The notes under the pieces were generated by a model, which was not told the origin of the DNA, searched no databases, and worked only from the letters and a program-made list of their open reading frames with translations. The translations under genes and the position numbers were made by a program. Of a stretch of DNA of 64,000 nucleotides, positions 1 through 64,000 are shown piece by piece. The stretch is from Stenotrophomonas raiganjensis (SeqCode). Lineage in GTDB: Bacteria > Pseudomonadota > Gammaproteobacteria > Xanthomonadales > Xanthomonadaceae. The stretch covers positions 1 to 64,000 of the forward strand of contig NZ_JAUTXR010000140.1 of NCBI RefSeq assembly GCF_030658505.1, written 5' to 3'. Every line of letters begins with the position of its first letter. Position 1 is the stretch's first letter.

Positions 1-264
1 CCGCGCGGTGACCATGATCACCGGCACGTCGCTGCTGGCGCGCAGTTCGCGGCACAGGTCCACGCCATCGCGCTGCGGCAGCATCAGGTCCAGCAGCACC
101 AGGTCGGGTTGATAGCGCGCGAAGGCGTCGATCACCTGGCCGCCGTCGTCCACCCATTCACTGGTCATGCCGGCGGCCGCGAGGTAGTCACGCAGCACCG
201 AGGCCAGGCGTGGCTCGTCCTCGACGATCAGGATCCTGGCGGCGTCGATGGGGGACGTGCTCAT
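1..264 (-). CDS. smeR: Two-component response regulator SmeR (partial, C-terminus outside window)
   Basis: The visible 88 residues are the start of a receiver domain: an ILIVEDEPRLASVL acidic pocket, then LVLLDLMLPQRDGVDLC with the phosphoacceptor Asp, then the VIMVTAR strand. The DNA-binding domain lies beyond base 1. The ATG overlaps the stop of the kinase gene by four bases (ATGA), so the two are translationally coupled. With the kinase and the divergent RND pump this matches the smeSR-smeABC arrangement known in S. maltophilia, where SmeR activates smeABC. The family (OmpR/BaeR-like) is inferred from the receiver domain and context because the effector domain cannot be seen. Confidence 0.9.
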   Translation of the reverse strand, partial: MSTSPIDAARILIVEDEPRLASVLRDYLAAAGMTSEWVDDGGQVIDAFARYQPDLVLLDLMLPQRDGVDLCRELRASSDVPVIMVTAR

Positions 265-1652
265 GCAGGCTCCGGCAGGGTGATGACCACGCGCAGCCCG
301 CCCAGTGGCGAGGGCTCGGCGTGGATGACGCCGTGGTGGGCGTGGATGATGTTGTGGCTGATGGCCAGGCCCAGCCCGCTGCCGCCGCTGGCCCGGTTGC
401 GCGAGCTCTCCACCCGGTAGAAGCGCTCGAACAGCAGCGCGCACTTGTCCGCCGGCACGCCTGGCGCGGTGTCTTCCACGATCAGCTGCACGCCGGCAGG
501 CACGCGCGCGGCCTGCACGCGTACGCGGCCCCCGGCGTGGGTGTAGCGCAATGCGTTCTCCAGCAGGTTGGCCAGCACCTGCTGCAGGCGCCGTTCGTCG
601 CCGGACACCTGCAACGGTATCGCGGGCAGATCTTCTTCCAGTGCCAGGCCTGCATTGGCGAAGCGCACGCGCATGCCATTGAGTTCGCTGCGCAGCAGCG
701 CCACCAGGTCCAGCGGCGCGAAGCGGTAGGCCAGGCCACCGGACTGGGTCATCGACAGGTCGTGCAGGTCGTCGACCAGCTTGCCCAGCTGGCGGATCTC
801 GCTCTGCAGGCCCACCAGGTTGGCGCGGTCCAGCGGACGGATGCCATCTTCGATCGCTTCCAGCTCCGCGCGCACCACCGCCAGTGGCGTGCGCAGTTCA
901 TGCGAGATGTCGGCAATGAAGGCGCGGCGGTTGCGCTCGGTGTCATCCAGCGCCTGCGCCATCCGGTTGAAGTCGTTGACCAGTGCATCCAGCTCGTCAT
1001 CGCTGGTGCGCTCGATGCGGGTGGCATAGTCGCCCGCGGCGAGCCGATGCGTAGCCGCGGCGAGCTTGGCAAGGCGCTGGCGCAGCGCACGCGACACCAG
1101 CCAGGCCAGCAGCACCGTCACCAGCAGCAGCGCGATGCCGATCACCCACCACGCACGCATCTGGGTGTTGTAGAAGTTCAGGTCGTTGGTGGCGATGACG
1201 GTCTGGAACGGCACCATGCCCAGCCAGCCGACCGTGTGCCCGTCCACCTGCACGGCGTGCGGCTCGTCGTCGCTGGTGGCGTCCGGGTTGCCGGCTACGA
1301 ACCGATGCTGCGCATCGAACAGGCCCAGGCGGGAGGGAACGCCGGTCTGGTCGGACAGCGGTGGCACGGGCCCCTCGTGCCCATGGGCCAGATCCGGGCG
1401 CAGCAGCCGCGCCCAGCGGTCACTGTCGCCGCGCAGGTGCTCCCAGCCGCCGTGCGCACTGTACTCGCGCTGCAGGTGCGGCATCACGCGCTGCATGCGC
1501 AGATCGCCCTGGTCGTTGAGGTAGTCCAGGAAGCCGGTCTGGAACGCTACGCGGCTGGCAATGCCGTTCACTGCCAGCACCAGCAGGCAGGCGGTGAAGA
1601 TCGCGAGGAAGGTCTTCGCGGTCAGGCCGAATTTGAGTCGAATCTTCGCCAT
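261..1652 (-). CDS. smeS: Sensor histidine kinase SmeS
   Basis: Inner-membrane sensor kinase of 463 residues. It has an N-terminal membrane segment after a short KIRLKFGL lead, a periplasmic sensor of about 140 residues, a second membrane segment (IGIALLLVTVLLAWLV), a HAMP linker, an HisKA box SHELRTPLAVV with phosphoacceptor His251, and HATPase motifs NLLENALRYT and SGLGLAISHNI. It would phosphorylate SmeR, encoded directly downstream with an ATGA overlap. An alternative ATG four codons upstream (1664) is equally possible, and neither has a strong ribosome binding site. It is transcribed divergently from smeA, so the 130-base gap must hold both promoters. The ligand is not evident. Confidence 0.92.
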   Translation of the reverse strand: MAKIRLKFGLTAKTFLAIFTACLLVLAVNGIASRVAFQTGFLDYLNDQGDLRMQRVMPHLQREYSAHGGWEHLRGDSDRWARLLRPDLAHGHEGPVPPLSDQTGVPSRLGLFDAQHRFVAGNPDATSDDEPHAVQVDGHTVGWLGMVPFQTVIATNDLNFYNTQMRAWWVIGIALLLVTVLLAWLVSRALRQRLAKLAAATHRLAAGDYATRIERTSDDELDALVNDFNRMAQALDDTERNRRAFIADISHELRTPLAVVRAELEAIEDGIRPLDRANLVGLQSEIRQLGKLVDDLHDLSMTQSGGLAYRFAPLDLVALLRSELNGMRVRFANAGLALEEDLPAIPLQVSGDERRLQQVLANLLENALRYTHAGGRVRVQAARVPAGVQLIVEDTAPGVPADKCALLFERFYRVESSRNRASGGSGLGLAISHNIIHAHHGVIHAEPSPLGGLRVVITLPEPA

Positions 1653-1782
1653 CGCGGGGGCCATTAGCGGCGCATGCGGCGCCGAAAGCAAGCGCCAGCT
1701 GAGCCGGTCGCACAATCTCCATATTCTCTGCACAGTTCCACGGCAGCGTGCACGGGTCAACGCAAGGCCCCCACGCCCCCTC
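1653..1782. promoter_or_regulatory. Divergent smeSR / smeABC control region
   Basis: This 130-base gap separates the divergent smeS and smeA starts. On the plus strand TATTCT (1722-1727) is a fair -10 hexamer, with a weak -35 (CTGAGC, 1699-1704) at 17-base spacing, which would give a leader of about 50 bases for smeA. No good SmeR repeat could be identified by eye. Confidence 0.4.
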
Positions 1783-2979
1783 ATGTCACTCCTGCGCCCG
1801 CTGTCCCGTTCCCCCCGTCCGCTGTTGCTGCCCCTGCTGCTGGCCCTGGCGGCCTGCTCGGCGGGCAGGACCGAGGCCCCGGCCACCCCCGAAGTGGGCG
1901 TCATCACTGCTCGCGCGCAGCCGCTGGCCCTGCAGCAGACCCTGCCCGGCCGTGCCGTACCGTTCGAGGTGTCCGAGGTGCGCCCGCAGATTGGTGGGCT
2001 GATCCGCCAGCGGTTGTTCACCGAAGGCCAGCAGGTCAAGGCTGGCCAGCTGCTGTACCAGGTCGATCCGGCGCCGTACCAGGCCGCCTTCGATACCGCC
2101 CGTGGCCAGCTGGCACAGGCCGAGGCCACCGTGCTGTCGGCGCAGCCCAGGGCCGAGCGCACCCGCACGCTGCTGGGCCTGGATGCGGCCAGCAAGCAGG
2201 ACGCCGACGACGCTACCTCGGCACTGAAGCAGGCGCAGGCCAATGTGATCGCCGCGCGCGCCGCGCTGCAGGCCGCCCGCATCAACCTCGACTACACCCG
2301 GGTGACCGCACCGATCGCGGGCCGCATCGGCACCTCCAGCGTCACCGCCGGCGCGCTGGTCGCTGCCGGCCAGGACGCGGCGCTGGCGACCATCCAGCGG
2401 TTGGACCCGGTCTATCTGGACGTGACCCAGTCCAGCACGCAGATGCTGGCGCTGCGCAAGCAGCTCGATGCCGGCCTGGTGAAGGCCATTGATGGCAAGG
2501 CGCAGGTGAAGGTGCTGCTGGAGGACGGCAGCACCTACGCGCATGAAGGCACGCTGGAGTTCGTCGGCAGCGTGGTCGATCCGGGCACCGGCAACGTGGT
2601 GCTGCGCGCGGTCATTCCGAATCCGGACGGCCTGCTGCTGCCGGGCATGTACCTGAAGGCGGTGCTGCCGATGGCCACCGATGCGCGTGCCCTGCTGGTG
2701 CCGCAGAAGGCGGTGGTGCGCAACGAACGTGGCGAGCCGCTGCTGCGCCTGCTCGATGCCAGGGACCATGTGATCGAGCGCCGGGTCAGTACTGGCCAGG
2801 TGGTCGGCAACCAGTGGCAGATCACCGACGGACTGAAGGCTGGCGAACGGGTGATCGTCAGCAACGGTAGTGCGGTATCGCTTGGCCAGCAGGTGAAGGC
2901 GGTGGCAGCCACCACGGCGCAGCTGGCAGCGATGCCAGCGGTCGATCCGAACGGCAACACCGACGAAAAGTCGCACTGA
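1783..2979 (+). CDS. smeA: RND efflux periplasmic adaptor lipoprotein SmeA
   Basis: Membrane fusion protein of 398 residues that links the SmeB pump to the SmeC outer-membrane channel. The N-terminus is a lipoprotein signal ending LLALAAC, so the mature protein is anchored to the inner membrane by a lipidated Cys. It has a split lipoyl/barrel-sandwich domain (RPQIGGLIRQRLF and LDYTRVTAPIAGRIG) flanking an Ala/Gln-rich coiled-coil hairpin, then a beta-barrel and membrane-proximal domain. Length and order fit AcrA/MexA/SmeA. The ATG was chosen because it begins the lipoprotein signal; upstream in-frame codons lie in the promoter region. It is followed after 12 bases by smeB. Confidence 0.93.
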   Translation: MSLLRPLSRSPRPLLLPLLLALAACSAGRTEAPATPEVGVITARAQPLALQQTLPGRAVPFEVSEVRPQIGGLIRQRLFTEGQQVKAGQLLYQVDPAPYQAAFDTARGQLAQAEATVLSAQPRAERTRTLLGLDAASKQDADDATSALKQAQANVIAARAALQAARINLDYTRVTAPIAGRIGTSSVTAGALVAAGQDAALATIQRLDPVYLDVTQSSTQMLALRKQLDAGLVKAIDGKAQVKVLLEDGSTYAHEGTLEFVGSVVDPGTGNVVLRAVIPNPDGLLLPGMYLKAVLPMATDARALLVPQKAVVRNERGEPLLRLLDARDHVIERRVSTGQVVGNQWQITDGLKAGERVIVSNGSAVSLGQQVKAVAATTAQLAAMPAVDPNGNTDEKSH

Positions 2980-2991
2980 GGCCTGCCGCGC

Positions 2992-5900
2992 ATGGTTCGT
3001 TTCTTCATCGACCGGCCGATCTTCGCCTGGGTGATCGCCATCGCGGTCAGCCTGCTCGGCCTGCTCGCGATCCTGATCCTGCCGGTGGACCGCTACCCGC
3101 AGATCGCTCCCCCCACCATCACCATCCGCGCCACCTACACCGGCGCCTCCTCGCAGACCGTGGAAAACGCGGTCACCCAGGTCATCGAGCAGTCCCAGCA
3201 GAGCCTGGACCACCTGATGTACATGACCTCGACCAGTGCCTCCGATGGCTCGGCGCAGGTCAACCTGGTGTTCGCCACCGGTACCAACCCGGATACCGCG
3301 CAGGTGCAGGTGCAGAACCAGCTGCAGGCGGCGATGGCCACGCTACCGCAGGCGGTGCAGCAGAACGGCCTGACCATCACCAAGTCCAGTGGCTCGATCT
3401 TCGAGGTGCTGTCGTTCACCAGCGAAGACGGCAGCATGGACAACTTCGATGTCGCCAACTTCATGGAGGCGCGCATCGATGACCAGATCAGCCGCGTCAG
3501 TGGTGTCGGCAACATCCAGCCGATCGGCCAGGAATACGCCATGCGTATCTGGCTGGACCCGGAGAAGATGCGCCAGTACGCGCTGATGCCGTCGGACATC
3601 GAGACCGCACTGCAGGCACAGAACACCGACGTATCGGCTGGTGAGCTGGGTGGCCAGCCGGCGCTGAAGGGCCAGCAGCTGGACGCCACCGTCACCGCGC
3701 GCAGCCGCCTGCACACGCCCGAACAGTTCGCGCAGGTGGTGCTGAAGGCCGATGCCAACAGCAGCGTGGTGCACTTGGGCGACGTGGCGAAGATCGGCCT
3801 GGGTCCGGAGAGTTACGACAGCATCAGTACCTTCAACGGCAAGCCGTCGGCGTCGCTGGGCATCGAGCTCAATGCGGGCGCCAATGCCATCGCCGTGTCC
3901 AAGGCCATCGAGACCCGCCTGCAGCAGCTGCAGAAGTACTGGCCACACGGCTACACCTACCACGTGGCGTTCACCACCACGCCGTTCGTGACCATCTCGC
4001 TGAAGGAAGTGGTGATCACCCTGATCGAGGCGATCATCCTGGTGGTGCTGGTGATGTACCTGTTCCTGCAGAACTGGCGCGCCACGCTGATCCCGACCAT
4101 CGCGGTGCCGGTGGTGCTGCTGGGCACATTCGGCGTGCTGGCGGCCTTTGGCTATTCGATCAACACGCTGACCATGTTCGCACTGGTGCTGGCCATCGGC
4201 CTGCTGGTGGACGATGCCATCGTGGTGGTGGAGAACGTGGAGCGGGTGATGACCTTCGAAGGGCTGGCGCCGAAGCCGGCCACGCTGAAGGCGATGGGCC
4301 AGATCACCGGCGCGCTGGTCGGCATCGTGCTGGTGCTGACCGCGGTGTTCCTGCCGATGGCGTTCTTCAGCGGTGTCACCGGCGTGATCTATCGCCAGTT
4401 CTCGGTGACGATCGCCGCCGCGATGATCCTGTCGGTGCTGGTGGCGATGACCATCACCCCGGCGCTGTGCGGCAGCATCCTGCACCAGATTCCCAAGGGC
4501 GGCCATCCGCATGGTGACCACGGCGGTGAGCCGAGCCTGCTGGGCAAGTTCTTCATCTGGTTCAACCACCGTTTCGAGCGTACGTCCAACGGCCTGCGTC
4601 GTCGGGTGGATGGCTTCCTTGGCCGGCGCACGCTGGGCGTGGTGTTCTACCTGGTGCTGAGCGTGGCCACCGGCCTGCTGCTGTGGCACCTGCCGGGCGC
4701 GTTCCTGCCCGACGAGGACCAGGGCATGCTCAACGCGCTGGTGAAGCTGCCGGCCGGTTCCACCCTGGAGCAGACCCGCGCGGTGATGGATCGCCTGAGT
4801 GCCGCTGCGGTGAAGGACGACAGCGTGCTGTCGATCCAGGCTACCGCCGGTTTCAGCGTCACCGGCAGCGGCCAGAACGTCGGCCAGGCCTTCATTCGCC
4901 TGAAGGACTGGGATGATCGCAAGGATGACGCCGACACCATTGCCGCGCGGTTGACCGCGGCAATGGCCAGCGTGCCCGATGCGCAGGTGTTCATCACCTC
5001 GCCACCGGCCATCCTCGGCCTCGGCGATGCGGGGGGCTTCACCCTGGAACTGCAGGACGAAGGCGGTGCCGGCCATGCCGCCGCCGTGGCCGCGCGCAAC
5101 ACTCTGCTGGAGAAAGCCGCCAAGGACCCGAAGCTGGTCAACGTGCGCTACGCCAGCCTGGAAGACGCGCCGGTGTATGCGGTGAAGGTGGACGACGCCA
5201 AGGCGCAGGCGATGGGCGTGAACCCGCAGGACATCAATGACACCTTGAATGCGGCCTTGGGTGGCGACTTCGTCAACAACTTCATCTACAAGGGCCGCAT
5301 CAAGAAGGTGTTCATCCAGGGCACCGCCGAAGCACGCATGCAGCCGCAGGACATCGAGCGCTGGAGCGTGCGCAACCAGGCCGGGCAGATGGTGCCGCTG
5401 TCGTCGCTGATCAGCACGCACTGGTCCAGTGCGCCGGCCGCACTGCAGCGCTACAACGGCATCTCGGCGATGGAAATCACCGGCCAGCCGGCACCGGGCG
5501 TCAGCTCCGGCGAGGCGATGGCCGAGATCGCGCGGCTGGCCGACACGCTGCCGGAAGGTTTCAGCCATGCCTGGTCGGACATGGCCTACCAGGAACAGCT
5601 GTCGGGCAACCAGGCGCCGATGCTGTATGCCATCTCGCTGCTGTTCGTGTTCCTGTGCCTGGCGGCGCTGTATGAAAGCTGGGCGGTGCCGTTCGCGGTG
5701 ATGCTGGCGGTGCCGGTGGGCGTGTTCGGCGCGGTGCTGATGATGAACCTGCGTGGCCTCAACAACGACGTGTACTTCCAGGTCGGCCTGCTGACCACGA
5801 TTGGCCTGGCAGCAAAGAACGGCATCCTGATCGTCGAATTCGCGCGCATCCTCGAACAGCAGGGCAAGAGCACCCGCGAAGCGATCCTGCAGGCGGTCTA

Positions 5901-6141
5901 TCTGCGGCTGCGGCCGATCGTGATGACCTCGCTGGCGTTCCTGATGGGCGTGCTGCCGCTGGTGTTCGCCACCGGCGCCGGTTCGGCCGCGCGCCGTTCG
6001 CTGGGTACTGGCGTGGCCGGTGGTACGGTCGCCTCGATGGTGCTTGGCATGTTCTTCGTGCCGTTGTTCTACCTGCTGGTGCGCCGCATGTTCCCGGGCC
6101 GCGCGCCGGCCGACGCCACTGCCCCGGAGGCCAGCCCATGA
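2992..6141 (+). CDS. smeB: RND multidrug efflux pump SmeB
   Basis: Inner-membrane, proton-driven hydrophobe/amphiphile efflux pump of 1049 residues, the usual AcrB/MexB size. It opens with MVRFFIDRPIFAWVIAI, the hallmark HAE1 start. It has two large periplasmic loops and twelve membrane helices. Helix 4 carries LAIGLLVDDAIVVVENVER, with the adjacent Asp pair used in proton relay. The C-terminal half repeats the fold (VGLLTTIGLAAKNGILIVEFA). A small His/Gly-rich stretch, GGHPHGDHGGEP, sits in the cytoplasmic loop between the halves and is less conserved in the family. It works with SmeA and SmeC, and its stop overlaps smeC by four bases. Confidence 0.95.
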   Translation: MVRFFIDRPIFAWVIAIAVSLLGLLAILILPVDRYPQIAPPTITIRATYTGASSQTVENAVTQVIEQSQQSLDHLMYMTSTSASDGSAQVNLVFATGTNPDTAQVQVQNQLQAAMATLPQAVQQNGLTITKSSGSIFEVLSFTSEDGSMDNFDVANFMEARIDDQISRVSGVGNIQPIGQEYAMRIWLDPEKMRQYALMPSDIETALQAQNTDVSAGELGGQPALKGQQLDATVTARSRLHTPEQFAQVVLKADANSSVVHLGDVAKIGLGPESYDSISTFNGKPSASLGIELNAGANAIAVSKAIETRLQQLQKYWPHGYTYHVAFTTTPFVTISLKEVVITLIEAIILVVLVMYLFLQNWRATLIPTIAVPVVLLGTFGVLAAFGYSINTLTMFALVLAIGLLVDDAIVVVENVERVMTFEGLAPKPATLKAMGQITGALVGIVLVLTAVFLPMAFFSGVTGVIYRQFSVTIAAAMILSVLVAMTITPALCGSILHQIPKGGHPHGDHGGEPSLLGKFFIWFNHRFERTSNGLRRRVDGFLGRRTLGVVFYLVLSVATGLLLWHLPGAFLPDEDQGMLNALVKLPAGSTLEQTRAVMDRLSAAAVKDDSVLSIQATAGFSVTGSGQNVGQAFIRLKDWDDRKDDADTIAARLTAAMASVPDAQVFITSPPAILGLGDAGGFTLELQDEGGAGHAAAVAARNTLLEKAAKDPKLVNVRYASLEDAPVYAVKVDDAKAQAMGVNPQDINDTLNAALGGDFVNNFIYKGRIKKVFIQGTAEARMQPQDIERWSVRNQAGQMVPLSSLISTHWSSAPAALQRYNGISAMEITGQPAPGVSSGEAMAEIARLADTLPEGFSHAWSDMAYQEQLSGNQAPMLYAISLLFVFLCLAALYESWAVPFAVMLAVPVGVFGAVLMMNLRGLNNDVYFQVGLLTTIGLAAKNGILIVEFARILEQQGKSTREAILQAVYLRLRPIVMTSLAFLMGVLPLVFATGAGSAARRSLGTGVAGGTVASMVLGMFFVPLFYLLVRRMFPGRAPADATAPEASP

Positions 6142-7553
6142 AGCCGATGCTGCTGCGCGCCCTTGCGGCCGCAACGATGACCACCGTGCTGGGCGGCTGC
6201 GTGAGCATGGCGCCGCACTACCAGAGGCCCGAGGCCCCGGTGCGGGGGCAGTTCGGCAACGCGGCAACGGGCGAGGCTGATCCTGCGCTGGCGATGCCGG
6301 CTTGGCGCGAAGTCTTCCTCGAGCCACGCCTGCAGCAGGTGATCGCGCTGGCGCTGCAGAACAACCGCGACCTGCGCGTGGCCGTGCTGCAGGTGGAGAA
6401 GGAACGGGCGCAGTACCGTATCCAGCGTGCGGCGCTGCTGCCGTCGGTGGATGCCAGTGGCAGCGTCACCCGTTCGCGCGTGAGCGATGCCAACAGCGAG
6501 ACCGGTGCCACCCAGGTAACCGAATCCGATGCCGTGCAGGTGGGTATCAGCAGTTGGGAACTGGATCTGTTCGGACGCATCCGCAGCCTGAAGAACGAGG
6601 CCCTGCAGAACTGGCTGGCCAGCGCCGAGAACCAGCGCGCCGCGCGCACCAGCCTGGTGGCCGAAGTGGCCACGGCGTGGCTGGCGCTGGCGGCCGACGA
6701 GCAGTCGCTGGCGTTCACCCGGCAGACGCTGGACAGCCAGCAGCAGACCCTGCAGCGCACCGAGGCCCGCCATGCACAAGGCCTGGCTTCGGGCCTGGAC
6801 CTGTCGCAGGTGCAGGCCAGCGTGGACGCCGCGCGCGGTGCGCTGGCCAAGCTGCAGACCCAGCAGGCGCAGGATCGCGATGCGCTGCAGCTGCTGGTCG
6901 GTGCACCGCTGGACGCGGCACTGCTGCCCAGCGCACAGGCGCTGGACGGCACCGTGGCGCTGGCGCCGCTGCCCGCCAACCTGCCGTCCAGCGTGTTGTT
7001 GCAGCGCCCGGACGTGCTGTCCGCCGAACACGCGCTGCAGGCGGCCAACGCCGATATCGGTGCCGCGCGCGCCGCGTTCTTCCCGACGCTGACGTTGACC
7101 GCCAACTACGGCCACAGCTCCACCGCGTTGTCGACGCTGTTCTCGGCCGGCACCCGCGGCTGGTCGTTCGCCCCCAGCATCACCGCGCCGATCTTCCACG
7201 CCGGTGCGTTGAAGGCATCGCTGGATGCCTCGAAGATCGGCAAGGACATCGGCGTCGCGCAGTACGAGAAGGCGATCCAGCAGGCCTTCAGTGAAGTGGC
7301 CGATGCGCTGGCCACGCGTGATCACCTGACTGCGCAGATGGACGCACAGCGCGCGTTGGTCGCTGCCAGCCAGCGCAGCTACACGCTGGCCGATGCGCGT
7401 TACCGCACCGGGCTGGATGGCTATCTGCAGGCACTGGATGCACAGCGCAGCCTGTATGCCGCGCAGCAGGACCTGATTGCCCTGCAACAGCAGGACGCGG
7501 GCAACCGGGTGACGTTGTTCAAGGTGCTGGGCGGCGGTGCCGACGCACGCTAG
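6138..7553 (+). CDS. smeC: Outer-membrane efflux channel lipoprotein SmeC
   Basis: TolC/OprM-type channel of 471 residues completing the SmeABC tripartite pump. The lipoprotein signal ends TVLGGC followed by VSMAPHYQRPEAP, the typical NodT-family start. Two OEP repeats follow, with long helices rich in Ala, Gln and Leu (for example around residues 170-250 and 380-450), which form the periplasmic tunnel. Translation is coupled to smeB through an ATGA overlap. Published work reported that SmeC matters for resistance even independently of SmeAB; that is outside knowledge, not visible here. Confidence 0.93.
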   Translation: MKPMLLRALAAATMTTVLGGCVSMAPHYQRPEAPVRGQFGNAATGEADPALAMPAWREVFLEPRLQQVIALALQNNRDLRVAVLQVEKERAQYRIQRAALLPSVDASGSVTRSRVSDANSETGATQVTESDAVQVGISSWELDLFGRIRSLKNEALQNWLASAENQRAARTSLVAEVATAWLALAADEQSLAFTRQTLDSQQQTLQRTEARHAQGLASGLDLSQVQASVDAARGALAKLQTQQAQDRDALQLLVGAPLDAALLPSAQALDGTVALAPLPANLPSSVLLQRPDVLSAEHALQAANADIGAARAAFFPTLTLTANYGHSSTALSTLFSAGTRGWSFAPSITAPIFHAGALKASLDASKIGKDIGVAQYEKAIQQAFSEVADALATRDHLTAQMDAQRALVAASQRSYTLADARYRTGLDGYLQALDAQRSLYAAQQDLIALQQQDAGNRVTLFKVLGGGADAR

Positions 7554-7590
7554 CGCGTTCGCCAATGTGGGTGCGTCTTCCGCTCCGGTG

Positions 7591-7653
7591 GGTGCCGGAC
7601 CTTGGTCGGCACGGAGGCCTTGGTAGCTGCCGACCAAGGTCGGCAGCTACCAA
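7591..7653. repeat. SMAG-like repeat pair between convergent smeC and mnmG
   Basis: The second unit is a perfect 16-base inverted repeat with a two-base loop (7620-7635 / 7638-7653) headed by GTAG. The first unit (GTGCC...GGCAC, 7591-7612) is an imperfect hairpin with one extra base. They match the GTAG-headed hairpins known as SMAGs in S. maltophilia. Lying between two converging genes, they could protect or end both transcripts. Confidence 0.8.
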
Positions 7654-7668
7654 GGAGGTGCGACCGGG

Positions 7669-9558
7669 TTACGCCACGCGGCCGCGGCGCGCGCGCTCCA
7701 GGTGGACCAGCAGCAGCGAGATCGCCGCCGGGGTCATGCCCGGGATGCGCTGCGCCTGGCCGATGGTCTGCGGGCGCACGCGCTCCAGCTTCTGCAGTGC
7801 TTCGGCCGACAGCCCGCGCACCGTCGCATAGTCGAATGCCTCGGCAATCGGCGTGGCCTCATGCCGCTGCTGGCGCTCGATCTCCTCGCGCTGGCGGTCC
7901 AGGTAGCCGGCGTACTTCACGCCGATCTCCACCTGCTCGGCCACCTTGGCGTCGGCCACGGCCGGGCCCAGCGACGGTACCTGCATCAGCTGCGCGTAAT
8001 CCAGTTCGGGGCGCTTGATCAGGTCCAGTACGTTGGTTTCGCGACTGACCACCACGCCCAGGGTGTCCTGCACCTCACGGCCCAGCGCATTGGCCGGGGT
8101 GGCCCACAGCGCGCCCAGGCGCGCGCGCTCGGCGGCGACCGCGGCCTGCTTGGTCTCGAACGCACTCCAGCGACGATCATCCACCAGGCCCATCTCGCGG
8201 CCGGTTGGCGTCAGGCGCTGGTCGGCATTGTCCTCGCGCAGCTGCAGGCGATACTCGGCGCGGCTGGTGAACATGCGGTACGGCTCGTTGGTGCCGTGGG
8301 TGATCAGGTCATCCACCAGCACGCCCAGGTAAGCCTCGTCGCGACGCGGGCACCAACCCTCCAGCCCGCGCACCTGGCGTGCAGCGTTGAGGCCGGCCAG
8401 CAGGCCCTGCGCGGCGGCCTCTTCATAGCCGGTGGTGCCGTTGATCTGGCCGGCGAAGAACAGGCCGTTGACCAGCTTGGTTTCCAGCGAGGCCTTCAGC
8501 CCGCGCGGATCGAAGAAGTCGTATTCGATCGCGTAGCCGGGGCGGGTGATGTGCGCGTTCCCGAAGCCACGGATGCTGCGCACCATCTCCAGCTGCACGT
8601 CGAACGGCAGCGAGGTCGAGATGCCGTTGGGGTAGATCTCGACGATGCCCAGGCCTTCGGGTTCGACGAAGATCTGGTGGCTGGCCTTCTCGGCGAAGCG
8701 CACCACCTTGTCCTCGATGGACGGGCAGTAGCGCGGGCCGATGCCCTCGATCTGGCCGCTGTACAGCGGCGAGCGGTGCAGGGCGTCGCGGATGATCTGG
8801 TGGGTCTGCTCGGTGGTGTGGGTGATCCAGCAGCTGACCTGCTGCGGATGCTCGTCCACCGAGCCGAGGAAGGACATGACCGGCCGCGGTGAATCGCCGG
8901 GCTGCTCGTCCATCACGCTGTAGTCCAGCGAGCGGCCGTCGATGCGCGGCGGCGTGCCGGTCTTCAGGCGGTCCACCTGGAACGGACGCTCACGCAGGCG
9001 CGCGGCCAGCGTGGTGGCCGGCGGATCGCCCATGCGGCCGGCGGCGTACTGGGTCGGGCCCACGTGGATCTTGCCGGCCAGGAAGGTGCCTGCGGTCAGC
9101 ACCACCGCCTGGGCGTCGAAACGCAGGCCGGTCTGGGTGATGACCCCGCGCACGGCGTCGCCTTCGATGACCAGGTCGTCGACGGCGGCCTGGAACACGG
9201 TCAGGTTGGCCTGGCCTTCGACGATGGCGCGGATTGCCATGCGGTACAGATTGCGGTCGGCCTGGCAGCGGGTGGCGCGCACGGCCGGGCCCTTGGAGGC
9301 GTTGAGCGTGCGCCACTGGATGCCGGCGCGGTCGGCGGCGTGCGCCATCGCACCGCCGAGGGCATCGATTTCCTTGACCAGGTGGCCCTTGCCGATGCCG
9401 CCGATGGCCGGGTTGCAGCTCATCGCGCCCACCGTCTCGATGTTGTGGGTCAGCAACAGGGTGCGCGCGCCGGTACGGGCCGCGGCCAGCGCGGCTTCGG
9501 TGCCGGCGTGGCCACCGCCGATGACGATGACGTCGTAACGATGGAAGGACGGGTTCAT
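7669..9558 (-). CDS. mnmG: tRNA uridine-5-carboxymethylaminomethyl modification enzyme MnmG (GidA)
   Basis: FAD-dependent cytoplasmic enzyme of 629 residues that, with MnmE, installs the cmnm5 group on wobble uridine 34 of several tRNAs. The start [19 protein letters not shown] is the Rossmann FAD site. [19 protein letters not shown] and the [11 protein letters not shown] motif are diagnostic of the family, and the [13 protein letters not shown] segment and C-terminal helical GidA-associated domain are intact. Full family length. It appears monocistronic here, with smeC converging on its 3' end. Confidence 0.97.
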
Positions 9559-9675
9559 GGGGGCTGTTCAGCTGGGGGCGGGCGCGGCCGGGGCGGCGCC
9601 GGGGTGGCGATTTTAGCGCCATTCGGGGGCTGGGGCGTCGGCACTGGCCGGACCGCGTTGAAATCAGCCCTAAAG

Positions 9676-9692
9676 TTGGCAGGATTTTTGCA
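9676..9692 (+). promoter_or_regulatory. Sigma54-type (-24/-12) promoter
   Basis: TTGGCAGGATTTTTGCA has the GG and GC dinucleotides exactly ten bases apart and fits the TTGGCAcg-N4-TTGCA consensus except at one position. Transcription would start near base 9703, pointing into a stretch with no coding sequence but with strong RNA structure and a terminator. No activator binding site was identified. Confidence 0.6.
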
Positions 9693-9702
9693 GATAACCC
9701 AA

Positions 9703-9822
9703 TAGCACCCACCGTGGCTGGCGCCGCAGGCGCCCGTGACCGGAATTGGAACAGGGGCCGGTACAGGCGCACGGTGGGGGAGCAGAGGGCCGGCAGTCGG
9801 GGGACTGCCCGGCCCTGTTTTT
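9703..9822 (+). ncRNA. Candidate structured small RNA with GGA motifs
   Basis: A segment of about 120 bases between the sigma54-type promoter and an intrinsic terminator, with no convincing reading frame. Visible helices are: a closing stem 9708-9716 with 9770-9778 (nine pairs); GGCGCC 9720-9725 with 9729-9734 around a GCA loop; ACCGG 9739-9743 with CCGGT 9758-9762; and the terminator hairpin. GGA occurs at 9742, 9748, 9779 and 9802. Three of the four fall in predicted loops or linkers, the pattern seen in RNAs that titrate CsrA/RsmA. The RNA, its ends and that role are inferred from sequence only. Confidence 0.5.
9786..9822 (+). terminator. Intrinsic terminator of the small RNA candidate
   Basis: AGGGCCGGCAG (9786-9796) pairs with CTGCCCGGCCCT (9805-9816) with one bulged C. 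The loop is eight bases and five T residues follow (9818-9822). It points along the plus strand. Confidence 0.8.
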
Positions 9823-9846
9823 CTGGGGCAATCGGTGAGGCCCCAG

Positions 9847-9868
9847 CCACGCCTGGCGTGGATCTACC
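9847..9868 (-). repeat. SMAG-like hairpin
   Basis: CCACGCC/GGCGTGG arms (9847-9853, 9855-9861) around a single base, with CTAC at 9864-9867, that is GTAG heading the element on the minus strand. Confidence 0.6.
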
Positions 9869-9904
9869 GGCGCTGGGGTTCTCGCCGGTTGGCGACCTCG
9901 TTCA

Positions 9905-10067
9905 AAAACAAACGGCCCCGCATTGCGGGGCCGTCTGCTTTCAGAGGTGCCGACATCCGACAGGGCCGGAACAGGGGGGATCCAGATGTTCCTGTCGGAT
10001 ATCGACGTAGAGCTTTTTGCGGCGGCCGGTGTCGTTTTTGTCACATTGTGACGCGGGCCGTCACTGG
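9905..10067 (-). ncRNA. Possible minus-strand transcript with a long hairpin
   Basis: Upstream of the minus-strand terminator, 9951-9964 and 9991-10004 form a 14-base inverted repeat. Its only mismatch would be a G-U pair in minus-strand RNA, so the structure suits that strand. A weak promoter (TTGCAT 10103-10098, CAATCT 10079-10074) could start it near 10067. A GTG-started frame crosses the region but runs through the terminator hairpin and resembles no family. It could instead be the 3' leader of the lipoprotein transcript. Weakly supported. Confidence 0.25.
9912..9934 (-). terminator. Intrinsic terminator facing the small RNA
   Basis: ACGGCCCCGC (9912-9921) and GCGGGGCCGT (9925-9934) form a perfect ten-pair stem with an ATT loop. 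On the minus strand it is followed by TTTGTTTTTG, so it ends transcription coming from higher coordinates. It faces the terminator at 9786-9822. Confidence 0.75.
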
Positions 10068-10109
10068 CCCCGTAGATTGAGGCTTGAACCGTGTGAAATG
10101 CAAGACGGT

Positions 10110-10595
10110 TCAGCGCTCAACTGTGCGCTGCGTCGCACGATCCATGTTGCGCCAAGGGGAACCGTTCATTCTCGGCGCGCTGGGGGCCGGTGCTGGACGG
10201 GCCTGCGGCGGAGGTGCCGGCGGCTGCATGTTCGACTGTGGCGGGCGACGCATCGAGTCCATGTTCCGCCACGGCGACCCCCCGTTGTACGACGGGCGCG
10301 AGGGCGGCGGCGGGCGGTTCTCGCCGCCATTGCCCGGGCGCGGCGGCGGGCGGTGGTTGTGCGGCGGACGGTAGATCGGGCGCGAGTAGTACGGGTTGCC
10401 ATAGCCGCCGTAATAGCCGCCATAGCCACCGTAGTAAGGGCCATAGTTGTAGGGATAGCCGGCCGGGTAGCGGTACTCCACCGACGGCGCACCGTGGTAG
10501 TAACCGCCGCTGCGACCCCCGCCGACATAGTCGTAGGTGGTACAGCCGGTCAGGGCCAGCAGCAGGCCACCGGCAAGCATCAGGCGCGTTTTCAT
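10110..10595 (-). CDS. Low-complexity Gly/Tyr/Pro-rich lipoprotein, function unknown
   Basis: Predicted lipoprotein of 161 residues. The signal ends LLLALTGC, giving a lipidated Cys18 followed by TTYDYVGGG. The mature protein has a Gly/Tyr segment (YGGYGGYYGGYGNPYY), then a Pro/Arg/Asn segment, and contains the octapeptide GSPWRNMD twice near the C-terminus. No catalytic motif is visible and it is probably disordered. The ATG directly starts the signal peptide. An inverted repeat (10085-10092 / 10105-10112) overlaps the stop codon and may help end the message. It is flanked by a non-coding region and a divergent dehydratase gene. Confidence 0.75.
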   Translation of the reverse strand: MKTRLMLAGGLLLALTGCTTYDYVGGGRSGGYYHGAPSVEYRYPAGYPYNYGPYYGGYGGYYGGYGNPYYSRPIYRPPHNHRPPPRPGNGGENRPPPPSRPSYNGGSPWRNMDSMRRPPQSNMQPPAPPPQARPAPAPSAPRMNGSPWRNMDRATQRTVER

Positions 10596-10754
10596 GGTGG
10601 GTCCCCCCAGAGGACGGGTGTGCAGTCAGCTTCGTGCGCCGGCATTGAATCGGCCCTTAATTCCGCTGCCCAGGATGAATGGAGGCGTAGGGCTGCATGC
10701 TGGCATGACCTGTGCCCCGGTCGCCAGCGCGGGGGCATACGTTAATCTTGCGTC

Positions 10755-11717
10755 ATGAGCGATTCACTGTTGCCCCGCGCCGATGACGTCCTGCTCGCTG
10801 CTGCGAGGATCGCCCCTTACGCCAGCGTGACCCCGGTGCTGCGCTCGCGCACGCTTGATGCGCTGGCCGGCGCGCAGCTGGCGTTCAAGGCCGAGCACCT
10901 GCAGCGCGGTGGCGCATTCAAGTTCCGCGGCGCCTGCAATGCGGTGTGGTCGTTGGATGCCGATCGTGCCAGTGCCGGCGTGGTGACCCATTCCTCCGGC
11001 AACCACGGTGCCGCGCTGGCGCTGGCCGCGCGTACCCGGGGCATCCCCTGCCACGTGGTGGTGCCGGAAGGGGCAGTGGCCGCCAAGCTGGCCAACATCG
11101 CCCGTCACGGCGCGACGCTCTGGCGCTGCCCGCCGACCATCGCCGAGCGCGAGGCCACCTGCGCCAGGGTGCAGGCTGATACCGGCGCGACCCTGGTTCA
11201 TCCGTATGCGGACCCGGCGGTGATGGCCGGGCAGGGCACCGCGGCGCTGGAGCTGCTGCACAGCGAAGGACCGTTCGATGTGCTGGTGGTGCCGGTGGGC
11301 GGCGGCGGTCTGGCCAGTGGCACCGCGCTGGCCCTGCAGCTCGCCAGCCCGCAGACCCGGCTGGTGCTGGCCGAACCGGCTGGCGCCGACGATACCGCGC
11401 GCTCGTTGGCCGCCGGCGAGCGCCAGCATGCGTTCACCCCGGACACGATCTGCGACGGCCTGCGCACCCTGATCGGCGCGCCCAACTTCGAGCTGCTGCG
11501 CGCGGCCAACGCCGAGGTGATCGTGGTCGATGACGCGGCGACGATGGCGGCGATGCGCTTGCTGTGGGAGGTCCTCAAGCAGGTGGTCGAGCCGTCATCG
11601 GCGACCGTGCTCGCCGCGGTGCTGGCGCAGCCGCAGCGTTTTGCCGGCCTGCGCGTGGGACTGGTCCTGTCCGGCGGCAATGTCGACCTGCCCGCGATTC
11701 GCTGGGGGGCGCCTTGA
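10755..11717 (+). CDS. PLP-dependent threonine/serine dehydratase-like enzyme
   Basis: Fold-type II PLP enzyme of 320 residues. AFKFRGA (around residue 54) holds the Schiff-base Lys, SSGNHGAALA is the substrate loop, and VPVGGGGLASG is the phosphate-binding glycine loop. It lacks the C-terminal ACT-like regulatory domain of biosynthetic IlvA. It therefore resembles catabolic threonine dehydratase, serine racemase or hydroxyaspartate dehydratase; sequence alone does not separate these. Its stop overlaps the next gene's TTG start (TTGA), so the two are probably cotranscribed. Confidence 0.85.
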   Translation: MSDSLLPRADDVLLAAARIAPYASVTPVLRSRTLDALAGAQLAFKAEHLQRGGAFKFRGACNAVWSLDADRASAGVVTHSSGNHGAALALAARTRGIPCHVVVPEGAVAAKLANIARHGATLWRCPPTIAEREATCARVQADTGATLVHPYADPAVMAGQGTAALELLHSEGPFDVLVVPVGGGGLASGTALALQLASPQTRLVLAEPAGADDTARSLAAGERQHAFTPDTICDGLRTLIGAPNFELLRAANAEVIVVDDAATMAAMRLLWEVLKQVVEPSSATVLAAVLAQPQRFAGLRVGLVLSGGNVDLPAIRWGAP

Positions 11718-12346
11718 GCCGCGAGCGCAACCGGCATCGCACCGGCCTGCTGGGTTGGCTGTGGCGGCTGTTCGTGGTGCTGGTGATCTGGCTGCTGGGC
11801 GTGACGGCGTGGATCGTCTGGGTCGGTGAGCGTGACCAGGCGGCCAAGGCCGACGCCATCATCGTGCTCGGTGCGGCGGCCTACGACGCCAAGCCGTCAC
11901 CGGTATTCGAAGAGCGCATCCGTCATGGCCTGGATCTCTATGAGGCCCGGTACGCGCCGCTGCTGATTTTTACCGGTGGTTATGGCGGCACCGGCGCGCG
12001 CTTCTCCGAATCGCAGGTGGCGCGGCGCTATGCGCTCAAGCACGGCGTGCCTGACGATGCGATCCTGATCGAAACGGCTTCGCGCAACACCGTGCAGAAC
12101 CTGGTGGAAGCCAAGCGCTTGATGGACCAGCGCAACCTGCATCGGGTGATCATCGTCAGCGACCCGCTGCACATGGCGCGCGCGCTGCGCCTGAGCAAGG
12201 CACTGGGCATCGATGCGCTGGCCTCGTCCACGCCCAGCACGCGTTTCCGCAGTTTCCACACGAGTTGGCGCTTCCTGGTGCAGGAGATCTATTTCTTCCA
12301 CCGCGATCTGGTGCGCCCGCCGCTGAGTTCGCCGGCCAATACCTGA
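11714..12346 (+). CDS. YdcF/SanA-like DUF218 membrane protein
   Basis: A 210-residue protein with one N-terminal membrane helix (LFVVLVIWLLGVTAWIVWVG) and a DUF218 domain: KADAIIVLGAAAY, LLIFTGGYG, DDAILIETASRNTVQNL and HRVIIVSDPLHMARALRL. Relatives (SanA, ElyC, YdcF) sit in the inner membrane and affect envelope integrity, though their chemistry is poorly defined. The TTG at 11714 was chosen because it overlaps the upstream stop, follows a G-rich stretch and precedes the basic residues leading into the helix; an upstream start would overlap the dehydratase. Confidence 0.8.
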   Translation: MSRERNRHRTGLLGWLWRLFVVLVIWLLGVTAWIVWVGERDQAAKADAIIVLGAAAYDAKPSPVFEERIRHGLDLYEARYAPLLIFTGGYGGTGARFSESQVARRYALKHGVPDDAILIETASRNTVQNLVEAKRLMDQRNLHRVIIVSDPLHMARALRLSKALGIDALASSTPSTRFRSFHTSWRFLVQEIYFFHRDLVRPPLSSPANT

Positions 12347-12351
12347 GCGCT

Positions 12352-12374
12352 CGCCGGGCATGGCCCGGCACTAC
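12352..12374 (-). repeat. SMAG-like hairpin between convergent genes
   Basis: CGCCGGGC/GCCCGG arms around ATG with GTAG heading the element on the minus strand. It fills the 35-base gap between the DUF218 gene and bioC and could serve both as transcript end. Confidence 0.75.
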
Positions 12375-12381
12375 CAGATGA

Positions 12382-13266
12382 TCAGGTCTGCTTGCGCCGG
12401 ATCGGAATCGCCGACACCGGCACCGAGGCGACGTCATGCCCGCCTTCGCGGATCGGCGCGCCGGGATCCGGTGCCCAGGCGTGGGCGTAGATCACTTCCC
12501 AGCTGCTGGGCAGCTTGCCGTCGGCGCGGCGCATCGGCTCGTACGCCGCCGCCGCCGCCGCGAATCGCCCCCGCCCGGTCAGTGTATGGCGGCGGTCCAC
12601 CCGTGCGTTGGTCGCGCCCATCGCGCGCAGCTCGCGCATCAGCGAGGGCAGGTCGTCGTAGGTCAGGGTGAACAGGTCGCGGTCCAGCACCGGGTCGCGG
12701 AAGCCCGCCATCATCAGCGCATCGCCGAACTGGGCGATCTGCGCGAAGCGGCTCACGTGCGGTCGGTCATCGGCGGCGGCGAAGGCCTCGTTGAGCTCGA
12801 CCAGGGTGTCCGGGCCGAAGGTTGAGCACAAAAGCAGGCCACCCGGCTTGAGCACGCGGCGGAACCCGGCGAACACCGCCGGCAGGTCGTCCACCCACTG
12901 AAGGCACAGGTTGCTGAAGATCACGTCCACGCTGTTGTCGGCCAGCGGCAGCGCGGCGGCATCGCCGCACAGGCGCTGGAACGGCTTCCACCAGCCGGCC
13001 TGGCGCTTGGCCTGGTCCAGCATCGGCAGCGCCACGTCCAGCGCGATCACCTGTGCCTTCGGCCAGCGCTTCTTCATCAACGCACTGGCGTGGCCGGTGC
13101 CGGCACCGATGTCCAGAACCACCTCGGGCTTGCGTGCCTCCAGGTAGTCCAGCGATTCGACCAGCCGCGCCTGCACCTCGCGCTGCAGGGCGGCGGCGGC
13201 GTCATAGCTGCTGGCGGCACGGGCGAACGCGCGACGGACATGGCGGGCATCGAAGTGGGACGGCAT
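12382..13266 (-). CDS. bioC: Malonyl-ACP O-methyltransferase BioC
   Basis: SAM-dependent methyltransferase of 294 residues. In the BioC-BioH pathway it methylates the free carboxyl of malonyl-ACP so that fatty-acid enzymes can build the pimeloyl chain. Motif I VLDIGAGTGHAS (around residue 50) and the SNLCLQWVDDLPAVF segment, typical of BioC, are clear. It begins HFDARHVRRAFARAASSYDAAA, as in other BioC proteins. It is the last gene of the biotin operon, 12 bases after the short-chain dehydrogenase gene. Its ATG has no competing start. Confidence 0.93.
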   Translation of the reverse strand: MPSHFDARHVRRAFARAASSYDAAAALQREVQARLVESLDYLEARKPEVVLDIGAGTGHASALMKKRWPKAQVIALDVALPMLDQAKRQAGWWKPFQRLCGDAAALPLADNSVDVIFSNLCLQWVDDLPAVFAGFRRVLKPGGLLLCSTFGPDTLVELNEAFAAADDRPHVSRFAQIAQFGDALMMAGFRDPVLDRDLFTLTYDDLPSLMRELRAMGATNARVDRRHTLTGRGRFAAAAAAYEPMRRADGKLPSSWEVIYAHAWAPDPGAPIREGGHDVASVPVSAIPIRRKQT

Positions 13267-13278
13267 TGCGAAAGTCTC

Positions 13279-14058
13279 TTAGAACGTACCGGGGTAGGCG
13301 CCGCCGTCGATCAGCAGGTTCTGCCCGGTGAGGTAACCGGCCTGTGCGCTGCACAGGAAGGCGCAGGCGGCGCCGAATTCGTCCGGCGTGCCGAAGCGGC
13401 CGGCGGGAATCTGCTGGCGGCGGCGTTCGGCCACTTCGCCGGCATCGCCGTCCTTGCCCGCAGTGTGGGCGAAGTTGGCGCGCAGGCGGTCGGTGTCGAA
13501 CTGGCCGGGCAGCAGGTTGTTGATCGTGACGTTGTGCGCGACGGTGCGGCGCGACAGGCCGGCGACGAAACCGGTCAGGCCGCTGCGTGCACCGTTGGAC
13601 AGCGCCAGGATGTCGATCGGGGCTTTCACCGCCGACGAGGTGATGTTGACGATGCGACCGAAGCGGCGTTCGATCATCGCGTCCACGGTGGCGCGGATCA
13701 GCGCGATCGGCGCCAGCATGTTGGCGTCCAGCGCGGCAATCCAGTCGTCGCGCTCGAAAGTGCGGAAATCGCCCGGCGGCGGGCCACCGGCATTGTTGAC
13801 CAGGATGTCCACCTGCGGGCACGCGGCCAGCGCCGCGCCCCGGCCGGCCTCGGTGGTGACGTCGGCGGCGACGGTGCGTATCTCACCGGCACCGGGCAGT
13901 GCACGCAGTTCGTCGGCAGCGATCTGCAGTGCAGCCTCGCCACGGGCGACGATCACCACGTTCACGCCCTCGCGCACCAGCGCACGCGCGCAGCCCAGCC
14001 CCAACCCCTTGCTGGCGCCGCAGACCAGTGCCCAGCGGCCGTTGATACCCAGATCCAT
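13279..14058 (-). CDS. SDR-family protein in the biotin operon with degenerate catalytic residues
   Basis: Short-chain dehydrogenase/reductase fold of 259 residues. The cofactor loop GASKGLG (14-20) and NNAGG (88-92) are present and the C-terminus has LIDGGAYPG. However, the catalytic YxxxK box is SNGAR at 154-158, so the usual Tyr and Lys are Ser and Arg, after NITSSAVK. A described SDR subgroup resembling beta-ketoacyl reductases has the same loss. Placed between bioH and bioC, it may act on a biotin-pathway acyl-ACP or have a binding role; a normal FabG-type activity is doubtful. Confidence 0.85.
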   Translation of the reverse strand: MDLGINGRWALVCGASKGLGLGCARALVREGVNVVIVARGEAALQIAADELRALPGAGEIRTVAADVTTEAGRGAALAACPQVDILVNNAGGPPPGDFRTFERDDWIAALDANMLAPIALIRATVDAMIERRFGRIVNITSSAVKAPIDILALSNGARSGLTGFVAGLSRRTVAHNVTINNLLPGQFDTDRLRANFAHTAGKDGDAGEVAERRRQQIPAGRFGTPDEFGAACAFLCSAQAGYLTGQNLLIDGGAYPGTF

Positions 14059-14087
14059 GCGTCAGTCCTGCGGAATTCGGAAGGCGC

Positions 14088-14873
14088 TCATTGTCCGCCA
14101 TCGGCCGGTGACAGGCCGGCAACGAAGTGTTGCAGGGCGGCGGCGACCTCGTCGGCATGGCCGAGGAAGGGCGCGTGGCCGCCGTGGCCAATGGTCAGCG
14201 CCTGCGCGCCCGGGGCCAGCGCAGCGGCCGCCTGCATCGCCGTCGGCGACACCAGCCGGTCACGTTGTCCGGCGATCCACAGGCTGGGCTTGCCCAGCGT
14301 CGGCAGTGCGCCGCGCAGGTCGGTGCTTTCCAGCAGGTGCAGGCCTTCCAGCAGGGCGCGTTCGGTCGGCGCGCCACGCTCGACCAGGCGCTGGCGCAGC
14401 GTGCGCAGCTCCTCGCGGGCGTGTGCCGAGCCCATCACATCCAGCGCCAGGAAGCGTTCCAGCGTGCCGCCGAAGTCGGTTTCCAGCTCGCGCCCGAACT
14501 GCTCGAACACCGCCGGTTCCACTGCATGTGACCAGTCCTCGCCGCGTACGAAGCGCGGCGTGGCGGCGATCATCGCCAACCCGTGCACTTTGGGCAGCGT
14601 CGCGGCCGCGTGCAGCGCGAACAGGCCACCCAGTGACCAACCGCACCACACCGCCGGAGGCGTGGCCGCGGCGATGGCGTTGACCACGAACGGCAGGCGC
14701 AGCGGCGTGGTGTCCCCGCAGCTGTGGCCGTGTCCGGGCAGGTCGACCAGGTGCAGGGTGAACTGGTCTGCCAGGCGCTGCACCAGCGGCGCGAACACAC
14801 CGCCCTGCAGGGCCCATCCGTGGATCAGAACGAGGTCCGGCCCACGGCCGGCGACTTCAATATGCATGGGCAA
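14088..14873 (-). CDS. bioH: Pimeloyl-ACP methyl ester esterase BioH
   Basis: Alpha/beta hydrolase of 261 residues that removes the methyl group from pimeloyl-ACP methyl ester, ending the disguised-chain pathway begun by BioC. LVLIHGWALQGGVF forms the oxyanion-hole strand and CGWSLGG holds the nucleophile Ser80; a C-terminal GHGGHAPFLGH carries the catalytic His. The cap domain sits in the middle. It is 11 bases downstream of bioF and 29 bases upstream of the SDR gene in the same operon. Confidence 0.93.
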   Translation of the reverse strand: MPMHIEVAGRGPDLVLIHGWALQGGVFAPLVQRLADQFTLHLVDLPGHGHSCGDTTPLRLPFVVNAIAAATPPAVWCGWSLGGLFALHAAATLPKVHGLAMIAATPRFVRGEDWSHAVEPAVFEQFGRELETDFGGTLERFLALDVMGSAHAREELRTLRQRLVERGAPTERALLEGLHLLESTDLRGALPTLGKPSLWIAGQRDRLVSPTAMQAAAALAPGAQALTIGHGGHAPFLGHADEVAAALQHFVAGLSPADGGQ

Positions 14874-14884
14874 CGACAGGGAAC

Positions 14885-16108
14885 TCAGGCAAAGGCGGGC
14901 AGCGGTGGCGGGGCGGTTTCGCGCACCGCCAGGGCCACGCGGTCACGCGCGCCGGCGATGGCGTCGACCAGCCCGCGCACCTGCTCCGGGGTATGCAGTG
15001 CGGACAGGGTGACGCGCAGGCGTGCCTTGCCATCCGGCACTGTCGGCGGACGGATCGCACCGACCAGCCAGCCGGCGTGTTCCAGGGCCTGCGACATCGC
15101 CACGGCCATATGGTCGTCGCCGCACAGCAGCGGCTGGATCGGGGTTTCCGAAGCCATCAGGTCGAGCCCGTGACGGCGTGCTTCAGTGCGGAACAGCGCG
15201 ATCAGATCGGTCAGCTTGGCACGGCGCCAATGGTCCCGCCGCGCCAGGCGCACTGCTTCCAGCGCTGCCGCCGCCATCGCTGGCGGCACGGCGGTGGTGT
15301 AGATGTAGGGGCGTGCGGTTTCGGCCAGATGCTCGACCAGGTCGTCGCGGCCCAGCACCAGTGCGCCGGAACCGCCCAGTGCCTTGCCCAGCGTGACCAG
15401 CTGCAGCGGCACATCGTCCACGCCCAGTCCGGCGGCGGCGACGGCACCACGGCCATCGCCGACCACGCCCACGCCGTGCGCGTCATCGACGTAGAACAGC
15501 GCCTGCTGCAGGCGTGCCACAAGCGACAATGCACGCAGCGGCGCGATATCGCCATCCATGCTGAAGACACCATCGGTCGCCAGCATGGCTGCGCCATCGG
15601 GGGCGTGCTTGAGCTGGCGCATCGCGCCTTCCGCATCCAGATGCGGATACCGGCGCAGGCGTGCACCGGCCAACCGCGTCGCATCCAACAGGCTGGCGTG
15701 GTTGAGCTTGTCCTGCACGCAGACATCGCTCTCTTCGCTCAGCAGTGCCTGCTGCACCGCCAGGTTGGCGGCGAAGCCACTGCCGAACAGCAGCGCGCGC
15801 GGGTAGCCCAGCCACTCCGCCACCTCGCGCTCCAACGCCTCGTGCAGGGCATGGTGGCCACAGACCAGATGCGAGGCACCGGCGCCGGCGCCATCGCGTG
15901 CGGCGGCATCCTGCAGCGCGTTGACCACGCTGAACTGCTGGGCCAGGCCCAGGTAATCATTGCTGCAGAAGCCGGTCAGCCATTGGCCGTCTACCTCCAG
16001 GCGTACGCCATCGCGACGGGAGACCGTGCGTCGCGTGCGGCGACGGCCTTGGGCATCGCGCAGGGCGCGCTGGGCGTGGAGGCGGGCGGTCAGGTCGGGG
16101 CGGGCCAT
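14885..16108 (-). CDS. bioF: 8-amino-7-oxononanoate synthase BioF
   Basis: PLP-dependent alpha-oxoamine synthase of 407 residues. It condenses pimeloyl-ACP (or -CoA) with L-alanine to give KAPA, the first committed step of biotin ring assembly. [10 protein letters not shown] is the family N-terminal signature and [12 protein letters not shown] contains the PLP Lys; [10 protein letters not shown] holds the cofactor-binding Asp and His. The ATG at 16108 was chosen because an upstream start would run into bioB and [21 protein letters not shown] matches the family start. A C-terminal extension (about 20 residues) makes it slightly longer than the E. coli protein. Confidence 0.94.
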
Positions 16109-16175
16109 GGCGGCTGAATGCGGCGACGGGGCGGCTAGGGTAGCGCGTTGCCGCGACGCCTGCTTGTACCCCGTC

Positions 16176-17219
16176 TCAGGCCGCGTGAGCGCAGCCGCAG
16201 CCGGGTGCATCGGCGCTGATGTCGGCGTGCACGGTACCGCCGTGGTCGTGGCCCTCGGCATCCACCTGCACCGCCATCGGTTGCAGCCCCAGCCGGGCGA
16301 ACAGGGCCAGGTCGCGCTCGCTCTCCGGGTTGCCGGTGGTCAGCAGCTTGTCGCCGTAGAAGATCGAATTGGCACCGGCCAGGAAGCACAGCGCCTGCAG
16401 TTCGTCACTCATGGCTTCGCGCCCGGCCGACAGCCGCACCATCGAGCGCGGCATGGCGATGCGTGCCACCGCGATCATGCGCACGAACTCGAACGGGTCC
16501 AGCTCCGCGCTGCCATGCAGCGGTGTGCCCGCCACCTGCACCAGCTTGTTGATCGGCACCGAATCGGGATGCGCCGGCAGCGTGGCCAGCGCCAGCAGCA
16601 GGCCGACGCGCTGCGCGCGCGTCTCGCCCATGCCGACGATGCCGCCGCAGCAGGTCTTCAGGCCGGCATCGCGCACGTGCTCCAGCGTGTCCAGGCGGTC
16701 CTGGTACTGGCGCGTGTGGATGATCGAATCGTAGTAGTCCGGTGCGGTGTCGAGGTTGTGGTTGTAGTAGTCCAGGCCCGCATCCTTCAGCGCACGCGCC
16801 TGCTCGCCATTGAGCATGCCCAGCGTGGCACAGGTCTCCAGGCCCAGTGCCTTCACCCCGGCGATCATCGCCGCCACCTTGGGAATGTCGCGGTCCTTCG
16901 GTGAACGCCACGCGGCGCCCATGCAGAAGCGCGAGGCGCCGGCGGCCTTGGCCTGGCGTGCCTTGGCCAGCACCGCGTCGGTGTCCATCAGCTTCTGCGC
17001 GTTCACCCCGGTGCTGTAGCGCTGCGCCTGTGGGCAGTACGCGCAGTCTTCCGGGCAACCGCCGGTCTTCACCGACAGCAGCGTGGAGACCTGCACCTGT
17101 GACGGATCGAAGTGCTCACGATGGACCGCTGCGGCGCGGAACAGCAGCTCGGGGAACGGCAGATCGAACAGTGCCTGCAGTTCGTCGTGTTGCCAGTCGT
17201 GGCGGATGGCAGCGGCCAT
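16176..17219 (-). CDS. bioB: Biotin synthase BioB
   Basis: Radical-SAM enzyme of 347 residues that inserts sulfur into dethiobiotin. [10 protein letters not shown] holds the three Cys of the 4Fe-4S radical-SAM cluster. The further conserved Cys and Arg residues for the 2Fe-2S cluster lie in the [17 protein letters not shown] and [10 protein letters not shown] segments. The C-terminus ends in a Cys/His-rich tail (GCGCAHAA). It is the first gene of the operon and follows a BirA-like operator. bioA and bioD are not in the window. Confidence 0.96.
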
Positions 17220-17276
17220 GGCGGGACCTTGGGTACGAGTGGAGCGAGGGCGGCAGTGTGGGTGGGCTTGTCCGGA

Positions 17277-17310
17277 CTGTCAACTGCAATTGATATGAAA
17301 TGGTTTACGG
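17277..17310 (-). promoter_or_regulatory. BirA-type biotin operator upstream of bioB
   Basis: CTGTCAACT and GGTTTACGG are separated by exactly 16 bases, the geometry of the E. coli bio operator (TTGTAAACC-N16-GGTTTACAA). It lies 58-91 bases upstream of bioB, in the gap shared with the divergent secreted-protein gene. It should bind biotinoyl-AMP-loaded BirA, provided this species' BirA retains its DNA-binding domain. Confidence 0.65.
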
Positions 17311-17350
17311 GGCCTTTGGCTAGAATGGAGCGCTCACGCAAGGGACTGCC

Positions 17351-17923
17351 ATGAACGCTGCATCGATCACGCGCGCCGCTGTTGCCGCAGTGAGTCTTGC
17401 CCTGGGGCTGGCAGCAGAAGCCGCCTGTGCGGCCGAGCCCACGGCTGTGGAGATTGGCGAGAACGCCCGTATCCGCGAGGCGATTTTCAGTGGCGAGGCT
17501 GGCGGCCCGAAGCTCGCCGACCATCCGGTGGCGAAGGTCTACAGGGGGCCAGCCGCTGCGCTGGACCTGAGTACGCGTGAAGCGCGCATGTTCAAGACGC
17601 GGATGTCCGCCGCCTTGAAGGACGGCAAGGTCGAGTTTGCCGGCGAGTACACCGTCGCCGGCTGGGGCTGCGGCACCAGTTGCTTCTCGCAGACCTTCAT
17701 CAGCCTGCGCACCGGCAAGCCGCTTCCGCAGAGCCTGGGCGGGGAACTCGGCCCGAACATCGTCAGGATCGATCCGCACAGTGCGCTGGTGGTGGCCGAA
17801 GGCACCGAGTACGACAGCAACTATGACAGGACCGGTCACTACGCCTACTTCTATGTGCTGGAAGGGCACGCGTTGAAGCTGCTACGGAAAGTGACGGTGC
17901 CGGAGGCGCTGGATGAGGAATGA
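17351..17923 (+). CDS. Secreted protein of unknown function
   Basis: A 190-residue protein with a Sec signal peptide (hydrophobic AAVAAVSLALGLAAEAACA, cleavage near AAEP) and a mature domain with two Cys close together (GWGCGTSCFSQT) that could form a disulfide. The rest is mixed beta-strand-like sequence ending in a YFYVLEGHALKLLRKV segment. I do not recognise the family. The gene overlaps the next by four bases (ATGA), suggesting cotranslation. It is divergent from bioB. Confidence 0.7.
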   Translation: MNAASITRAAVAAVSLALGLAAEAACAAEPTAVEIGENARIREAIFSGEAGGPKLADHPVAKVYRGPAAALDLSTREARMFKTRMSAALKDGKVEFAGEYTVAGWGCGTSCFSQTFISLRTGKPLPQSLGGELGPNIVRIDPHSALVVAEGTEYDSNYDRTGHYAYFYVLEGHALKLLRKVTVPEALDEE

Positions 17924-18489
17924 GCATGAAGCCGGATGCACTGCCACCAGGTGGAAAACTGCTGGTACTCGACCTGGATGAGACGTTGGTGCACGCGAGC
18001 GAGCGCGAACTGGAGCGGCCCGCAGACTTCCGCCTTGCTGGCTACCACGTCTACCTGCGGCCCCATCTGCAGGCCTTCCTCGACTATGCCTTCGCCCAAT
18101 TCACGGTAGGCGTGTGGACATCCTCGGGGCAGCTTTACGCCGAACCGCTGGTGGACCGGCTGATGCCGGGCCGCCCGCTGGCGTTCCTGTGGTCAGCGCA
18201 GCGGTGCAGCACGGCTCGTGACTGGGAGAGCGGCGGCTACGCGTCGCAGAAGCGGCTGGGCAAGCTGAAGCGTCACGGCTTCCGCTTGGAGCAGATGATC
18301 GGAATCGACGACACGTCCAGCAAGTACGCCAGGAACTACGGAAACCTGGTCGAGGTGAGTGAGTTCACCGGTGATGCGACCGATGATGAGTTGGCACATC
18401 TGCCGCTCTATCTGGAGTGGCTGCGGCAGCAGCCCAACGTACGCAAGGTGGAAAAGCGCCGTTGGCGCGAGCGCCTGCTCGCACAGTGA
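17920..18489 (+). CDS. FCP1/NLI-interacting-factor-like HAD phosphatase
   Basis: A 189-residue HAD-superfamily protein of the NIF/SCP type best known from eukaryotic RNA polymerase II CTD phosphatases. LLVLDLDETLVHASE is motif I with both catalytic Asp residues (DLDET), GVWTSSGQLYAEPLVD is motif II, and IGIDDTSSKYARNYGNLVEV is motif III. The middle holds FLWSAQRC where SCP enzymes bind substrate. The true substrate in bacteria is unknown. A second ATG two codons downstream is possible. It has no signal peptide and is probably cytoplasmic. Confidence 0.85.
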   Translation: MSMKPDALPPGGKLLVLDLDETLVHASERELERPADFRLAGYHVYLRPHLQAFLDYAFAQFTVGVWTSSGQLYAEPLVDRLMPGRPLAFLWSAQRCSTARDWESGGYASQKRLGKLKRHGFRLEQMIGIDDTSSKYARNYGNLVEVSEFTGDATDDELAHLPLYLEWLRQQPNVRKVEKRRWRERLLAQ

Positions 18490-18609
18490 TGCGCGCGCTG
18501 GACGTATCACAGGCGAACACGGGCATCCGAGCATTTCACCGCATCCTGCAAGGTCGTCAGCCACAGTAGCCTCTGTGAGTCATTCCCCGCAGCATCCAGA
18601 CTGTCCTGC

Positions 18610-19953
18610 ATGACCGATCTCCACCGTCTCCGCGGCCGCATCACCGCACTGGTCCTGAGTGACGCCTGGCGCCGCCGCGCCGCGCTCTGGGGCGGCGCTG
18701 TGGCCGTGGCACTGGTGGCCATCCTGTTCGCCAAGGCCAGTGACGCGGCCTTCCACCTGTTCCAGCGCATCACATCGCACTCGCCATGGTGGGCCCTGCT
18801 GCTCACGCCCGGCATCTTCGCGTTGCTGGCCTGGCTGACCGCGGGTGTGCTGAAACCCACCCGCGGCAGCGGCATTCCGCAGGTCATTGCCGCACTGGAC
18901 AGGCCGGACGAGTCATTCCGCAAGACCAACCTGTCGCCCGCGGTCTCGGCCGGCAAGCTGCTGCTGACGTCGCTGTCGCTGTTGGGCGGCGCGTCGGTGG
19001 GCCGCGAAGGCCCGACGGTGCATGTCGGTGCCAGCCTGATGTACCTGTTCGGCCGCTGGTTCGGCTTCAAGGACCCGCGCGAGCTCTCGCACTTCCTGCT
19101 GGCGGGTGGTGCAGCGGGCATCGCCGCGGCATTCAACACACCGCTGGCCGGCATCGTGTTCGCCATCGAGGAGCTCAGTGGCCGCTTCGAGCATCGCTTC
19201 TCCGGCACGCTGCTGACCGCAGTGATCGTGGGCGGCGTGGTCTCGCTGGGCCTGTTGGGCAACTACACCTATTTCGGCCACGTGAGCGCACGCCTGCCGC
19301 TCGGCCAGGGCTGGCTGGCGATCCTGCTGTGTGGTGGGGTGGCAGGACTGCTCGGGGGCCTGTTCGCACGTGCGGTGCTGGCAAGCGCCGCAGGCCGCCC
19401 CCGCTGGCTGGGCCAGCTGCGGCAGCGGCACCCGGTGCTGCTGGCGGCCGGCTGCGGCCTGGTGGTGGTGGTGCTGGCCCTGGTGTTCGGTGAGGGGGCG
19501 TTCGGCACCGGCTACGAACAGGCGCGCAGCCTGGTGCAGGGTCACGCGATGGTGGGCCACGAGTTCGGCTTGATGAAGCTGCTGGCCAATCTGGCGTCGT
19601 ACGTGGCGGGCATTCCCGGTGGCCTGTTCTCGCCGGCGCTGGCGGTCGGCGCAGGGCTGGGCCACAACCTGGCCGTACTGATGCCGGGCGTGGACCCGCG
19701 CGCGTTCGTGCTGCTGGGCATGTGCGCCTACCTGACCGGCGTTACCCAGGCACCGTTGACGTCGGCGGTGATCTCGCTGGAGCTGACCGACAGTGGTGAT
19801 CTGCTGCTGCCGATCCTGGCCACGGTACTGATTGCTCGCGGTGTGTCGGGGCTGGTATGCCGGGTGCCGATCTATCGCGGCCTGGCGGAGTTGTTGATGG
19901 TGCCCGCCGTGGTGCCACACTCGCCTTCCATCGGAAAGGACTCCACGAAGTGA
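18610..19953 (+). CDS. CLC-family chloride channel/antiporter
   Basis: Inner-membrane protein of 447 residues with about ten or more hydrophobic helices. The three anion-selectivity motifs are present: GSGIPQ (residue 86 onward), GREGP with the gating glutamate Glu133, and GGLFSPALAVGAGLG. FAIEELSGRF supplies the internal acidic residue associated with proton coupling, so a Cl-/H+ exchanger is more likely than a channel. There is no CBS domain. The next gene overlaps its stop (GTGA). Confidence 0.92.
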   Translation: MTDLHRLRGRITALVLSDAWRRRAALWGGAVAVALVAILFAKASDAAFHLFQRITSHSPWWALLLTPGIFALLAWLTAGVLKPTRGSGIPQVIAALDRPDESFRKTNLSPAVSAGKLLLTSLSLLGGASVGREGPTVHVGASLMYLFGRWFGFKDPRELSHFLLAGGAAGIAAAFNTPLAGIVFAIEELSGRFEHRFSGTLLTAVIVGGVVSLGLLGNYTYFGHVSARLPLGQGWLAILLCGGVAGLLGGLFARAVLASAAGRPRWLGQLRQRHPVLLAAGCGLVVVVLALVFGEGAFGTGYEQARSLVQGHAMVGHEFGLMKLLANLASYVAGIPGGLFSPALAVGAGLGHNLAVLMPGVDPRAFVLLGMCAYLTGVTQAPLTSAVISLELTDSGDLLLPILATVLIARGVSGLVCRVPIYRGLAELLMVPAVVPHSPSIGKDSTK

Positions 19954-20612
19954 GCTACACCATCGCCCCTGAACAAGTCATCGATTACCCGCCCGAGCGC
20001 TTGCGCGAGTTCCATGGCAGCGTGGTCGAGTACATCGACAACCGGGTGTTCATGCTGGATCCGGGGCAACTGGTCGGCGAGCCTGCCGCGCAGGCCTACC
20101 GGGAGACCGCAGCCGCGATGTTCACCGCTCTGGGCTGGCAGGGAGATGGCCGCATCGAGCTGTTGTGGCTGCCCGCCTTCGTTTTCCCGCTGTCGGAGCA
20201 CATGGCGGATGTCGGTGTTGGCGTCTGGCATGTCAAGCAGGAGGAAGACGGTATCTCCTACCTGTTGTCGCCGGTGCCGATGCCGTTCGAGGCACTGCAC
20301 AACACGCCACACTGGAAGGAGATCTGCCAGGCGGCAGACCGCAGGCGCGGTGCACTGGGCCGAGCGGTGGATGAAGTCCTGCACTACGTATGGGATCCAC
20401 TGGGCATCCAGGCCGACCCGGACTGCCGCAGCGAGTACTCCGCCTACGCAGATCGCATCGAGTCCCAGCTGCTGCGTGGTGCCGGCGAACAGGAACTGTG
20501 TGCGGCCCTTGCCGGCATGGCGCGCAACGAGCTGGGCGTCAATCCGGACGAGCACAGGACCCAGCGTGTCGCCGCTGCCCTGGTGGCCTGGTGGGCATCC
20601 CTGCGCGACTGA
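19950..20612 (+). CDS. Hypothetical cytoplasmic protein coupled to the CLC gene
   Basis: A 220-residue soluble protein without signal or membrane segment. The second half contains YVWDPLGIQADPDCRSEYSAYADRI-like spacing of Trp-Asp-Pro and Glu-Tyr, resembling small DUF1871-like proteins whose function is unknown. The first half is an uncharacterised alpha/beta-looking region. The GTG at 19950 overlaps the CLC stop and is preceded by GGAAAGGA ten bases upstream, which decides the start. Coupling suggests a link to the CLC protein, but no role can be assigned. Confidence 0.7.
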   Translation: MSYTIAPEQVIDYPPERLREFHGSVVEYIDNRVFMLDPGQLVGEPAAQAYRETAAAMFTALGWQGDGRIELLWLPAFVFPLSEHMADVGVGVWHVKQEEDGISYLLSPVPMPFEALHNTPHWKEICQAADRRRGALGRAVDEVLHYVWDPLGIQADPDCRSEYSAYADRIESQLLRGAGEQELCAALAGMARNELGVNPDEHRTQRVAAALVAWWASLRD

Positions 20613-20709
20613 CCCGGTGAGATGGACGACGGCACTGCGTCCGCTTTCCTGACCTTCCGGTGTGGTTGCCGGCGATGGTTCCGGCATCGCTGCGCAGGCA
20701 GGTTGGGGC

Positions 20710-21405
20710 ATGCCTCTTGCTTCCCTCCCTCTACTGGCGGATTGGCCCGCAGCGCTGCTTCGCCTGCTCCTGCCGTTGCGTTGCCTGGTGTGCGGCGATC
20801 CGGGCCACGATGATCTCGACCTGTGCCGCGCCTGCCTGGCCGACCTGCCGTGGTCCGGCCGCGCCTGCCTGCGCTGTGCACTGCCGCTGCCGGACAACGC
20901 GCTGATCGTCTGTGGCAGTTGCCGCGAGGAAGCGCCACCGCAGGCCGCCACCCATGCCAGCCTGCTGTACCTGCCACCGGTCGATCAGCTGCTGGTGCGC
21001 TTCAAGTTCCACCAGGATCTGGCGGCCGGGCGCCTGCTCGCGCAGCTGATGCAGCGTGCACCGCCGCCCTGGTCGTGCCTGCCCCTGGTACCGGTACCGC
21101 TGCACGATCGCCGCCTGCGCCGGCGCGGCTACAACCAGGCCGCCGAACTGTGCCGGCTGCTGCCGATGCCGGTCTGGCAGGGCCTGTATCGGCGGCGGCA
21201 TACGGCACCCCAGTCCGAACGTACGGCCGAACAGCGCCGGGAAAACCTGTTCGATGCATTCGATGTACGTGGACCGGTGCCTCCGCGCCTGACGGTTGTG
21301 GATGATGTGATGACAACCGGCAGCACGGTGATGGAGATCGCCGAGACGTTGCGCTGGGTGGGAGCAGAAGAGGTACGCGCCTGGGTCTGCGCGCGGGTGC
21401 CGTGA
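20710..21405 (+). CDS. comF: ComF family phosphoribosyltransferase-like protein
   Basis: A 231-residue ComF/GntX-type protein associated with DNA uptake in naturally competent bacteria. The N-terminus carries a four-cysteine zinc-finger set (CLVC, CRAC, CLRC, CGSC). The C-terminal PRTase domain has LVPVPLHDRRLRRRGYNQA and the PRPP-binding loop LTVVDDVMTTGSTV. The ATG at 20710 was chosen because it precedes the hydrophobic stretch before the zinc finger; earlier in-frame codons add a low-complexity lead. In related xanthomonads comF tends to neighbour bioB; here about 3.5 kb lies between them. Confidence 0.88.
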   Translation: MPLASLPLLADWPAALLRLLLPLRCLVCGDPGHDDLDLCRACLADLPWSGRACLRCALPLPDNALIVCGSCREEAPPQAATHASLLYLPPVDQLLVRFKFHQDLAAGRLLAQLMQRAPPPWSCLPLVPVPLHDRRLRRRGYNQAAELCRLLPMPVWQGLYRRRHTAPQSERTAEQRRENLFDAFDVRGPVPPRLTVVDDVMTTGSTVMEIAETLRWVGAEEVRAWVCARVP

Positions 21406-21463
21406 TCGCCCTCTTCATCGGCAGGGGCTAGGATGAGGCCGGTTCCGGATCGAAGGAGTGGCC

Positions 21464-22015
21464 ATGAATTCCCCCTTGTCTCCCTTGTTGTCGGCGGTGG
21501 GGCGCAGCTGGTGGATCCTGTTGCTGTACGGGCTCGTCGCATTGGGTTTCGGCATCGTTGCCATTGGCTGGCCGCTGTCCGCAGCGATGGCACTGGCCTG
21601 GACGCTGGGCGTGATGGCCATCGTCGAGGGCGTCATCAGCCTGTTCGCACTGATCAGCGGCGGCAGCGGCGCGTCGCGCGGCTGGCTGGCGCTGTATGCC
21701 CTCGCTTCGCTGGGCTTCGGCATCCTGGCGGTGATCAATCCCTTGGCTACCGCCAGCGTGCTGGTGTTGTTCCTGGCGGCATGGCTGCTGGTGGCCGGCA
21801 TCTATCGCATCGTGTTCGCGATCCGGGTGCGCAAGCAGATCCAGGGCGAATGGCTGCTGATTCTCAGCGGCGTGCTGGCGGTGGTGCTGGGCCTGCTGTT
21901 CGCAGCCAATCCGTATGCGGGCGTGGCGGTGACCACGCTGTGGATCGGCATCGGCAGCCTGCTGTACGGGCTGCTGCAGGTGCTGGTGGCGTTCAAGCTG
22001 CGGAAGCTGAAGTGA
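21464..22015 (+). CDS. HdeD-family membrane protein
   Basis: A 183-residue inner-membrane protein with six predicted helices in three hairpins (for example WWILLLYGLVALGFGIVAI and WLLILSGVLAVVLGLLFAANP), typical of DUF308/HdeD proteins linked to acid resistance in enterics. The ATG at 21464 is supported by AAGGAG five bases upstream; the GTG at 21458 overlaps that ribosome binding site. It is coupled to the next gene by a GTGA overlap. Confidence 0.85.
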   Translation: MNSPLSPLLSAVGRSWWILLLYGLVALGFGIVAIGWPLSAAMALAWTLGVMAIVEGVISLFALISGGSGASRGWLALYALASLGFGILAVINPLATASVLVLFLAAWLLVAGIYRIVFAIRVRKQIQGEWLLILSGVLAVVLGLLFAANPYAGVAVTTLWIGIGSLLYGLLQVLVAFKLRKLK

Positions 22016-22482
22016 GAACGGCGCTTCCATTGCTTCTGGGCGCGGCACTGGCCATCGCCGGATGCACGCCGGGCGCCACGCCCGCGCTGCAGGCGGTCGA
22101 GCGCCACGTACCGCTGCCCGGTGTGGATGTACGCCTGAGCGCGATCGATGCGGACGGCAAGGGCACGCAGGCGCAGTGGCAGGGTGAGACCCTGGCGCTG
22201 CGCGAGCCGCCGATTGCCGGCAGCGCCGACATCGCCGATGTGCGCTACGTACTGGACGAGGGCCAGCAGCCGGGCCTGCAGATCCGATATCGGCCAGAAG
22301 CACGCCAACGCATCCACGATGGCACGGCAGCGCTGGTGGGGCAGCGAGCGGCGATCAGCGTGGATGGCCGCGTGCTGATGGTGGCGACAGTGCAGGGGCC
22401 GTTCGGCGAATCGATGATGCTGAGCGGGCTGCCGAGCGTTGCCGAGGCGCAGGCGTTGGCGAAGCACATCACCGGTCAGTGA
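22012..22482 (+). CDS. Lipoprotein with a SecD P1-head-like domain
   Basis: A 156-residue lipoprotein: the signal ends LALAIAGC, giving a lipidated Cys near residue 18. The C-terminal half (ISVDGRVLMVATVQGPFGESMMLSG and following) resembles the periplasmic P1 head of SecD, with its substrate-strand plus helix arrangement; some stand-alone lipoproteins carry this fold. The GTG start overlaps the HdeD stop. No catalytic residues are apparent. The similarity is by eye and needs a profile search. Confidence 0.65.
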   Translation: MRTALPLLLGAALAIAGCTPGATPALQAVERHVPLPGVDVRLSAIDADGKGTQAQWQGETLALREPPIAGSADIADVRYVLDEGQQPGLQIRYRPEARQRIHDGTAALVGQRAAISVDGRVLMVATVQGPFGESMMLSGLPSVAEAQALAKHITGQ

Positions 22483-22515
22483 CGGGCGCGCCAACACCAC
22501 CGCGCTACGCGCGGA

Positions 22516-22538
22516 GGTCGACCAAGGTCGACCGCTAC
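22516..22538 (-). repeat. SMAG-like hairpin overlapping a stop codon
   Basis: GGTCGACC-AA-GGTCGACC (22516-22533) headed by GTAG on the minus strand. The TAG of that tetranucleotide is the stop codon of the sugar transporter gene. Confidence 0.7.
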
Positions 22539-24313
22539 CGGGCAAACCGCGCTTCGATCTCCTCCAGTGACTTGCCCTTGGTCTCCGGCAGCCAGAACGC
22601 GGCCACCAGGAAGAACACGAAGGTGCACGCCGCCCAGAACACGAACATGCTGGCGTAACCGTAGTGGCCCACCGTGGGCAGGAAGATGGCAGCGATGGTG
22701 GTCGACACGAACTGGTTGATCAGCAGTGCGATGCTCATGCCGTTGGAGCGGATGCGGTTGGGCATCAGCTCCGACAGTGCCAGCCACACGCAGACGCCGG
22801 GGCCGACCGCGAAGAACGCGACGAATACCAGGATGCAGGTGGCCACCGCCCAGCCGTGTGCGGGCGGTGGCACCGGCCCGATGCGGGCCTGTTCGATGCG
22901 CAGCGGTGCCTGCGCGGCACTGGCCGGGTCGGCGAACGGGTTCAGGTGCAGTTTGCGGAAGAACGAACCAATCACGCTGTCGGGCTGCACGGTGCCGGTG
23001 CGCTCGATGCGAAGTTCGCGATCGGTCAGGTTGTCGCTGCGCAGCGCGCGCACGTTGGTGAAGTCACCGTAGGCGTACGACACGGTCAGCTGCAGCGGCC
23101 GGCCCTCGCTGTCGATGCCAGCGCCGAGGCGCTGCCATTGGGCTTCATCCAGCACCAGCTGCAGGCCATCGCTGCTGACCGCCGCCTGCAACTGCGGCTG
23201 CACATCAGCGCGACCGCGCTCGGCCTGGAAGAACAGCGTGGCCGCTGCCAGCAGGGCCACGCAGATACCACCGCTGCCGAGCATCAGCAGGAACTTGCGG
23301 CCTTTGCGGTCGACCAGCAGCAGCGCGACCACGGTCATCACCGCATTGAGCAGCTTGATCGCCACGTCGGCGCCGTTGGCCACCGAGCCTGACAGGCCGG
23401 CCTGGTTGAGGATGTTCACCGCGTAGGCCAGCACCGAGTTGATGCCGGTGGCCTGGGTGCACGCCAGCACAACGCAGGCGAGCAGGAACGGCACCACATA
23501 GCGGCGGCTGAGCAGCGGGTCGCGCTTGCCATCGCTGCTGCTCGAATCCGGTGCCCGGATCTGGGCCAGCGTCGGCTCGACCTCCGACGCGGGCAGCACG
23601 CGCTGCAGGCTGCGGCGCGCATCCTCCATGCGGCCGCGGCGCACCAGCCAGCGCGGCGACTCGGACAGCCAGAAGATGCCGGCACAGAACAGCAGGCCTG
23701 GCGCCAGGCAGGTCCAGAAGATGGTGCGCCAGGCGTGGTCCTTCACCGTGAACAGCTCCTGCGCCTGCTGCGCCACAGGCAGTGAGCGCACGGCTTCAGC
23801 GGCAGCGTCCACCGCATGCGCGTGGTACAGGCCGATCAGGGCTGCCAGCACCAGGCCGATGGTCAGCAGCAGCTGGAACATCGCCGCGCCACGGCCGCGC
23901 CGCTCGGGGCTGAGTACTTCAGCCAGGTACAGTGGGATGACCACGCCGATCAGGCCGCCGCTGATGCCCTGCAGCAGGCGGCCGAGCAGCAGGGGCGTAT
24001 ATCCGGAGGCCAGCGCCATGATCGGAATCGAGGCGGTGAACAGCACGCCGGCCAGCAGCATCGCACCGCGGCGGCCGATCAGGTCGGCGACCATGCCGGC
24101 GAACAGCGAAGACAACACGCTGCCCAGCAGTACCGCAGCCACGACAAAACCGAGCTGCTGGCTGCTGAGCTGCCAGGCGTGGCTGGCAGTCGCTTCAAGA
24201 TAGGGCAGGGCGCCGGCGATGATGCCGATGTCGATGCCGTACAACAGCCCACCGAGGCCGCCGATGAAGAGCAGGTAGCGTACGGGCCAGCGCGGAGCGG
24301 TGCTTGCGGTCAT
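22535..24313 (-). CDS. Sugar-porter MFS transporter with a large extra domain
   Basis: A 592-residue inner-membrane transporter, longer than usual (about 450-480). GGLLYGIDIGIIAGALPYL, DLIGRRGAM, PLYLAEVLSPERRGR, SESPRWLVRRGR and LPETKGKSLEEIEARF are sugar-porter signatures. About 120 residues (roughly 366-484) of soluble sequence are inserted between two helices of the C-terminal half. AGGAA six bases upstream of ATG 24313 decides the start. It closes the amino-sugar operon after a SMAG-rich gap, so it probably imports GalNAc or a related sugar (an AgaP/NagP role); specificity is inferred from context. Confidence 0.85.
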   Translation of the reverse strand: MTASTAPRWPVRYLLFIGGLGGLLYGIDIGIIAGALPYLEATASHAWQLSSQQLGFVVAAVLLGSVLSSLFAGMVADLIGRRGAMLLAGVLFTASIPIMALASGYTPLLLGRLLQGISGGLIGVVIPLYLAEVLSPERRGRGAAMFQLLLTIGLVLAALIGLYHAHAVDAAAEAVRSLPVAQQAQELFTVKDHAWRTIFWTCLAPGLLFCAGIFWLSESPRWLVRRGRMEDARRSLQRVLPASEVEPTLAQIRAPDSSSSDGKRDPLLSRRYVVPFLLACVVLACTQATGINSVLAYAVNILNQAGLSGSVANGADVAIKLLNAVMTVVALLLVDRKGRKFLLMLGSGGICVALLAAATLFFQAERGRADVQPQLQAAVSSDGLQLVLDEAQWQRLGAGIDSEGRPLQLTVSYAYGDFTNVRALRSDNLTDRELRIERTGTVQPDSVIGSFFRKLHLNPFADPASAAQAPLRIEQARIGPVPPPAHGWAVATCILVFVAFFAVGPGVCVWLALSELMPNRIRSNGMSIALLINQFVSTTIAAIFLPTVGHYGYASMFVFWAACTFVFFLVAAFWLPETKGKSLEEIEARFAR

Positions 24314-24327
24314 CGGCAGTTCCTGTG

Positions 24328-24352
24328 GTAGCGCCGGGCCACGCCCGGCGGC
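24328..24352 (+). repeat. SMAG-like hairpin
   Basis: GTAG followed by CGCCGGGCC-ACG-CCCGGCG arms, just upstream of the sugar transporter gene. Confidence 0.75.
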
Positions 24353-24372
24353 GGTTCGTCGCAGAGTGCATT

Positions 24373-24470
24373 CTGTAGAGCCGAGCCATGCTCGGCTGCT
24401 TTCCGTTCCGATATCGAGGTTCCCCATGCCGCGCTTCGCGCGGTGAGCCGAGCATGGCTCGGCTCTACAG
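24373..24470. repeat. Inverted SMAG pair, perfect 25-base arms
   Basis: Positions 24373-24397 and 24446-24470 are exact reverse complements separated by 48 bases. Each arm begins or ends with the GTAG tetranucleotide and itself contains an AGCCGAGC-ATG-GCTCGGCT-type hairpin. It fills most of the gap between the deacetylase and transporter genes. Confidence 0.85.
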
Positions 24471-24505
24471 GGAGCCCGCGCGGCATCCGGGCCGCATCGC
24501 TTGCG

Positions 24506-25621
24506 TCAGGTCAGATCAATCACGCGCCCGCCAACCACCACCTGGCGCAGGCGCAGTTCGGCGTCCAGCACCACCAGGTCGGCGCGGGCATCGGGCGCAA
24601 TGCGGCCGCGATCGCCCAGGCCCAGGTAATCGGCCGGGAACGTGGAAACACGCTGCGACGCGTCAGCCAGATCCAATCCCACACGCACCAGGTTGCGCAA
24701 TGCCTGGTCCATGGTCAGCGCACTGCCGGCCAGCGAACCGGTCGCCAGGCGTACGCAGCCGCCGCACTTGTGCACGCGCTGCTCGCCCAGCGCGTACTCG
24801 CCATCGGGCATGCCGGTGGCGGCGGTGGCGTCGGTCACCGCGTACAGGCGCGGGATCGCGCGCGCGGCCAGTCGGATCACGCCGGGATGGATGTGCTGCA
24901 GGTCGGGAATGATCTCGGCGTACTGCGCGTGCGCCAGTGCCGCCGCCGCAATGCCCGGGCGATAGTGATCGACGCCGGTCATGCCGTTGAACAGATGGGT
25001 GAAGCCGGAGGCACCGGCCTGCAGCGCAGCAACACCTTCTTCGTAAGTGCCAGCGCTGTGGCCAAGCTGCACGCGGATGCCCATCGCGGAAAGCGCGGGT
25101 ATCAGTGCGGTGTGTTCGCCGATTTCCGGAGCCAGCGTCATCACCCGGATCGGAGCGAGTGCGTGCAGCTGCTGTACCAGCGCCAGCGTCGCCTCGATCG
25201 TACGATTGGGCTGTGCACCCAGGCGCTGCGGGCTGATGAACGGTCCTTCCAAGTGCACGCCGACGATGCTGGCGGCGTCTGCATCGGGTGCCGCCATGGT
25301 GGCGGCCACACCCTGCAACGCGTGCTCGATCTCGTCCAGGCCGGCGGTCATGGTGGTCGCCAGCAGCGTGGTGGTGCCGAAGCGCAGATGGGTGCGGGCG
25401 ATGCTGCGCGCCACGTCGCCGCCCTGCATCAGGTCCACCCCGGCCGCGCCATGCACATGCAGGTCGATGAAGCCGGGCAGGATCACCGGCAGTTGAAGAT
25501 CGTCGGCGCCGCTGTGGTCATCCACCTGCAGCTGGCGAACGCGTGCATCGAAGTGGATGTGGCCACGCCGCCAACCCAGCGGGGTGAGGATGCGGCCGCG
25601 CAGGGAGCGGGTGTCGGTCAT
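24506..25621 (-). CDS. agaA: N-acetylhexosamine-6-phosphate deacetylase (AgaA/NagA family)
   Basis: Amidohydrolase of 371 residues that would deacetylate GalNAc-6-phosphate (or GlcNAc-6-phosphate) to the amino sugar phosphate plus acetate. LPGFIDLHVHGAAGVD holds metal-binding residues, VGVHLEGPFIS the conserved Glu, QLGHSAGTYEEG and THLFNGMTGVDHYRPG the His ligands, and VTDATAATGMPDG the catalytic Asp. The start overlaps the regulator stop (ATGA). The AgaA-type assignment rather than NagA rests on the neighbours AgaS, AgaZ and AgaR. Confidence 0.85.
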   Translation of the reverse strand: MTDTRSLRGRILTPLGWRRGHIHFDARVRQLQVDDHSGADDLQLPVILPGFIDLHVHGAAGVDLMQGGDVARSIARTHLRFGTTTLLATTMTAGLDEIEHALQGVAATMAAPDADAASIVGVHLEGPFISPQRLGAQPNRTIEATLALVQQLHALAPIRVMTLAPEIGEHTALIPALSAMGIRVQLGHSAGTYEEGVAALQAGASGFTHLFNGMTGVDHYRPGIAAAALAHAQYAEIIPDLQHIHPGVIRLAARAIPRLYAVTDATAATGMPDGEYALGEQRVHKCGGCVRLATGSLAGSALTMDQALRNLVRVGLDLADASQRVSTFPADYLGLGDRGRIAPDARADLVVLDAELRLRQVVVGGRVIDLT

Positions 25622-26400
25622 GCGGCGGGCTCGGCGATGATCACCTCGATGCCCAGCCGCTGCAGTCCCTCGCGGGTCGCTTCGTCGATGCCGGCGTCGG
25701 TGATGATGGCGTGGATCTGGTCCAGGCGGGCGATGCGGTGCAGGCTGACGCGGCCGAACTTGGAGGCGTCGGTCAGCACCACGATGCGGCGCGCGCGCTC
25801 GACCATGCGGTGGTTGAGGCGGGCTTCGGCCTCGTCGTGGGTGGTCAGGCCGAACTGCAGGTCCAGGCCATCCACGCCCAGGAACAGGGTGTCGAAGCTG
25901 TACGAGTTGAGGCTGGCCTCGGCCTGGCTGCCCTGCAGCGACAGCGACTGCTGGCGCAGCAGGCCACCGGTCAGCAGTACGGTGATGCCTGCGGCATTGG
26001 CCAGTTCCCAGGCGATGTTCAGCCCGTTGGTCATCACCGTCACGTCGCGATGCGCGCGCAGGTGGCGGGCGAGCGTCATCGTGGTCGATCCGGAGTCGAT
26101 GATGATGTTCTCGCCCGGCTGTACCAGGCGCGCAGCGCGCGCGCCGATCGATTCCTTCAGCGGCAGGTTCAGTGCGTCCTTTTCGTGGATGTCCTGTTCC
26201 TGCGGCGGCGTGCGTACCAGGGTGGCGCCGCCGTGGGTGCGGTTGGCCAGTCCCTGCGACTCGAAGTGGGTCAGGTCGGCACGGATCGTCACCGCCGACA
26301 CGCCGAAGCGCTCGACCAGATCGGCCACCTGCACCGAGCCGTGCTCGATCAGCAGCTGCAGGATCTGTTGCCGGCGGGAGCGGGTGTTGCGCATGGCCAT
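25618..26400 (-). CDS. agaR: DeoR-family repressor, AgaR-like
   Basis: A 260-residue regulator: the N-terminal DeoR winged HTH (RRQQILQLLIEHGSVQVADLVERFGVSAVTIRADL) is followed by a sugar-phosphate sensing domain with IIIDSGSTTMTLARHL and FLGVDGLDLQFGLTT, where phosphosugars bind in this family. It lies inside the catabolic operon, between the AgaZ and deacetylase genes, and most likely represses the divergent promoters around 30 kb. Its candidate operators share the TTTCGTTTY core described for E. coli AgaR. Confidence 0.88.
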   Translation of the reverse strand: MAMRNTRSRRQQILQLLIEHGSVQVADLVERFGVSAVTIRADLTHFESQGLANRTHGGATLVRTPPQEQDIHEKDALNLPLKESIGARAARLVQPGENIIIDSGSTTMTLARHLRAHRDVTVMTNGLNIAWELANAAGITVLLTGGLLRQQSLSLQGSQAEASLNSYSFDTLFLGVDGLDLQFGLTTHDEAEARLNHRMVERARRIVVLTDASKFGRVSLHRIARLDQIHAIITDAGIDEATREGLQRLGIEVIIAEPAA

Positions 26401-26427
26401 TCTCGGTGTCGCGGGGAAAGGTAGAGA

Positions 26428-27762
26428 TTAGCCGTTCGCAGCAACGGCGGCAGCCGAGCCAGCGTCGCGCGTGCGGGTTCCGGCTTGGTTGGCGCTGCAG
26501 GCCCGTGCGTACTCGCCCAGGCACAGGCCGATGCGGTGCTGCACCAGTGCGGTGGGGGTGTTGGCCAGGGTGCCCTCGCGCACGGCGCGGTACTGCTCGG
26601 GCAGGTACTGGCTGAGCAGTACCAGCGGCGGTGCATGTTGTTCCAGGTTGGCAAACAGGGTCTGCACCGCCTGCACCAGCGCCGGTTCGCCCCAGTAGTA
26701 GCGGCAGCGGTCGCTGAAGGAATAGCGGCGCAGCAGCTGCAGCGCTGCCTCATCGCCCTGGTAGTAGGACTGCCAGTACTTCGGCTGCGCCACCATCACG
26801 TCATCCAGCACCTGCGGCAGGCGTGAACACTGCGCGGCCGGCAGCAGTTCAGCCTCGATCGCAGCCAGCGCGAACAATGCTTCGCGGTAGGCGAAGGTGG
26901 CCGCAGGACCGACCTTGAGAATGGCGAAGTGGTCGCGCACCAGCGCGTGCAGGCCGCTTTCGCGCTGGTAGTCGGTGGAATGCGCTTCGAACACGATGCG
27001 CGGCTGCTGCTCGAGGAAATCGGCCAGCGTGCTGGCGGCGGCCGCGTCGTATTCGTGCACGCTGCTGTGGTCGAAGTCCACGCCGGGCTGCACCACCATC
27101 GCGATCACGCGCTGCCATGCATCGCGCAGCTGCGGGGTATCGAATGCTTGCTGGTGGATGGCCAGGGTCTGCGCCGCGGCGGCCGGCGTGGTGACCTGCA
27201 GGCCCTCGGCCAGCGACGCCTCACCCCCGGGAATCGGCACTTCGGTACCGATCACGTAGACCGGCGGCGGCAGGCCGTGTTCGGCGGCGGTGCGCTCGGC
27301 GATCTCGGCCAGCTCGGCCGAGCGCGCAGCGACGATGGCATCGGGCAGCGGCACCGGATCGTCGGCGCAGGACATGCTGCAATCCAGATGGATCTTGTGG
27401 AAACCGGCGGCGACGTAGGCTTCGATCAGTACGCGCGCGTGGGTCATTGCCTCGGCGGCCGGGCGCTTCTGCCAGGCATTCGGGCCGAGGTGGTCACCGC
27501 CCAGGATCAGCCGCGCGCGCGGGAAACCTTCCTCATCGGCCAGCGCGCCGACGTAATCGCGGTACTGCGGCGGGGTCATGCCGGTGTAGCCGCCGAACTG
27601 GTCGACCTGGTTGGAGGTGGCCTCGATCAGCAGCACGGTGCCATGCGCAAGGGCTACGTGCATGGCTGCGCGCAGCACCTGCTCGTTGCTGCAGCAGACA
27701 CTGTACAGGCCGACGTTGGCGCCGGCGCGGTGGGAAGCAAGCAGGGTCTGCAACGGGGACAT
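26428..27762 (-). CDS. agaZ: GatZ/KbaZ/AgaZ family protein
   Basis: A 444-residue protein of the GatZ/KbaZ family. LILGGDHLGPNAWQ, GFHKIHLDCSMSC, VIGTEVPIPGGE and FEAHSTDYQ are conserved blocks. Enteric homologues are the non-catalytic partner of the GatY/KbaY tagatose-1,6-bisphosphate aldolase; the family has also been annotated as tagatose-6-phosphate kinase. No GatY-like gene is present here, so this protein either pairs with an aldolase elsewhere or works alone. ATG 27762 has GGAG eight bases upstream. It is 17 bases after the kinase gene. Confidence 0.85.
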   Translation of the reverse strand: MSPLQTLLASHRAGANVGLYSVCCSNEQVLRAAMHVALAHGTVLLIEATSNQVDQFGGYTGMTPPQYRDYVGALADEEGFPRARLILGGDHLGPNAWQKRPAAEAMTHARVLIEAYVAAGFHKIHLDCSMSCADDPVPLPDAIVAARSAELAEIAERTAAEHGLPPPVYVIGTEVPIPGGEASLAEGLQVTTPAAAAQTLAIHQQAFDTPQLRDAWQRVIAMVVQPGVDFDHSSVHEYDAAAASTLADFLEQQPRIVFEAHSTDYQRESGLHALVRDHFAILKVGPAATFAYREALFALAAIEAELLPAAQCSRLPQVLDDVMVAQPKYWQSYYQGDEAALQLLRRYSFSDRCRYYWGEPALVQAVQTLFANLEQHAPPLVLLSQYLPEQYRAVREGTLANTPTALVQHRIGLCLGEYARACSANQAGTRTRDAGSAAAVAANG

Positions 27763-27779
27763 GATCAGGCTCCGGTCGA

Positions 27780-28718
27780 TCAGGAAAACGAGGGTTGGCA
27801 GGCGAGCAGGGCAGCGCCACGTGCGCCACCGGCATCGCCGAAACGTGGCGGCACGATCGGCGGGACCTGCACGCCATTGAACAGATGGGCGGCGATGGCG
27901 GCCGGCAGCTGCTGGTACAGCGGCGCGTACTGCGAGAGTCCGCCGCCGAGCACGATCACGTGCGGGTCCAGCGCCAGCACCAGCGCAGCCAGGCTGTGGC
28001 CCAACAGGTCGCGGTGGATGTCCAGCGCGTTGCGCGCGCGGGTATCGCCAGCGTCGGCCAGCGTGATCACCGCACTGGCATCGGCAGCACTGCCGCCCAG
28101 ATGGCGTTCGATCATCGCCAGCCCGCTGCCGGACACATAGCGTTCGACGCAGCCCTGCAGGCCGCAGGCGCAGTCGATCAGCGGCAGGCCGTGGCGCTGC
28201 AGCAGATGGCCGGGCACGCTCCAGTGGCCCCATTCACCGGCCAGTCCGTTGAAGCCGGACAGCAGGCGGCCCTGCAGGCAGAACCCGCCGCCGGCACCGG
28301 TGCCGAGAATGGCACCGAACATGCTGGGGTAGCCGTCGGCGGCACCGCCGTGTGCTTCCGACAGGGCAAAGCACTGCAGGTCGTTGCCGAAGTGGAGCGG
28401 GCGCTGCAGGCGTGCCTGCAGATCCTGCGCCACGCATTGGCCGGTCAGTGCAGGCACGTTCGCGCTGAGCTGGCGACCGCTGCGGCGGTCACGCACGCCG
28501 GGCAGGGCGATGCCGATGGCCGCATCGCTGCGGCCGAGGGCGGCGTCCGCTTCGGCGACCAGCGCCACCACCGCCTGCAGGAAGCCGTCGTAGTCGCCCT
28601 GCGGCGTGGCCACGCGGCGGCGCCAGGTGACCTGCATCGCCGCATCGCACGCCACCAGCTCGATCTTGGTGCCGCCGATGTCGATGCCGTAGCAGGCGTG
28701 GGCGATCAGCTCAGCCAT
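27780..28718 (-). CDS. agaK: ROK-family amino-sugar kinase (AgaK-like)
   Basis: A 312-residue cytoplasmic sugar kinase. GIDIGGTKIELV is the phosphate-1 loop, ILGTGAGGGF the phosphate-2 loop and GEWGHW precedes the zinc motif CACGLQGCVE (C-x-C-G-x2-G-C). HFGNDLQCFALSE contains the catalytic Asp of the ROK family. With the neighbours it is expected to phosphorylate GalNAc at C6; GlcNAc or glucose kinases look alike. The start overlaps the AgaS stop by eight bases. Confidence 0.85.
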   Translation of the reverse strand: MAELIAHACYGIDIGGTKIELVACDAAMQVTWRRRVATPQGDYDGFLQAVVALVAEADAALGRSDAAIGIALPGVRDRRSGRQLSANVPALTGQCVAQDLQARLQRPLHFGNDLQCFALSEAHGGAADGYPSMFGAILGTGAGGGFCLQGRLLSGFNGLAGEWGHWSVPGHLLQRHGLPLIDCACGLQGCVERYVSGSGLAMIERHLGGSAADASAVITLADAGDTRARNALDIHRDLLGHSLAALVLALDPHVIVLGGGLSQYAPLYQQLPAAIAAHLFNGVQVPPIVPPRFGDAGGARGAALLACQPSFS

Positions 28719-29865
28719 GATGGATGGTGACGCCCTTGACGACGCGGTTGACGGTGCCGTCCGGGAACGGGTTGTCCGGGGTCAGGCCCAGTGCAGCGGA
28801 GCGCTGCAGCGCGAACAGCTGCGCAAAGCCCAGCCACACCGGTGCCAGCCACGGGTCGTCCAGTGCCGGTACGGTGAGGGTGTACTCGTCGTCGGCACCG
28901 ATATCCGAATGCGGACCGATCGCCAGCACCTGGCCAGCCACGCCGTCGCGGCGAAGCTCTTCCAGCAGGTCCTGCTCATAGCGGCGCGCCAGTGGCTGCA
29001 CGCTGCGCAGCACCACCACCAGGGTATTGCCGTCCAGCGTCGACTTCGGGCCATGACGGAAGCCCAGCGGCGTGTTGGCCAGCGCCAGGACGCGGCCAGC
29101 GGTCAGCTCCAGCACCTTCAGTGCAGACTCGCGGGCCAGCGCTTCCAGCGGCCCGCTGCCGAGGTAGATCACACGGTTGAACGGCTGCTGCGCCAGCGCC
29201 GCAACCGGTGCGTCCCACTGCGCCTGGCCTTCGCGGGCCAGCGCGGCGACCTGCTTCAGCCGTGCGACGCGGGCATCCCACGGCGAGCGGTCGAATACCG
29301 TCAGTGCAGCCAGCAGCATGCAGGTCAGGCTGCTGGTCATGGCGAAGGCGCGATCACAGCTGGCCGACGGCATCAGAAGGGTGCAGGTATCGGCACGGCC
29401 GGCACCGCGGCGGGCGAGCTCGCCATCGGCATTGCAGGTGATATCGAGGAAGCGCGCGTCATCCACATCGCTGCGCACGCGGTCCACCGCGGCCACGCTT
29501 TCCGGGCTGGAGCCACTGCGGCCGAACGACACCAGCAGGGTCGGGCGGTCGCGCTGAAGGTACAGCGCCGGGTGGGTCAGCAGGCTGGTGGTGTGCACCA
29601 CGCGCACCTCGGCCGGCCACTGTGCGTTGATCGCGTCGGCCACCATCTCGGCGATGAAGCCGGAACTGCCGGCACCGGTGAACAGCACGCGCTGGTTGGG
29701 ATCGTTGAGGCTGTCGCCGAGGAAGGCCTGCAGACGGTCGCGGGCACGCGACAGGTCCTGGGCGAGGGTTTCCCACAGCGTAGGCTGCTGGGCGATTTCG
29801 GTAGCGGTATCGGCTCCGCCCAGGCGCTGCCAGGCGGACACATCGGAAAGCAGGGTGACGTCCAT
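28711..29865 (-). CDS. agaS: SIS-domain galactosamine-6-phosphate deaminase/isomerase AgaS
   Basis: A 384-residue protein with two SIS domains: VLFTGAGSSGFIAEMVADA with VSFGRSGSSPES, and VIYLGSGPLEALARESALK. AgaS proteins convert galactosamine-6-phosphate to tagatose-6-phosphate and ammonia. The segment ANTPLGFRHGPKS is typical of this family and includes the catalytic-site His/Gly stretch. ATG 29865 fits the family start; an upstream ATG at 29895 adds ten residues and neither has a strong ribosome binding site. It is the first gene of the minus-strand operon. Confidence 0.87.
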   Translation of the reverse strand: MDVTLLSDVSAWQRLGGADTATEIAQQPTLWETLAQDLSRARDRLQAFLGDSLNDPNQRVLFTGAGSSGFIAEMVADAINAQWPAEVRVVHTTSLLTHPALYLQRDRPTLLVSFGRSGSSPESVAAVDRVRSDVDDARFLDITCNADGELARRGAGRADTCTLLMPSASCDRAFAMTSSLTCMLLAALTVFDRSPWDARVARLKQVAALAREGQAQWDAPVAALAQQPFNRVIYLGSGPLEALARESALKVLELTAGRVLALANTPLGFRHGPKSTLDGNTLVVVLRSVQPLARRYEQDLLEELRRDGVAGQVLAIGPHSDIGADDEYTLTVPALDDPWLAPVWLGFAQLFALQRSAALGLTPDNPFPDGTVNRVVKGVTIHHG

Positions 29866-29905
29866 TCGGAGGTTCCAGTTGGGCCAGCGCACCATCTGCG
29901 TTTTC

Positions 29906-30161
29906 TTTCGAAATGTCAAATAGCGAAAGTAAAAAGAAAGAAAATGTTGATGTGGGCTTTCCCGGTCACCGGGGTGGCAGGAAAACGAAAGAAGCGACGG
30001 AATGCCGTATCGCACAATGCTTAACAGGCGCCTGCAAGCGGTTACACAAAGTATTGCGACGCAACAACTTTCGTTTCAATGGAATATATCTTCCTTTTTC
30101 CTTTCAATTTGTTGACATCTTTCGAATCGCTGCCCTAGAGTCGGCCCAATCGCTTTCGAAA
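29906..30161. promoter_or_regulatory. Cluster of six TTTCG motifs, candidate AgaR operators
   Basis: In the AT-rich gap between agaS and the GH31 gene, TTTCG occurs at 29906, 30069, 30120 and 30154 on the plus strand and at 29924 and 29986 on the minus strand. Two are TTTCGTTTY (30069 plus, 29990 reading minus), the core of the AgaR consensus described in E. coli; two are the palindrome TTTCGAAA (29906-29913, 30154-30161). Their placement over the divergent promoters suits repression by the locus DeoR protein. Confidence 0.6.
30112..30141 (+). promoter_or_regulatory. Sigma70-type promoter of the GH31/receptor operon
   Basis: A perfect TTGACA (30112-30117) and TAGAGT (30136-30141) at 18-base spacing, or CTAGAG at 17. 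TTTCG motifs lie immediately before the spacer (30069), inside it (30120) and just downstream (30154), where a repressor would block it. Confidence 0.6.
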
Positions 30162-30188
30162 CGCCCGGTGAACGGGTTGGGAGTCCGC

Positions 30189-33100
30189 GTGGAAAACTGC
30201 GTTCGTCGCTCGCCGCTGATGCTGGCCCTGTTGCCGGCGTTGATGCTGGCGTCCATGCCGGCCCGGGCCGAGCCGGTCGGCAACCTGCGTTCGGTCAGCG
30301 CCAGCGCCAGTCGTGATGGCGTGCAGGGCTGGGACCTGCAGACCGACAAGGGCGCGCGCATCCGCATCGAACTGCCAGCGACCGACATCATCCGTGTGCA
30401 GGCCGGCCGCAACGGCAAACTGACCGGCGCCGGTGACAAGGCTGCGCCGATCGTACTGCCGCAGCCCAAGGCGGATGTGCAGGCACGGCTGGAGGAAGAC
30501 GCGCAGGAGATCCGCGTGCGTACCGACGCACTGGTCCTGCATGTGCAGCGACAGCCGCTGCGCCTGCGCCTGGAACGCCTGGACAACGGCCAGCCCACCC
30601 CGCTGTGGCAGGAGCTGCAGCCGCTGGACCTGGATGCCACGCAGAGCGTGCAGGTGCTGTCCTCGCAGGCCGATGAAGGCTACTTCGGTGGCGGCCAGCA
30701 GAACGGCCGCTACCAGTTCAAGGGCCGCGAGTTGGAAGTGTCCTACTCCGGCGGCTGGGAAGAGGGCGACCGCCCAAGCCCGGCGCCGATGCTGCTGAGC
30801 AGCCGCGGCTGGGGCATGCTGCGCAATACCTGGAGCGATGGCAGCTACGATCTGCGCGAAGCCGACCAGGCCACGCTGCTGCACCGCGAAGACCGCTTCG
30901 ACGCCTACTACTTCGTCGGCGCGGACCTGCCGAAGCTGATCGAACGCTACACCCAGCTGACCGGCCGCCCGAACATGGTCGCGCGCTGGGCGCTGTCCTA
31001 CGGCGACGCCGACTGCTACAACGATGGCGACAACAGCAAGAAGCCCGGCACCGTGCCCGAAGGCTGGAGCGACGGCCCGACCGGCACCACGCCCGATGTG
31101 ATCGACAGCGTGGCCAGGCAGTACCGCGCCCACGACATGCCCGGTGGCTGGATCCTGCCCAACGATGGCTATGGCTGCGGCTACAAGCAGCTGCCGGAAA
31201 CGGTGAAGGGCCTGGCCGGCTACGGCTTCCGCACCGGCCTGTGGACCGAGAACGGTGTCGACAAGATCGCCTGGGAAGTCGGCAAGGCCGGCAGCCGCGT
31301 GCAGAAGCTGGACGTGGCCTGGACCGGCAAGGGCTACCAGTTCGCGATGGATGCCAACCGCCAGGCGTTCAACGGCATCCTCGACAATTCCGATTCGCGC
31401 CCGTTCCTGTGGACGGTGATGGGTTGGGCCGGCATCCAGCGCTACGCAGTGGCGTGGACCGGCGACCAGAGCAGCAGCTGGGACTACATCCGCTGGCACG
31501 TGCCGACCCTGGTCGGTTCGGGCCTGTCCGGCATGGCCTACGCCAGCGGCGACGTCGATGCGATCTTCGGCGGCAGCGCCGAGACCTTCACCCGCGACCT
31601 GCAATGGAAGGCGTTCACGCCGGTTCTGATGGGCATGAGTGGCTGGTCGTCGAACGCACGCAAGCATCCGTGGTGGTACGACGAGCCCTACCGCAGCATC
31701 AACCGCGATTACCTGAAGTTGAAGATGCGCCTGACCCCGTACATGTACGGGCTGGTGCACGAGGCTGCGCAGACCGGCGCGCCGCCGGTGCGCGGCCTGA
31801 TGTGGGACAACCCGCGCGACCCGCACGCGCAGGACGAGACCTACAAGTACCAGTTCCTGCTCGGCCGCGACCTGCTGGTGGCGCCGGTGTACCGCAGCCA
31901 GGCGGCCAGCCGCGGCTGGCGCCGCGACATCCATCTGCCGGCCGGTGGATGGATCGACTACTGGGATGGGCGACGCGTGCAGGCCGCTGCCGATGGCCGC
32001 CAGCTCGACCGCCAGGTGGACCTGGCCACGCTGCCGGTATTCGTGCGCGCCGGTGCGATCCTGCCGATGTACCCGTCGATGCTGTTCGACGGCGAGAAGC
32101 CGCTGGATGAAGTGACCTTCGACCTGTATCCGCAGGGCGATTCGCAGTACACGCTGTACGAAGACGACGGCAACACCCGCCGCTACCAGCAGGGCGAATC
32201 GAGCACGCAGCAGATCCGCGTGCAGGCGCCGGCGCAGGGCAGTGGCCCAGTGCAGGTGCAGATCGATGCGGTGCAGGGCCAGTACAACGGCCAGCTGGCG
32301 CAGCGTCGCTATGGCCTGCGCGTGCTCAGCCGCCAGGCGCCGCGCGCGGTGCAGGCCGGTGGTCGCGCGCTGCCGGCGCTGGCCGACGCCGCCGCCTTCA
32401 ACAACGCCAACGAAGGGTGGTACTTCGATGCCCAGGAGCGCCGCGGCACGCTGCATGTGCGCACCGCCACACAGGACATCCGCCAGCCGCTGCAGCTGCA
32501 GCTGGACTTCGCGGTCACCGCCGCTGTTGCCGACGATGCCTACCCGGCCGCGCCGGTGCTGGGCCGCGAACTGCCGGCCGACAGCCTGCTGGTGGTCAAC
32601 CGCCCGGCCGAGGAGCCCGGCCATGCGCTGGAGAACGCCTTCGACGACGATCCCAACACCTGGTTCCGCAGCGTGCGCAACCAGGCCGTGCGCACCGGTG
32701 CACACGAGTGGGTGATCGGCTTTGGCGAGCGCAGGATGATCGATGGCATCGACATCGCGCCGCGCAACGACAAGAACTGGAAGCACGGCCAGGTCCGCGA
32801 CTACGAGGTGTACCTGGGCGACAGCAACGGCGAGTGGGGTGAGCCGATCGCACGTGGCCGCCTGCAGTTGAAGGAAGGCGTGCAGCGCATCACCTTCCCG
32901 GCCCACGCCGGCCGCCTGCTGCGCTTCCGCGTGCTGAGCGTGCAGAACCCCGAGGGCGATGGCGCCAGCAGCACCGACCCGATGGTCACCGCCGCGCAGG
33001 GCAGCGCCCGTGCCTACGATGCGCTGCAGCCGCGCGACGTCGGCCCGATTGCCTTGTCCACCTTCCACATCCTCGAACACCAGGAACCGGAGCGACCGGC

Positions 33101-33548
33101 CCGGCAGCGCTATCTCTCCGAGCTGCCGGTGCCGGCCGCGCTGGCCAGCCAGCTGCGCACCGACCAGTCCTTCCGTGGCGACGCCGGCATGCGCATGAAC
33201 GGCCTGCAGTTCCGCCGCGGCCTGGGCGTCGGCGCCAACAGCCGTATCGACCTGCGCCTGCAAGGTGGCTGGCACCTGCTGCGCGCCGACCTCGGCATCG
33301 ACGACGCCTGCCGCACTGCCGGTGGCCTGCAGTTCCAGGTCTGGGGTGACAACCGCCTGCTGTATGACAGCGGCCTGGTGAAGGCGCCCGGCGTGGTCAA
33401 GCCGGAGCTGGACATCCGAGGCCTTTCCACCCTGAGCCTGCGCACGCTGGGTGCGCAGGGCAGCCAACCCGCCCAGGTCTGTGCCAACTGGGCCAACGCC
33501 GTGCTGATCGGCCAGGAGGGCGACTCCGCCAGCATCGTCGCCCCATGA
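30189..33548 (+). CDS. Secreted GH31 glycoside hydrolase with C-terminal CBMs, likely alpha-N-acetylgalactosaminidase
   Basis: Large 1119-residue enzyme with a Sec signal (LMLALLPALMLASMPARAEP). Domains: N-terminal beta-sandwich to about residue 250; GH31 barrel with QKLDVAWTG (nucleophile Asp375) and AWTGDQSSSWDYIRW (acid/base Asp426); C-terminal beta-sandwiches with the DUF5110-like YTLYEDDGNTRRYQQGE; an F5/8 type C/CBM32-like module (about 805-910); and an NPCBM/CBM51-like module at the end. Similar architecture is known in GH31 alpha-N-acetylgalactosaminidases. GTG 30189 was chosen for its GGGAG and signal peptide. The operon context favours GalNAc glycans; alpha-galactosidase or alpha-glucosidase activity cannot be excluded. 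Confidence 0.82.
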   Translation: MENCVRRSPLMLALLPALMLASMPARAEPVGNLRSVSASASRDGVQGWDLQTDKGARIRIELPATDIIRVQAGRNGKLTGAGDKAAPIVLPQPKADVQARLEEDAQEIRVRTDALVLHVQRQPLRLRLERLDNGQPTPLWQELQPLDLDATQSVQVLSSQADEGYFGGGQQNGRYQFKGRELEVSYSGGWEEGDRPSPAPMLLSSRGWGMLRNTWSDGSYDLREADQATLLHREDRFDAYYFVGADLPKLIERYTQLTGRPNMVARWALSYGDADCYNDGDNSKKPGTVPEGWSDGPTGTTPDVIDSVARQYRAHDMPGGWILPNDGYGCGYKQLPETVKGLAGYGFRTGLWTENGVDKIAWEVGKAGSRVQKLDVAWTGKGYQFAMDANRQAFNGILDNSDSRPFLWTVMGWAGIQRYAVAWTGDQSSSWDYIRWHVPTLVGSGLSGMAYASGDVDAIFGGSAETFTRDLQWKAFTPVLMGMSGWSSNARKHPWWYDEPYRSINRDYLKLKMRLTPYMYGLVHEAAQTGAPPVRGLMWDNPRDPHAQDETYKYQFLLGRDLLVAPVYRSQAASRGWRRDIHLPAGGWIDYWDGRRVQAAADGRQLDRQVDLATLPVFVRAGAILPMYPSMLFDGEKPLDEVTFDLYPQGDSQYTLYEDDGNTRRYQQGESSTQQIRVQAPAQGSGPVQVQIDAVQGQYNGQLAQRRYGLRVLSRQAPRAVQAGGRALPALADAAAFNNANEGWYFDAQERRGTLHVRTATQDIRQPLQLQLDFAVTAAVADDAYPAAPVLGRELPADSLLVVNRPAEEPGHALENAFDDDPNTWFRSVRNQAVRTGAHEWVIGFGERRMIDGIDIAPRNDKNWKHGQVRDYEVYLGDSNGEWGEPIARGRLQLKEGVQRITFPAHAGRLLRFRVLSVQNPEGDGASSTDPMVTAAQGSARAYDALQPRDVGPIALSTFHILEHQEPERPARQRYLSELPVPAALASQLRTDQSFRGDAGMRMNGLQFRRGLGVGANSRIDLRLQGGWHLLRADLGIDDACRTAGGLQFQVWGDNRLLYDSGLVKAPGVVKPELDIRGLSTLSLRTLGAQGSQPAQVCANWANAVLIGQEGDSASIVAP

Positions 33549-33681
33549 CTCCCTCGTAACACCGCTCCTCCCCCCGCCCATTCCGACTACGGCCCTCATG
33601 GCCGTGGCCCGGGAGCGTTTTGCCCGCCGAACGCCCACGCGCTCACTTTTTGCGCCGCACCCCTGCCAGGAGAGAACCCCG

Positions 33682-36657
33682 ATGTTGCCCGCACGCCACC
33701 ACCGCCCCCCCTGTCGTTCGATCGCTCCGCTGTCGCTGGCCATCGCCGGCGTGCTGCTGTCGGTCGCCGTTCCTGCCTTCGCCCAGGAGAGCAAGGACAA
33801 GGCCACCGACCTGGCCCGCATCGAGGTCACCGGTTCCAACATCCGCCGCACCGACGTGGAAACCGCGTCGCCGGTGCAGGTGATCAGCAAGCAGGACATC
33901 CAGAACATGGGTGCGCGCACGCTGCTGCAGGTGCTCGACAACCTGCCGGCCGCCCGCCCGGCGCAGCAGGACGCGCGTTCGCTGTTCACCGGTTCCGATG
34001 GTGCCTCGCAGGCCAACCTGCGCGGCCTCGGTGCCCAGGGCACGCTGGTGCTGCTGAACGGTCGCCGCCTGTCGTACTACGGTGCACCGGCCGGCTTCCA
34101 GACCCAGTTCGTCAACATCGATGCGATTCCGGCCGCGGCCATCGAGCGCATGGAAGTGCTGACCGACGGCGCCTCGGCGGTGTACGGCACCGACGCGGTG
34201 GCCGGCGTGATCAACGTGATCACCAAGCGCAACTTCCAGGGGGCCGAGGTCAGCTTCACCAACGACACCTCTTCGCGCATCGACTCCTACGGCGAACGCC
34301 AGGCCAGCATCACCGCCGGCTTCGGTGACCTGGCCGAGAACCGCTTCAACATCTACGGCGCGGTGAACATGTACCGCCGCGACGCGATCCCGCTGAGCGA
34401 TTTCTACGACAAGCGGCCCGACCAGTACTACGTCAACAATCCGAACTACCTCAACAACCTGCGCCTGGGCGTGGGCAGCAAGCCGGGTGAATTCAATCCG
34501 GGCACTTACTTCGCCTTCGATCCGGTCACCGGCCGCCGCGTGCAGGAAGCCGCACCGGGCTGCAGGAACGTGCTGACCAGCGAAGCGGCCGGCCCCCGTT
34601 GCGTCTGGGAAACCTGGATGAACAACGAGATCGATGCCGGCGCCAAATCCGAGCGCAACACTGCCTACCTCAATGGCACGTTCCTGGTCGGTGACAACAC
34701 CGAGATCTTCGCCGAGGCGACCTACACCGACATCGACCTGCGCGCCAACGGCGGCACGCCGCGTACCTACGGCACCACCACCGGCAACCCGACCAGCTGG
34801 TTCTCGCGCAATACCGGCAACACCGTCAACCAGTTCCTGTACCCGTTCCTGGGCCCGAACAACGAATACAACCATGCCAGTCCGCAGTTGAAGGCGATGA
34901 TGGGCGGGGTGGTTGGCCTGAACTACCTGCTGCAGGATGCCGGCCCGAACTATTTCGGCCAGCGCAACACCGACAAGAGCTACCGCGTGCTGGCTGGCGC
35001 GCGTGGCAACGTGGGTGACTGGAACTGGGAAACCGCGTTCGCCAGCGCCGGTACCCACTCCACCACCTATCAGACGATCAACGTCAACACCAAGGGCTTC
35101 GAGAAGGCGTTCGGGCCATACACGATCGATCCGGGCACCGGTCGCGTGATCATCTCCGATCACCCGGCGTACAAGTTCGGCGAGATCAGCGACGCCAACG
35201 CCGCATTGATCCGTGAAGCGTTCCCGACCTTCGACATCCAGTCCTGGACCCGCCTGCACACCCTGGACGGCAAGATCGAAGGCCCGTTGTTCCAGCTGCC
35301 GGCCGGCGAGATGCGCGCCGCGTTCGGCTTCAACGCCAGCCGCGAAACCTTCTATACCCCGGGCAACGCCGATGCGGCCAACGGTCTGATCTCCCAGCAG
35401 GGCGGCTCGTGGTTCGACGGCAAGCGCAACACCTACGCGCTGTTCGCCGAGACCGTGGCGCCGATCACCGACAAGCTGGAGCTGGATGCAGCGCTGCGCG
35501 TGGACAAGTATCCGAACTTCAGCGCCAACGTCGCGCCGAAGATCGGCTTCAAGTACCAGGCGTTCGACCAGCTGATGCTGCGCGGTACCTATTCCACGGG
35601 CTTCCGCGCACCGAGCCTGGCCGAGTCCGGCAATGGCGGCGTGTTCGCGCAGCTGGGTGGCTTCCGTGACGAGCTGCGCTGCAACGAGACCAATGCCATC
35701 GCCAACCTGCTGCTGAAGTCGCAGCGGCCGGGCGATGTCGACCTGGGCAAGAACATGCTGAACGTCGACTGCAGCCGCACCGTGGCCCGCATGACCCAGC
35801 CGAACAAGGACCTGAAGCCGGAGAAGGCGAAGATCGCTACTCTCGGCTTCGTCTACGAGCCGGCGAGCTGGCTGTCGGTGTCGGCCGACTACTGGTTCAT
35901 CTACCGCAACAACGAAATCGTCGCGCCGGACTATCGCCGCATGGAAGACATCATTTCGATGTCGCGCTCGCCGATCACCGACAGTGACCGTGCCAACTTG
36001 GCCCAGCTGGCGGCGATGTGCGCCGATCCGGCCAGCGGCGTGAACTGCCCGTCGGTGCTGCCGGGCTACTCGGCCGGCAACGTGGCCAGCGTGGTGGGCC
36101 AGTACAAGAACCGCGGCAAGACGCTGATCGACGGCTTCGACATCGACGCGCGCAGCCGCTTCTCGCTGGGTGACGGGGGCAACCTGAACATTGGCTTGGC
36201 CGCCACCATCGCCAACCGCAACCGCCTCTACATGGACGCGGAGAACGGCTGGTACTACGGCGACCTGGTCGGCTACTACAACAACCCACGCCTGCGTGCC
36301 ACGCTCAATGCCGACTGGACCTACAAGCAGGTGACCACCAGCATGTTCGTCAACTACGTGGGCGGCACCAAGTGGGCCACCGACCAGGTCGATGAAGTGA
36401 GCAACAACAAGGAAACCTGCACTGGCGGCTACCTGGCCCTGCAGAAGAGCAAGTGTGATGGCGCGCCGTCGTGGTGGACCGCCAACATGAGCGTCACCTG
36501 GCGCCCCGATGATGCGTGGAACCTGAGCTTCACCGTCAAGAACCTGTTCAACCGCCTGCCGTTCTACGATCCGAACAGCTTCCTGGGTGACTCCAGTGAC
36601 TACGCGACCATCTTCGGTCGTGGTTACAGTGTGACTGTCGGTTATCGGTTCAAGTAA
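33682..36657 (+). CDS. TonB-dependent outer-membrane receptor of the GalNAc locus
   Basis: A 991-residue outer-membrane receptor. The signal peptide ends VAVPAFAQ, followed by the plug domain (ARIEVTGSNIRRTDVETASPVQVI, GLGAQGTLVLLNGRR, YGTDAVAGVINVITK) and a 22-strand barrel ending in GRGYSVTVGYRFK with a terminal aromatic-rich strand. AGGAGAG seven bases upstream of ATG 33682 decides the start. The large receptor type matches those importing oligosaccharides in xanthomonads. Between two glycosidase genes, it probably brings GalNAc-containing glycans into the periplasm (an OmpAga role). Confidence 0.88.
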   Translation: MLPARHHRPPCRSIAPLSLAIAGVLLSVAVPAFAQESKDKATDLARIEVTGSNIRRTDVETASPVQVISKQDIQNMGARTLLQVLDNLPAARPAQQDARSLFTGSDGASQANLRGLGAQGTLVLLNGRRLSYYGAPAGFQTQFVNIDAIPAAAIERMEVLTDGASAVYGTDAVAGVINVITKRNFQGAEVSFTNDTSSRIDSYGERQASITAGFGDLAENRFNIYGAVNMYRRDAIPLSDFYDKRPDQYYVNNPNYLNNLRLGVGSKPGEFNPGTYFAFDPVTGRRVQEAAPGCRNVLTSEAAGPRCVWETWMNNEIDAGAKSERNTAYLNGTFLVGDNTEIFAEATYTDIDLRANGGTPRTYGTTTGNPTSWFSRNTGNTVNQFLYPFLGPNNEYNHASPQLKAMMGGVVGLNYLLQDAGPNYFGQRNTDKSYRVLAGARGNVGDWNWETAFASAGTHSTTYQTINVNTKGFEKAFGPYTIDPGTGRVIISDHPAYKFGEISDANAALIREAFPTFDIQSWTRLHTLDGKIEGPLFQLPAGEMRAAFGFNASRETFYTPGNADAANGLISQQGGSWFDGKRNTYALFAETVAPITDKLELDAALRVDKYPNFSANVAPKIGFKYQAFDQLMLRGTYSTGFRAPSLAESGNGGVFAQLGGFRDELRCNETNAIANLLLKSQRPGDVDLGKNMLNVDCSRTVARMTQPNKDLKPEKAKIATLGFVYEPASWLSVSADYWFIYRNNEIVAPDYRRMEDIISMSRSPITDSDRANLAQLAAMCADPASGVNCPSVLPGYSAGNVASVVGQYKNRGKTLIDGFDIDARSRFSLGDGGNLNIGLAATIANRNRLYMDAENGWYYGDLVGYYNNPRLRATLNADWTYKQVTTSMFVNYVGGTKWATDQVDEVSNNKETCTGGYLALQKSKCDGAPSWWTANMSVTWRPDDAWNLSFTVKNLFNRLPFYDPNSFLGDSSDYATIFGRGYSVTVGYRFK

Positions 36658-36675
36658 TTCCGTTTGCGTGACCTG

Positions 36676-36699
36676 GCGTGCCGGCTGCGGCCGGCACGC
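36676..36699 (+). other. Intercistronic hairpin between receptor and GH109 genes
   Basis: Nine-pair perfect stem (36676-36684 with 36691-36699) and a six-base loop, 18 bases past the receptor stop and without a T run. It could stabilise the upstream message or reduce read-through. Confidence 0.5.
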
Positions 36700-36722
36700 T
36701 GCCAAGAGGAGAGATGTTTGCC

Positions 36723-38078
36723 ATGAAGCGTAGGGAATTCATTGCGGCCAGTGCCGCTGTCGCCGCCAGCAGCCTGCTGCCACAGACGCCGGCCTGGGCA
36801 CGCGGGCGCAGGGTGCGCCTGGCCATGATCGGCACCGGCATGCGTGGCCTGGTGCTGCTGAAGGAGCTGGTGCGCCGCGACGACGTCGAAGTGGTTGCCC
36901 TCTGCGATATCGAGCCGATCATGCTCGGCCGCGCCACCGAAATGGTGGCCAAGGCCGGCAAGCCGGCGCCGAAGACCTATGGTCAGGATCGTGACACCAA
37001 TGCCTGGAAGCGCCTGCTGGAACAGAAGGGCATTGATGGCGTGATCATCGCTACGCCGTGGGAGTACCACGCACCGATGGCGATCGCCGCGATGCAGGCC
37101 GGCGTGGCGGTGGGCTGTGAAGTGGTGGCCGGCATCACCCTGCAGGACCACTGGGATGTGTTGAAGACCCAGCTGAGCACCGGCACGCCCTACATGCTGC
37201 TGGAGAACGTCTGCTACCGCCGCGATGTGATGGCCGCGCTGCAGATGGTGCGCCAGGGCCTGTTCGGCGAGCTGGTGCACCTGCAGGCCGGCTACCAGCA
37301 CGACCTGCGCGGCGTGAAGTTCAATTCCGGCGACCCCAACCAGCCCTACGACAGCGGCGTCGAGTTTGGCCCCAAGGGCTGGAGCGAAGCCCGCTGGCGC
37401 ACCGAGCATTCGGTGGAGCGCAATGGTGAGCTCTACCCCAGCCACGGCATCGGCCCGTGCGCGATGTACACCGGCATCAACCGTGGCAACCGCTTCACCC
37501 ACATCAACGCCTTCGCGACCAAGGCGCGTGGCCTGCACGAGTACACCGTGGCCAAGAGCGGTGGCACCACGCATCCCAGCACCAAGGTGAAGTTCAAGCT
37601 GGGCGACATCGTGACCACCACGCTGGCCTGCGAGAACGGCGAGACCATCCTGCTGCAGCATGACACCTCGCTGCCGCGTCCGTATTCGATGGGTTTCCGC
37701 GTGCAGGGCACCAAGGGCCTGTGGATGGACGTGAACCATTCGATCCACATCGAAGGCCGCAGCCCGCCGCACCAGTGGGAAGAGTTCAAGAAGTACCAGG
37801 ATGAGTACGAGCACCCGCTGTGGAAGCAGAATGCCGACACCGCCGCCAGCGCCGGCCACGGCGGTATGGACTGGTTCGTCATCCACGCCTTCGTGGAAGC
37901 ATTGAAGGCCAAGGCGCCGATGCCGATCGACATCTATGACGCGGTGACCTGGAGCGCGATCACCCCGCTGAGCGAGCAGTCGATCGCCAACAGCTTCCAG
38001 ACGCTGGAGTTCCCGGACTTCACCGCTGGCGCGTGGAAGCAGCGCAAGCCGATCTTCGCGTTTGACGGCAGGTATTGA
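36723..38078 (+). CDS. GH109-type NAD-dependent alpha-N-acetylgalactosaminidase
   Basis: A 451-residue Gfo/Idh/MocA-fold protein with a twin-arginine export signal (MKRREFIAASAAVAASSLL). It has a Rossmann motif AMIGTGMRG, and TPWEYHAPMAI and ENVCYRRDVMA blocks as in GH109 enzymes, which remove terminal alpha-GalNAc (blood group A-type) by an NAD-assisted mechanism. GLHEYTVAKSGG lies in the substrate domain. ATG 36714 three codons earlier is possible but sits two bases from AGGAG. Tat export fits a periplasmic enzyme folding with bound NAD. Confidence 0.85.
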   Translation: MKRREFIAASAAVAASSLLPQTPAWARGRRVRLAMIGTGMRGLVLLKELVRRDDVEVVALCDIEPIMLGRATEMVAKAGKPAPKTYGQDRDTNAWKRLLEQKGIDGVIIATPWEYHAPMAIAAMQAGVAVGCEVVAGITLQDHWDVLKTQLSTGTPYMLLENVCYRRDVMAALQMVRQGLFGELVHLQAGYQHDLRGVKFNSGDPNQPYDSGVEFGPKGWSEARWRTEHSVERNGELYPSHGIGPCAMYTGINRGNRFTHINAFATKARGLHEYTVAKSGGTTHPSTKVKFKLGDIVTTTLACENGETILLQHDTSLPRPYSMGFRVQGTKGLWMDVNHSIHIEGRSPPHQWEEFKKYQDEYEHPLWKQNADTAASAGHGGMDWFVIHAFVEALKAKAPMPIDIYDAVTWSAITPLSEQSIANSFQTLEFPDFTAGAWKQRKPIFAFDGRY

Positions 38079-38088
38079 TCCGCTCTGT

Positions 38089-38113
38089 GTAGCGTCGAGC
38101 CCTGCCCGACTGC
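38089..38113 (+). repeat. Degenerate SMAG-like element
   Basis: GTAG followed by a GTCGAGC/GCCCGAC hairpin with one mismatch, immediately after the GH109 gene. Confidence 0.45.
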
Positions 38114-38121
38114 CTTGAACA

Positions 38122-38146
38122 CAACGCCGGGCACTGCCCGGCGTTG
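38122..38146 (+). terminator. Strong hairpin after GH109 gene, probable transcript end
   Basis: Eleven-pair perfect stem (38122-38132 with 38136-38146) and a three-base loop. There is no T tract, so it may protect the 3' end rather than terminate by itself. Confidence 0.5.
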
Positions 38147-38234
38147 CTGTATGTGGGCCCCCCTCTGCCACGCCCATGCTAGGCTCGGATACGTACCTGG
38201 CAGATGACGCCAATCGGTGGAGAGGAGCTTCCGG

Positions 38235-38642
38235 ATGCGCGTGCTGACCTTCACCTGTCCACTTTGCGGCGCTGCCGGGCAGCGATTCCCGCTGCTTTCC
38301 GCATCGAGACGGCAGGCGAAGACGGCATGCAGGGGATGTGGCGTGGTGCTGCGCTCGGATCCCCGCTTGGGCCTGCATACGCTCTACCTGCTGTATACGC
38401 AGATCGTCGTGCTGCTCGCTGCATTGCCCATGATCTGGGCCTATGCTTCCGGCCGATGGTTCTGGTTGGCTGCGATCTGGGCCGTGGTGTTGGTGTTGTC
38501 CTGGTTCCCAGGCGTGATCAGGCACGCACGAAGTCCGATCGTGCGCGCCTGCCGGGATCCCGATTACAGCTACGCGCGCAGGCCTTGCGCACCATCCACC
38601 GGCGGCACCGCAGAACCGGCGCCGCGCAGCCGCATTCCATGA
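38235..38642 (+). CDS. Small zinc-ribbon membrane protein, unknown function
   Basis: A 135-residue protein: an N-terminal treble-clef/zinc-ribbon with FTCPLCGAAG and CRGCGVVLR, then two membrane helices (LLYTQIVVLLAALPMIWAYA and WFWLAAIWAVVLVLSWFPG) and a basic tail. AGGAG seven bases upstream supports ATG 38235; a GTG at 38217 would overlap it. No family recognised. It is outside the GalNAc operon, after the hairpin. Confidence 0.7.
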   Translation: MRVLTFTCPLCGAAGQRFPLLSASRRQAKTACRGCGVVLRSDPRLGLHTLYLLYTQIVVLLAALPMIWAYASGRWFWLAAIWAVVLVLSWFPGVIRHARSPIVRACRDPDYSYARRPCAPSTGGTAEPAPRSRIP

Positions 38643-38685
38643 TGGCTATCGATGGATGTCCTACGGTGTTCGCGTCGGTCCCAGC

Positions 38686-40563
38686 TCAATCGGCAGGCCA
38701 ACCCGCTGCCACCCGGTCCGCCAGCACCAGTTCGGTATCCATCTGCCGGCCATCGCGTAGATAGCGGATGCCAACGCGCGTTCCCACCGGACGCTCGCGC
38801 AGCAGCGCACGCCAGTCCCCCAGTATCCGTGCGGCAATCGGCTCTCCTGCAATCATGACGATGCAGTCATCCCTGCGCAGGCCGGCGCGTGCACCGGCGC
38901 TGGTCGGCGCTACATCGGCTACGCGCAGTGCACCGTCCTCGGCCTGCAGCCACAGTCCGCTGCGGTCGAAGGCATCGGGCTGCGTGCTTTCAGCGTTGGG
39001 CACCAGATAAAGGCGCTTGGCGTCGTAGTCGATGCCCATGGAGAAGCGCCGCAGCACGCCGCCGCCCAGGATCGCGCCATAGTCGGCCAGGGCCAGCGCG
39101 CCCTTGTCGGTGCTGGACAGATCACCGACCAGACCGGTGACTTTGATGTCGCCCATGCGCAGCACACCGAGCCGGGCCGGTCGCGCGCGGCCGGGGCCTC
39201 CGAGGCCCCATCCAAGCACGGCCTCCGCGCTGGCGTGGTACTTCTCCAACAAACGATGGGTGCGCACGAACGGGCTGCTCAGGCTCAGCGAGTTGCGTGA
39301 GCCGGTGTCCAGCCACAAGCGCAGTGGAATGCCGTCCAACTCGCCATTCAGTACCGGCGCGCGGTCGTCCTGTTCGAACGGCAGCACCACCGCGTTCGCG
39401 GGCGGCTGGTAGTGGCCCGGCCGGGTGAAGCTGAGCACGCGCGCGCCATAGTCGAAGGTGGTGACGAAGCGCAGGAAGGTCTCGTAGCCGATGAAGCCAT
39501 CATGCGGTACGCCCATTGAGTTGATCTGCTGGCCGAGGTCGATGATGTGGAACACCGGGTCTGCAAGGTGCGCGCCACCGATGCGCAGGTGGCGGGCCTG
39601 TGCCAGGCCCAGGTCGCTGGCGTTGTCGCCGGCACCATGCACGCTCAGGCGGCCCGCTGTGGTCAGCCCCAGGCGCTTGGCGGCGGTGGGTGTCAGCAGG
39701 TTGATGGCGCCGGTATCCACCAGGAATCGCGCCGGCTGGCCGTCCACCTCGGCCTCGATGTAGACATGGTTGTTGATCAGGTCGAACGGAACGCGGGTGG
39801 TGCCGCTGGCCTCCTCGATGTAGCTGTCGTCGGCCATCGCCGGTGGTGCATACCGCGCATCCGCCACCGGACCGTCCACCTGATAGCGCTGTACCTGCAC
39901 GTCGCTGCGCAACCGTGGATCGGCTCGGCCCTGGGCATCGAGCGTATCGGTGATGATGCGATGGGGCAGCAGCAGGCCGTCGACCGCCCGGTAGTCTTCC
40001 AGCGTGGTGGCGGTGGGTGTGCGCGCGGAGGCGATGATCACCCGGCCGAGCTGGCCGCTGCGGGTGTCGAACCAGAGCTCGATCGGGTCCGCGCCCTCCG
40101 GCGTCGTCGACAGCACGTCATAGCGCTGCCCGTCGTAGGCCTCGGTGCGTGGGCCCGCAAAGCGGGAGGCGGGATAGGCGCTGGACCAATAGGCGCGGGT
40201 GGCCAGCCATGCCTGCGTGCGCGCGGTGCGGCGTGGCACGGTGCCGTCCAGCAAGCCGACCTCACCGCCGTAGTCACGCCGCCAGGACAGCTGGCCGTCG
40301 AAACCCTGGGCGACGGTGAAGGCCCCCAGCTGTGCCTGTTCGGCATAGCGCCCGGCGCGCAGGTCCTGGTTGAGCTGCCAGCGGCCCTGCAACCCGCCGA
40401 CCGACTGTTCGCCCTCAGCCTGCAGGCGCTGCACCGGCAGCCACTGATCGCCACCACTGGCCGTGCGGGCCCGGGCCAGCACACCCGCCGCATCCCCCAC
40501 GGCAGCCTGCACGGGAACCGCCAGCATCCACAGCAGGCCGAACATCATCCGTTGCCATCGCAT
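38686..40563 (-). CDS. Secreted aspartyl protease-like protein with two DTG domains and PDZ
   Basis: A 625-residue exported protein. The signal peptide ends LAVPVQAAVG. A N-terminal region of about 250 residues resembles lipoprotein-carrier-type beta sheets. Two retropepsin-like domains follow, each with its own catalytic triad: FLVDTGAINLLT (Asp283) and LWLDTGSRNSLS (Asp419). A C-terminal PDZ domain (LRVADVAPTSAGARAGLRRDDCIVMIAG) ends the protein. Fungal and viral aspartyl proteases need two such lobes, so a single chain could form a complete site. AAGGTG precedes ATG 40563. The substrate is unknown. Confidence 0.82.
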   Translation of the reverse strand: MRWQRMMFGLLWMLAVPVQAAVGDAAGVLARARTASGGDQWLPVQRLQAEGEQSVGGLQGRWQLNQDLRAGRYAEQAQLGAFTVAQGFDGQLSWRRDYGGEVGLLDGTVPRRTARTQAWLATRAYWSSAYPASRFAGPRTEAYDGQRYDVLSTTPEGADPIELWFDTRSGQLGRVIIASARTPTATTLEDYRAVDGLLLPHRIITDTLDAQGRADPRLRSDVQVQRYQVDGPVADARYAPPAMADDSYIEEASGTTRVPFDLINNHVYIEAEVDGQPARFLVDTGAINLLTPTAAKRLGLTTAGRLSVHGAGDNASDLGLAQARHLRIGGAHLADPVFHIIDLGQQINSMGVPHDGFIGYETFLRFVTTFDYGARVLSFTRPGHYQPPANAVVLPFEQDDRAPVLNGELDGIPLRLWLDTGSRNSLSLSSPFVRTHRLLEKYHASAEAVLGWGLGGPGRARPARLGVLRMGDIKVTGLVGDLSSTDKGALALADYGAILGGGVLRRFSMGIDYDAKRLYLVPNAESTQPDAFDRSGLWLQAEDGALRVADVAPTSAGARAGLRRDDCIVMIAGEPIAARILGDWRALLRERPVGTRVGIRYLRDGRQMDTELVLADRVAAGWPAD

Positions 40564-40645
40564 CGCATCACCTTCGTCGTCGGGTCGAGCGCTGATGGCA
40601 ACGCAGCGGCGGGCGCTGTTCGACCGGGCGTGAAGGATTGGACGT

Positions 40646-41776
40646 TCAGCCGGACGTGGTGCGGCTGCGGCGGTATTCGCTGGGGGTCTGCCCGGTGGCG
40701 CGCTTGAACGCGCTGTTGAACGTGGACTTGCTGCCGAAGCCGGCGGCAAGGCCGATATCCAGCACGCTGCGTGGATCAGCCGGGTCGGAGAGGCAGGATT
40801 TCGCCGCCTTGATGCGGAAACCGGTCACGAACTCGGAGAAGCTCTGGCCCAGGCCCTGGTTGAGCGCCTGCGAGACCTGGTTGGGTGACCAGCCGCTATG
40901 CTGGCTCAAGCCCTGGAGATCGAGTCCGGGGGCTTCATGCAGGCGTTGGTCCTGCATCAATGCGGTCAGCGCGCTGGCGATGGCCGCGCATTGCGCCGCG
41001 TCGATGCCCGAGCGCTGGTAGCGTGCGACGGCGACGTCCTCGGTGGGCGCGGGGACAAGGTTCCCCATGGCTGGTGCTGCGGGGCTCACAGACGCGCGCA
41101 GCTGCTGCCGCACCACACGGCAGGCCAGCAGATACATGCCGGCGGTGGTCAGCAGGCTGAGCCCGATGCTGGCCAGCAGCGGAGCGGCATCCGGCGGCCA
41201 CCGGTTCATCGCGCTGGCAAGCCAGCATCCCGCCATCACGACGGCCAGCCCGCGCAGTCCGCTGCGCTGGATGGCGGTTCCGCGCGCTGCCGAAGACGTG
41301 CGCAGCGAGAGCCACAGCGTGGCCAGCAGGTAGGGTGCACCCTGCAGCAGCCAGCCATGGAAGCTGAGCCGGAACAGCGCATTGCCCAGTGCTGACGCCT
41401 CGAAAGGCGCGACTGCGTTCAACAGGGAAATGACCAACGCGAGAACGGCCGGCAGCAGATGCACGACCGGCACCGACGATGCATGCTTCCGCGCGGGCAC
41501 CAGCAGCGCACGTGCATGGCCGTACAGGAACGGGCCCAGCAGATAGACCAGCGGCACCTCGACGACCCGCAGCCAGCGCACCGCGTCGGCCGACAGCCAG
41601 GCCTGGCCACCCAACAGCACCAGTCCGAACAGATTGGCGGCGGCGAAACAGGCGAAGAAGGTGGTGAGCAGATGACTGCCACGCCGAGCGCGGCCGAAGC
41701 TCACTCCGGTGGACAAGGCGGCCAGGCCCAGAATCGCAGCGCCTGCCGCCAGCTGCAGCAGATCCGGTGGCGTCAT
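40646..41776 (-). CDS. Membrane-anchored AraC-family regulator
   Basis: A 376-residue protein with seven hydrophobic helices in the first 230 residues (for example LLQLAAGAAILGLAALSTGV and GLAVVMAGCWLASAM) and a C-terminal AraC HTH domain (LQGLSQHSGWSPNQVSQALNQ and DIGLAAGFGSKSTFNSAFKRATGQTPSEYR). The layout matches inner-membrane AraC regulators that sense an external signal. The neighbouring protease gene, read in the same direction 82 bases downstream, is a plausible target. The ATG at 41776 fits the first helix; an in-frame upstream Met adds ten residues. Confidence 0.83.
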   Translation of the reverse strand: MTPPDLLQLAAGAAILGLAALSTGVSFGRARRGSHLLTTFFACFAAANLFGLVLLGGQAWLSADAVRWLRVVEVPLVYLLGPFLYGHARALLVPARKHASSVPVVHLLPAVLALVISLLNAVAPFEASALGNALFRLSFHGWLLQGAPYLLATLWLSLRTSSAARGTAIQRSGLRGLAVVMAGCWLASAMNRWPPDAAPLLASIGLSLLTTAGMYLLACRVVRQQLRASVSPAAPAMGNLVPAPTEDVAVARYQRSGIDAAQCAAIASALTALMQDQRLHEAPGLDLQGLSQHSGWSPNQVSQALNQGLGQSFSEFVTGFRIKAAKSCLSDPADPRSVLDIGLAAGFGSKSTFNSAFKRATGQTPSEYRRSRTTSG

Positions 41777-41847
41777 GCACGCAGTGTTGATGATGCGCAC
41801 GGCAACGTCCAGCGCGGACTGGCAGCGTGCAGGCAAGCGGGGGAAGA

Positions 41848-41924
41848 TGGCGCGCCCGGAGGGATTCGAACCCCCGACCAATGGCTTCGGAAGCCACTAC
41901 TCTATCCGGCTGAGCTACGGGCGC
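41848..41924 (-). tRNA. tRNA-Arg (anticodon CCG)
   Basis: On the minus strand the 77 bases form a complete cloverleaf: acceptor GCGCCCG/CGGGCGC, a D-arm GCTC/GAGT, anticodon loop TTCCGAA with anticodon CCG, a T-arm GGGGG-TTCGAAT-CCCTC, discriminator G and an encoded CCA end. It would read CGG codons. No integrase or duplicated 3' end nearby. Confidence 0.95.
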
Positions 41925-42073
41925 GTTGTAGAACCGCCGCGCCGTCGGCCGGTGCCGGGGCGGGCATCGCAGCGCCATGACGCGGTGCGGGACCGGCATT
42001 CTATCCAGTTTCGCCGAACAAATCTCCCCTCACGGGCAAAGCCCTGCCAGAGGGGCAGGAGTATCCTATCGCC

Positions 42074-42967
42074 ATGGCTGATACCCCCCTCATTTCGCCG
42101 CAGTCGTCGGCGACGCCGCGTTGGCGGCATTACTGGAGTCTGATGCGCGCTGATCGCCCGATCGGCACGCTGCTGCTGCTGTGGCCCACCTGGTGGGCGT
42201 TGTGGCTGGCCGCGGGCGGCCTGCCGCCGTTGTGGACGCTGTTCGTGTTCACCGCCGGCGTGTGGCTGACCCGCTCGGCCGGTTGCGTCATCAATGACTA
42301 TGCCGACCGCTGGCTCGACCCGCACGTGGAGCGGACCAAGGCGCGTCCGCTGGCCACCGGCGCAATCAGCGGCCGAGCTGCGCTGGCGTTGTTCGCCGTG
42401 CTGATGCTGGTGGCCTTCGGCCTGGTGCTGACCCTGAACGGGCTGACCATCGGCCTGAGCTTCATCGGCGTGTTTCTGGCCGCCAGCTACCCCTACCTGA
42501 AGCGCTACACCCATCTGCCGCAGGTCTACCTGGGCATGTCGTTCGGCTGGGGTATCCCGATGGCGTTCGCCGCCGTGCAGGGCGAGGTGCCGATGCTGGG
42601 CTGGCTGCTGTATGCCGGCAACATCCTGTGGTCCACCGCCTACGACACCTGGTATGCGATGGTCGACCGCGAGGACGACCTGAAGATGGGCTCGCACTCC
42701 ACCGCGATCCTGTTCGGCGACCTCGATCTGGTCATCCAGGGCGTGTTGTATGCCCTGTTCCTGGCCACCATGGCGCTGGTAGGCGTACGCGGCGGGCTGG
42801 GTGGGTACTACCTGGCCGGCGTGGCCGTGGCCACCGCGCTGGTGGTGTACGAATTCTGGATCTGCCGCAACCGCGAACGTGGCCCGTGCTTCAAGGCGTT
42901 CCTGCACAACAACTGGGTCGGTGCCGCGCTGTTCGCCGGCATTGCCGTGGATCTGGCGCTGCGTTGA
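42074..42967 (+). CDS. ubiA: 4-hydroxybenzoate polyprenyltransferase UbiA
   Basis: Inner-membrane prenyltransferase of 297 residues with about eight helices. It attaches the octaprenyl chain to 4-hydroxybenzoate in ubiquinone synthesis. Both Asp-rich prenyl-diphosphate motifs are intact: [20 protein letters not shown] (residues about 74-93) and [12 protein letters not shown]. Length and motifs are typical. GGGGCAGGAGT upstream provides a ribosome binding site. Confidence 0.95.
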
Positions 42968-42972
42968 GAAGC

Positions 42973-43052
42973 GCAGCCGAGCGTGGGCTCGGCTCTACAA
43001 GGGGCAACCCCGAAACCGGATATCCGTAGCGCCCGAGCCCATGCTCGGGCGG
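42973..43052. repeat. Two SMAG-like hairpins in opposite orientation
   Basis: The first (42973-42998) has arms AGCCGAGC/GCTCGGCT and CTAC at its right end (minus orientation). The second (43026-43052) begins GTAG and has CGCCCGAGC/GCTCGGGCG arms. They lie between ubiA and atoE. Confidence 0.75.
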
Positions 43053-43154
43053 CGGCGCGCAGCGCCGGGTATCCCGCCACCTACGACCAATAGGTGGCTG
43101 ACAGCCCGCACCCCACCGCCCAGAATCGGTCCATCGAACCTGGGAGGGTAGACG

Positions 43155-44579
43155 ATGGCCTCGACGGCAGCACTACAGGACGGCTGGATGGCGCGCGCTG
43201 CGCTGCGCTCGGCCGCCTGGGCGGAAAAGTGGTTCCCCGATGCGTATGTATTCGCGGTGCTGGGCGTGGTCATCGTCGCGCTGGCCGCGATGGGCTTCGG
43301 CTCGACCCCGCAGGCCACCGCCAGCGCCTTCGGTGACGGCTTCTGGAGCCTGATTCCCTTCACCATGCAGATGGCCTTCGTGGTCATCGGCGGCTACGCC
43401 GTGGCCACCGCGCCGGTGGTCGCACGCTTCATCGACTTCCTCGCCCGCGTGCCGCGCACTGGCCGTGGCGCGGTGGTGTACGTGGGCCTGGTCAGCATGC
43501 TGGCCTCGCTGCTCAGCTGGGGTTTCTCGCTGGTGTTCGGCGGACTGCTGGTGCGCGCGCTGGCGCGCCGTACCGAACTGCGCATGGACTACCGCGCGGC
43601 CGGTGCTTCGGCGTACCTTGGCCTGGGTGCGGTGTGGGCGATGGGGTTGAGTTCGTCGGCCGCACAGCTGCAGGCCAACCCGGCCAGCATGCCGCCGGGG
43701 CTGGTGGAAATCACCGGCGTGCTGCCGTTCACCGAAACCATCTTCCTGTGGCAGTCGATCGCACTGACCTCGGTGCTGATCCTGGTCTCGCTGCTGATCG
43801 CCTGGCTGACAGCGCCCGCGGCCGGCAGTGCCCGCACCGCTGAAGACTTCCCGGGCGCCGCGCAGGCCGAGCCGGAGCCGCTGCAGCACCGCACGCGCCC
43901 AGGCGAATGGCTGGAATACAGCCCGCTGCTGACCGTGCTGCTCTCGTTGCTGGCGTTCGGCTGGCTGTTCAACGAGTTCGCCAGCAAGCCGGTGGTCACC
44001 GCCATCGCCAACCTCAACACCTACAATTTCCTGTTCATTTCGCTGGGCCTGCTGCTGCACTGGCGGCCGCGCAGCTTCCTCAACGCGGTGGCCAAAGCGG
44101 TGCCGAGCACCACCGGCGTGCTGATCCAGTTCCCGCTCTACGGCGGCATCGCGATGATCCTCACCCACGCTGCTGGCGGTGACGGACAGACCCTTGCGCA
44201 CCGGCTGTCGAGCCTGTTCGTGCACGTGGCCAGCACCGATACCTTCGCGCTGGTAATGGGCGTCTATTCGGCGGTGCTGGGCTTCTTCGTGCCGTCCGGT
44301 GGTGGCAAGTGGATCATCGAAGCCCCGTACGTGATGCAGGCCGCCAACGAACTGAAGGCACACCTGGGCTGGGCGGTGCAGGTCTACAACGCGGCCGAAG
44401 CGCTGCCAAACCTGATCAATCCGTTCTGGATGCTGCCGCTGTTGGGCGTGTTGGGCCTGAAGGCGCGCGACATCGTCGGCTTCACCTTCATCCAGTTGCT
44501 GGTGCACATCCCGCTGGTGCTGGGCCTGCTCTGGTTGCTGGGCATGACCCTGGCCTATGTGCCGCCGGTGATGCCCTGA
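43155..44579 (+). CDS. atoE: Short-chain fatty acid transporter, AtoE family
   Basis: A 474-residue inner-membrane protein with about 12 helices. Family segments include WGFSLVFGGLLVRALARR, VGVTTL-like VQVYNAAEALPNLINPFWMLPLLG and FFVPSGGGKWIIEAPYV, which match AtoE/SCFA transporters for acetoacetate, butyrate and similar acids. GGGAGGG lies nine bases before ATG 43155. No beta-oxidation or ato catabolic genes are adjacent, so the substrate is inferred from family only. Confidence 0.9.
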   Translation: MASTAALQDGWMARAALRSAAWAEKWFPDAYVFAVLGVVIVALAAMGFGSTPQATASAFGDGFWSLIPFTMQMAFVVIGGYAVATAPVVARFIDFLARVPRTGRGAVVYVGLVSMLASLLSWGFSLVFGGLLVRALARRTELRMDYRAAGASAYLGLGAVWAMGLSSSAAQLQANPASMPPGLVEITGVLPFTETIFLWQSIALTSVLILVSLLIAWLTAPAAGSARTAEDFPGAAQAEPEPLQHRTRPGEWLEYSPLLTVLLSLLAFGWLFNEFASKPVVTAIANLNTYNFLFISLGLLLHWRPRSFLNAVAKAVPSTTGVLIQFPLYGGIAMILTHAAGGDGQTLAHRLSSLFVHVASTDTFALVMGVYSAVLGFFVPSGGGKWIIEAPYVMQAANELKAHLGWAVQVYNAAEALPNLINPFWMLPLLGVLGLKARDIVGFTFIQLLVHIPLVLGLLWLLGMTLAYVPPVMP

Positions 44580-44852
44580 ATGCTGGGCTTGCTTGCCTGC
44601 GTGAGTTGGGAAGCCAGCCTCCTTCCGCGCGTGTTTCCGGCTGAGAACGCCATGAATGCGCGCCATGCTGACCACTGCATGAGCACATGCCGAACCCGCA
44701 TGAATTCTTCAGCCGCTTGTGCCACAAGGGCTTCTGCGCGTTCATTCACAGGCGTACACGCAGATGTAGCCGCGCACCCACGCGTGATTAACCATTCGCT
44801 GCAGACGATGGCCACGTCCACCGCATTCCGCGAGTGGCTTTGGAGATCGGAC

Positions 44853-45017
44853 ATGGCACAGCAGAACCAGAACCCGAACCAGAAGCAGCAGGGCCAGCAG
44901 AACCAGCAGGATCAGCAGCAGGGTCGTGGCCGCGACCAGCAGCAGCAACAGCAGCAGGAACAGCAGCAGCGCAACCAGCGCAACCAGCAGCAGGGTGGGC
45001 AGGACGAGGAAGAGTGA
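44853..45017 (+). CDS. Small Gln/Asn-rich low-complexity protein
   Basis: A 54-residue protein of which nearly half is Gln, with Asn, Arg and Gly and a GGQDEEE acidic tail; intrinsically disordered. GGAGAT five to six bases before ATG 44853 and a strong terminator 22 bases after the stop support expression of a real small gene. An in-frame upstream extension to 44580 lacks coding character and overlaps the promoter region. The roughly 270 bases upstream have nothing else recognisable. Function unknown. Confidence 0.7.
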   Translation: MAQQNQNPNQKQQGQQNQQDQQQGRGRDQQQQQQQEQQQRNQRNQQQGGQDEEE

Positions 45018-45039
45018 CCTCGCTACCAGCTCCGGTGAT

Positions 45040-45068
45040 GCAAAGCCCCGCCCCGTGCGGGGCTTTGC
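45040..45068. terminator. Bidirectional hairpin terminator
   Basis: GCAAAGCCCCG (45040-45050) pairs perfectly with CGGGGCTTTGC (45058-45068) over a seven-base loop, between the Gln-rich gene and the converging YiiX-like gene. A/T pairs at the stem base act as short T runs in both directions. Confidence 0.75.
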
Positions 45069-45695
45069 TTATTCCAGCACGCCGACACGCTGCAGCACCG
45101 GCGCTGCCGACATGTCGTTCGGATTGGTGCCGGGCTGATCCTGCGGTACGTCCATGCCCATGCCGCGGTACAGATCCACCCAGTGCTGGGCGATTTCCCC
45201 GGTCTGCGGGTTGCGGAAGTTCATCGGCTGCAATGCGAACACGTGGTGCGCACGGAACGCACGCTCGATGAAGTCCGAGCAGTAGTAGCTGTCCTCGTTC
45301 AACACATACGACGTGTTGTACGGTTTGCCCAGCATCGTGCGCGCGGTGGCAACCGCGTCCTTGATCGCGTCCCGCGGCGGTGCACGCAGGCGATAGACCA
45401 CGATCTGCCGTTGCTTGTCCTGCGCATCGTGGCGGAATTCGGACAGTGGCTGCCGGCGCGACCCTTTCTCGTCCGCATGCAATACCTCCCAGCCCTTCGG
45501 CGTGGAAGCGACCAGGGCGACGTGATCGAAGCTGGGCGCGCCCTGCTTGCCGGTGGCATCGTCAATGGCCGCGCTGAGCCCGCTGTGGCCGGCAGTGACG
45601 AACAACAGGTCGCCTTCGCGGACATCGACGGCCATCGCCACCGCTGGCCACAGGGCGGGCAGCAGCAGGCCGATCAGGAGCAGGAAGCGATGCAT
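45069..45695 (-). CDS. YiiX/YebB-like permuted NlpC/P60 hydrolase
   Basis: A 208-residue exported protein: signal LLLPALWPAVAMA, then REGDLLFVT. Catalytic residues of the permuted papain-like fold are visible: His in SFDHVALVAST and Cys in DSYYCSDFIERAF, with LGKPYNTSYVLN between. The family (DUF830-like, YiiX) acts on amide or thioester bonds, in some members in the cell wall or on lipids. It is convergent with the Gln-rich gene across a shared terminator. Confidence 0.83.
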   Translation of the reverse strand: MHRFLLLIGLLLPALWPAVAMAVDVREGDLLFVTAGHSGLSAAIDDATGKQGAPSFDHVALVASTPKGWEVLHADEKGSRRQPLSEFRHDAQDKQRQIVVYRLRAPPRDAIKDAVATARTMLGKPYNTSYVLNEDSYYCSDFIERAFRAHHVFALQPMNFRNPQTGEIAQHWVDLYRGMGMDVPQDQPGTNPNDMSAAPVLQRVGVLE

Positions 45696-45891
45696 GGGAT
45701 CTCGGACAGGCGGAATGCCGGAATTGTAGGGTGCGCGGTAGCATCAGACGACCGGGGCGGACCGAAACTGGGACGCGCACATGCGGCGCTGGTCAAGCGT
45801 GAGGACGAGTCGATCTGAGGCCCGGACCGGCACAGGCGCGGCGGGCCAGTGGCTGCTAGGCTCGAGGCCTGGTCCAGGCAGGGAGACGCCG

Positions 45892-47730
45892 ATGCAGGCT
45901 TTCAGGAAGCGCACCACCACCGCCGCCGTCGCCGTCGTATTGGCGATAGCCCCCTTCAGCGGCGCCCAGGCACAGTCGGTGCATGCCGATGACCGCGCCT
46001 ACTTCGCCAATGCCACCGCCGAACAGGCCGCGCGTGACGCGCTGGGCAAGCGCGCCGAGGCCCTGCAGCAGGCGTCCACCCTTGCACCGGCGGAACGCTT
46101 CCAGCAGGCCGAGGCACTGGAGGCGCAGTGCCTGCGCCATCACGGCTACCTGCACCTGCAGTCCGCCCGCAACACGCGCGATCTTCGCCCGGCACAGGCG
46201 CTGGACCAGGCAATGGCGCTGTGCAGCCGCATCGCCCGCAGCGGTCGCGCTGCACTGCGCGAGGCGCCCGCAGATGCGGCGTGGGCAGCACCGTATGGCT
46301 TCCTGCGCGCACGCGCATTGAAGGAGGCTGGCACCCCGGCCAATGCTGCGCTGGACAAGGCCGTGGAGGCGCTGGCCGATCCGGCGCTGGACAGCTTCGC
46401 GCGCCTGCGTGGGCAGATCCTGCGCAGCGCCGAGTACCCGCAGATCGAGCGCGACGGACGGCGATGGGACACCGGGCGTGACAAGCAGGCGCTGGCCCAG
46501 CAGCCCGACCGTGCCCTGCGCGAGGCCGGCTGGAAGGGCTACTGGCAGGGGCTGCAGTCGCGCCGTGAGCCGATGGCGTCGGTGCTGCTGGGGCTGGTGC
46601 AGGTGAATGACGCCGCCGCACGCCTGCAGGGCGATGGCTCGGCGCCGGCACAGGGCTACCAGCGCATGGGCCTGGATACCGCAGCAGTGGACGCGACGCT
46701 GGCGGCAATCGAACACCACGCCGGAGACCGCCGTGCCTACCAGGACATGCTGCTGCACCACGCGGCGCGATCCGGCATCGATGCGCCGCAGATCTGGGAT
46801 ACCACGGTGCCTGATGCCGGCTACACGCCACCGGTGCTGACGCTGGCACAGCTGCGTGACAACGCCGCCGATGCCATGCAGCACTTGGGGCCGGCGTACG
46901 TCGCGGAACTTCGCGCGCTGCTCGATCCGGCGAACCGCCGGATGGATCTGGCCAACGAACGCGGCAACCGCAGCCAGGACGCGTTCCCGGTGAATGCTCC
47001 CGGTGCGCCGGCAATGCTGTTCGTTGGCGTGCGCCATGGCGATCTGGAAAGCGATGTCGAGATCGCGCATGAAGCGGGTCATGCGGTGCACGGCGCATGG
47101 ATGGAGCGCGGCCATGCGTCACCGCTGCAGCGCAACGGCAGCCAATGGCTGACCGAGGCGTTCGCGATCTACAACGAACTGCGCTTCCGCGACCAGCTGT
47201 ACCAGCAGGCACAGGACCCGCGAGCGAAGGCCTACTACCTGAAATCACTACTGGACGACATGGTGCTGCAGCTGTTCACCTCTTCCGAGGAAGCGCAGCT
47301 GGAGCAGTCGATCTATCGGGGCGTGGCCGCGGGCAGCCTGGGTACGGCTGACGATCTGGATGCGCTGACCGGGCAGGTGCTGGCGCGCTTCGGCCAGCAA
47401 CCGGAGCGCTACCCACAGCTGCGCAACACCTGGATCGGCAAGCGCCTGATGTATGAAGACCCGAACTATCTGGTGAACTACCTGTATGCAGGGCTGCTGG
47501 CCGTGCAGCTGTATGTGCAGGACCAGCGTGATCCCGAAGGCTTCCGTGCGCGCTATCTTGCCGTGCTTGGCGAGGGCTTCGATCGCGCGCCGAACGAGCA
47601 GTTGGCGCAACTGCTGGGGCACGCGCCTGACTGGGCGGCCCTTGTGGATGCCGATCTGCAGGTGTTCAACCAGACGGCGGCACAGCTGCAGGCACTGCAT
47701 GCGCGGATCGAGGCAGGGCAGGGTACGTGA
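45892..47730 (+). CDS. M3-type zinc peptidase (oligoendopeptidase F-like), exported
   Basis: A 612-residue protein with a Sec signal (TTAAVAVVLAIAPFSGAQAQ). The metal site is HEAGHAVHGAW around residue 392, followed by WLTEAFAIYNELR where the third ligand Glu lies about 35 residues on, as in M3 thermolysin-like enzymes. The N-terminal half is helical and Ala-rich. The length is close to PepF/oligoendopeptidase F. GGGAGA precedes ATG 45892. It overlaps the next gene by four bases. Confidence 0.8.
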   Translation: MQAFRKRTTTAAVAVVLAIAPFSGAQAQSVHADDRAYFANATAEQAARDALGKRAEALQQASTLAPAERFQQAEALEAQCLRHHGYLHLQSARNTRDLRPAQALDQAMALCSRIARSGRAALREAPADAAWAAPYGFLRARALKEAGTPANAALDKAVEALADPALDSFARLRGQILRSAEYPQIERDGRRWDTGRDKQALAQQPDRALREAGWKGYWQGLQSRREPMASVLLGLVQVNDAAARLQGDGSAPAQGYQRMGLDTAAVDATLAAIEHHAGDRRAYQDMLLHHAARSGIDAPQIWDTTVPDAGYTPPVLTLAQLRDNAADAMQHLGPAYVAELRALLDPANRRMDLANERGNRSQDAFPVNAPGAPAMLFVGVRHGDLESDVEIAHEAGHAVHGAWMERGHASPLQRNGSQWLTEAFAIYNELRFRDQLYQQAQDPRAKAYYLKSLLDDMVLQLFTSSEEAQLEQSIYRGVAAGSLGTADDLDALTGQVLARFGQQPERYPQLRNTWIGKRLMYEDPNYLVNYLYAGLLAVQLYVQDQRDPEGFRARYLAVLGEGFDRAPNEQLAQLLGHAPDWAALVDADLQVFNQTAAQLQALHARIEAGQGT

Positions 47731-49139
47731 ACCCGGCGCGCCCCATGCAGCAGGCGGTCGTCACCGTGTGGCTGCTGTTGCTGCTGTGCCTGCTGCCGAT
47801 GGCAGCGATGGCGGTCACCCCGATACCTGCGCTGGACGATCCGGTGGTGGATGCCGCCAACGCGTTGTCCGCCGACACCCGCGCCACGTTGCGCATGCAG
47901 GCGCTGCAGCTGCAGGCGCGGAAAGGAGCGCAGCTGCAGGTGCTGATGGTGCCCAGTGTTGGCAGCGAGGGCATCGAGGCCTACGCACAGCGGGTGTTCG
48001 ATCAGTGGCAGCTGGGCCGCACCGGTGTGGACGACGGTGTGCTGCTGTTGGTGGCGGTGCAGGACCGCCGCGTGCGCATCCAGACCGGCTATGGCCTGGA
48101 AGGTGCGCTGCCCGACGCGTACGCCGCTCGCATCATCGACAACGCGATCGTGCCGCGCTTCCGTGAGGGCGATTTCGACCAGGGCGTGCTCGATGGCACG
48201 AAGATCATGGTGGCGCTGATCGATGGCGAGGACCTGCCGGCATGGGAAGAGCCGACGGCCAGCAACGTGCTTCCCGCAGACTGGCGCCGCGCAGATTCGG
48301 TGGTGGCGTTGACCCTGCTGGCCGGTTTCCTGGCCGGGCTGTGGCGCTCGCCGCCGCCCTTCCCACCGGCGAAGACCGAGGCCGATTTCAGCGGCAGCCG
48401 TCGCGAGCGCCGACGCAAGGCGCTGGCCGCCAATGCATCGGCACCAGAACCAACCTGGCCGACCTTGCCTGCCTGGGGCCGCCCGATGCTGGTGACCGCT
48501 GTTGTGGGTGCGGGCGTGCTCTCCGTGGCGCTGTTGCTGCCGCGCCATGTGCTGCCGGGCCTGTGCTTCGTGCTGGCGATGGGCGTGCCGGTGGCGGCGC
48601 TGCTGGGCTGGTGCTGGCGCCGCAGCCAAGGTGTGCGCATCGTACTGTGCGGCATGCTGGTGCTCAGCGTGGTCTTCCTTGTGCAGGCGCTGCTGCGTGG
48701 CCAGCTGCCGCCGAGCCTGGCCTGGCACCTGCTGCTGCAGGTCGCCGCAGGCGTTGTTGCCCTGATGGTGTTCCTGCTGGTGCAGGCTTGCCGCACGCGC
48801 TGGAAGAAAAGCCGCAGCAGCTTCGCCGTGCGCATGGCGGCGCTGGTCCTGCTCACCCTGGGCTACGGTGTGGGCGCGCTGCTGGCGATCCATCGTGCCG
48901 AAGGTGAAGATCCACGATTGCTGGCGATGATCGTGTCCGGGGTGTGCGGCGTACTGTTGTACTTCGTGTGGTTGTTCACCATGCTGCCGGGCGAGCGCGC
49001 ACGTGGCCGGGCTTCTTCATCCCGCGAACGCACGTCGTCCCGTCCGTCGTCCTCGTCGAGTCCGTCGTCGAGCAGTTCCAGCAGCTGGTCTGGAGGCGGC
49101 GGCCGCAGCGGTGGCGGCGGTGCATCGGGCAGCTGGTAG
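47727..49139 (+). CDS. TPM-domain (YgcG-like) membrane protein
   Basis: A 470-residue protein: a signal or anchor helix (VWLLLLLCLLPMAAMA), a periplasmic TPM domain (DPVVDAANALSADTR, GVDDGVLLLVAVQDRRVRIQTGYGLEGALPD), then several hydrophobic helices and a Ser/Arg then Gly-rich tail (SGGGGRSGGGGASGSW). TPM proteins have been called phosphatases or thylakoid assembly factors; their bacterial role is unclear. GTG 47727 overlaps the peptidase stop, which decides the start. It is slightly longer than typical YgcG. Confidence 0.82.
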   Translation: MNPARPMQQAVVTVWLLLLLCLLPMAAMAVTPIPALDDPVVDAANALSADTRATLRMQALQLQARKGAQLQVLMVPSVGSEGIEAYAQRVFDQWQLGRTGVDDGVLLLVAVQDRRVRIQTGYGLEGALPDAYAARIIDNAIVPRFREGDFDQGVLDGTKIMVALIDGEDLPAWEEPTASNVLPADWRRADSVVALTLLAGFLAGLWRSPPPFPPAKTEADFSGSRRERRRKALAANASAPEPTWPTLPAWGRPMLVTAVVGAGVLSVALLLPRHVLPGLCFVLAMGVPVAALLGWCWRRSQGVRIVLCGMLVLSVVFLVQALLRGQLPPSLAWHLLLQVAAGVVALMVFLLVQACRTRWKKSRSSFAVRMAALVLLTLGYGVGALLAIHRAEGEDPRLLAMIVSGVCGVLLYFVWLFTMLPGERARGRASSSRERTSSRPSSSSSPSSSSSSSWSGGGGRSGGGGASGSW

Positions 49140-49142
49140 TTC

Positions 49143-49814
49143 TCAGGCCGCCTGCACCCGCCAGCCGAGCGCGGCGTCCTCCACAACGCCCGGGCCCGCC
49201 ACGTCGCCGACCTGCAGCTGCAGGCCCTGCGCGTTCGGAAGGTCCTTCTGTTCGGGGAACCAGCGCCGATCCGCCGCAACCATGATCAGCAGGCCCTCGT
49301 CGTCGCCCATCGGGGCGAACTGCGCTGAGGCCGTACTGATCGGCTGCAGGCCGAAGGACCGCTTGGATTGCTCGCGCGCGGCATCGACATCGTGGCAGGG
49401 CAGGCCCACTTCGCTCAGGCAGGTCAGCTCGTTGCCGTGGAACACCCCAACGCGCGCACTGGCCGGCAGGCGGCGGCGGCCGATCAGTTCCAGGATCAGG
49501 CCGTCAGGGCCGGTGAAGTACACCGACTGCGACTGCCAGCTGCTTTCCAGCGCGAAGTAGTCCCGTCCCTCCGGGCTGCGTTGCAGCGGCGTGCGTTCGC
49601 GCAGCCAGGCCATCGCCTCGGCGAAGCGGTTGTCCGGCACGTTGAAGGCCAGGTGCACGCCACCGACCGGCTGCGCGCCGGCGGGCTGCAGTTCGATCGT
49701 GCTCCAGCCGATGTGCACATGATTGCCGACCACGCGCTGCTGCAGGACATCGTGGAAATACGCGGCAACGGTGGCGACGTCGGATACCGGGAGGGTAAGG
49801 TGAAGCAGACGCAT
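49143..49814 (-). CDS. VOC-superfamily protein (glyoxalase/bleomycin-resistance fold)
   Basis: A 223-residue cytoplasmic protein with two VOC modules: MRLLHLTLPVSDVATVAAYFHDVL opens the first, and the ELTCLSEVGLPCHDVDAAREQS strand-helix the second. Metal ligands (His, Glu) are partly present (VHLAF, DGLILELIG). Substrate not predictable. ATG 49814 follows AAGGAGG at good spacing. It faces the TPM gene end to end. Confidence 0.8.
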   Translation of the reverse strand: MRLLHLTLPVSDVATVAAYFHDVLQQRVVGNHVHIGWSTIELQPAGAQPVGGVHLAFNVPDNRFAEAMAWLRERTPLQRSPEGRDYFALESSWQSQSVYFTGPDGLILELIGRRRLPASARVGVFHGNELTCLSEVGLPCHDVDAAREQSKRSFGLQPISTASAQFAPMGDDEGLLIMVAADRRWFPEQKDLPNAQGLQLQVGDVAGPGVVEDAALGWRVQAA

Positions 49815-49841
49815 GGGCGATCCTCCTTGGATGCGCCCACT

Positions 49842-49866
49842 GTAGCGCCGGGCCATGCCCGGCGGC
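49842..49866 (+). repeat. SMAG-like hairpin
   Basis: GTAG then CGCCGGGCC-ATG-CCCGGCGGC, in the 54-base gap between the VOC and hydrolase genes. Confidence 0.75.
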
Positions 49867-49868
49867 CA

Positions 49869-50948
49869 CTACCGCAGTGCTTCGGCGAAGAATCGCACCG
49901 CGGCATCCACTGCCTGCGCGTGGGTGCCCGCCTTCGGAACTGAACTGCTGCAGAGCTCGGGCAGCCTCTGCACACCGACCGCTGTACAGGCCGCCAGGAA
50001 GTCGTAGTGACCGACATCCGGCAGGCGTTGCAGCGCAGCACCTGGAATTGCGGCCTGTGCAACGTCGCCATTGGTCTGCGGTGGAGCAACCGTGTCAGCC
50101 TCGCCCAGCACGATCGATACAGGCTGACGCAATGAAGCGAGCTGTTCCGGCGCGAAGGCCTGCACGATCGCCGGAGCGATCAGGAACACCGCGCGTACAC
50201 GGGGAATTGCACGTGGGTCGTCGGCGTGGGCGATCCACGGCGACAATGCTGGCGATGCGGCAGCGGCCAGCCGCGCCTTCATCGTGTGCGTGGCTGCCTC
50301 GTGCTGCGGCAGGCAGACGCCGTCATCCGCATGCGTGCGGCAGAAGGCCAGCAACCGCTGCAGGTCGGGGCGTGCACCCGCGGCCAGCAGCGCGGTATAG
50401 CCGCCGGCCGAGAATCCGGCCACGCCCAGCCGATCACTGTCGACGTGCGGTCCCAGCACTGGATCGGCCTGCACGGCAGCCAGTGCTGCGCGCAGGTCGT
50501 CGGCGCGCAGCCAGCTCAGCATGCTGCCCGGCAGCGTCATCGGGTCGGCAGCGTTGTTGCCGGGGTGATCAACCGCGATCACCAGATAGCCTGCGCGCGC
50601 CAGCGCTGTACCCAGCCAGCCCATCATCCGTGCGCTGCCACCGTTGCCGTGCGAGAGCATCACGGTCGGCAGGCGTCCACCCTGCAGCGGCGCATCCGCT
50701 GCTGCGCGGCCGACGTCGAACAAGGGGGCATCTGGCGGGCCGATGCTCAGTGCCATTTCCTGACTGCCGGCCTGCGCCGGGTACCAGACCGTGTAGCGCA
50801 GCACATCGCGATGCTGCGCGTCGCGCACGGCGGCACTGGCCACCGTCGTGGCGCCGTGGCGCTCGCCGGCCAGTCCGGCTTCGTGGGCGGCGGCGGTGGC
50901 CGTCACGCCCAGCAGGATCATTCCCAGCATAGCGAGGGTCATGTGCAT
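49869..50948 (-). CDS. Exported alpha/beta hydrolase
   Basis: A 359-residue protein with a signal peptide (LGMILLGVTATAAAHEA). The fold is shown by VMLSHGNGGSARMMGWLGTALARAGYLVIAVDHPG, the nucleophile elbow GFSAGGYTAL, a LGEADTVAPP acid strand and the catalytic-His segment LPDVGHYDFLAAC. It resembles dienelactone hydrolase or platelet-activating-factor acetylhydrolase-like lipases. Substrate unknown. AAGGAA precedes ATG 50948. An AraC regulator gene lies 13 bases upstream and probably shares its transcript. Confidence 0.82.
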   Translation of the reverse strand: MHMTLAMLGMILLGVTATAAAHEAGLAGERHGATTVASAAVRDAQHRDVLRYTVWYPAQAGSQEMALSIGPPDAPLFDVGRAAADAPLQGGRLPTVMLSHGNGGSARMMGWLGTALARAGYLVIAVDHPGNNAADPMTLPGSMLSWLRADDLRAALAAVQADPVLGPHVDSDRLGVAGFSAGGYTALLAAGARPDLQRLLAFCRTHADDGVCLPQHEAATHTMKARLAAAASPALSPWIAHADDPRAIPRVRAVFLIAPAIVQAFAPEQLASLRQPVSIVLGEADTVAPPQTNGDVAQAAIPGAALQRLPDVGHYDFLAACTAVGVQRLPELCSSSVPKAGTHAQAVDAAVRFFAEALR

Positions 50949-50961
50949 CGTCGGTTCCTTG

Positions 50962-51789
50962 TCAGCGCGGGCGCTCGTTCACTGGTAGCCAGATCTCCAC
51001 GCCACCGTTGCCGCTGTGCTCGTCGAAGCGCCCGTCGTAGCGTTCCAGATCGGGGGCGTCGGCAAGGCTCAGGTTGGACGCGGGAAGATAGTGGTCCAGC
51101 AGCCAGAACCAGGTCGAGCGGATGGTCGAGATGTGCCCGCCGTGCCAGGCCACCAGGTAGCGACGCGGCGGAATGTCCACGTGTTGCCAGTGCGCAGGTA
51201 CGCTCGGTATCGCGCTGGCCGGCAGTGCGGCGATGTAGTCGAAGCCACCATCGTCATCACTGTTGCAGCACACGCCGAAGCTGATCGGTGCCGGCGCCGG
51301 CCATTCGCGGTTGAGTTGCGCCCACTGTCCGGGTATCGCACCACCGCTGTCGCGGGTATGCCGCATGCCGATACCCACCAGCTGGAAGGCGGGCGTGTCG
51401 AGCAGGCGCGGAGCCTCATCGCAGGGTGTGGGTGCCTCGTCCACGCGGATCGCCTGCACCAATGCCAGGCCGTCGGTGCCCCGTTCGCGCACCCGCTCCG
51501 GCGTCTGCCCGAACTGGTCGCTGAAGGCACGGGTGAACGCCGCATGGGTGGTATAGCCGGCGCCAAGCGCCACCTGCAGGATGTCCCCTGCGCCGTCGGC
51601 CAGCCGCTGCGCGGCCGCGGTCAGGCGCCGCCCGCGCAGGTAGCGCACCACCGAGGTACCGGTGCGGGCCTGGAACAGGCGCGACAGGTGGAACGGCGAC
51701 AGCCCCGCCGCAGCGGCGATGTCGGCCAGTGCCAATGGTCGATCCGCATGGGTTTCGATGTACCACAACGCCTTGCCTGCCGCACTCAT
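50962..51789 (-). CDS. AraC-family regulator with GyrI-like effector domain
   Basis: A 275-residue protein: an N-terminal AraC double HTH (LADIAAAAGLSPFHLSRLFQARTG and ILQVALGAGYTTHAAFTRAFSDQFGQTPERVR), and a C-terminal GyrI-like small-molecule-binding domain (PAFQLVGIGMRHTRDSG, FDYIAALPASAIPSVPAHWQHVDIPPRRYLV). This is the Rob-like layout. It likely controls itself and the hydrolase gene directly downstream; the inducer is unknown. Confidence 0.88.
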   Translation of the reverse strand: MSAAGKALWYIETHADRPLALADIAAAAGLSPFHLSRLFQARTGTSVVRYLRGRRLTAAAQRLADGAGDILQVALGAGYTTHAAFTRAFSDQFGQTPERVRERGTDGLALVQAIRVDEAPTPCDEAPRLLDTPAFQLVGIGMRHTRDSGGAIPGQWAQLNREWPAPAPISFGVCCNSDDDGGFDYIAALPASAIPSVPAHWQHVDIPPRRYLVAWHGGHISTIRSTWFWLLDHYLPASNLSLADAPDLERYDGRFDEHSGNGGVEIWLPVNERPR

Positions 51790-51975
51790 CCTGCCGTTCC
51801 CCCGAATCCAGTGCCCGGCACAGTAGCGGATCGGCAGGCACGGCGTTTAGCAGTTCTTGCGCTGCCGGGGCTTTGCGCGTGCCTGCATACCGGCAACAAT
51901 GCCCGCATCATGGATGAAGGGGGCAAGGGGCATGCGATCGACGACGTGGGGCGCCAGGCCAGTGGAGCCGATCCG

Positions 51976-52362
51976 ATGATGGACATGGTGGTTACCCAGT
52001 GGCTGTTGCCCTGGTTGTTGACCCTGGCATTGCTGCTGCTGATGTGGCGCTGCGCGCCGTACTGGAAGGGCAATGCCTGGGTGTATCGCGCCGGCTTCGC
52101 GCTCCTGGCCGGGCTGCTGACACCGACGTTGCTGCTGGCCGGTCACGGCGTTCTGCCGGTTCCGACCATTGGAGGACTGGTGACGGTGTTGCAGCGGTTG
52201 GAGTGGATCGGCAATCTGGACTTCAACATCCTGGCGGTCGGCACCGACAACATCTGGTTCCTGTTCACGCCGTTCCAGATGGTGTCCATTGGCATGCTGT
52301 TCTTTCCATTGCGGACGGCCCGGCCGGCCCGTCTTGGCTTCGGCGGCAAAGGCACGGACTAG
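51976..52362 (+). CDS. Small membrane protein, unknown function
   Basis: A 128-residue protein with about three hydrophobic helices (WLLPWLLTLALLLLMW, AGFALLAGLLTPTLLLAG, NIWFLFTPFQMVSIGMLFF). No family recognised. ATG 51976 starts just before the first helix with TGGAG upstream; ATG 51910 would add 22 hydrophilic residues (150 in all). It is divergent from the AraC gene and followed by a run of SMAG repeats. Confidence 0.6.
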   Translation: MMDMVVTQWLLPWLLTLALLLLMWRCAPYWKGNAWVYRAGFALLAGLLTPTLLLAGHGVLPVPTIGGLVTVLQRLEWIGNLDFNILAVGTDNIWFLFTPFQMVSIGMLFFPLRTARPARLGFGGKGTD

Positions 52363-52387
52363 CACCGGCACACGGTTGGTGGACTCT

Positions 52388-52503
52388 GGTAGGTGCCGAC
52401 CGTTGATCGGCACATTCCATCCACGCATGGCGTGAACGAGCGCTGCCAACCAAGGTTGGCATCTACCCAACGCGGGTCCGGTAGACCCACGCACTGCGTG
52501 GGT
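52388..52503. repeat. Array of three SMAG-like hairpins
   Basis: Unit 1 (52388-52413) begins GGTAG with GTGCCGA/TCGGCAC arms. Unit 2 (52444-52466) is TGCCAACC-AA-GGTTGGCA with CTACC at the right end, so opposite orientation. Unit 3 (52481-52503) begins GTAG with ACCCACGC/GCGTGGGT arms. Their arms differ in sequence, so they are distinct subfamilies, not a recent triplication. Confidence 0.75.
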
Positions 52504-52512
52504 GCTTTCCGC

Positions 52513-54027
52513 CTACCGATCAATCGCAGGCAACGCGTCCGACAACAACAGCCGGTCGATGCGTCGCAGTGCACTCTCCAATGGCCGGCGGTCCGCAGCC
52601 AGCCCAAGCGACAGCCGCACGCCACGCTGATGCGACACCCCCGGCGGGCAGAACGCCGATGACGGTGCAATCGCCAGGCCCTGCAGCTGCGCCGTGCGAA
52701 CCAGGGTCGCGTCGGTCCACGGCGCCGGTATCCGGCACCAGGCATGCAGGCCTTCGGCGCGCTGCAGCAGCGACGGTGCCAGCAGGTAGCGCGCCATGCG
52801 CATGCGTTCGCGTGCCTCGGTGCGTACCTGGGCCAGCAGTGACTGCGCCGAACCATCCAGCAACAGTTGGCTGGCCAGCGCCGACACCAGCGGATGACCC
52901 ATCAGCCGCGTCGCCCGCAATGCAGCCGTCATCGCCTCGGCATGCGCGGCGCTTGGGCACTGCACGAAGGCGGTACGCAGGCCAGGGCTGATCACCTTCG
53001 ACAACGTGGCCACATAGAACACCTGCCGTGGTGCCAGGGTGGCCAGCGGCGTCGGCGCATCTTCGGCAAGGTGCCAGTAGGGGTCGTCTTCGATCGCCAG
53101 CAGGCCTTCGCGCTGCAGCACCCGCGCCAGCGCTTCACGCCGGTGCAGCGGCAGGGTCAGCGCGGTCGGGTTCTGGCACGTGGGGTTGAGATAGACCAGC
53201 CGTGCACCGCTTTCGCGCGCCTGCCGTGCAAGGGATTCGGGGCACATGCCGTGTTCGTCGCCCTGCACCGGCAGCAGCCGACGCCCCAGCGCCGCTGCGG
53301 CCTGCAACAGCCCGGGATAGACCAGCGCATCGCACAGGATCGCATCATCGTCGCGACCCTGGCTGACCAGGATCGCGGCCAGCGCCACCTGCGCGCCCTC
53401 GGTCAGCAGCAGGCAGGCATCGTCCACCGCGCCCAGCATCGGCTGCAGCCAGCGCGCCGCTGCATGCCGATCAGTGGGGTTGCCGCCGCCCAGGTGATAG
53501 GTCATCAGGTTCGGTGCGTTGCTGCGCGCAAGCACGGCGGCGGCACCGCGGCGCAGTGTCTCCGCCAGCGCGTCGGCATCGGGCACCGGCGGTACGTTCA
53601 TGCTCAGGTCCACCACCTGGTCGAAGCCGGCCTTGGGCGGTGCGATGAAGCTGCCCTGCGGGCCACGCGCTTCGATCAGGCCGCGCTTGCGTGCTTCATC
53701 GAACGCGCGGGTGACCGTAGTCAGGTCGATGCCGAGCTGTTGCGCCAGGGCACGCTGTGAGGGCAGGCGCTGGCCGGGAGCGAGGCCGCCACGGCGGACC
53801 GTGCGTTCCAGTGAATTGACGATGCGCAGGTAGATCGGCCCGGTGTGCGCGAGCACGTCCTGCACCCACTCGCGCGCTGCGACATCCGGTCGCGGCATGT
53901 ACGGAGCATGTCGGGGCGTATCGTTGCTTCCAACGGCGGGAGCCTGTCCATAACCATCGGTCGGTTCGGACAGGTGACCGCCGTTGTTGTTTGCGGCGGC
54001 CACACCGGCCAGCGTCAGTGATGTCAT
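52513..54027 (-). CDS. MocR-type regulator (GntR HTH + aminotransferase domain), first copy
   Basis: A 504-residue regulator. After a disordered lead of about 60 residues comes a GntR winged HTH (IYLRIVNSLERTVRRGGLAPGQRLPSQRALAQQLGIDLTTVTRAF), then a fold-type I aminotransferase domain with LVYLNPTCQNPTAL, IEDDPYWHL and the PLP Lys in TLSKVISPGLRTAF. MocR proteins sense PLP or PLP adducts and rarely catalyse. GAGGA seven bases upstream supports ATG 54027. It lies nine bases after the thioredoxin-like gene and so is probably the last gene of that operon. Confidence 0.9.
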   Translation of the reverse strand: MTSLTLAGVAAANNNGGHLSEPTDGYGQAPAVGSNDTPRHAPYMPRPDVAAREWVQDVLAHTGPIYLRIVNSLERTVRRGGLAPGQRLPSQRALAQQLGIDLTTVTRAFDEARKRGLIEARGPQGSFIAPPKAGFDQVVDLSMNVPPVPDADALAETLRRGAAAVLARSNAPNLMTYHLGGGNPTDRHAAARWLQPMLGAVDDACLLLTEGAQVALAAILVSQGRDDDAILCDALVYPGLLQAAAALGRRLLPVQGDEHGMCPESLARQARESGARLVYLNPTCQNPTALTLPLHRREALARVLQREGLLAIEDDPYWHLAEDAPTPLATLAPRQVFYVATLSKVISPGLRTAFVQCPSAAHAEAMTAALRATRLMGHPLVSALASQLLLDGSAQSLLAQVRTEARERMRMARYLLAPSLLQRAEGLHAWCRIPAPWTDATLVRTAQLQGLAIAPSSAFCPPGVSHQRGVRLSLGLAADRRPLESALRRIDRLLLSDALPAIDR

Positions 54028-54036
54028 TGCGCGTCC

Positions 54037-54636
54037 TCAGCGCTTGGCCTGCCAGGGGCAGTAGCAGCCCACGGCAAGCAGTCCTTTGGGGCGCACGGTC
54101 TCGCCGCGCACCAGTCTGTCCAGCAGCGGTTCGACGAAGCTGTTGGCCGAGTTGCAGACCATGCCGATGCTGTACGGGCCGGCGTACGCCAGATGGCCAT
54201 GCCGGTCCCAGATCGCCACGGCAGGGCTGGCCGGGATGTGTTCGATACCGTCGATGGTCGGCAGGTTGACCACCTTGCTGCGCAGCGGCTCGGGCAGTTT
54301 GCCCTGCGTACCAGGGCGGCGGATCGCGTAGAAGTCGATGCCGGCGCGGCGGTACATGCTGATCAGGTAGCTCAGGTGCGCACCGGTTTCGCGGTTGCAG
54401 ACCGCACACGCTGGGTCCCAGAAATGCACCACGCGGATGCGGCCGGTGTCGCCGGCCAGATTGGCCGGCAGGCGCAGTTGCGAGTCGTCGAAGACGATGG
54501 CCTGTTCGGTGAAGGTGGACTGTGCGCTGTAGCCGAAGTACTGCCAGAGCGCGGCCGCCACCCCGACCATGAACAGGCAGGCGAGGGCGATCATCGCCGG
54601 CAGCAGCCAGCGGCGGCGCGGCGCGGCTGCGCCCAT
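54037..54636 (-). CDS. Membrane-anchored thioredoxin-like protein
   Basis: A 199-residue protein with one N-terminal helix (LLPAMIALACLFMVGVAAALW) and a periplasmic thioredoxin-like domain: VVHFWDPACAVCNRET has a CAVC pair at the TlpA/DsbE redox position, and cis-Pro lies in IPASPAVAIWD. Two C-terminal Cys (VGCYCPWQ) are extra. It may be a thiol oxidoreductase or a sensor. It starts within the stop of the preceding gene (TGATG). Confidence 0.75.
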   Translation of the reverse strand: MGAAAPRRRWLLPAMIALACLFMVGVAAALWQYFGYSAQSTFTEQAIVFDDSQLRLPANLAGDTGRIRVVHFWDPACAVCNRETGAHLSYLISMYRRAGIDFYAIRRPGTQGKLPEPLRSKVVNLPTIDGIEHIPASPAVAIWDRHGHLAYAGPYSIGMVCNSANSFVEPLLDRLVRGETVRPKGLLAVGCYCPWQAKR

Positions 54637-54896
54637 CAGGACTCTGCTCCGCCGAACTTGTGCACGTACTGCTTGCGCATCTCGCGGCAGGAGTCGGCCT
54701 GGGCGCGGCGCTGGATCTCGCTACGTGCCGGATCCTCGCTGCGCTGCACGCACTGTTCAATGGCGTGGCGCTCGGCCGCCTGCACGTCCACGGTCTGCGG
54801 CTGCAGGCAGACCCAGGCCAACGCGGCCAGCATCAGTACGACAAAGCCGCCGCAAGCGGCCATCACCAGGTGGAACTTCAGTTTCTCGGCGCGCAT
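54636..54896 (-). CDS. Small single-helix membrane protein
   Basis: An 86-residue protein with one hydrophobic helix (LVMAACGGFVVLMLAALAWVCL) and a polar tail with two Cys (EQCVQRS and DSCREMRKQYVHKFGG) spaced like a CHCH-type or disulfide pair. ATG 54896 has AAGGGA about ten bases upstream; ATG 54914 would abut the operator. It overlaps the thioredoxin-like gene by one base (TGATG), so the two probably act together, perhaps as a disulfide system. No family recognised. Confidence 0.65.
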   Translation of the reverse strand: MRAEKLKFHLVMAACGGFVVLMLAALAWVCLQPQTVDVQAAERHAIEQCVQRSEDPARSEIQRRAQADSCREMRKQYVHKFGGAES

Positions 54897-54914
54897 CGAT
54901 GCACGTCCCTTCAT

Positions 54915-54949
54915 CCATACATTGCATACAAAATATCATCTTGTATGGA
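54915..54949 (-). promoter_or_regulatory. MocR-type operator B
   Basis: On the minus strand CCATACAA and TTGTATGC are separated by nine bases (GATGATATT), followed by a further TGTATGG half. It lies directly upstream of the small membrane protein gene. It shares half-sites and spacing with the site at 56421-56445, so one MocR protein probably reads both. Confidence 0.65.
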
Positions 54950-54969
54950 TTGCGCGCCACGTGGATGGC

Positions 54970-56385
54970 TCAGACGATGGCGTTGTGCCGGGCCTCGGGG
55001 GCTTCGGACAGGATCTCGTTCAGCTTCGCCAGCGCCCCGGCCAAGGCGCCCTGGTCGACCGCGCCGCCCAGCGACAGGCGGATGGCGTTGCCCGGCGGCG
55101 GTTCTTCCACGCTGAAGGCGTCGGAACTGGCGATGCCCAGCCCCTGCTCCTGTGCGGCCTGGATCAATCGGTACTGGTCCAGCCGGGGGGGCAGGGGCAG
55201 CCAGACGTGCAGCCCGGCCGGATGTGCCTGGGCACGGGCCGGCAGGTACCGGGCGGCAATGGCCTGGCGCTCGCGCAGCTCCTGCTGGAAGCGCTGCACC
55301 ATGTCCTGGGCCTGGCCGCTGCGGATCCACTGCGAGGCCACCGCCACCATCGACTGGGTCGGCATCAGCGCGATCGCGCGCAGCGCATCCAGCACCGGCT
55401 CCATCGGCTCGCCTGCCGGCACCACCAGGTAGGCGGTACGCAGGCCCGGCGCCAGGCACTTGGACAGGGTGGAGATGTAGTAGACCGGGCAGCCGGCATC
55501 GCGCTGCGCGGCCAGCGGTGGTGCGGCGTCACCGGCCAGCAACCAGTAGGGATCGTCTTCGATCACGGTCAGATCGTGGCGCTTTGCTACCGCCAGCAGG
55601 GCTTGCCGGCGCTGTGCCGACATCGTTGCCGTGGTCGGGTTCTGGATGGTCGGCACCAGGTACAGCAGGCGTGGGCGGCGCAGCTCGCAGGCCTCTTCCA
55701 ATGCTTCGGGCAGCATGCCCTCGGCGTCCATCGCCACCGGCACCACGCCCCGCTGCAGCACGCGCGCGGCGGCCAGCAGGCCCGGGTAGGTCAGCTGTTC
55801 GGCGGCGATCAGCTCGCCTGGCTGGGTGCGGGCGAGGATCAGCGCACACAGCGCAGTCTGTGCGCCAGGGCAGATCACCACCTGGTCGGTGCCGACCGTG
55901 CCCAGCATCGGGGCCAGCCACTGCACGGCGGCGGCGCGGTCCTCGCGGGTGCCGGCGCCGACGTGGTAGCTCATCAGTTCGCCCTGGCCCAGCTGCTGCC
56001 CTACGTGCTGGAAGCCGGCCTCCATGCCCTGCGCGAACGGCGCGCTGCCCAGCAGCGGCGGGATGTTCATGCTCAGGTCGACCGAGGTGCTGCGGTTGCC
56101 GGCCGACAGCGCGATGAAGGTGCCGCCGGCGCCTTGTGCATCGAGCAGCCCGGCCTGGCGCAGCTCGGCAAAGGCGCGGGTGACAGTGGTCAGGTCCACG
56201 CCTACCTGCTGGGCCAGGTCGCGCTGCGGCGGCAGGCGGTCGCCCGGGCGCAGCACGCCGTCATCCACCGCTTCGCGCACCTGCTGGGCGATCTGCAGGT
56301 ACAGCGGGCCGGCGCCCTCGCGGAAGGGGCGAACCCAGGTGCGATTGGGATGTTTCAGGCGGCGGCCGGCGGCAGGTGGCGTCAT
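54970..56385 (-). CDS. MocR-type regulator, second copy
   Basis: A 471-residue paralogue of the neighbouring MocR gene with the same design: a GntR HTH (LYLQIAQQVREAVDDGVLRPGDRLPPQRDLAQQVGVDLTTVTRAF) and an aminotransferase domain with LVPTIQNPTTATM, VIEDDPYWLLAG and PLP Lys in TLSKCLAPGLRTAY. Upstream lies an operator (56421-56445) facing cyoA, and another is just past its 3' end. Autoregulation plus control of the 54.9-kb operon and possibly cyoABCD is inferred. Confidence 0.9.
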   Translation of the reverse strand: MTPPAAGRRLKHPNRTWVRPFREGAGPLYLQIAQQVREAVDDGVLRPGDRLPPQRDLAQQVGVDLTTVTRAFAELRQAGLLDAQGAGGTFIALSAGNRSTSVDLSMNIPPLLGSAPFAQGMEAGFQHVGQQLGQGELMSYHVGAGTREDRAAAVQWLAPMLGTVGTDQVVICPGAQTALCALILARTQPGELIAAEQLTYPGLLAAARVLQRGVVPVAMDAEGMLPEALEEACELRRPRLLYLVPTIQNPTTATMSAQRRQALLAVAKRHDLTVIEDDPYWLLAGDAAPPLAAQRDAGCPVYYISTLSKCLAPGLRTAYLVVPAGEPMEPVLDALRAIALMPTQSMVAVASQWIRSGQAQDMVQRFQQELRERQAIAARYLPARAQAHPAGLHVWLPLPPRLDQYRLIQAAQEQGLGIASSDAFSVEEPPPGNAIRLSLGGAVDQGALAGALAKLNEILSEAPEARHNAIV

Positions 56386-56420
56386 CGGTCAGATTTTTCC
56401 ATACGTGCAGGTGCACAAGT

Positions 56421-56445
56421 CCATACAATGATGTATCTTGTATGG
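56421..56445. promoter_or_regulatory. MocR-type operator A between mocR copy 2 and cyoA
   Basis: CCATACAA-N9-TTGTATGG is a perfect inverted repeat with eight-base arms (on the plus strand 56421-56428 and 56438-56445). A single CCATACG half-site is 22 bases upstream (56399). It lies 36 bases before the regulator start and 124 bases before cyoA, so it may control one or both. Confidence 0.7.
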
Positions 56446-56568
56446 GCTTGATTGGAGTGGTTCGCCTGCTTGTAGGCGACCTCGTACCCACAGTGTAGCC
56501 GCTCCACGCCCGGGCGCTGCGCGCAGGCGAGCCGGTCAAGCGCGCTTCTTCAACAGGGTTGACCTCCA

Positions 56569-57474
56569 ATGAATATCTGCTGGAACCGCATCCGCCTGGC
56601 GCTGGTCGCCCTGGCCTGCGTCGGCCTGTCGGGCTGTGACTGGGTGCTGCTGGATTCGAAGGGCATGGTCGGGCTCGCCCAGCGCGACCTGATCCTGATC
56701 TGCATCGGCCTGATGCTGATCGTCGTGATACCGGCCATCGTGCTGACCTTCGTGTTCGCCTGGCGCTACCGTGCCGGCAATACCAAAGCGAAATACATGC
56801 CGGACTGGTCGCACTCCACCAAGGTGGAGATCGTGGTCTGGGGCGTGCCGCTGCTGATCATTGCCGGCCTGGCGGTGATCGTGTGGAAGTCGACCCACGA
56901 ACTGGACCCGTACAAGCCGCTGGATGTGGCCGGTGAACCGCTGCACGTGGACGTGATCGCCACCGACTGGAAGTGGGTGTTCGTGTACCCGGACCTGGGC
57001 ATCGCCACGGTCAACCAGCTCAACTTCCCGGCCAACCGCCCGCTGGCGTTCAACATCACCTCCAACTCGACGATGAATACCTTCTTCATCCCGCAGCTGG
57101 GTGGGCAGATCTACGCGATGGCCGGCATGCGCACGCAGCTGCACCTGATCGCCAACGAGCCCGGCCAGTTCCGTGGCATGTCGGGCAACTACAGCGGGCA
57201 TGGCTTCTCGAACATGAAGTTCATCGCCACTGCCAGCAGCAACGAAGCGTTCGATCGCTGGGTGGCCGAGGTGCGCAGCGCGCCGGAAACACTCAGCTTC
57301 GCGCAGTTCAAGGCGCTGGCCGCGCCGTCGAAGAACGCACCGGTGCAGCACTTCTCCAGTGTTGAACCGCTGCTGTTCAAGAAGGTCATCGACCAGTTCA
57401 TCGGCGTCGGTGAGAACACCGCTGCTGCTACCCCGGCGGGTGCTGCCGGCGGTGCCCAGGTTTCCCAGGAGTAA
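56569..57474 (+). CDS. cyoA: Cytochrome bo3 ubiquinol oxidase subunit II
   Basis: A 301-residue lipoprotein (signal ends VGLSGC) with two membrane helices and a periplasmic cupredoxin-like domain ([40 protein letters not shown]). The CuA Cys ligands of cytochrome c oxidases are absent, which makes it a quinol oxidase subunit. It binds ubiquinol near the membrane. First gene of cyoABCD. Confidence 0.94.
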
Positions 57475-57479
57475 CGAAC

Positions 57480-59456
57480 ATGTTGGGTAAATTGACGTGG
57501 GAGGCCGTGCCGCTGCACGAGCCTATCGTCGTGGTCACATTGGCGGCCATGGTGCTGGGTGGCCTCGCGCTGCTTGGCGCGGTGACGTACTTCAAGCTGT
57601 GGGGCCCGCTGTGGCGCGACTGGTTCACCACCGTGGACCACAAGAAGATCGGCATCATGTACGTGGTGGTGGCGCTGGTCATGCTGGTGCGTGGCTTCGC
57701 CGATGCGCTGATGATGCGCGCGCAGCTGGCCGCGGCCGGGCCGGGCAGTGACGGCTTCCTGCCGCCGGAGCACTACGACCAGATCTTCACCGCGCACGGC
57801 GTGATCATGATCTTCTTCGTCGCCACGCCGTTCGTGGTCGGCCTGATGAACATCATCGTGCCGCTGCAGATCGGCGCGCGCGACATGGCGTTCCCGTTCC
57901 TCAACGCCTTCAGCTTCTGGATCTTCGTGGTCGGCGCGGCGCTGATGATGATCTCGCTGGGCGTTGGCGAGTTCGCCATGACCGGCTGGGTCGCCTATCC
58001 GCCGCTGTCGGGCATCGAGTTCAGTCCAGGCGTGGGTGTTGATTACTACATCTGGGCGTTGCAGGCTTCCGGTATCGGCACCTTGCTGACCGGCGTCAAC
58101 CTGTTCATCACCATCCTGCGCATGCGTGCGCCGGGCATGACCCTGATGAAGATGCCGGTGTTCACCTGGACCGTGCTGGTCACCAGCGTGATCATCATCG
58201 CCGCCTTCCCGATCCTGACCGTGGCGCTGGGCGCGCTCACCCTGGACCGCTACCTGGACTTCAACTTCTACACCAACACGTTGGGTGGCAACCCGATGAT
58301 GTACGTGAACCTGGTGTGGGCCTGGGGCCATCCGGAGGTGTACATCCTGGTGCTGCCGGCATTCGGCATCTTCTCTGAAGTCACCGCCACGTTCGCGCGC
58401 AAGAAGCTGTTCGGCTACAAGTCGATGGTGGGCGCCACGCTGGCGATCGGCATCCTGTCGTTCATCGTCTGGCTGCATCACTTCTTCACCATGGGCTCCG
58501 GTGCCAGCGTCAATGCCTTCTTCGGCATCATGACGATGATCATCGCCATCCCCACCGGCGTGAAGATCTTCACCTGGCTGTTCACCATGTACGGCGGCCG
58601 CGTCGAGTTCAGCGTGCCGATGCTGTGGACCATCGCCTTCCTGGTCACCTTCACCATCGGTGGCATGACCGGCGTGCTGCTGGCCATCCCGGGCGCGGAC
58701 TTCCTGCTGCACAACAGCCTGTTCCTGGTCGCGCACTTCCACAACACCATCATCGGCGGCGCGCTGTTCGGCTACCTGGCCGGTTTCGCCTACTGGTTCC
58801 CGAAGGTGTTCGGCTTCACCCTCAACGAGCGCCTGGGCAAGTGGTCGTTCGCGTGCTGGGTGATCGGCTTCTACCTGGCCTTCATGCCGCTGTACATGCT
58901 CGGCTTCATGGGCATGACCCGCCGCATGAACCAGTACGACAACCCGGCGTGGACGCCGTACCTGATCGCCGCCTTCATCGGCGCGCTGTTCGTGTTCGCG
59001 GGCATCATCCTGATGCTGGTGCAGATCTACGTGAGCGTGCGCGACCGCAAGCGCAACCTGGACCTGACCGGCGACCCGTGGAACGCACGCACGCTGGAAT
59101 GGGCCACGCCGTCGCCGCCGCCGTTCTACAACTTCGCCGTGGTGCCCAAGGCCGACGAGCTGGACGCCTTCCATGAAGCGAAGAAGCGTGGCCTGCCGCC
59201 GCCGCCGAAGAAGTACGCGCCGATCCACATGCCGAAGAACACCGGCGTGCCGCTGATCCTCAACATCTGGATCCTGGTGCTGTGCTTCGCCCTGGTCTGG
59301 CACATCTGGTGGATGGCCGCGGCCAGCTTCATCGCAATGATCGTCACCCTGATCGTGCGGTCCTACGACGAGGACGTGGACTACTACGTCAGTTCCGAAG
59401 AGGTGGCGCGCACCGAAGCAGCCAACCTTGCCAAGCTGAAGGAGGTACGCGCATGA
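57480..59456 (+). CDS. cyoB: Cytochrome bo3 ubiquinol oxidase subunit I
   Basis: A 658-residue heme-copper oxidase core subunit with about 15 helices that reduces oxygen and pumps protons. [16 protein letters not shown] holds the low-spin heme His, [21 protein letters not shown] the CuB His and cross-linked Tyr, IVWLHHFFT the two CuB His, and [11 protein letters not shown] the heme o3 and second heme b ligands. D- and K-channel residues are present by position. It starts five bases after cyoA and overlaps cyoC. Confidence 0.97.
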
Positions 59457-60088
59457 ACCTGTTGACCCGCCCGGAGCTGGCCAGCGACACGCAGGCGCAC
59501 GAGGACCACCACGAACACGACCACAGCCACGAGCAGGGCGGCATGAAGGTGTTCGGCATGTGGGTCTACCTCATGTCCGACCTGGTGCTGTTCGGTTCGC
59601 TGTTCGCCTCGTATGCGGTGCTCAGCACCGCATACGCCGGCGGCCCGACCGGCAAGGACCTGTTCTCGCTGCCCTTCGTGATGGCCGAGACCTTCCTGCT
59701 GCTGGTCTCCAGCATCACCTACGGCCAGGCCGTACTGGCGATGCACCGCCACGATGCGTCGGCAGTGCTGCGCTGGCTGGGCGTGACCTTCGTGCTCGGT
59801 GCTTCGTTCATCGGCATGGAGATCTACGAGTTCTCGCACCTGATCCACGAAGGCGCGGGCCCGAGCACCAGTGCCTACCTGTCGGCGTTCTTCGCCCTGG
59901 TCGCCACCCACGGCCTGCACGTCGCCAGTGGCCTGATCTGGATGGCCGTGGTGATGCACCAGGTCTACCGCCGTGGCCTGACCCCGACCAACATCACCCG
60001 CGTGTCGTGCCTGAGCCTGTTCTGGCACTTCCTGGACCTGGTGTGGATCTGCGTCTTCACCTTCGTCTACCTGATCGGAGCCTTCTGA
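59453..60088 (+). CDS. cyoC: Cytochrome bo3 ubiquinol oxidase subunit III
   Basis: A 211-residue membrane protein with five helices. [23 protein letters not shown] and [18 protein letters not shown] are COX3-family segments. The N-terminus has an unusually His-rich [13 protein letters not shown] stretch (about residues 17-29) in the cytoplasm-facing tail, which might bind metal. GGAGG upstream of ATG 59453 and overlap with the cyoB stop fix the start. Confidence 0.95.
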
Positions 60089-60089
60089 C

Positions 60090-60422
60090 ATGGCCCACGT
60101 CGAAACCTCGCGCGCCGGCAATGCGCACGGCTCCACCAAGTCCTACCTGATCGGTTTCGTGCTGTGCGCGCTGCTGACCGTGGTGCCGTTCGCGCTGGTG
60201 ATGAACCCGGTGCTGTCGCGGCCGCTCACGCTGTTCCTGCTGGTCGGCTTCGCGGTGGCACAGATCCTGGTGCAGCTGGTCTATTTCCTGCACATGGACC
60301 GCAAGTCCGAAGGTGGCTGGAACCTGGCCAGCTTCGTGTTCACCCTGGTGATCCTGTTCATCATCGTCGCGCTGTCGGTGTGGATCATCTGGAGCATGCA
60401 TTACCACATGATGATCAACTGA
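60090..60422 (+). CDS. cyoD: Cytochrome bo3 ubiquinol oxidase subunit IV
   Basis: A 110-residue protein with three membrane helices (KSYLIGFVLCALLTVVPFALV, LFLLVGFAVAQILVQLVYFLHM, FVFTLVILFIIVALSVWIIW) that stabilises the oxidase complex. One base separates it from cyoC. No cyoE farnesyltransferase gene follows; a terminator-like hairpin comes next. Confidence 0.94.
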   Translation: MAHVETSRAGNAHGSTKSYLIGFVLCALLTVVPFALVMNPVLSRPLTLFLLVGFAVAQILVQLVYFLHMDRKSEGGWNLASFVFTLVILFIIVALSVWIIWSMHYHMMIN

Positions 60423-60428
60423 CCGTGG

Positions 60429-60464
60429 CCGGGGTGATCGGCATGGACCGCACGATCACCCCGG
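60429..60464 (+). terminator. Hairpin after cyoD
   Basis: CCGGGGTGATCG (60429-60440) pairs perfectly with CGATCACCCCGG (60453-60464) across 12 bases; the following sequence includes CTTCTTTTCC at 60474. It probably ends most cyo transcripts before the SCO gene. Confidence 0.6.
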
Positions 60465-60536
60465 CACCTCAGCCTTCTTTTCCCCACAAGGGCAGGCCTG
60501 ACCGAGACCCCGCCCGCATCTGCGTTGGTGGTACCC

Positions 60537-61238
60537 GTGAAGCGCCCTGCTGCTGTTGTCCGTTCGTTGTTCTCTCCCCGTTTCCGCCTGCCGCTGCTGG
60601 TTGGCCTGGCCGTCGGCCTGCTGGCCGGCTGCAGCGCGCAGTCGCGCATGGACTTCTATTCCAGGGACATCGCCTGCGAAGAGCTTGGCCAGCACTGGTC
60701 GATGCCCGACAGCCACGGCACCGTGCGTGGCCCGAAGGATCTGCAGGGGCAGGTGACCTATCTGTTCTTCGGCTTCACCAGCTGCCCGGACGTGTGCCCG
60801 ACCACGATGGTCGAGCTGAGCCAGGTCAAGCACCTGATGGGCAAGGATGCCGACCAGCTGCAGGTGGTGTTCGTCAGCGTCGACCCGGCCCGTGATACGC
60901 CGGAGGTAGCGCGCACCTATGTGGAAGCCTTCGACCCCAAGGCGATCGCCCTGGTTGGCAACGAAGCGCAGCTGGCCACGATGGCCAGTGACTTCAAGGC
61001 GTTCTACGAGAAAGAGCCCGGCCAGGTACCGGACACCTACACCATGAGCCACATTGCCGGTGGCTACGTGTTCGACCGCCAGGGCCGCCTGCGCCTGTTC
61101 GCGCCCTACGGCATGCCGGTGGACAAGCTGTTCTCGGACGTACAGCGCCTGCTGCTGGAACCGGCCCATCCGGCTGCAGGCAACGACGCACTGGCCAGCT
61201 GCAGCCTCAAGCACAGCGACGCGCTTGCCGCACGCTGA
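60537..61238 (+). CDS. SCO1/SenC-family copper chaperone lipoprotein
   Basis: A 233-residue lipoprotein (signal ends AVGLLAGC). The thioredoxin-fold SCO domain has FFGFTSCPDVCPTT with Cys83 and Cys87 and the conserved His172 in YTMSHIAGGYVF, the three copper ligands. SCO proteins deliver copper to CuA or CuB of oxidases. GTG 60537 fits the basic N-region; TTG 60525 and GTG 60528 are alternatives, none with a strong ribosome binding site. It sits behind the cyo terminator and may have its own promoter. Confidence 0.87.
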   Translation: MKRPAAVVRSLFSPRFRLPLLVGLAVGLLAGCSAQSRMDFYSRDIACEELGQHWSMPDSHGTVRGPKDLQGQVTYLFFGFTSCPDVCPTTMVELSQVKHLMGKDADQLQVVFVSVDPARDTPEVARTYVEAFDPKAIALVGNEAQLATMASDFKAFYEKEPGQVPDTYTMSHIAGGYVFDRQGRLRLFAPYGMPVDKLFSDVQRLLLEPAHPAAGNDALASCSLKHSDALAAR

Positions 61239-61256
61239 CGCCACCTCCACCGCGGT

Positions 61257-61283
61257 GGGTGTCGACCGTTGGTCGGCACACCC
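61257..61283. repeat. Imperfect hairpin resembling a SMAG arm
   Basis: GGGTGTCGACC and GGTCGGCACACCC flank GTT, with two extra bases in the right arm; the GTAG head is missing. Lies after the SCO gene. Confidence 0.4.
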
Positions 61284-61343
61284 CCACACATCAATCCCCG
61301 GCCGGCCAGCAGAGCCAACCGGCCAGGGGCACCACTCAACGCC

Positions 61344-61922
61344 TTACTTGGTCTCTTCCCACTGCACCACGTCCGGCTCGGTCGCCCGGATACCGGCGGT
61401 GGACAGCAGCTTGGTGGTCGCATCCAGTGCCGCGTTCACCGACGGGTACTCCACGATCGCCTGGCCCGAAGCCTTCGACACCTTCACCACGGTGCCGCCG
61501 GTGGCGGTGGCCGCACGCTGGGCAGAGGCAGCATCGGTGAAGAACACCTTGACCCGCGAGGTCGCCACCACCGGCGCGCCGTCATGCGATACCGCCGCCG
61601 CGAACTTGCCGGCGCCGGCATCGGCAGGCGCTGCCGCTGCGCCATCCAGCGAACGCTTGGTGCGCGAGCTGGTGGCCGCTGCCGCCTGCGGAGTGATCGT
61701 GAACTGGCCGCCGCTGGCCTGCTTCACGGTGGTGGAGGGGGACAGCTGGAAACGCGTGCCGCCCACGTCGAACGCGCGGCCGGTAGCGGACGCCTTCAGT
61801 TCCTGCGCATCCACGGTCGACAGGGTCCTGGCCGGAGGAGTCTGCCCCGAGCTCTGTGCCCAGGCAGGGGAGGTCATCGCCGCGAAGGCGAGCGTGCTCA
61901 ACAGAATGGTCGTCTTCATCAT
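61344..61922 (-). CDS. Exported candidate chaperone/propeptide-like protein for the adjacent subtilase
   Basis: A 192-residue protein with a Sec signal (LLSTLAFAAMTSPAWAQ). The C-terminal 75 residues (RVKVFFTDAASAQRAATATGG ... and the end TEPDVVQWEETK) resemble an I9/propeptide-type domain. In Aeromonas sobria the kexin-like protease ASP is followed by a gene (ORF2) for an external chaperone that folds and inhibits it; position, size and end fit that pattern. Its start is inside the protease stop (TGATG), which indicates strict coupling. Confidence 0.65.
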   Translation of the reverse strand: MMKTTILLSTLAFAAMTSPAWAQSSGQTPPARTLSTVDAQELKASATGRAFDVGGTRFQLSPSTTVKQASGGQFTITPQAAAATSSRTKRSLDGAAAAPADAGAGKFAAAVSHDGAPVVATSRVKVFFTDAASAQRAATATGGTVVKVSKASGQAIVEYPSVNAALDATTKLLSTAGIRATEPDVVQWEETK

Positions 61923-63688
61923 CAGTGCCCCAGAACGCGGATCTTGAAGAATTCGAGGTTGCCACGCGATGCAGCGGTCGCGGCCTGCCCCATGTCGGTC
62001 ACTTCCAGCGTCCAGGTGCCCGTGGCGTTCTCATCCAGGAAGGCATTGCTGGACAGCAGGTCCCAGCTGGTGAAATTGCTCTGCGCGCCACCCGTGCCCG
62101 AGCCGATCGCGGTGAACGCCGGTTGCACCACGCTGCGCGTGCCGCTGGGCGACACCAGCACGAACTGCAGCTGGCGCGTGTTGCGGTGGTTGACCCGGAA
62201 GCCCAGCTGCACGCTTTCGATGTTGCGCGCGCCGTTGGCGACCTGGAAGGTCAGGCGAGCTGCGGCGGCCGAGGTATTGCCGATGGCCACCGTGCGCGTC
62301 GTGTTGCGCCAGCCGGTATCCACCAACGGGCCCAGCGACTGGAAGTTCTCGGCTGCCTGTACTGCGCGTGCAGCGTTGACCACGCCGAAGCCATACCAGT
62401 TGCTGTAGGCGCGGCCAGCGGCATTCACCGTCCAGCCCGGCACCAGTGTGCGCCCGTCGGCCAGCGTCACCGCCGGCTGGTTCGGATGGTTGCGGGTGGC
62501 GGTGGTGGCCAGGATGTACTTCACATCGCGATAGGACAGGTTCGGATTGGCTTCCAGCACCAGTGCCGCCACGCCCGACACCATCGGCGCAGACGCCGAG
62601 GTGCCGTTCATCTTGGCGGTGTAGTTGCAGGTGCTGTCGATGGCCGACAGATTGCTGTCCAGGGTGTTCTGGCGGTTGGTGTTCTTGTTGCTGCCCTGCG
62701 TGCATCCGGTCACGTCGGTGGTGACGATGGCCGGGTCGTAGGCGCGCGCCACCAGGCCGGGCGCGTACTGCGCCTGCAGGCCGTACTCACCGCCAAAGGC
62801 CGACACCCACAGCGCCGAGCCGGTGGAGGAGTACGACGAGCGCACGCCATCGGCACGCACCGCGCCTACGGTGATCACGTTGAACAGGTTGTTGCGCGGA
62901 TCGCGGCCGGCTGGCACGCAGCCGGTGTTGCGGTTCTTGGTATCGGTGGTGCAGACATCCTGGGTCTGGCTGATCGAGGCATTGTTGAAGTTGTTGCCGG
63001 CCGACTTCACGTAGATGCCGCCGCGGCCACCGCGCGTGCCCGACAGTGCCTGCTCGTACGAACGTATGGTGTTCTCGCTGTACGCCAACGGCAGGTTCGG
63101 ATTGCCCGGGCCGGCACCCCAGCTGTTGTTGAACACCTGCACGTCGGCCGATTCCGCGCCGTCCCACCAGGCGTACTCGATGTTGCTCTGCTGGTTGCCC
63201 AGGGCCGAGCGCGAAATCGGGTTGAAGCCCTTCAGCGTCGCTGCCGGAGCGACACCGCGCACGCCCAGGTTGTTGGCGCCCACTGCACCGGCGATGCCAC
63301 CGACCATGGTGCCGTGGTTGTCGACATCCGGGTTGGTCGGGGTGGGGTTGTTCGAGCCATTGGTGAAGTTCTTGCCGGCCACCGCCGCCACATTGGCCGC
63401 CAGGTCCGGATGCGCGATTTGCAGGCCATCATCGACGATGGCGATGGTGACGCCCTGGCCACGGATGCCATTGCGGAACAGGCCATCCACGTTCAGGTCG
63501 TTGCCGGCCACCGGCAGCGTATCGGCCGGGACCGTCTGCCCGGTATTGAGCAGGTGCCACTGGATTGCCGCCAGTGGATCGGCCTGTTGGGCCTGGGCGG
63601 TGGCAGCCAGGCTGCCCAGCACCAGGGCAGTGGCAAGGGCCAAGCGCGCAGAGCGCGGTGGCGCGGAGCGTTGCGTGTGTCGCTTCAT
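61922..63688 (-). CDS. Exported subtilisin/kexin-like serine protease with P/homo B domain
   Basis: A 588-residue S8 protease. The signal peptide ends SLAATAQAQ, with no long N-terminal propeptide: the catalytic domain begins almost at once (DPLAAIQWHLLNTG). Catalytic residues are Asp86 (IAIVDDG), His125 (NHGTMVGG) and Ser364 (NGTSASAPMVSG). Four Cys suit disulfides. The last 130 residues form a P/homo B beta-barrel with ATGTWTLEVTD. This kexin-like domain order matches Aeromonas ASP. AAGGA eight bases upstream supports ATG 63688. Probably secreted. Confidence 0.9.
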   Translation of the reverse strand: MKRHTQRSAPPRSARLALATALVLGSLAATAQAQQADPLAAIQWHLLNTGQTVPADTLPVAGNDLNVDGLFRNGIRGQGVTIAIVDDGLQIAHPDLAANVAAVAGKNFTNGSNNPTPTNPDVDNHGTMVGGIAGAVGANNLGVRGVAPAATLKGFNPISRSALGNQQSNIEYAWWDGAESADVQVFNNSWGAGPGNPNLPLAYSENTIRSYEQALSGTRGGRGGIYVKSAGNNFNNASISQTQDVCTTDTKNRNTGCVPAGRDPRNNLFNVITVGAVRADGVRSSYSSTGSALWVSAFGGEYGLQAQYAPGLVARAYDPAIVTTDVTGCTQGSNKNTNRQNTLDSNLSAIDSTCNYTAKMNGTSASAPMVSGVAALVLEANPNLSYRDVKYILATTATRNHPNQPAVTLADGRTLVPGWTVNAAGRAYSNWYGFGVVNAARAVQAAENFQSLGPLVDTGWRNTTRTVAIGNTSAAAARLTFQVANGARNIESVQLGFRVNHRNTRQLQFVLVSPSGTRSVVQPAFTAIGSGTGGAQSNFTSWDLLSSNAFLDENATGTWTLEVTDMGQAATAASRGNLEFFKIRVLGH

Positions 63689-63832
63689 ACACGAATCCTT
63701 CTGTTGTGAATCGGCATGGCAGGACGGCGGGGCGGAACTGCCCCATCGCAACGAGCCAAACGCGACACAACGAACAACCCCCTACCTCTTCACACAAACA
63801 ATCTGCAGATGTGCCAATTGCGTCACAAACGC

Positions 63833-63851
63833 TTATTCCGCCGAGGAATAA
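63833..63851. promoter_or_regulatory. Inverted repeat upstream of the protease gene
   Basis: TTATTCC-GCCGA-GGAATAA, seven-base arms, in the 241-base gap between the protease and the gene starting at 63930. It could be an operator. The rest of this gap is AT-richer with no other clear signal. Confidence 0.35.
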
Positions 63852-63929
63852 AAACCGGCGGTCGCGGCCCTCCTGTCCGTGCCATCATCGTTGGGCCGTC
63901 TCTCGCGGCCCCTTGCACAAGGAAGACCG

Positions 63930-64000
63930 ATGGTCAGGAAAGACCCGGACACTGAAATCCCCGTGGACGAGGCTTTCCGTCCCACCCTGGCCTGGATGGC
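63930..64000 (+). CDS. Start of an unidentified gene (partial)
   Basis: ATG with AAGGAAG six bases upstream opens a frame of 23 codons to the window edge, beginning MVRKDPDTEIPVDEAFRPTL. Too short to assign; not obviously a signal peptide. Confidence 0.55.
   Translation, partial: MVRKDPDTEIPVDEAFRPTLAWM

Follow-up and report, generated by a model that had tools for sequence, protein, structure and literature searches.

Upstream of mnmG in the Xanthomonadaceae, a small RNA of the asX1 family stands behind a conserved sigma54-type promoter and converges on a second, unannotated hairpin, here called X, whose loop is complementary to the apical loop of asX1. We propose that the two may form a two-RNA switch, in which asX1, controlled by sigma54 and possibly by the PilS-PilR system, silences X by loop-loop pairing; we give this complete reading a probability of about 0.3. 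X is a new candidate RNA and is predicted to be a separate transcript. The original prediction for this region, a sigma54-type promoter followed by a structured RNA, has stood, whereas its statements that the RNA fits no known family and resembles RNAs that sequester RsmA/CsrA have not, and hairpin X had gone unmentioned. The features concerned, all in the window (the whole 64 kb stretch of DNA that was analysed), are the following.

7669..9558, minus strand: mnmG, divergent neighbour of asX1 (from the ORF list; divergent in 198 of 203 loci)
9676..9692, plus strand: sigma54-type -24/-12 promoter element of asX1, TTGGCAGGATTTTTGCA (from the sequence and its conservation across loci)
9706..9822, plus strand: asX1 small RNA, Rfam RF02235 (family score and covariation)
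9748..9757, plus strand: apical-loop motif of asX1, GGAACAGGGG, complementary to the X loop
9788..9822, plus strand: terminator hairpin of asX1 with a GGGG loop (9796-9805 reads GTCGGGGGAC) and a T tract
9903..9934, minus strand: predicted terminator of X, a 10-pair GC-rich hairpin followed by a T tract
9949..10006, minus strand: hairpin of X, a candidate RNA that converges on asX1 (evidence from alignment A2, covariation and G-U asymmetry)
9968..9983, minus strand: 16-nt core of X, GGATCCCCCCTGTTCC
10073..10103, minus strand: tentative promoter-like pair upstream of X, TTGCAT / CAATCTA (conservation)

The asX1 RNA and its sigma54-type promoter

The RNA at 9706-9822 belongs to asX1. The RF02235 model matches along its full length (1-115) and scores 92.3 bits, above its gathering score of 70, so the claim of novelty fails and a new RNA family is ruled out for this segment; the claim of a promoter is separate from it. 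The fold predicted for 9676-9822 (-70.7 kcal/mol, z -2.44, with 3 of 200 shuffles equally good) has a long closing stem, inner hairpins and a terminator hairpin followed by T's. Covariation of the helices in relatives, which the original prediction had put forward as a check, is evident in alignment A1, made of 54 diverse sequences from 59 loci after eight very diverged loci had been excluded beforehand: both sides changed in 22 of 28 pairs, a result equalled by none of 500 shuffles, and 94.8% of the cells are paired, against 35.5-46.9% in slid versions. On the RNA's own strand there are 106 G-U cells vs 19 A-C cells. The covariation shows that asX1 is built from a stem that closes it, an apical hairpin and a terminator hairpin, and it speaks for an RNA at 9676-9822, a segment overlapped by ORFs of at least 60 aa in the mechanical ORF list. 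Conservation in unpaired positions is seen in the apical GGAACAGGG(G), whose G's have a mean unpaired probability of 0.60, and in the GGGG of the terminator loop, where it is 0.84. By script this GGGG was found in 120 of 136 distinct RNAs and in 0 of 38 other terminators; the remaining 16 comprise 11 scored as lacking GGGG and five scored as lacking the hairpin, although by eye at least seven of them do have GGGG.

The -24/-12 element at 9676-9691 reads TTGGCAGG-N5-TGC and is the sole exact match to TTGGCANGNNNNNTGC in the window; the asX1 model starts at 9706, 15 nt past the C of the -12 GC. When one mismatch is allowed, TTGGCANGNNNNNTGC has 7 matches in the 64 kb vs 10.25 expected by chance, so a single site is weak proof of a promoter and the argument depends on conservation. 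We placed asX1 in 203 loci and inspected the 60 nt upstream, requiring GG-N10-GC and at least five of seven further consensus positions. The element was present in 202 of the 203 loci, with all seven positions in 165, six in 36 and five in one, and in 195 of the 202 the asX1 model begins 14-16 nt after the -12 C. The lone exception, L133 from a metagenome-assembled genome, has a GG-GC spacing one base shorter. The promoter-bearing loci amount to 153 distinct sequences, in which the unforced positions are nearly invariant (T before GG in 153, C in 152, A in 151, G in 152 and T before GC in 153), and no column from 9 to 30 positions ahead of the element exceeds 0.39 bits. As a control, 18,606 random windows from the same loci contained at least six of the seven positions in 58 cases and all seven in 10. 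The element also precedes asX1 in 18 of 18 further loci when a looser pattern is used. A simple scan of 8500-10500 gave no sigma70 sites, and a sigma70 promoter for asX1 was dropped. This conservation makes it very probable that asX1 is transcribed from a sigma54 promoter, and the predicted sigma54-type promoter ahead of a structured, terminated RNA is thus upheld by the 202 loci, by the covarying helices and by its conservation across the Xanthomonadaceae. Loci of the Xanthomonas type also share a conserved block, TCACA(T/A), some 30 nt upstream of the -24 element, which S. maltophilia-type loci lack, and no common activator site upstream of asX1 was recognised across the two groups compared.

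A search of relatives found asX1 in 23 of 41 genomes, all of them among the 25 from the genus of the window; the 16 from other families of the order had none. Across the family, asX1 was found in 266 of the 297 genomes, which represent 46 of its 54 genera. An asX1-like RNA lies behind a sigma54 element in a genome scored as asX1-negative (L335), and another lies behind TTGGCACGGATACTGC in a locus from another family of the order (L305), so asX1 scores miss diverged copies and the class "without asX1" is leaky. The 203 loci were chosen by asX1 score or by an exact 18-base core and are therefore a non-random sample, which includes repeats of the same species from two collections. Eight pattern matches that are not asX1 (L070, L097, L106, L110, L119, L124, L145 and L155) were dropped, and L162 is sX13. 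The totals of distinct RNAs vary with the stretch compared (136, 141 and 153 for asX1; 143 and 160 for X). Two inverted asX1 copies are found near the contig start in L094 (positions 18 and 581) and also in contig C97 of G115, possibly as an assembly artefact. Stenotrophomonas-type asX1 loci also occur in entries titled Bacillus subtilis and Rickettsia (L064 and L122), probably through contamination or a wrong label. Elsewhere in the window, at 2992-7553, the translations of the ORFs resemble an RND-type efflux transporter and an outer-membrane factor.

The discovery paper of asX1 is reportedly Schmidtke 2012. The available passages of later papers report that asX1 is expressed in X. campestris pv. 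raphani (PMC4652430) and that its level in Xylella cells is low (PMC12189769); the term rpoN is absent from both papers, and sigma54 from PMC4652430. The original description aside, no mention of a sigma54 promoter was met in the passages available from the asX1 literature, and these passages state no function for the RNA. A literature search for asX1 with Stenotrophomonas found nothing, and one for mnmG or gidA with Xanthomonas sRNA found nothing related, as judged by title.

A convergent hairpin with a complementary loop

X forms a second conserved block downstream of asX1, on the opposite strand, which is the strand of mnmG, and upstream of that gene. Over X, both in the window and in 16 related loci, all Rfam families stay below their gathering scores, and the segment 9900-10110 has sub-threshold matches only. 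In alignment A2, which holds 51 of 62 loci (10 diverged loci and one near-duplicate were left out), the 16-nt loop is invariant and both sides changed in 16 of 20 stem pairs, with 0 of 500 shuffles equal. The window copy of X with its terminator folds with z -8.12, matched by 0 of 200 shuffles. The alignment of the minus strand holds 122 G-U cells vs 20 A-C cells, and this excess points to the minus strand as the functional strand of X. The loop sequence GGAUCCCCCCUGUUCC is exact in 180 of 193 loci and varies in 13, and the exact 16-mer occurs once each in 116 of the order's 398 genomes searched, including two from outside the family (0 for the reversed control). A minus-strand terminator was detected in 83 of 143 distinct loci and a plus-strand one in 52, counts that depend on the script and become 70 and 38 under stricter rules. 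The possibility that X is the tail of a lipoprotein-like gene (10110-10595) is unlikely, as the protein was seen in 24 of the 203 loci, many of which are short there.

X accompanies asX1 in all 195 readable loci, 193 of them by pattern together with L133, whose X carries extra G's, and L194; the other eight of the 203 loci end too early for X to be read. X is also found without asX1, in L336, where it adjoins mnmG. In L194 (genome G042), with asX1 at C14:688370-688481 and the X core at 688202-688217, asX1 is inverted with respect to both X and mnmG; this shows the two RNAs to be separable units. Two genomes from another family of the order (L305 and L306) have X with mnmG adjacent, outside the Xanthomonadaceae. 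Given the asX1-like RNA behind a sigma54 element in L305, the asX1/X pair may be older than the Rfam family implies.

Within the X loop lies CCCCUGUUCC, which complements the asX1 motif exactly. We compared the apical stretch of asX1 (32 nt) with the X loop in 97 distinct pairs and found the complementarity kept in all 97, with at least nine contiguous pairs including G-U. The longest Watson-Crick run was at least 10 in 74 pairs, 9 in 19 and 5-6 in four; these four have A-to-G changes in asX1 and reach a run of 11 once G-U is counted. Shuffling the X loop produced a run of at least 10 in 33 of 20,000 trials. In L185 the GGA is lost and nine pairs are kept in a shifted register. Compensatory changes on both RNAs were found in none of the 97 pairs because the X loop hardly varies, and this limits the claim of pairing. 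These data indicate that asX1 and X have the conserved complementarity in exposed loops by which a small RNA antagonist would be recognised. X is also more conserved than the pairing requires and persists without asX1, so it must have another role.

A possible two-RNA switch and its rivals

In the mechanism that we propose, sigma54, probably together with PilR, would turn asX1 on, and its apical GGAACAGGGG would then bind the complementary loop of X, loop to loop, and block it. Free X, with a C-rich loop like the loops of sX13, would act on G-rich start regions of mRNAs. On the complementarity described above we lean towards pairing with X as the way in which asX1 works, and we hold the odds to be about even that sigma54 control and a functional asX1-X pairing both apply, the activator left aside. 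That asX1 antagonises X when the sigma54 signal is on is a more tentative suggestion, made because asX1 occurs with X wherever X could be read, X can stand alone and C-rich loops of the sX13 type hit G-rich sites. If this switch is real, a surface or pilus signal would be coupled through it to the translation of mRNAs with G-rich start regions, and X would be the older member of the pair. The role of asX1 can now be tested with few mutants, since the RNA has a family-wide promoter class, a nominated activator and a specific partner, and X adds a strongly conserved RNA outside Rfam in a family that includes crop pathogens, opportunists and biocontrol species.

The most likely candidate for the activator is PilR of the PilS-PilR system, which we rate slightly short of an even chance. 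The genome G000 encodes sigma54 (PF04552) and has six PF00158 matches above 200 bits, and in G089 (99% complete, 90 contigs) PilR is the only one of five PF00158 matches to exceed 100 bits. In G000 and G103, the relatives of the G089 activator have a histidine kinase and a PilB-type ATPase as neighbours and a pilin gene no more than 8 kb away, and in G170 the adjoining kinase has a PilS-like membrane domain just under the cut-off (26.3 vs 27 bits). The pilin genes of G000, G103 and G057 share the promoter motif of asX1, and pilA of Xanthomonas oryzae is controlled by PilRX with RpoN2, according to the available part of PMC8657755. An inverted repeat, TTGGCACGG...CCGTGCCAA, lies just upstream of the pilin sigma54 element of the window's genome (L283, about 7860-7900, minus strand) and is possibly an activator site. 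PilR was matched in 281 of 297 genomes at the cut-off used here, so its presence discriminates little. By hand count, a PilR match better than E 1e-110 is lacking in 16 of the 297, two of them doubtful (G086 and G138); among the other 14, seven carry asX1, each at most 93% complete, and seven were scored without it. NtrC as the sole activator is unlikely: of the genomes with a completeness of 95% or more, 14 have no NtrC match as strong as E 1e-110 (hand count), and 10 of these carry asX1, all ten with the sigma54 element. The presence of rpoN, in 293 of 297 genomes, is uninformative as a test.

The main rival to the switch, which we regard as unlikely, takes X for a 5' leader hairpin of mnmG and asX1 for a cis-antisense RNA that tunes this gene. 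It would account for the position of X upstream of mnmG and on its strand, which recurs in L305, L306 and L336, for the closeness of the L336 hairpin to the start of mnmG and, if we interpret it rightly, for the name asX1, which suggests an antisense RNA. It agrees poorly with the strong terminator between X and mnmG in the window and with the frequency of minus-strand terminators across the distinct loci given above. Moreover, 106 of 164 distinct loci, vs 23 after shuffling, have a TANNAT -10-like site on mnmG's strand in the interval from asX1 to mnmG, and in G042 asX1 is flipped and the position of X is unchanged. Only marginally less probable is that asX1 acts as a decoy for the abundant sX13, its G-rich loops mimicking the 4G motifs of sX13-sensitive mRNAs, many of them for type IV pili. 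According to the available part of PMC3771888, 4G motifs accompany repression by sX13, and the repressed genes include type IV pilus genes; all 60 genomes tested have an sX13 match, the loops taken in isolation form duplexes of -8 to -13 kcal/mol, and none of the other terminators compared shares the GGGG of the asX1 terminator loop. The apical stretch of asX1 gives Watson-Crick runs of 6, 4 and 6 with the three sX13 loops, however, whereas X gives 10, and G-rich/C-rich matches of such length are cheap. Pairing of the full-length asX1 with sX13 was rejected, since 72 of 300 shuffles were as good.

It is less probable again that asX1 and X are independent, asX1 pairing with mRNAs or another RNA and the shared motif reflecting a common third partner. 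Both asX1 and the plus strand of X carry GGAACAGGGG, and the conservation of X beyond the need of pairing, together with its occurrence without asX1, would fit such a partner; the G-U asymmetry (122 vs 20), however, puts the X RNA on the strand complementary to the asX1 motif, and in readable loci asX1 always occurs with X. A role of asX1 in sequestering CsrA/RsmA, as the original prediction had suggested from its GGA motifs, is very improbable. The four GGA are indeed present (9742, 9748, 9779 and 9802, with a fifth inside the promoter at 9682), and one lies in the apical loop. CsrA and RsmA prefer the context A(N)GGA, and none of the four in the window's asX1 has it; anywhere past nt 20, A(N)GGA occurs in 29 of 141 distinct asX1 RNAs. 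The four GGA are kept unevenly, in 116, 135, 100 and 128 of the 141, and in 6 of 136 distinct RNAs the loop GGA is lost and ACAGGG is kept. The several exposed A(N)GGA sites by which a CsrA/RsmA-sequestering RNA would be recognised are thus lacking in the window's asX1, and neither the context nor the conservation of the GGA supports a sponge role. RsmU, another RNA from Xanthomonas, also has four GGA and still bound RsmA after all four had been changed (available part of PMC7694677), which makes the number of GGA a poor criterion in both directions.

Comparison with known systems

By its family score the RNA of the window is a member of asX1 (RF02235) and the RNA itself is no different; relative to the available passages of the asX1 literature, the original description (Schmidtke 2012) aside, what is added is the sigma54 promoter and the partner X. 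Other small RNAs that depend on sigma54 include GlmY/GlmZ, Qrr and NrsZ. CrcZ and CrcY of Pseudomonas, which are also sigma54-dependent, have the -24/-12 promoter in common with asX1 and antagonise Hfq-Crc, according to the available part of PMC8657755; asX1 differs from them in its convergent neighbour X, whose loop is complementary to that of asX1. X resembles sX13 (RF02232) in its C-rich loop, and the C-rich loops of sX13 act on G-rich sites near the start codons of mRNAs, as described in the available part of PMC3771888. Unlike sX13, X has one long covarying stem, and the sX13 family stays below its gathering score over X. Three genomes (G042, G044 and G062) have two sX13 matches each. As regards paired RNAs, CJnc180 of Campylobacter is a perfect antisense to CJnc190, whereas asX1 and X are convergent and share about 10 complementary loop bases.
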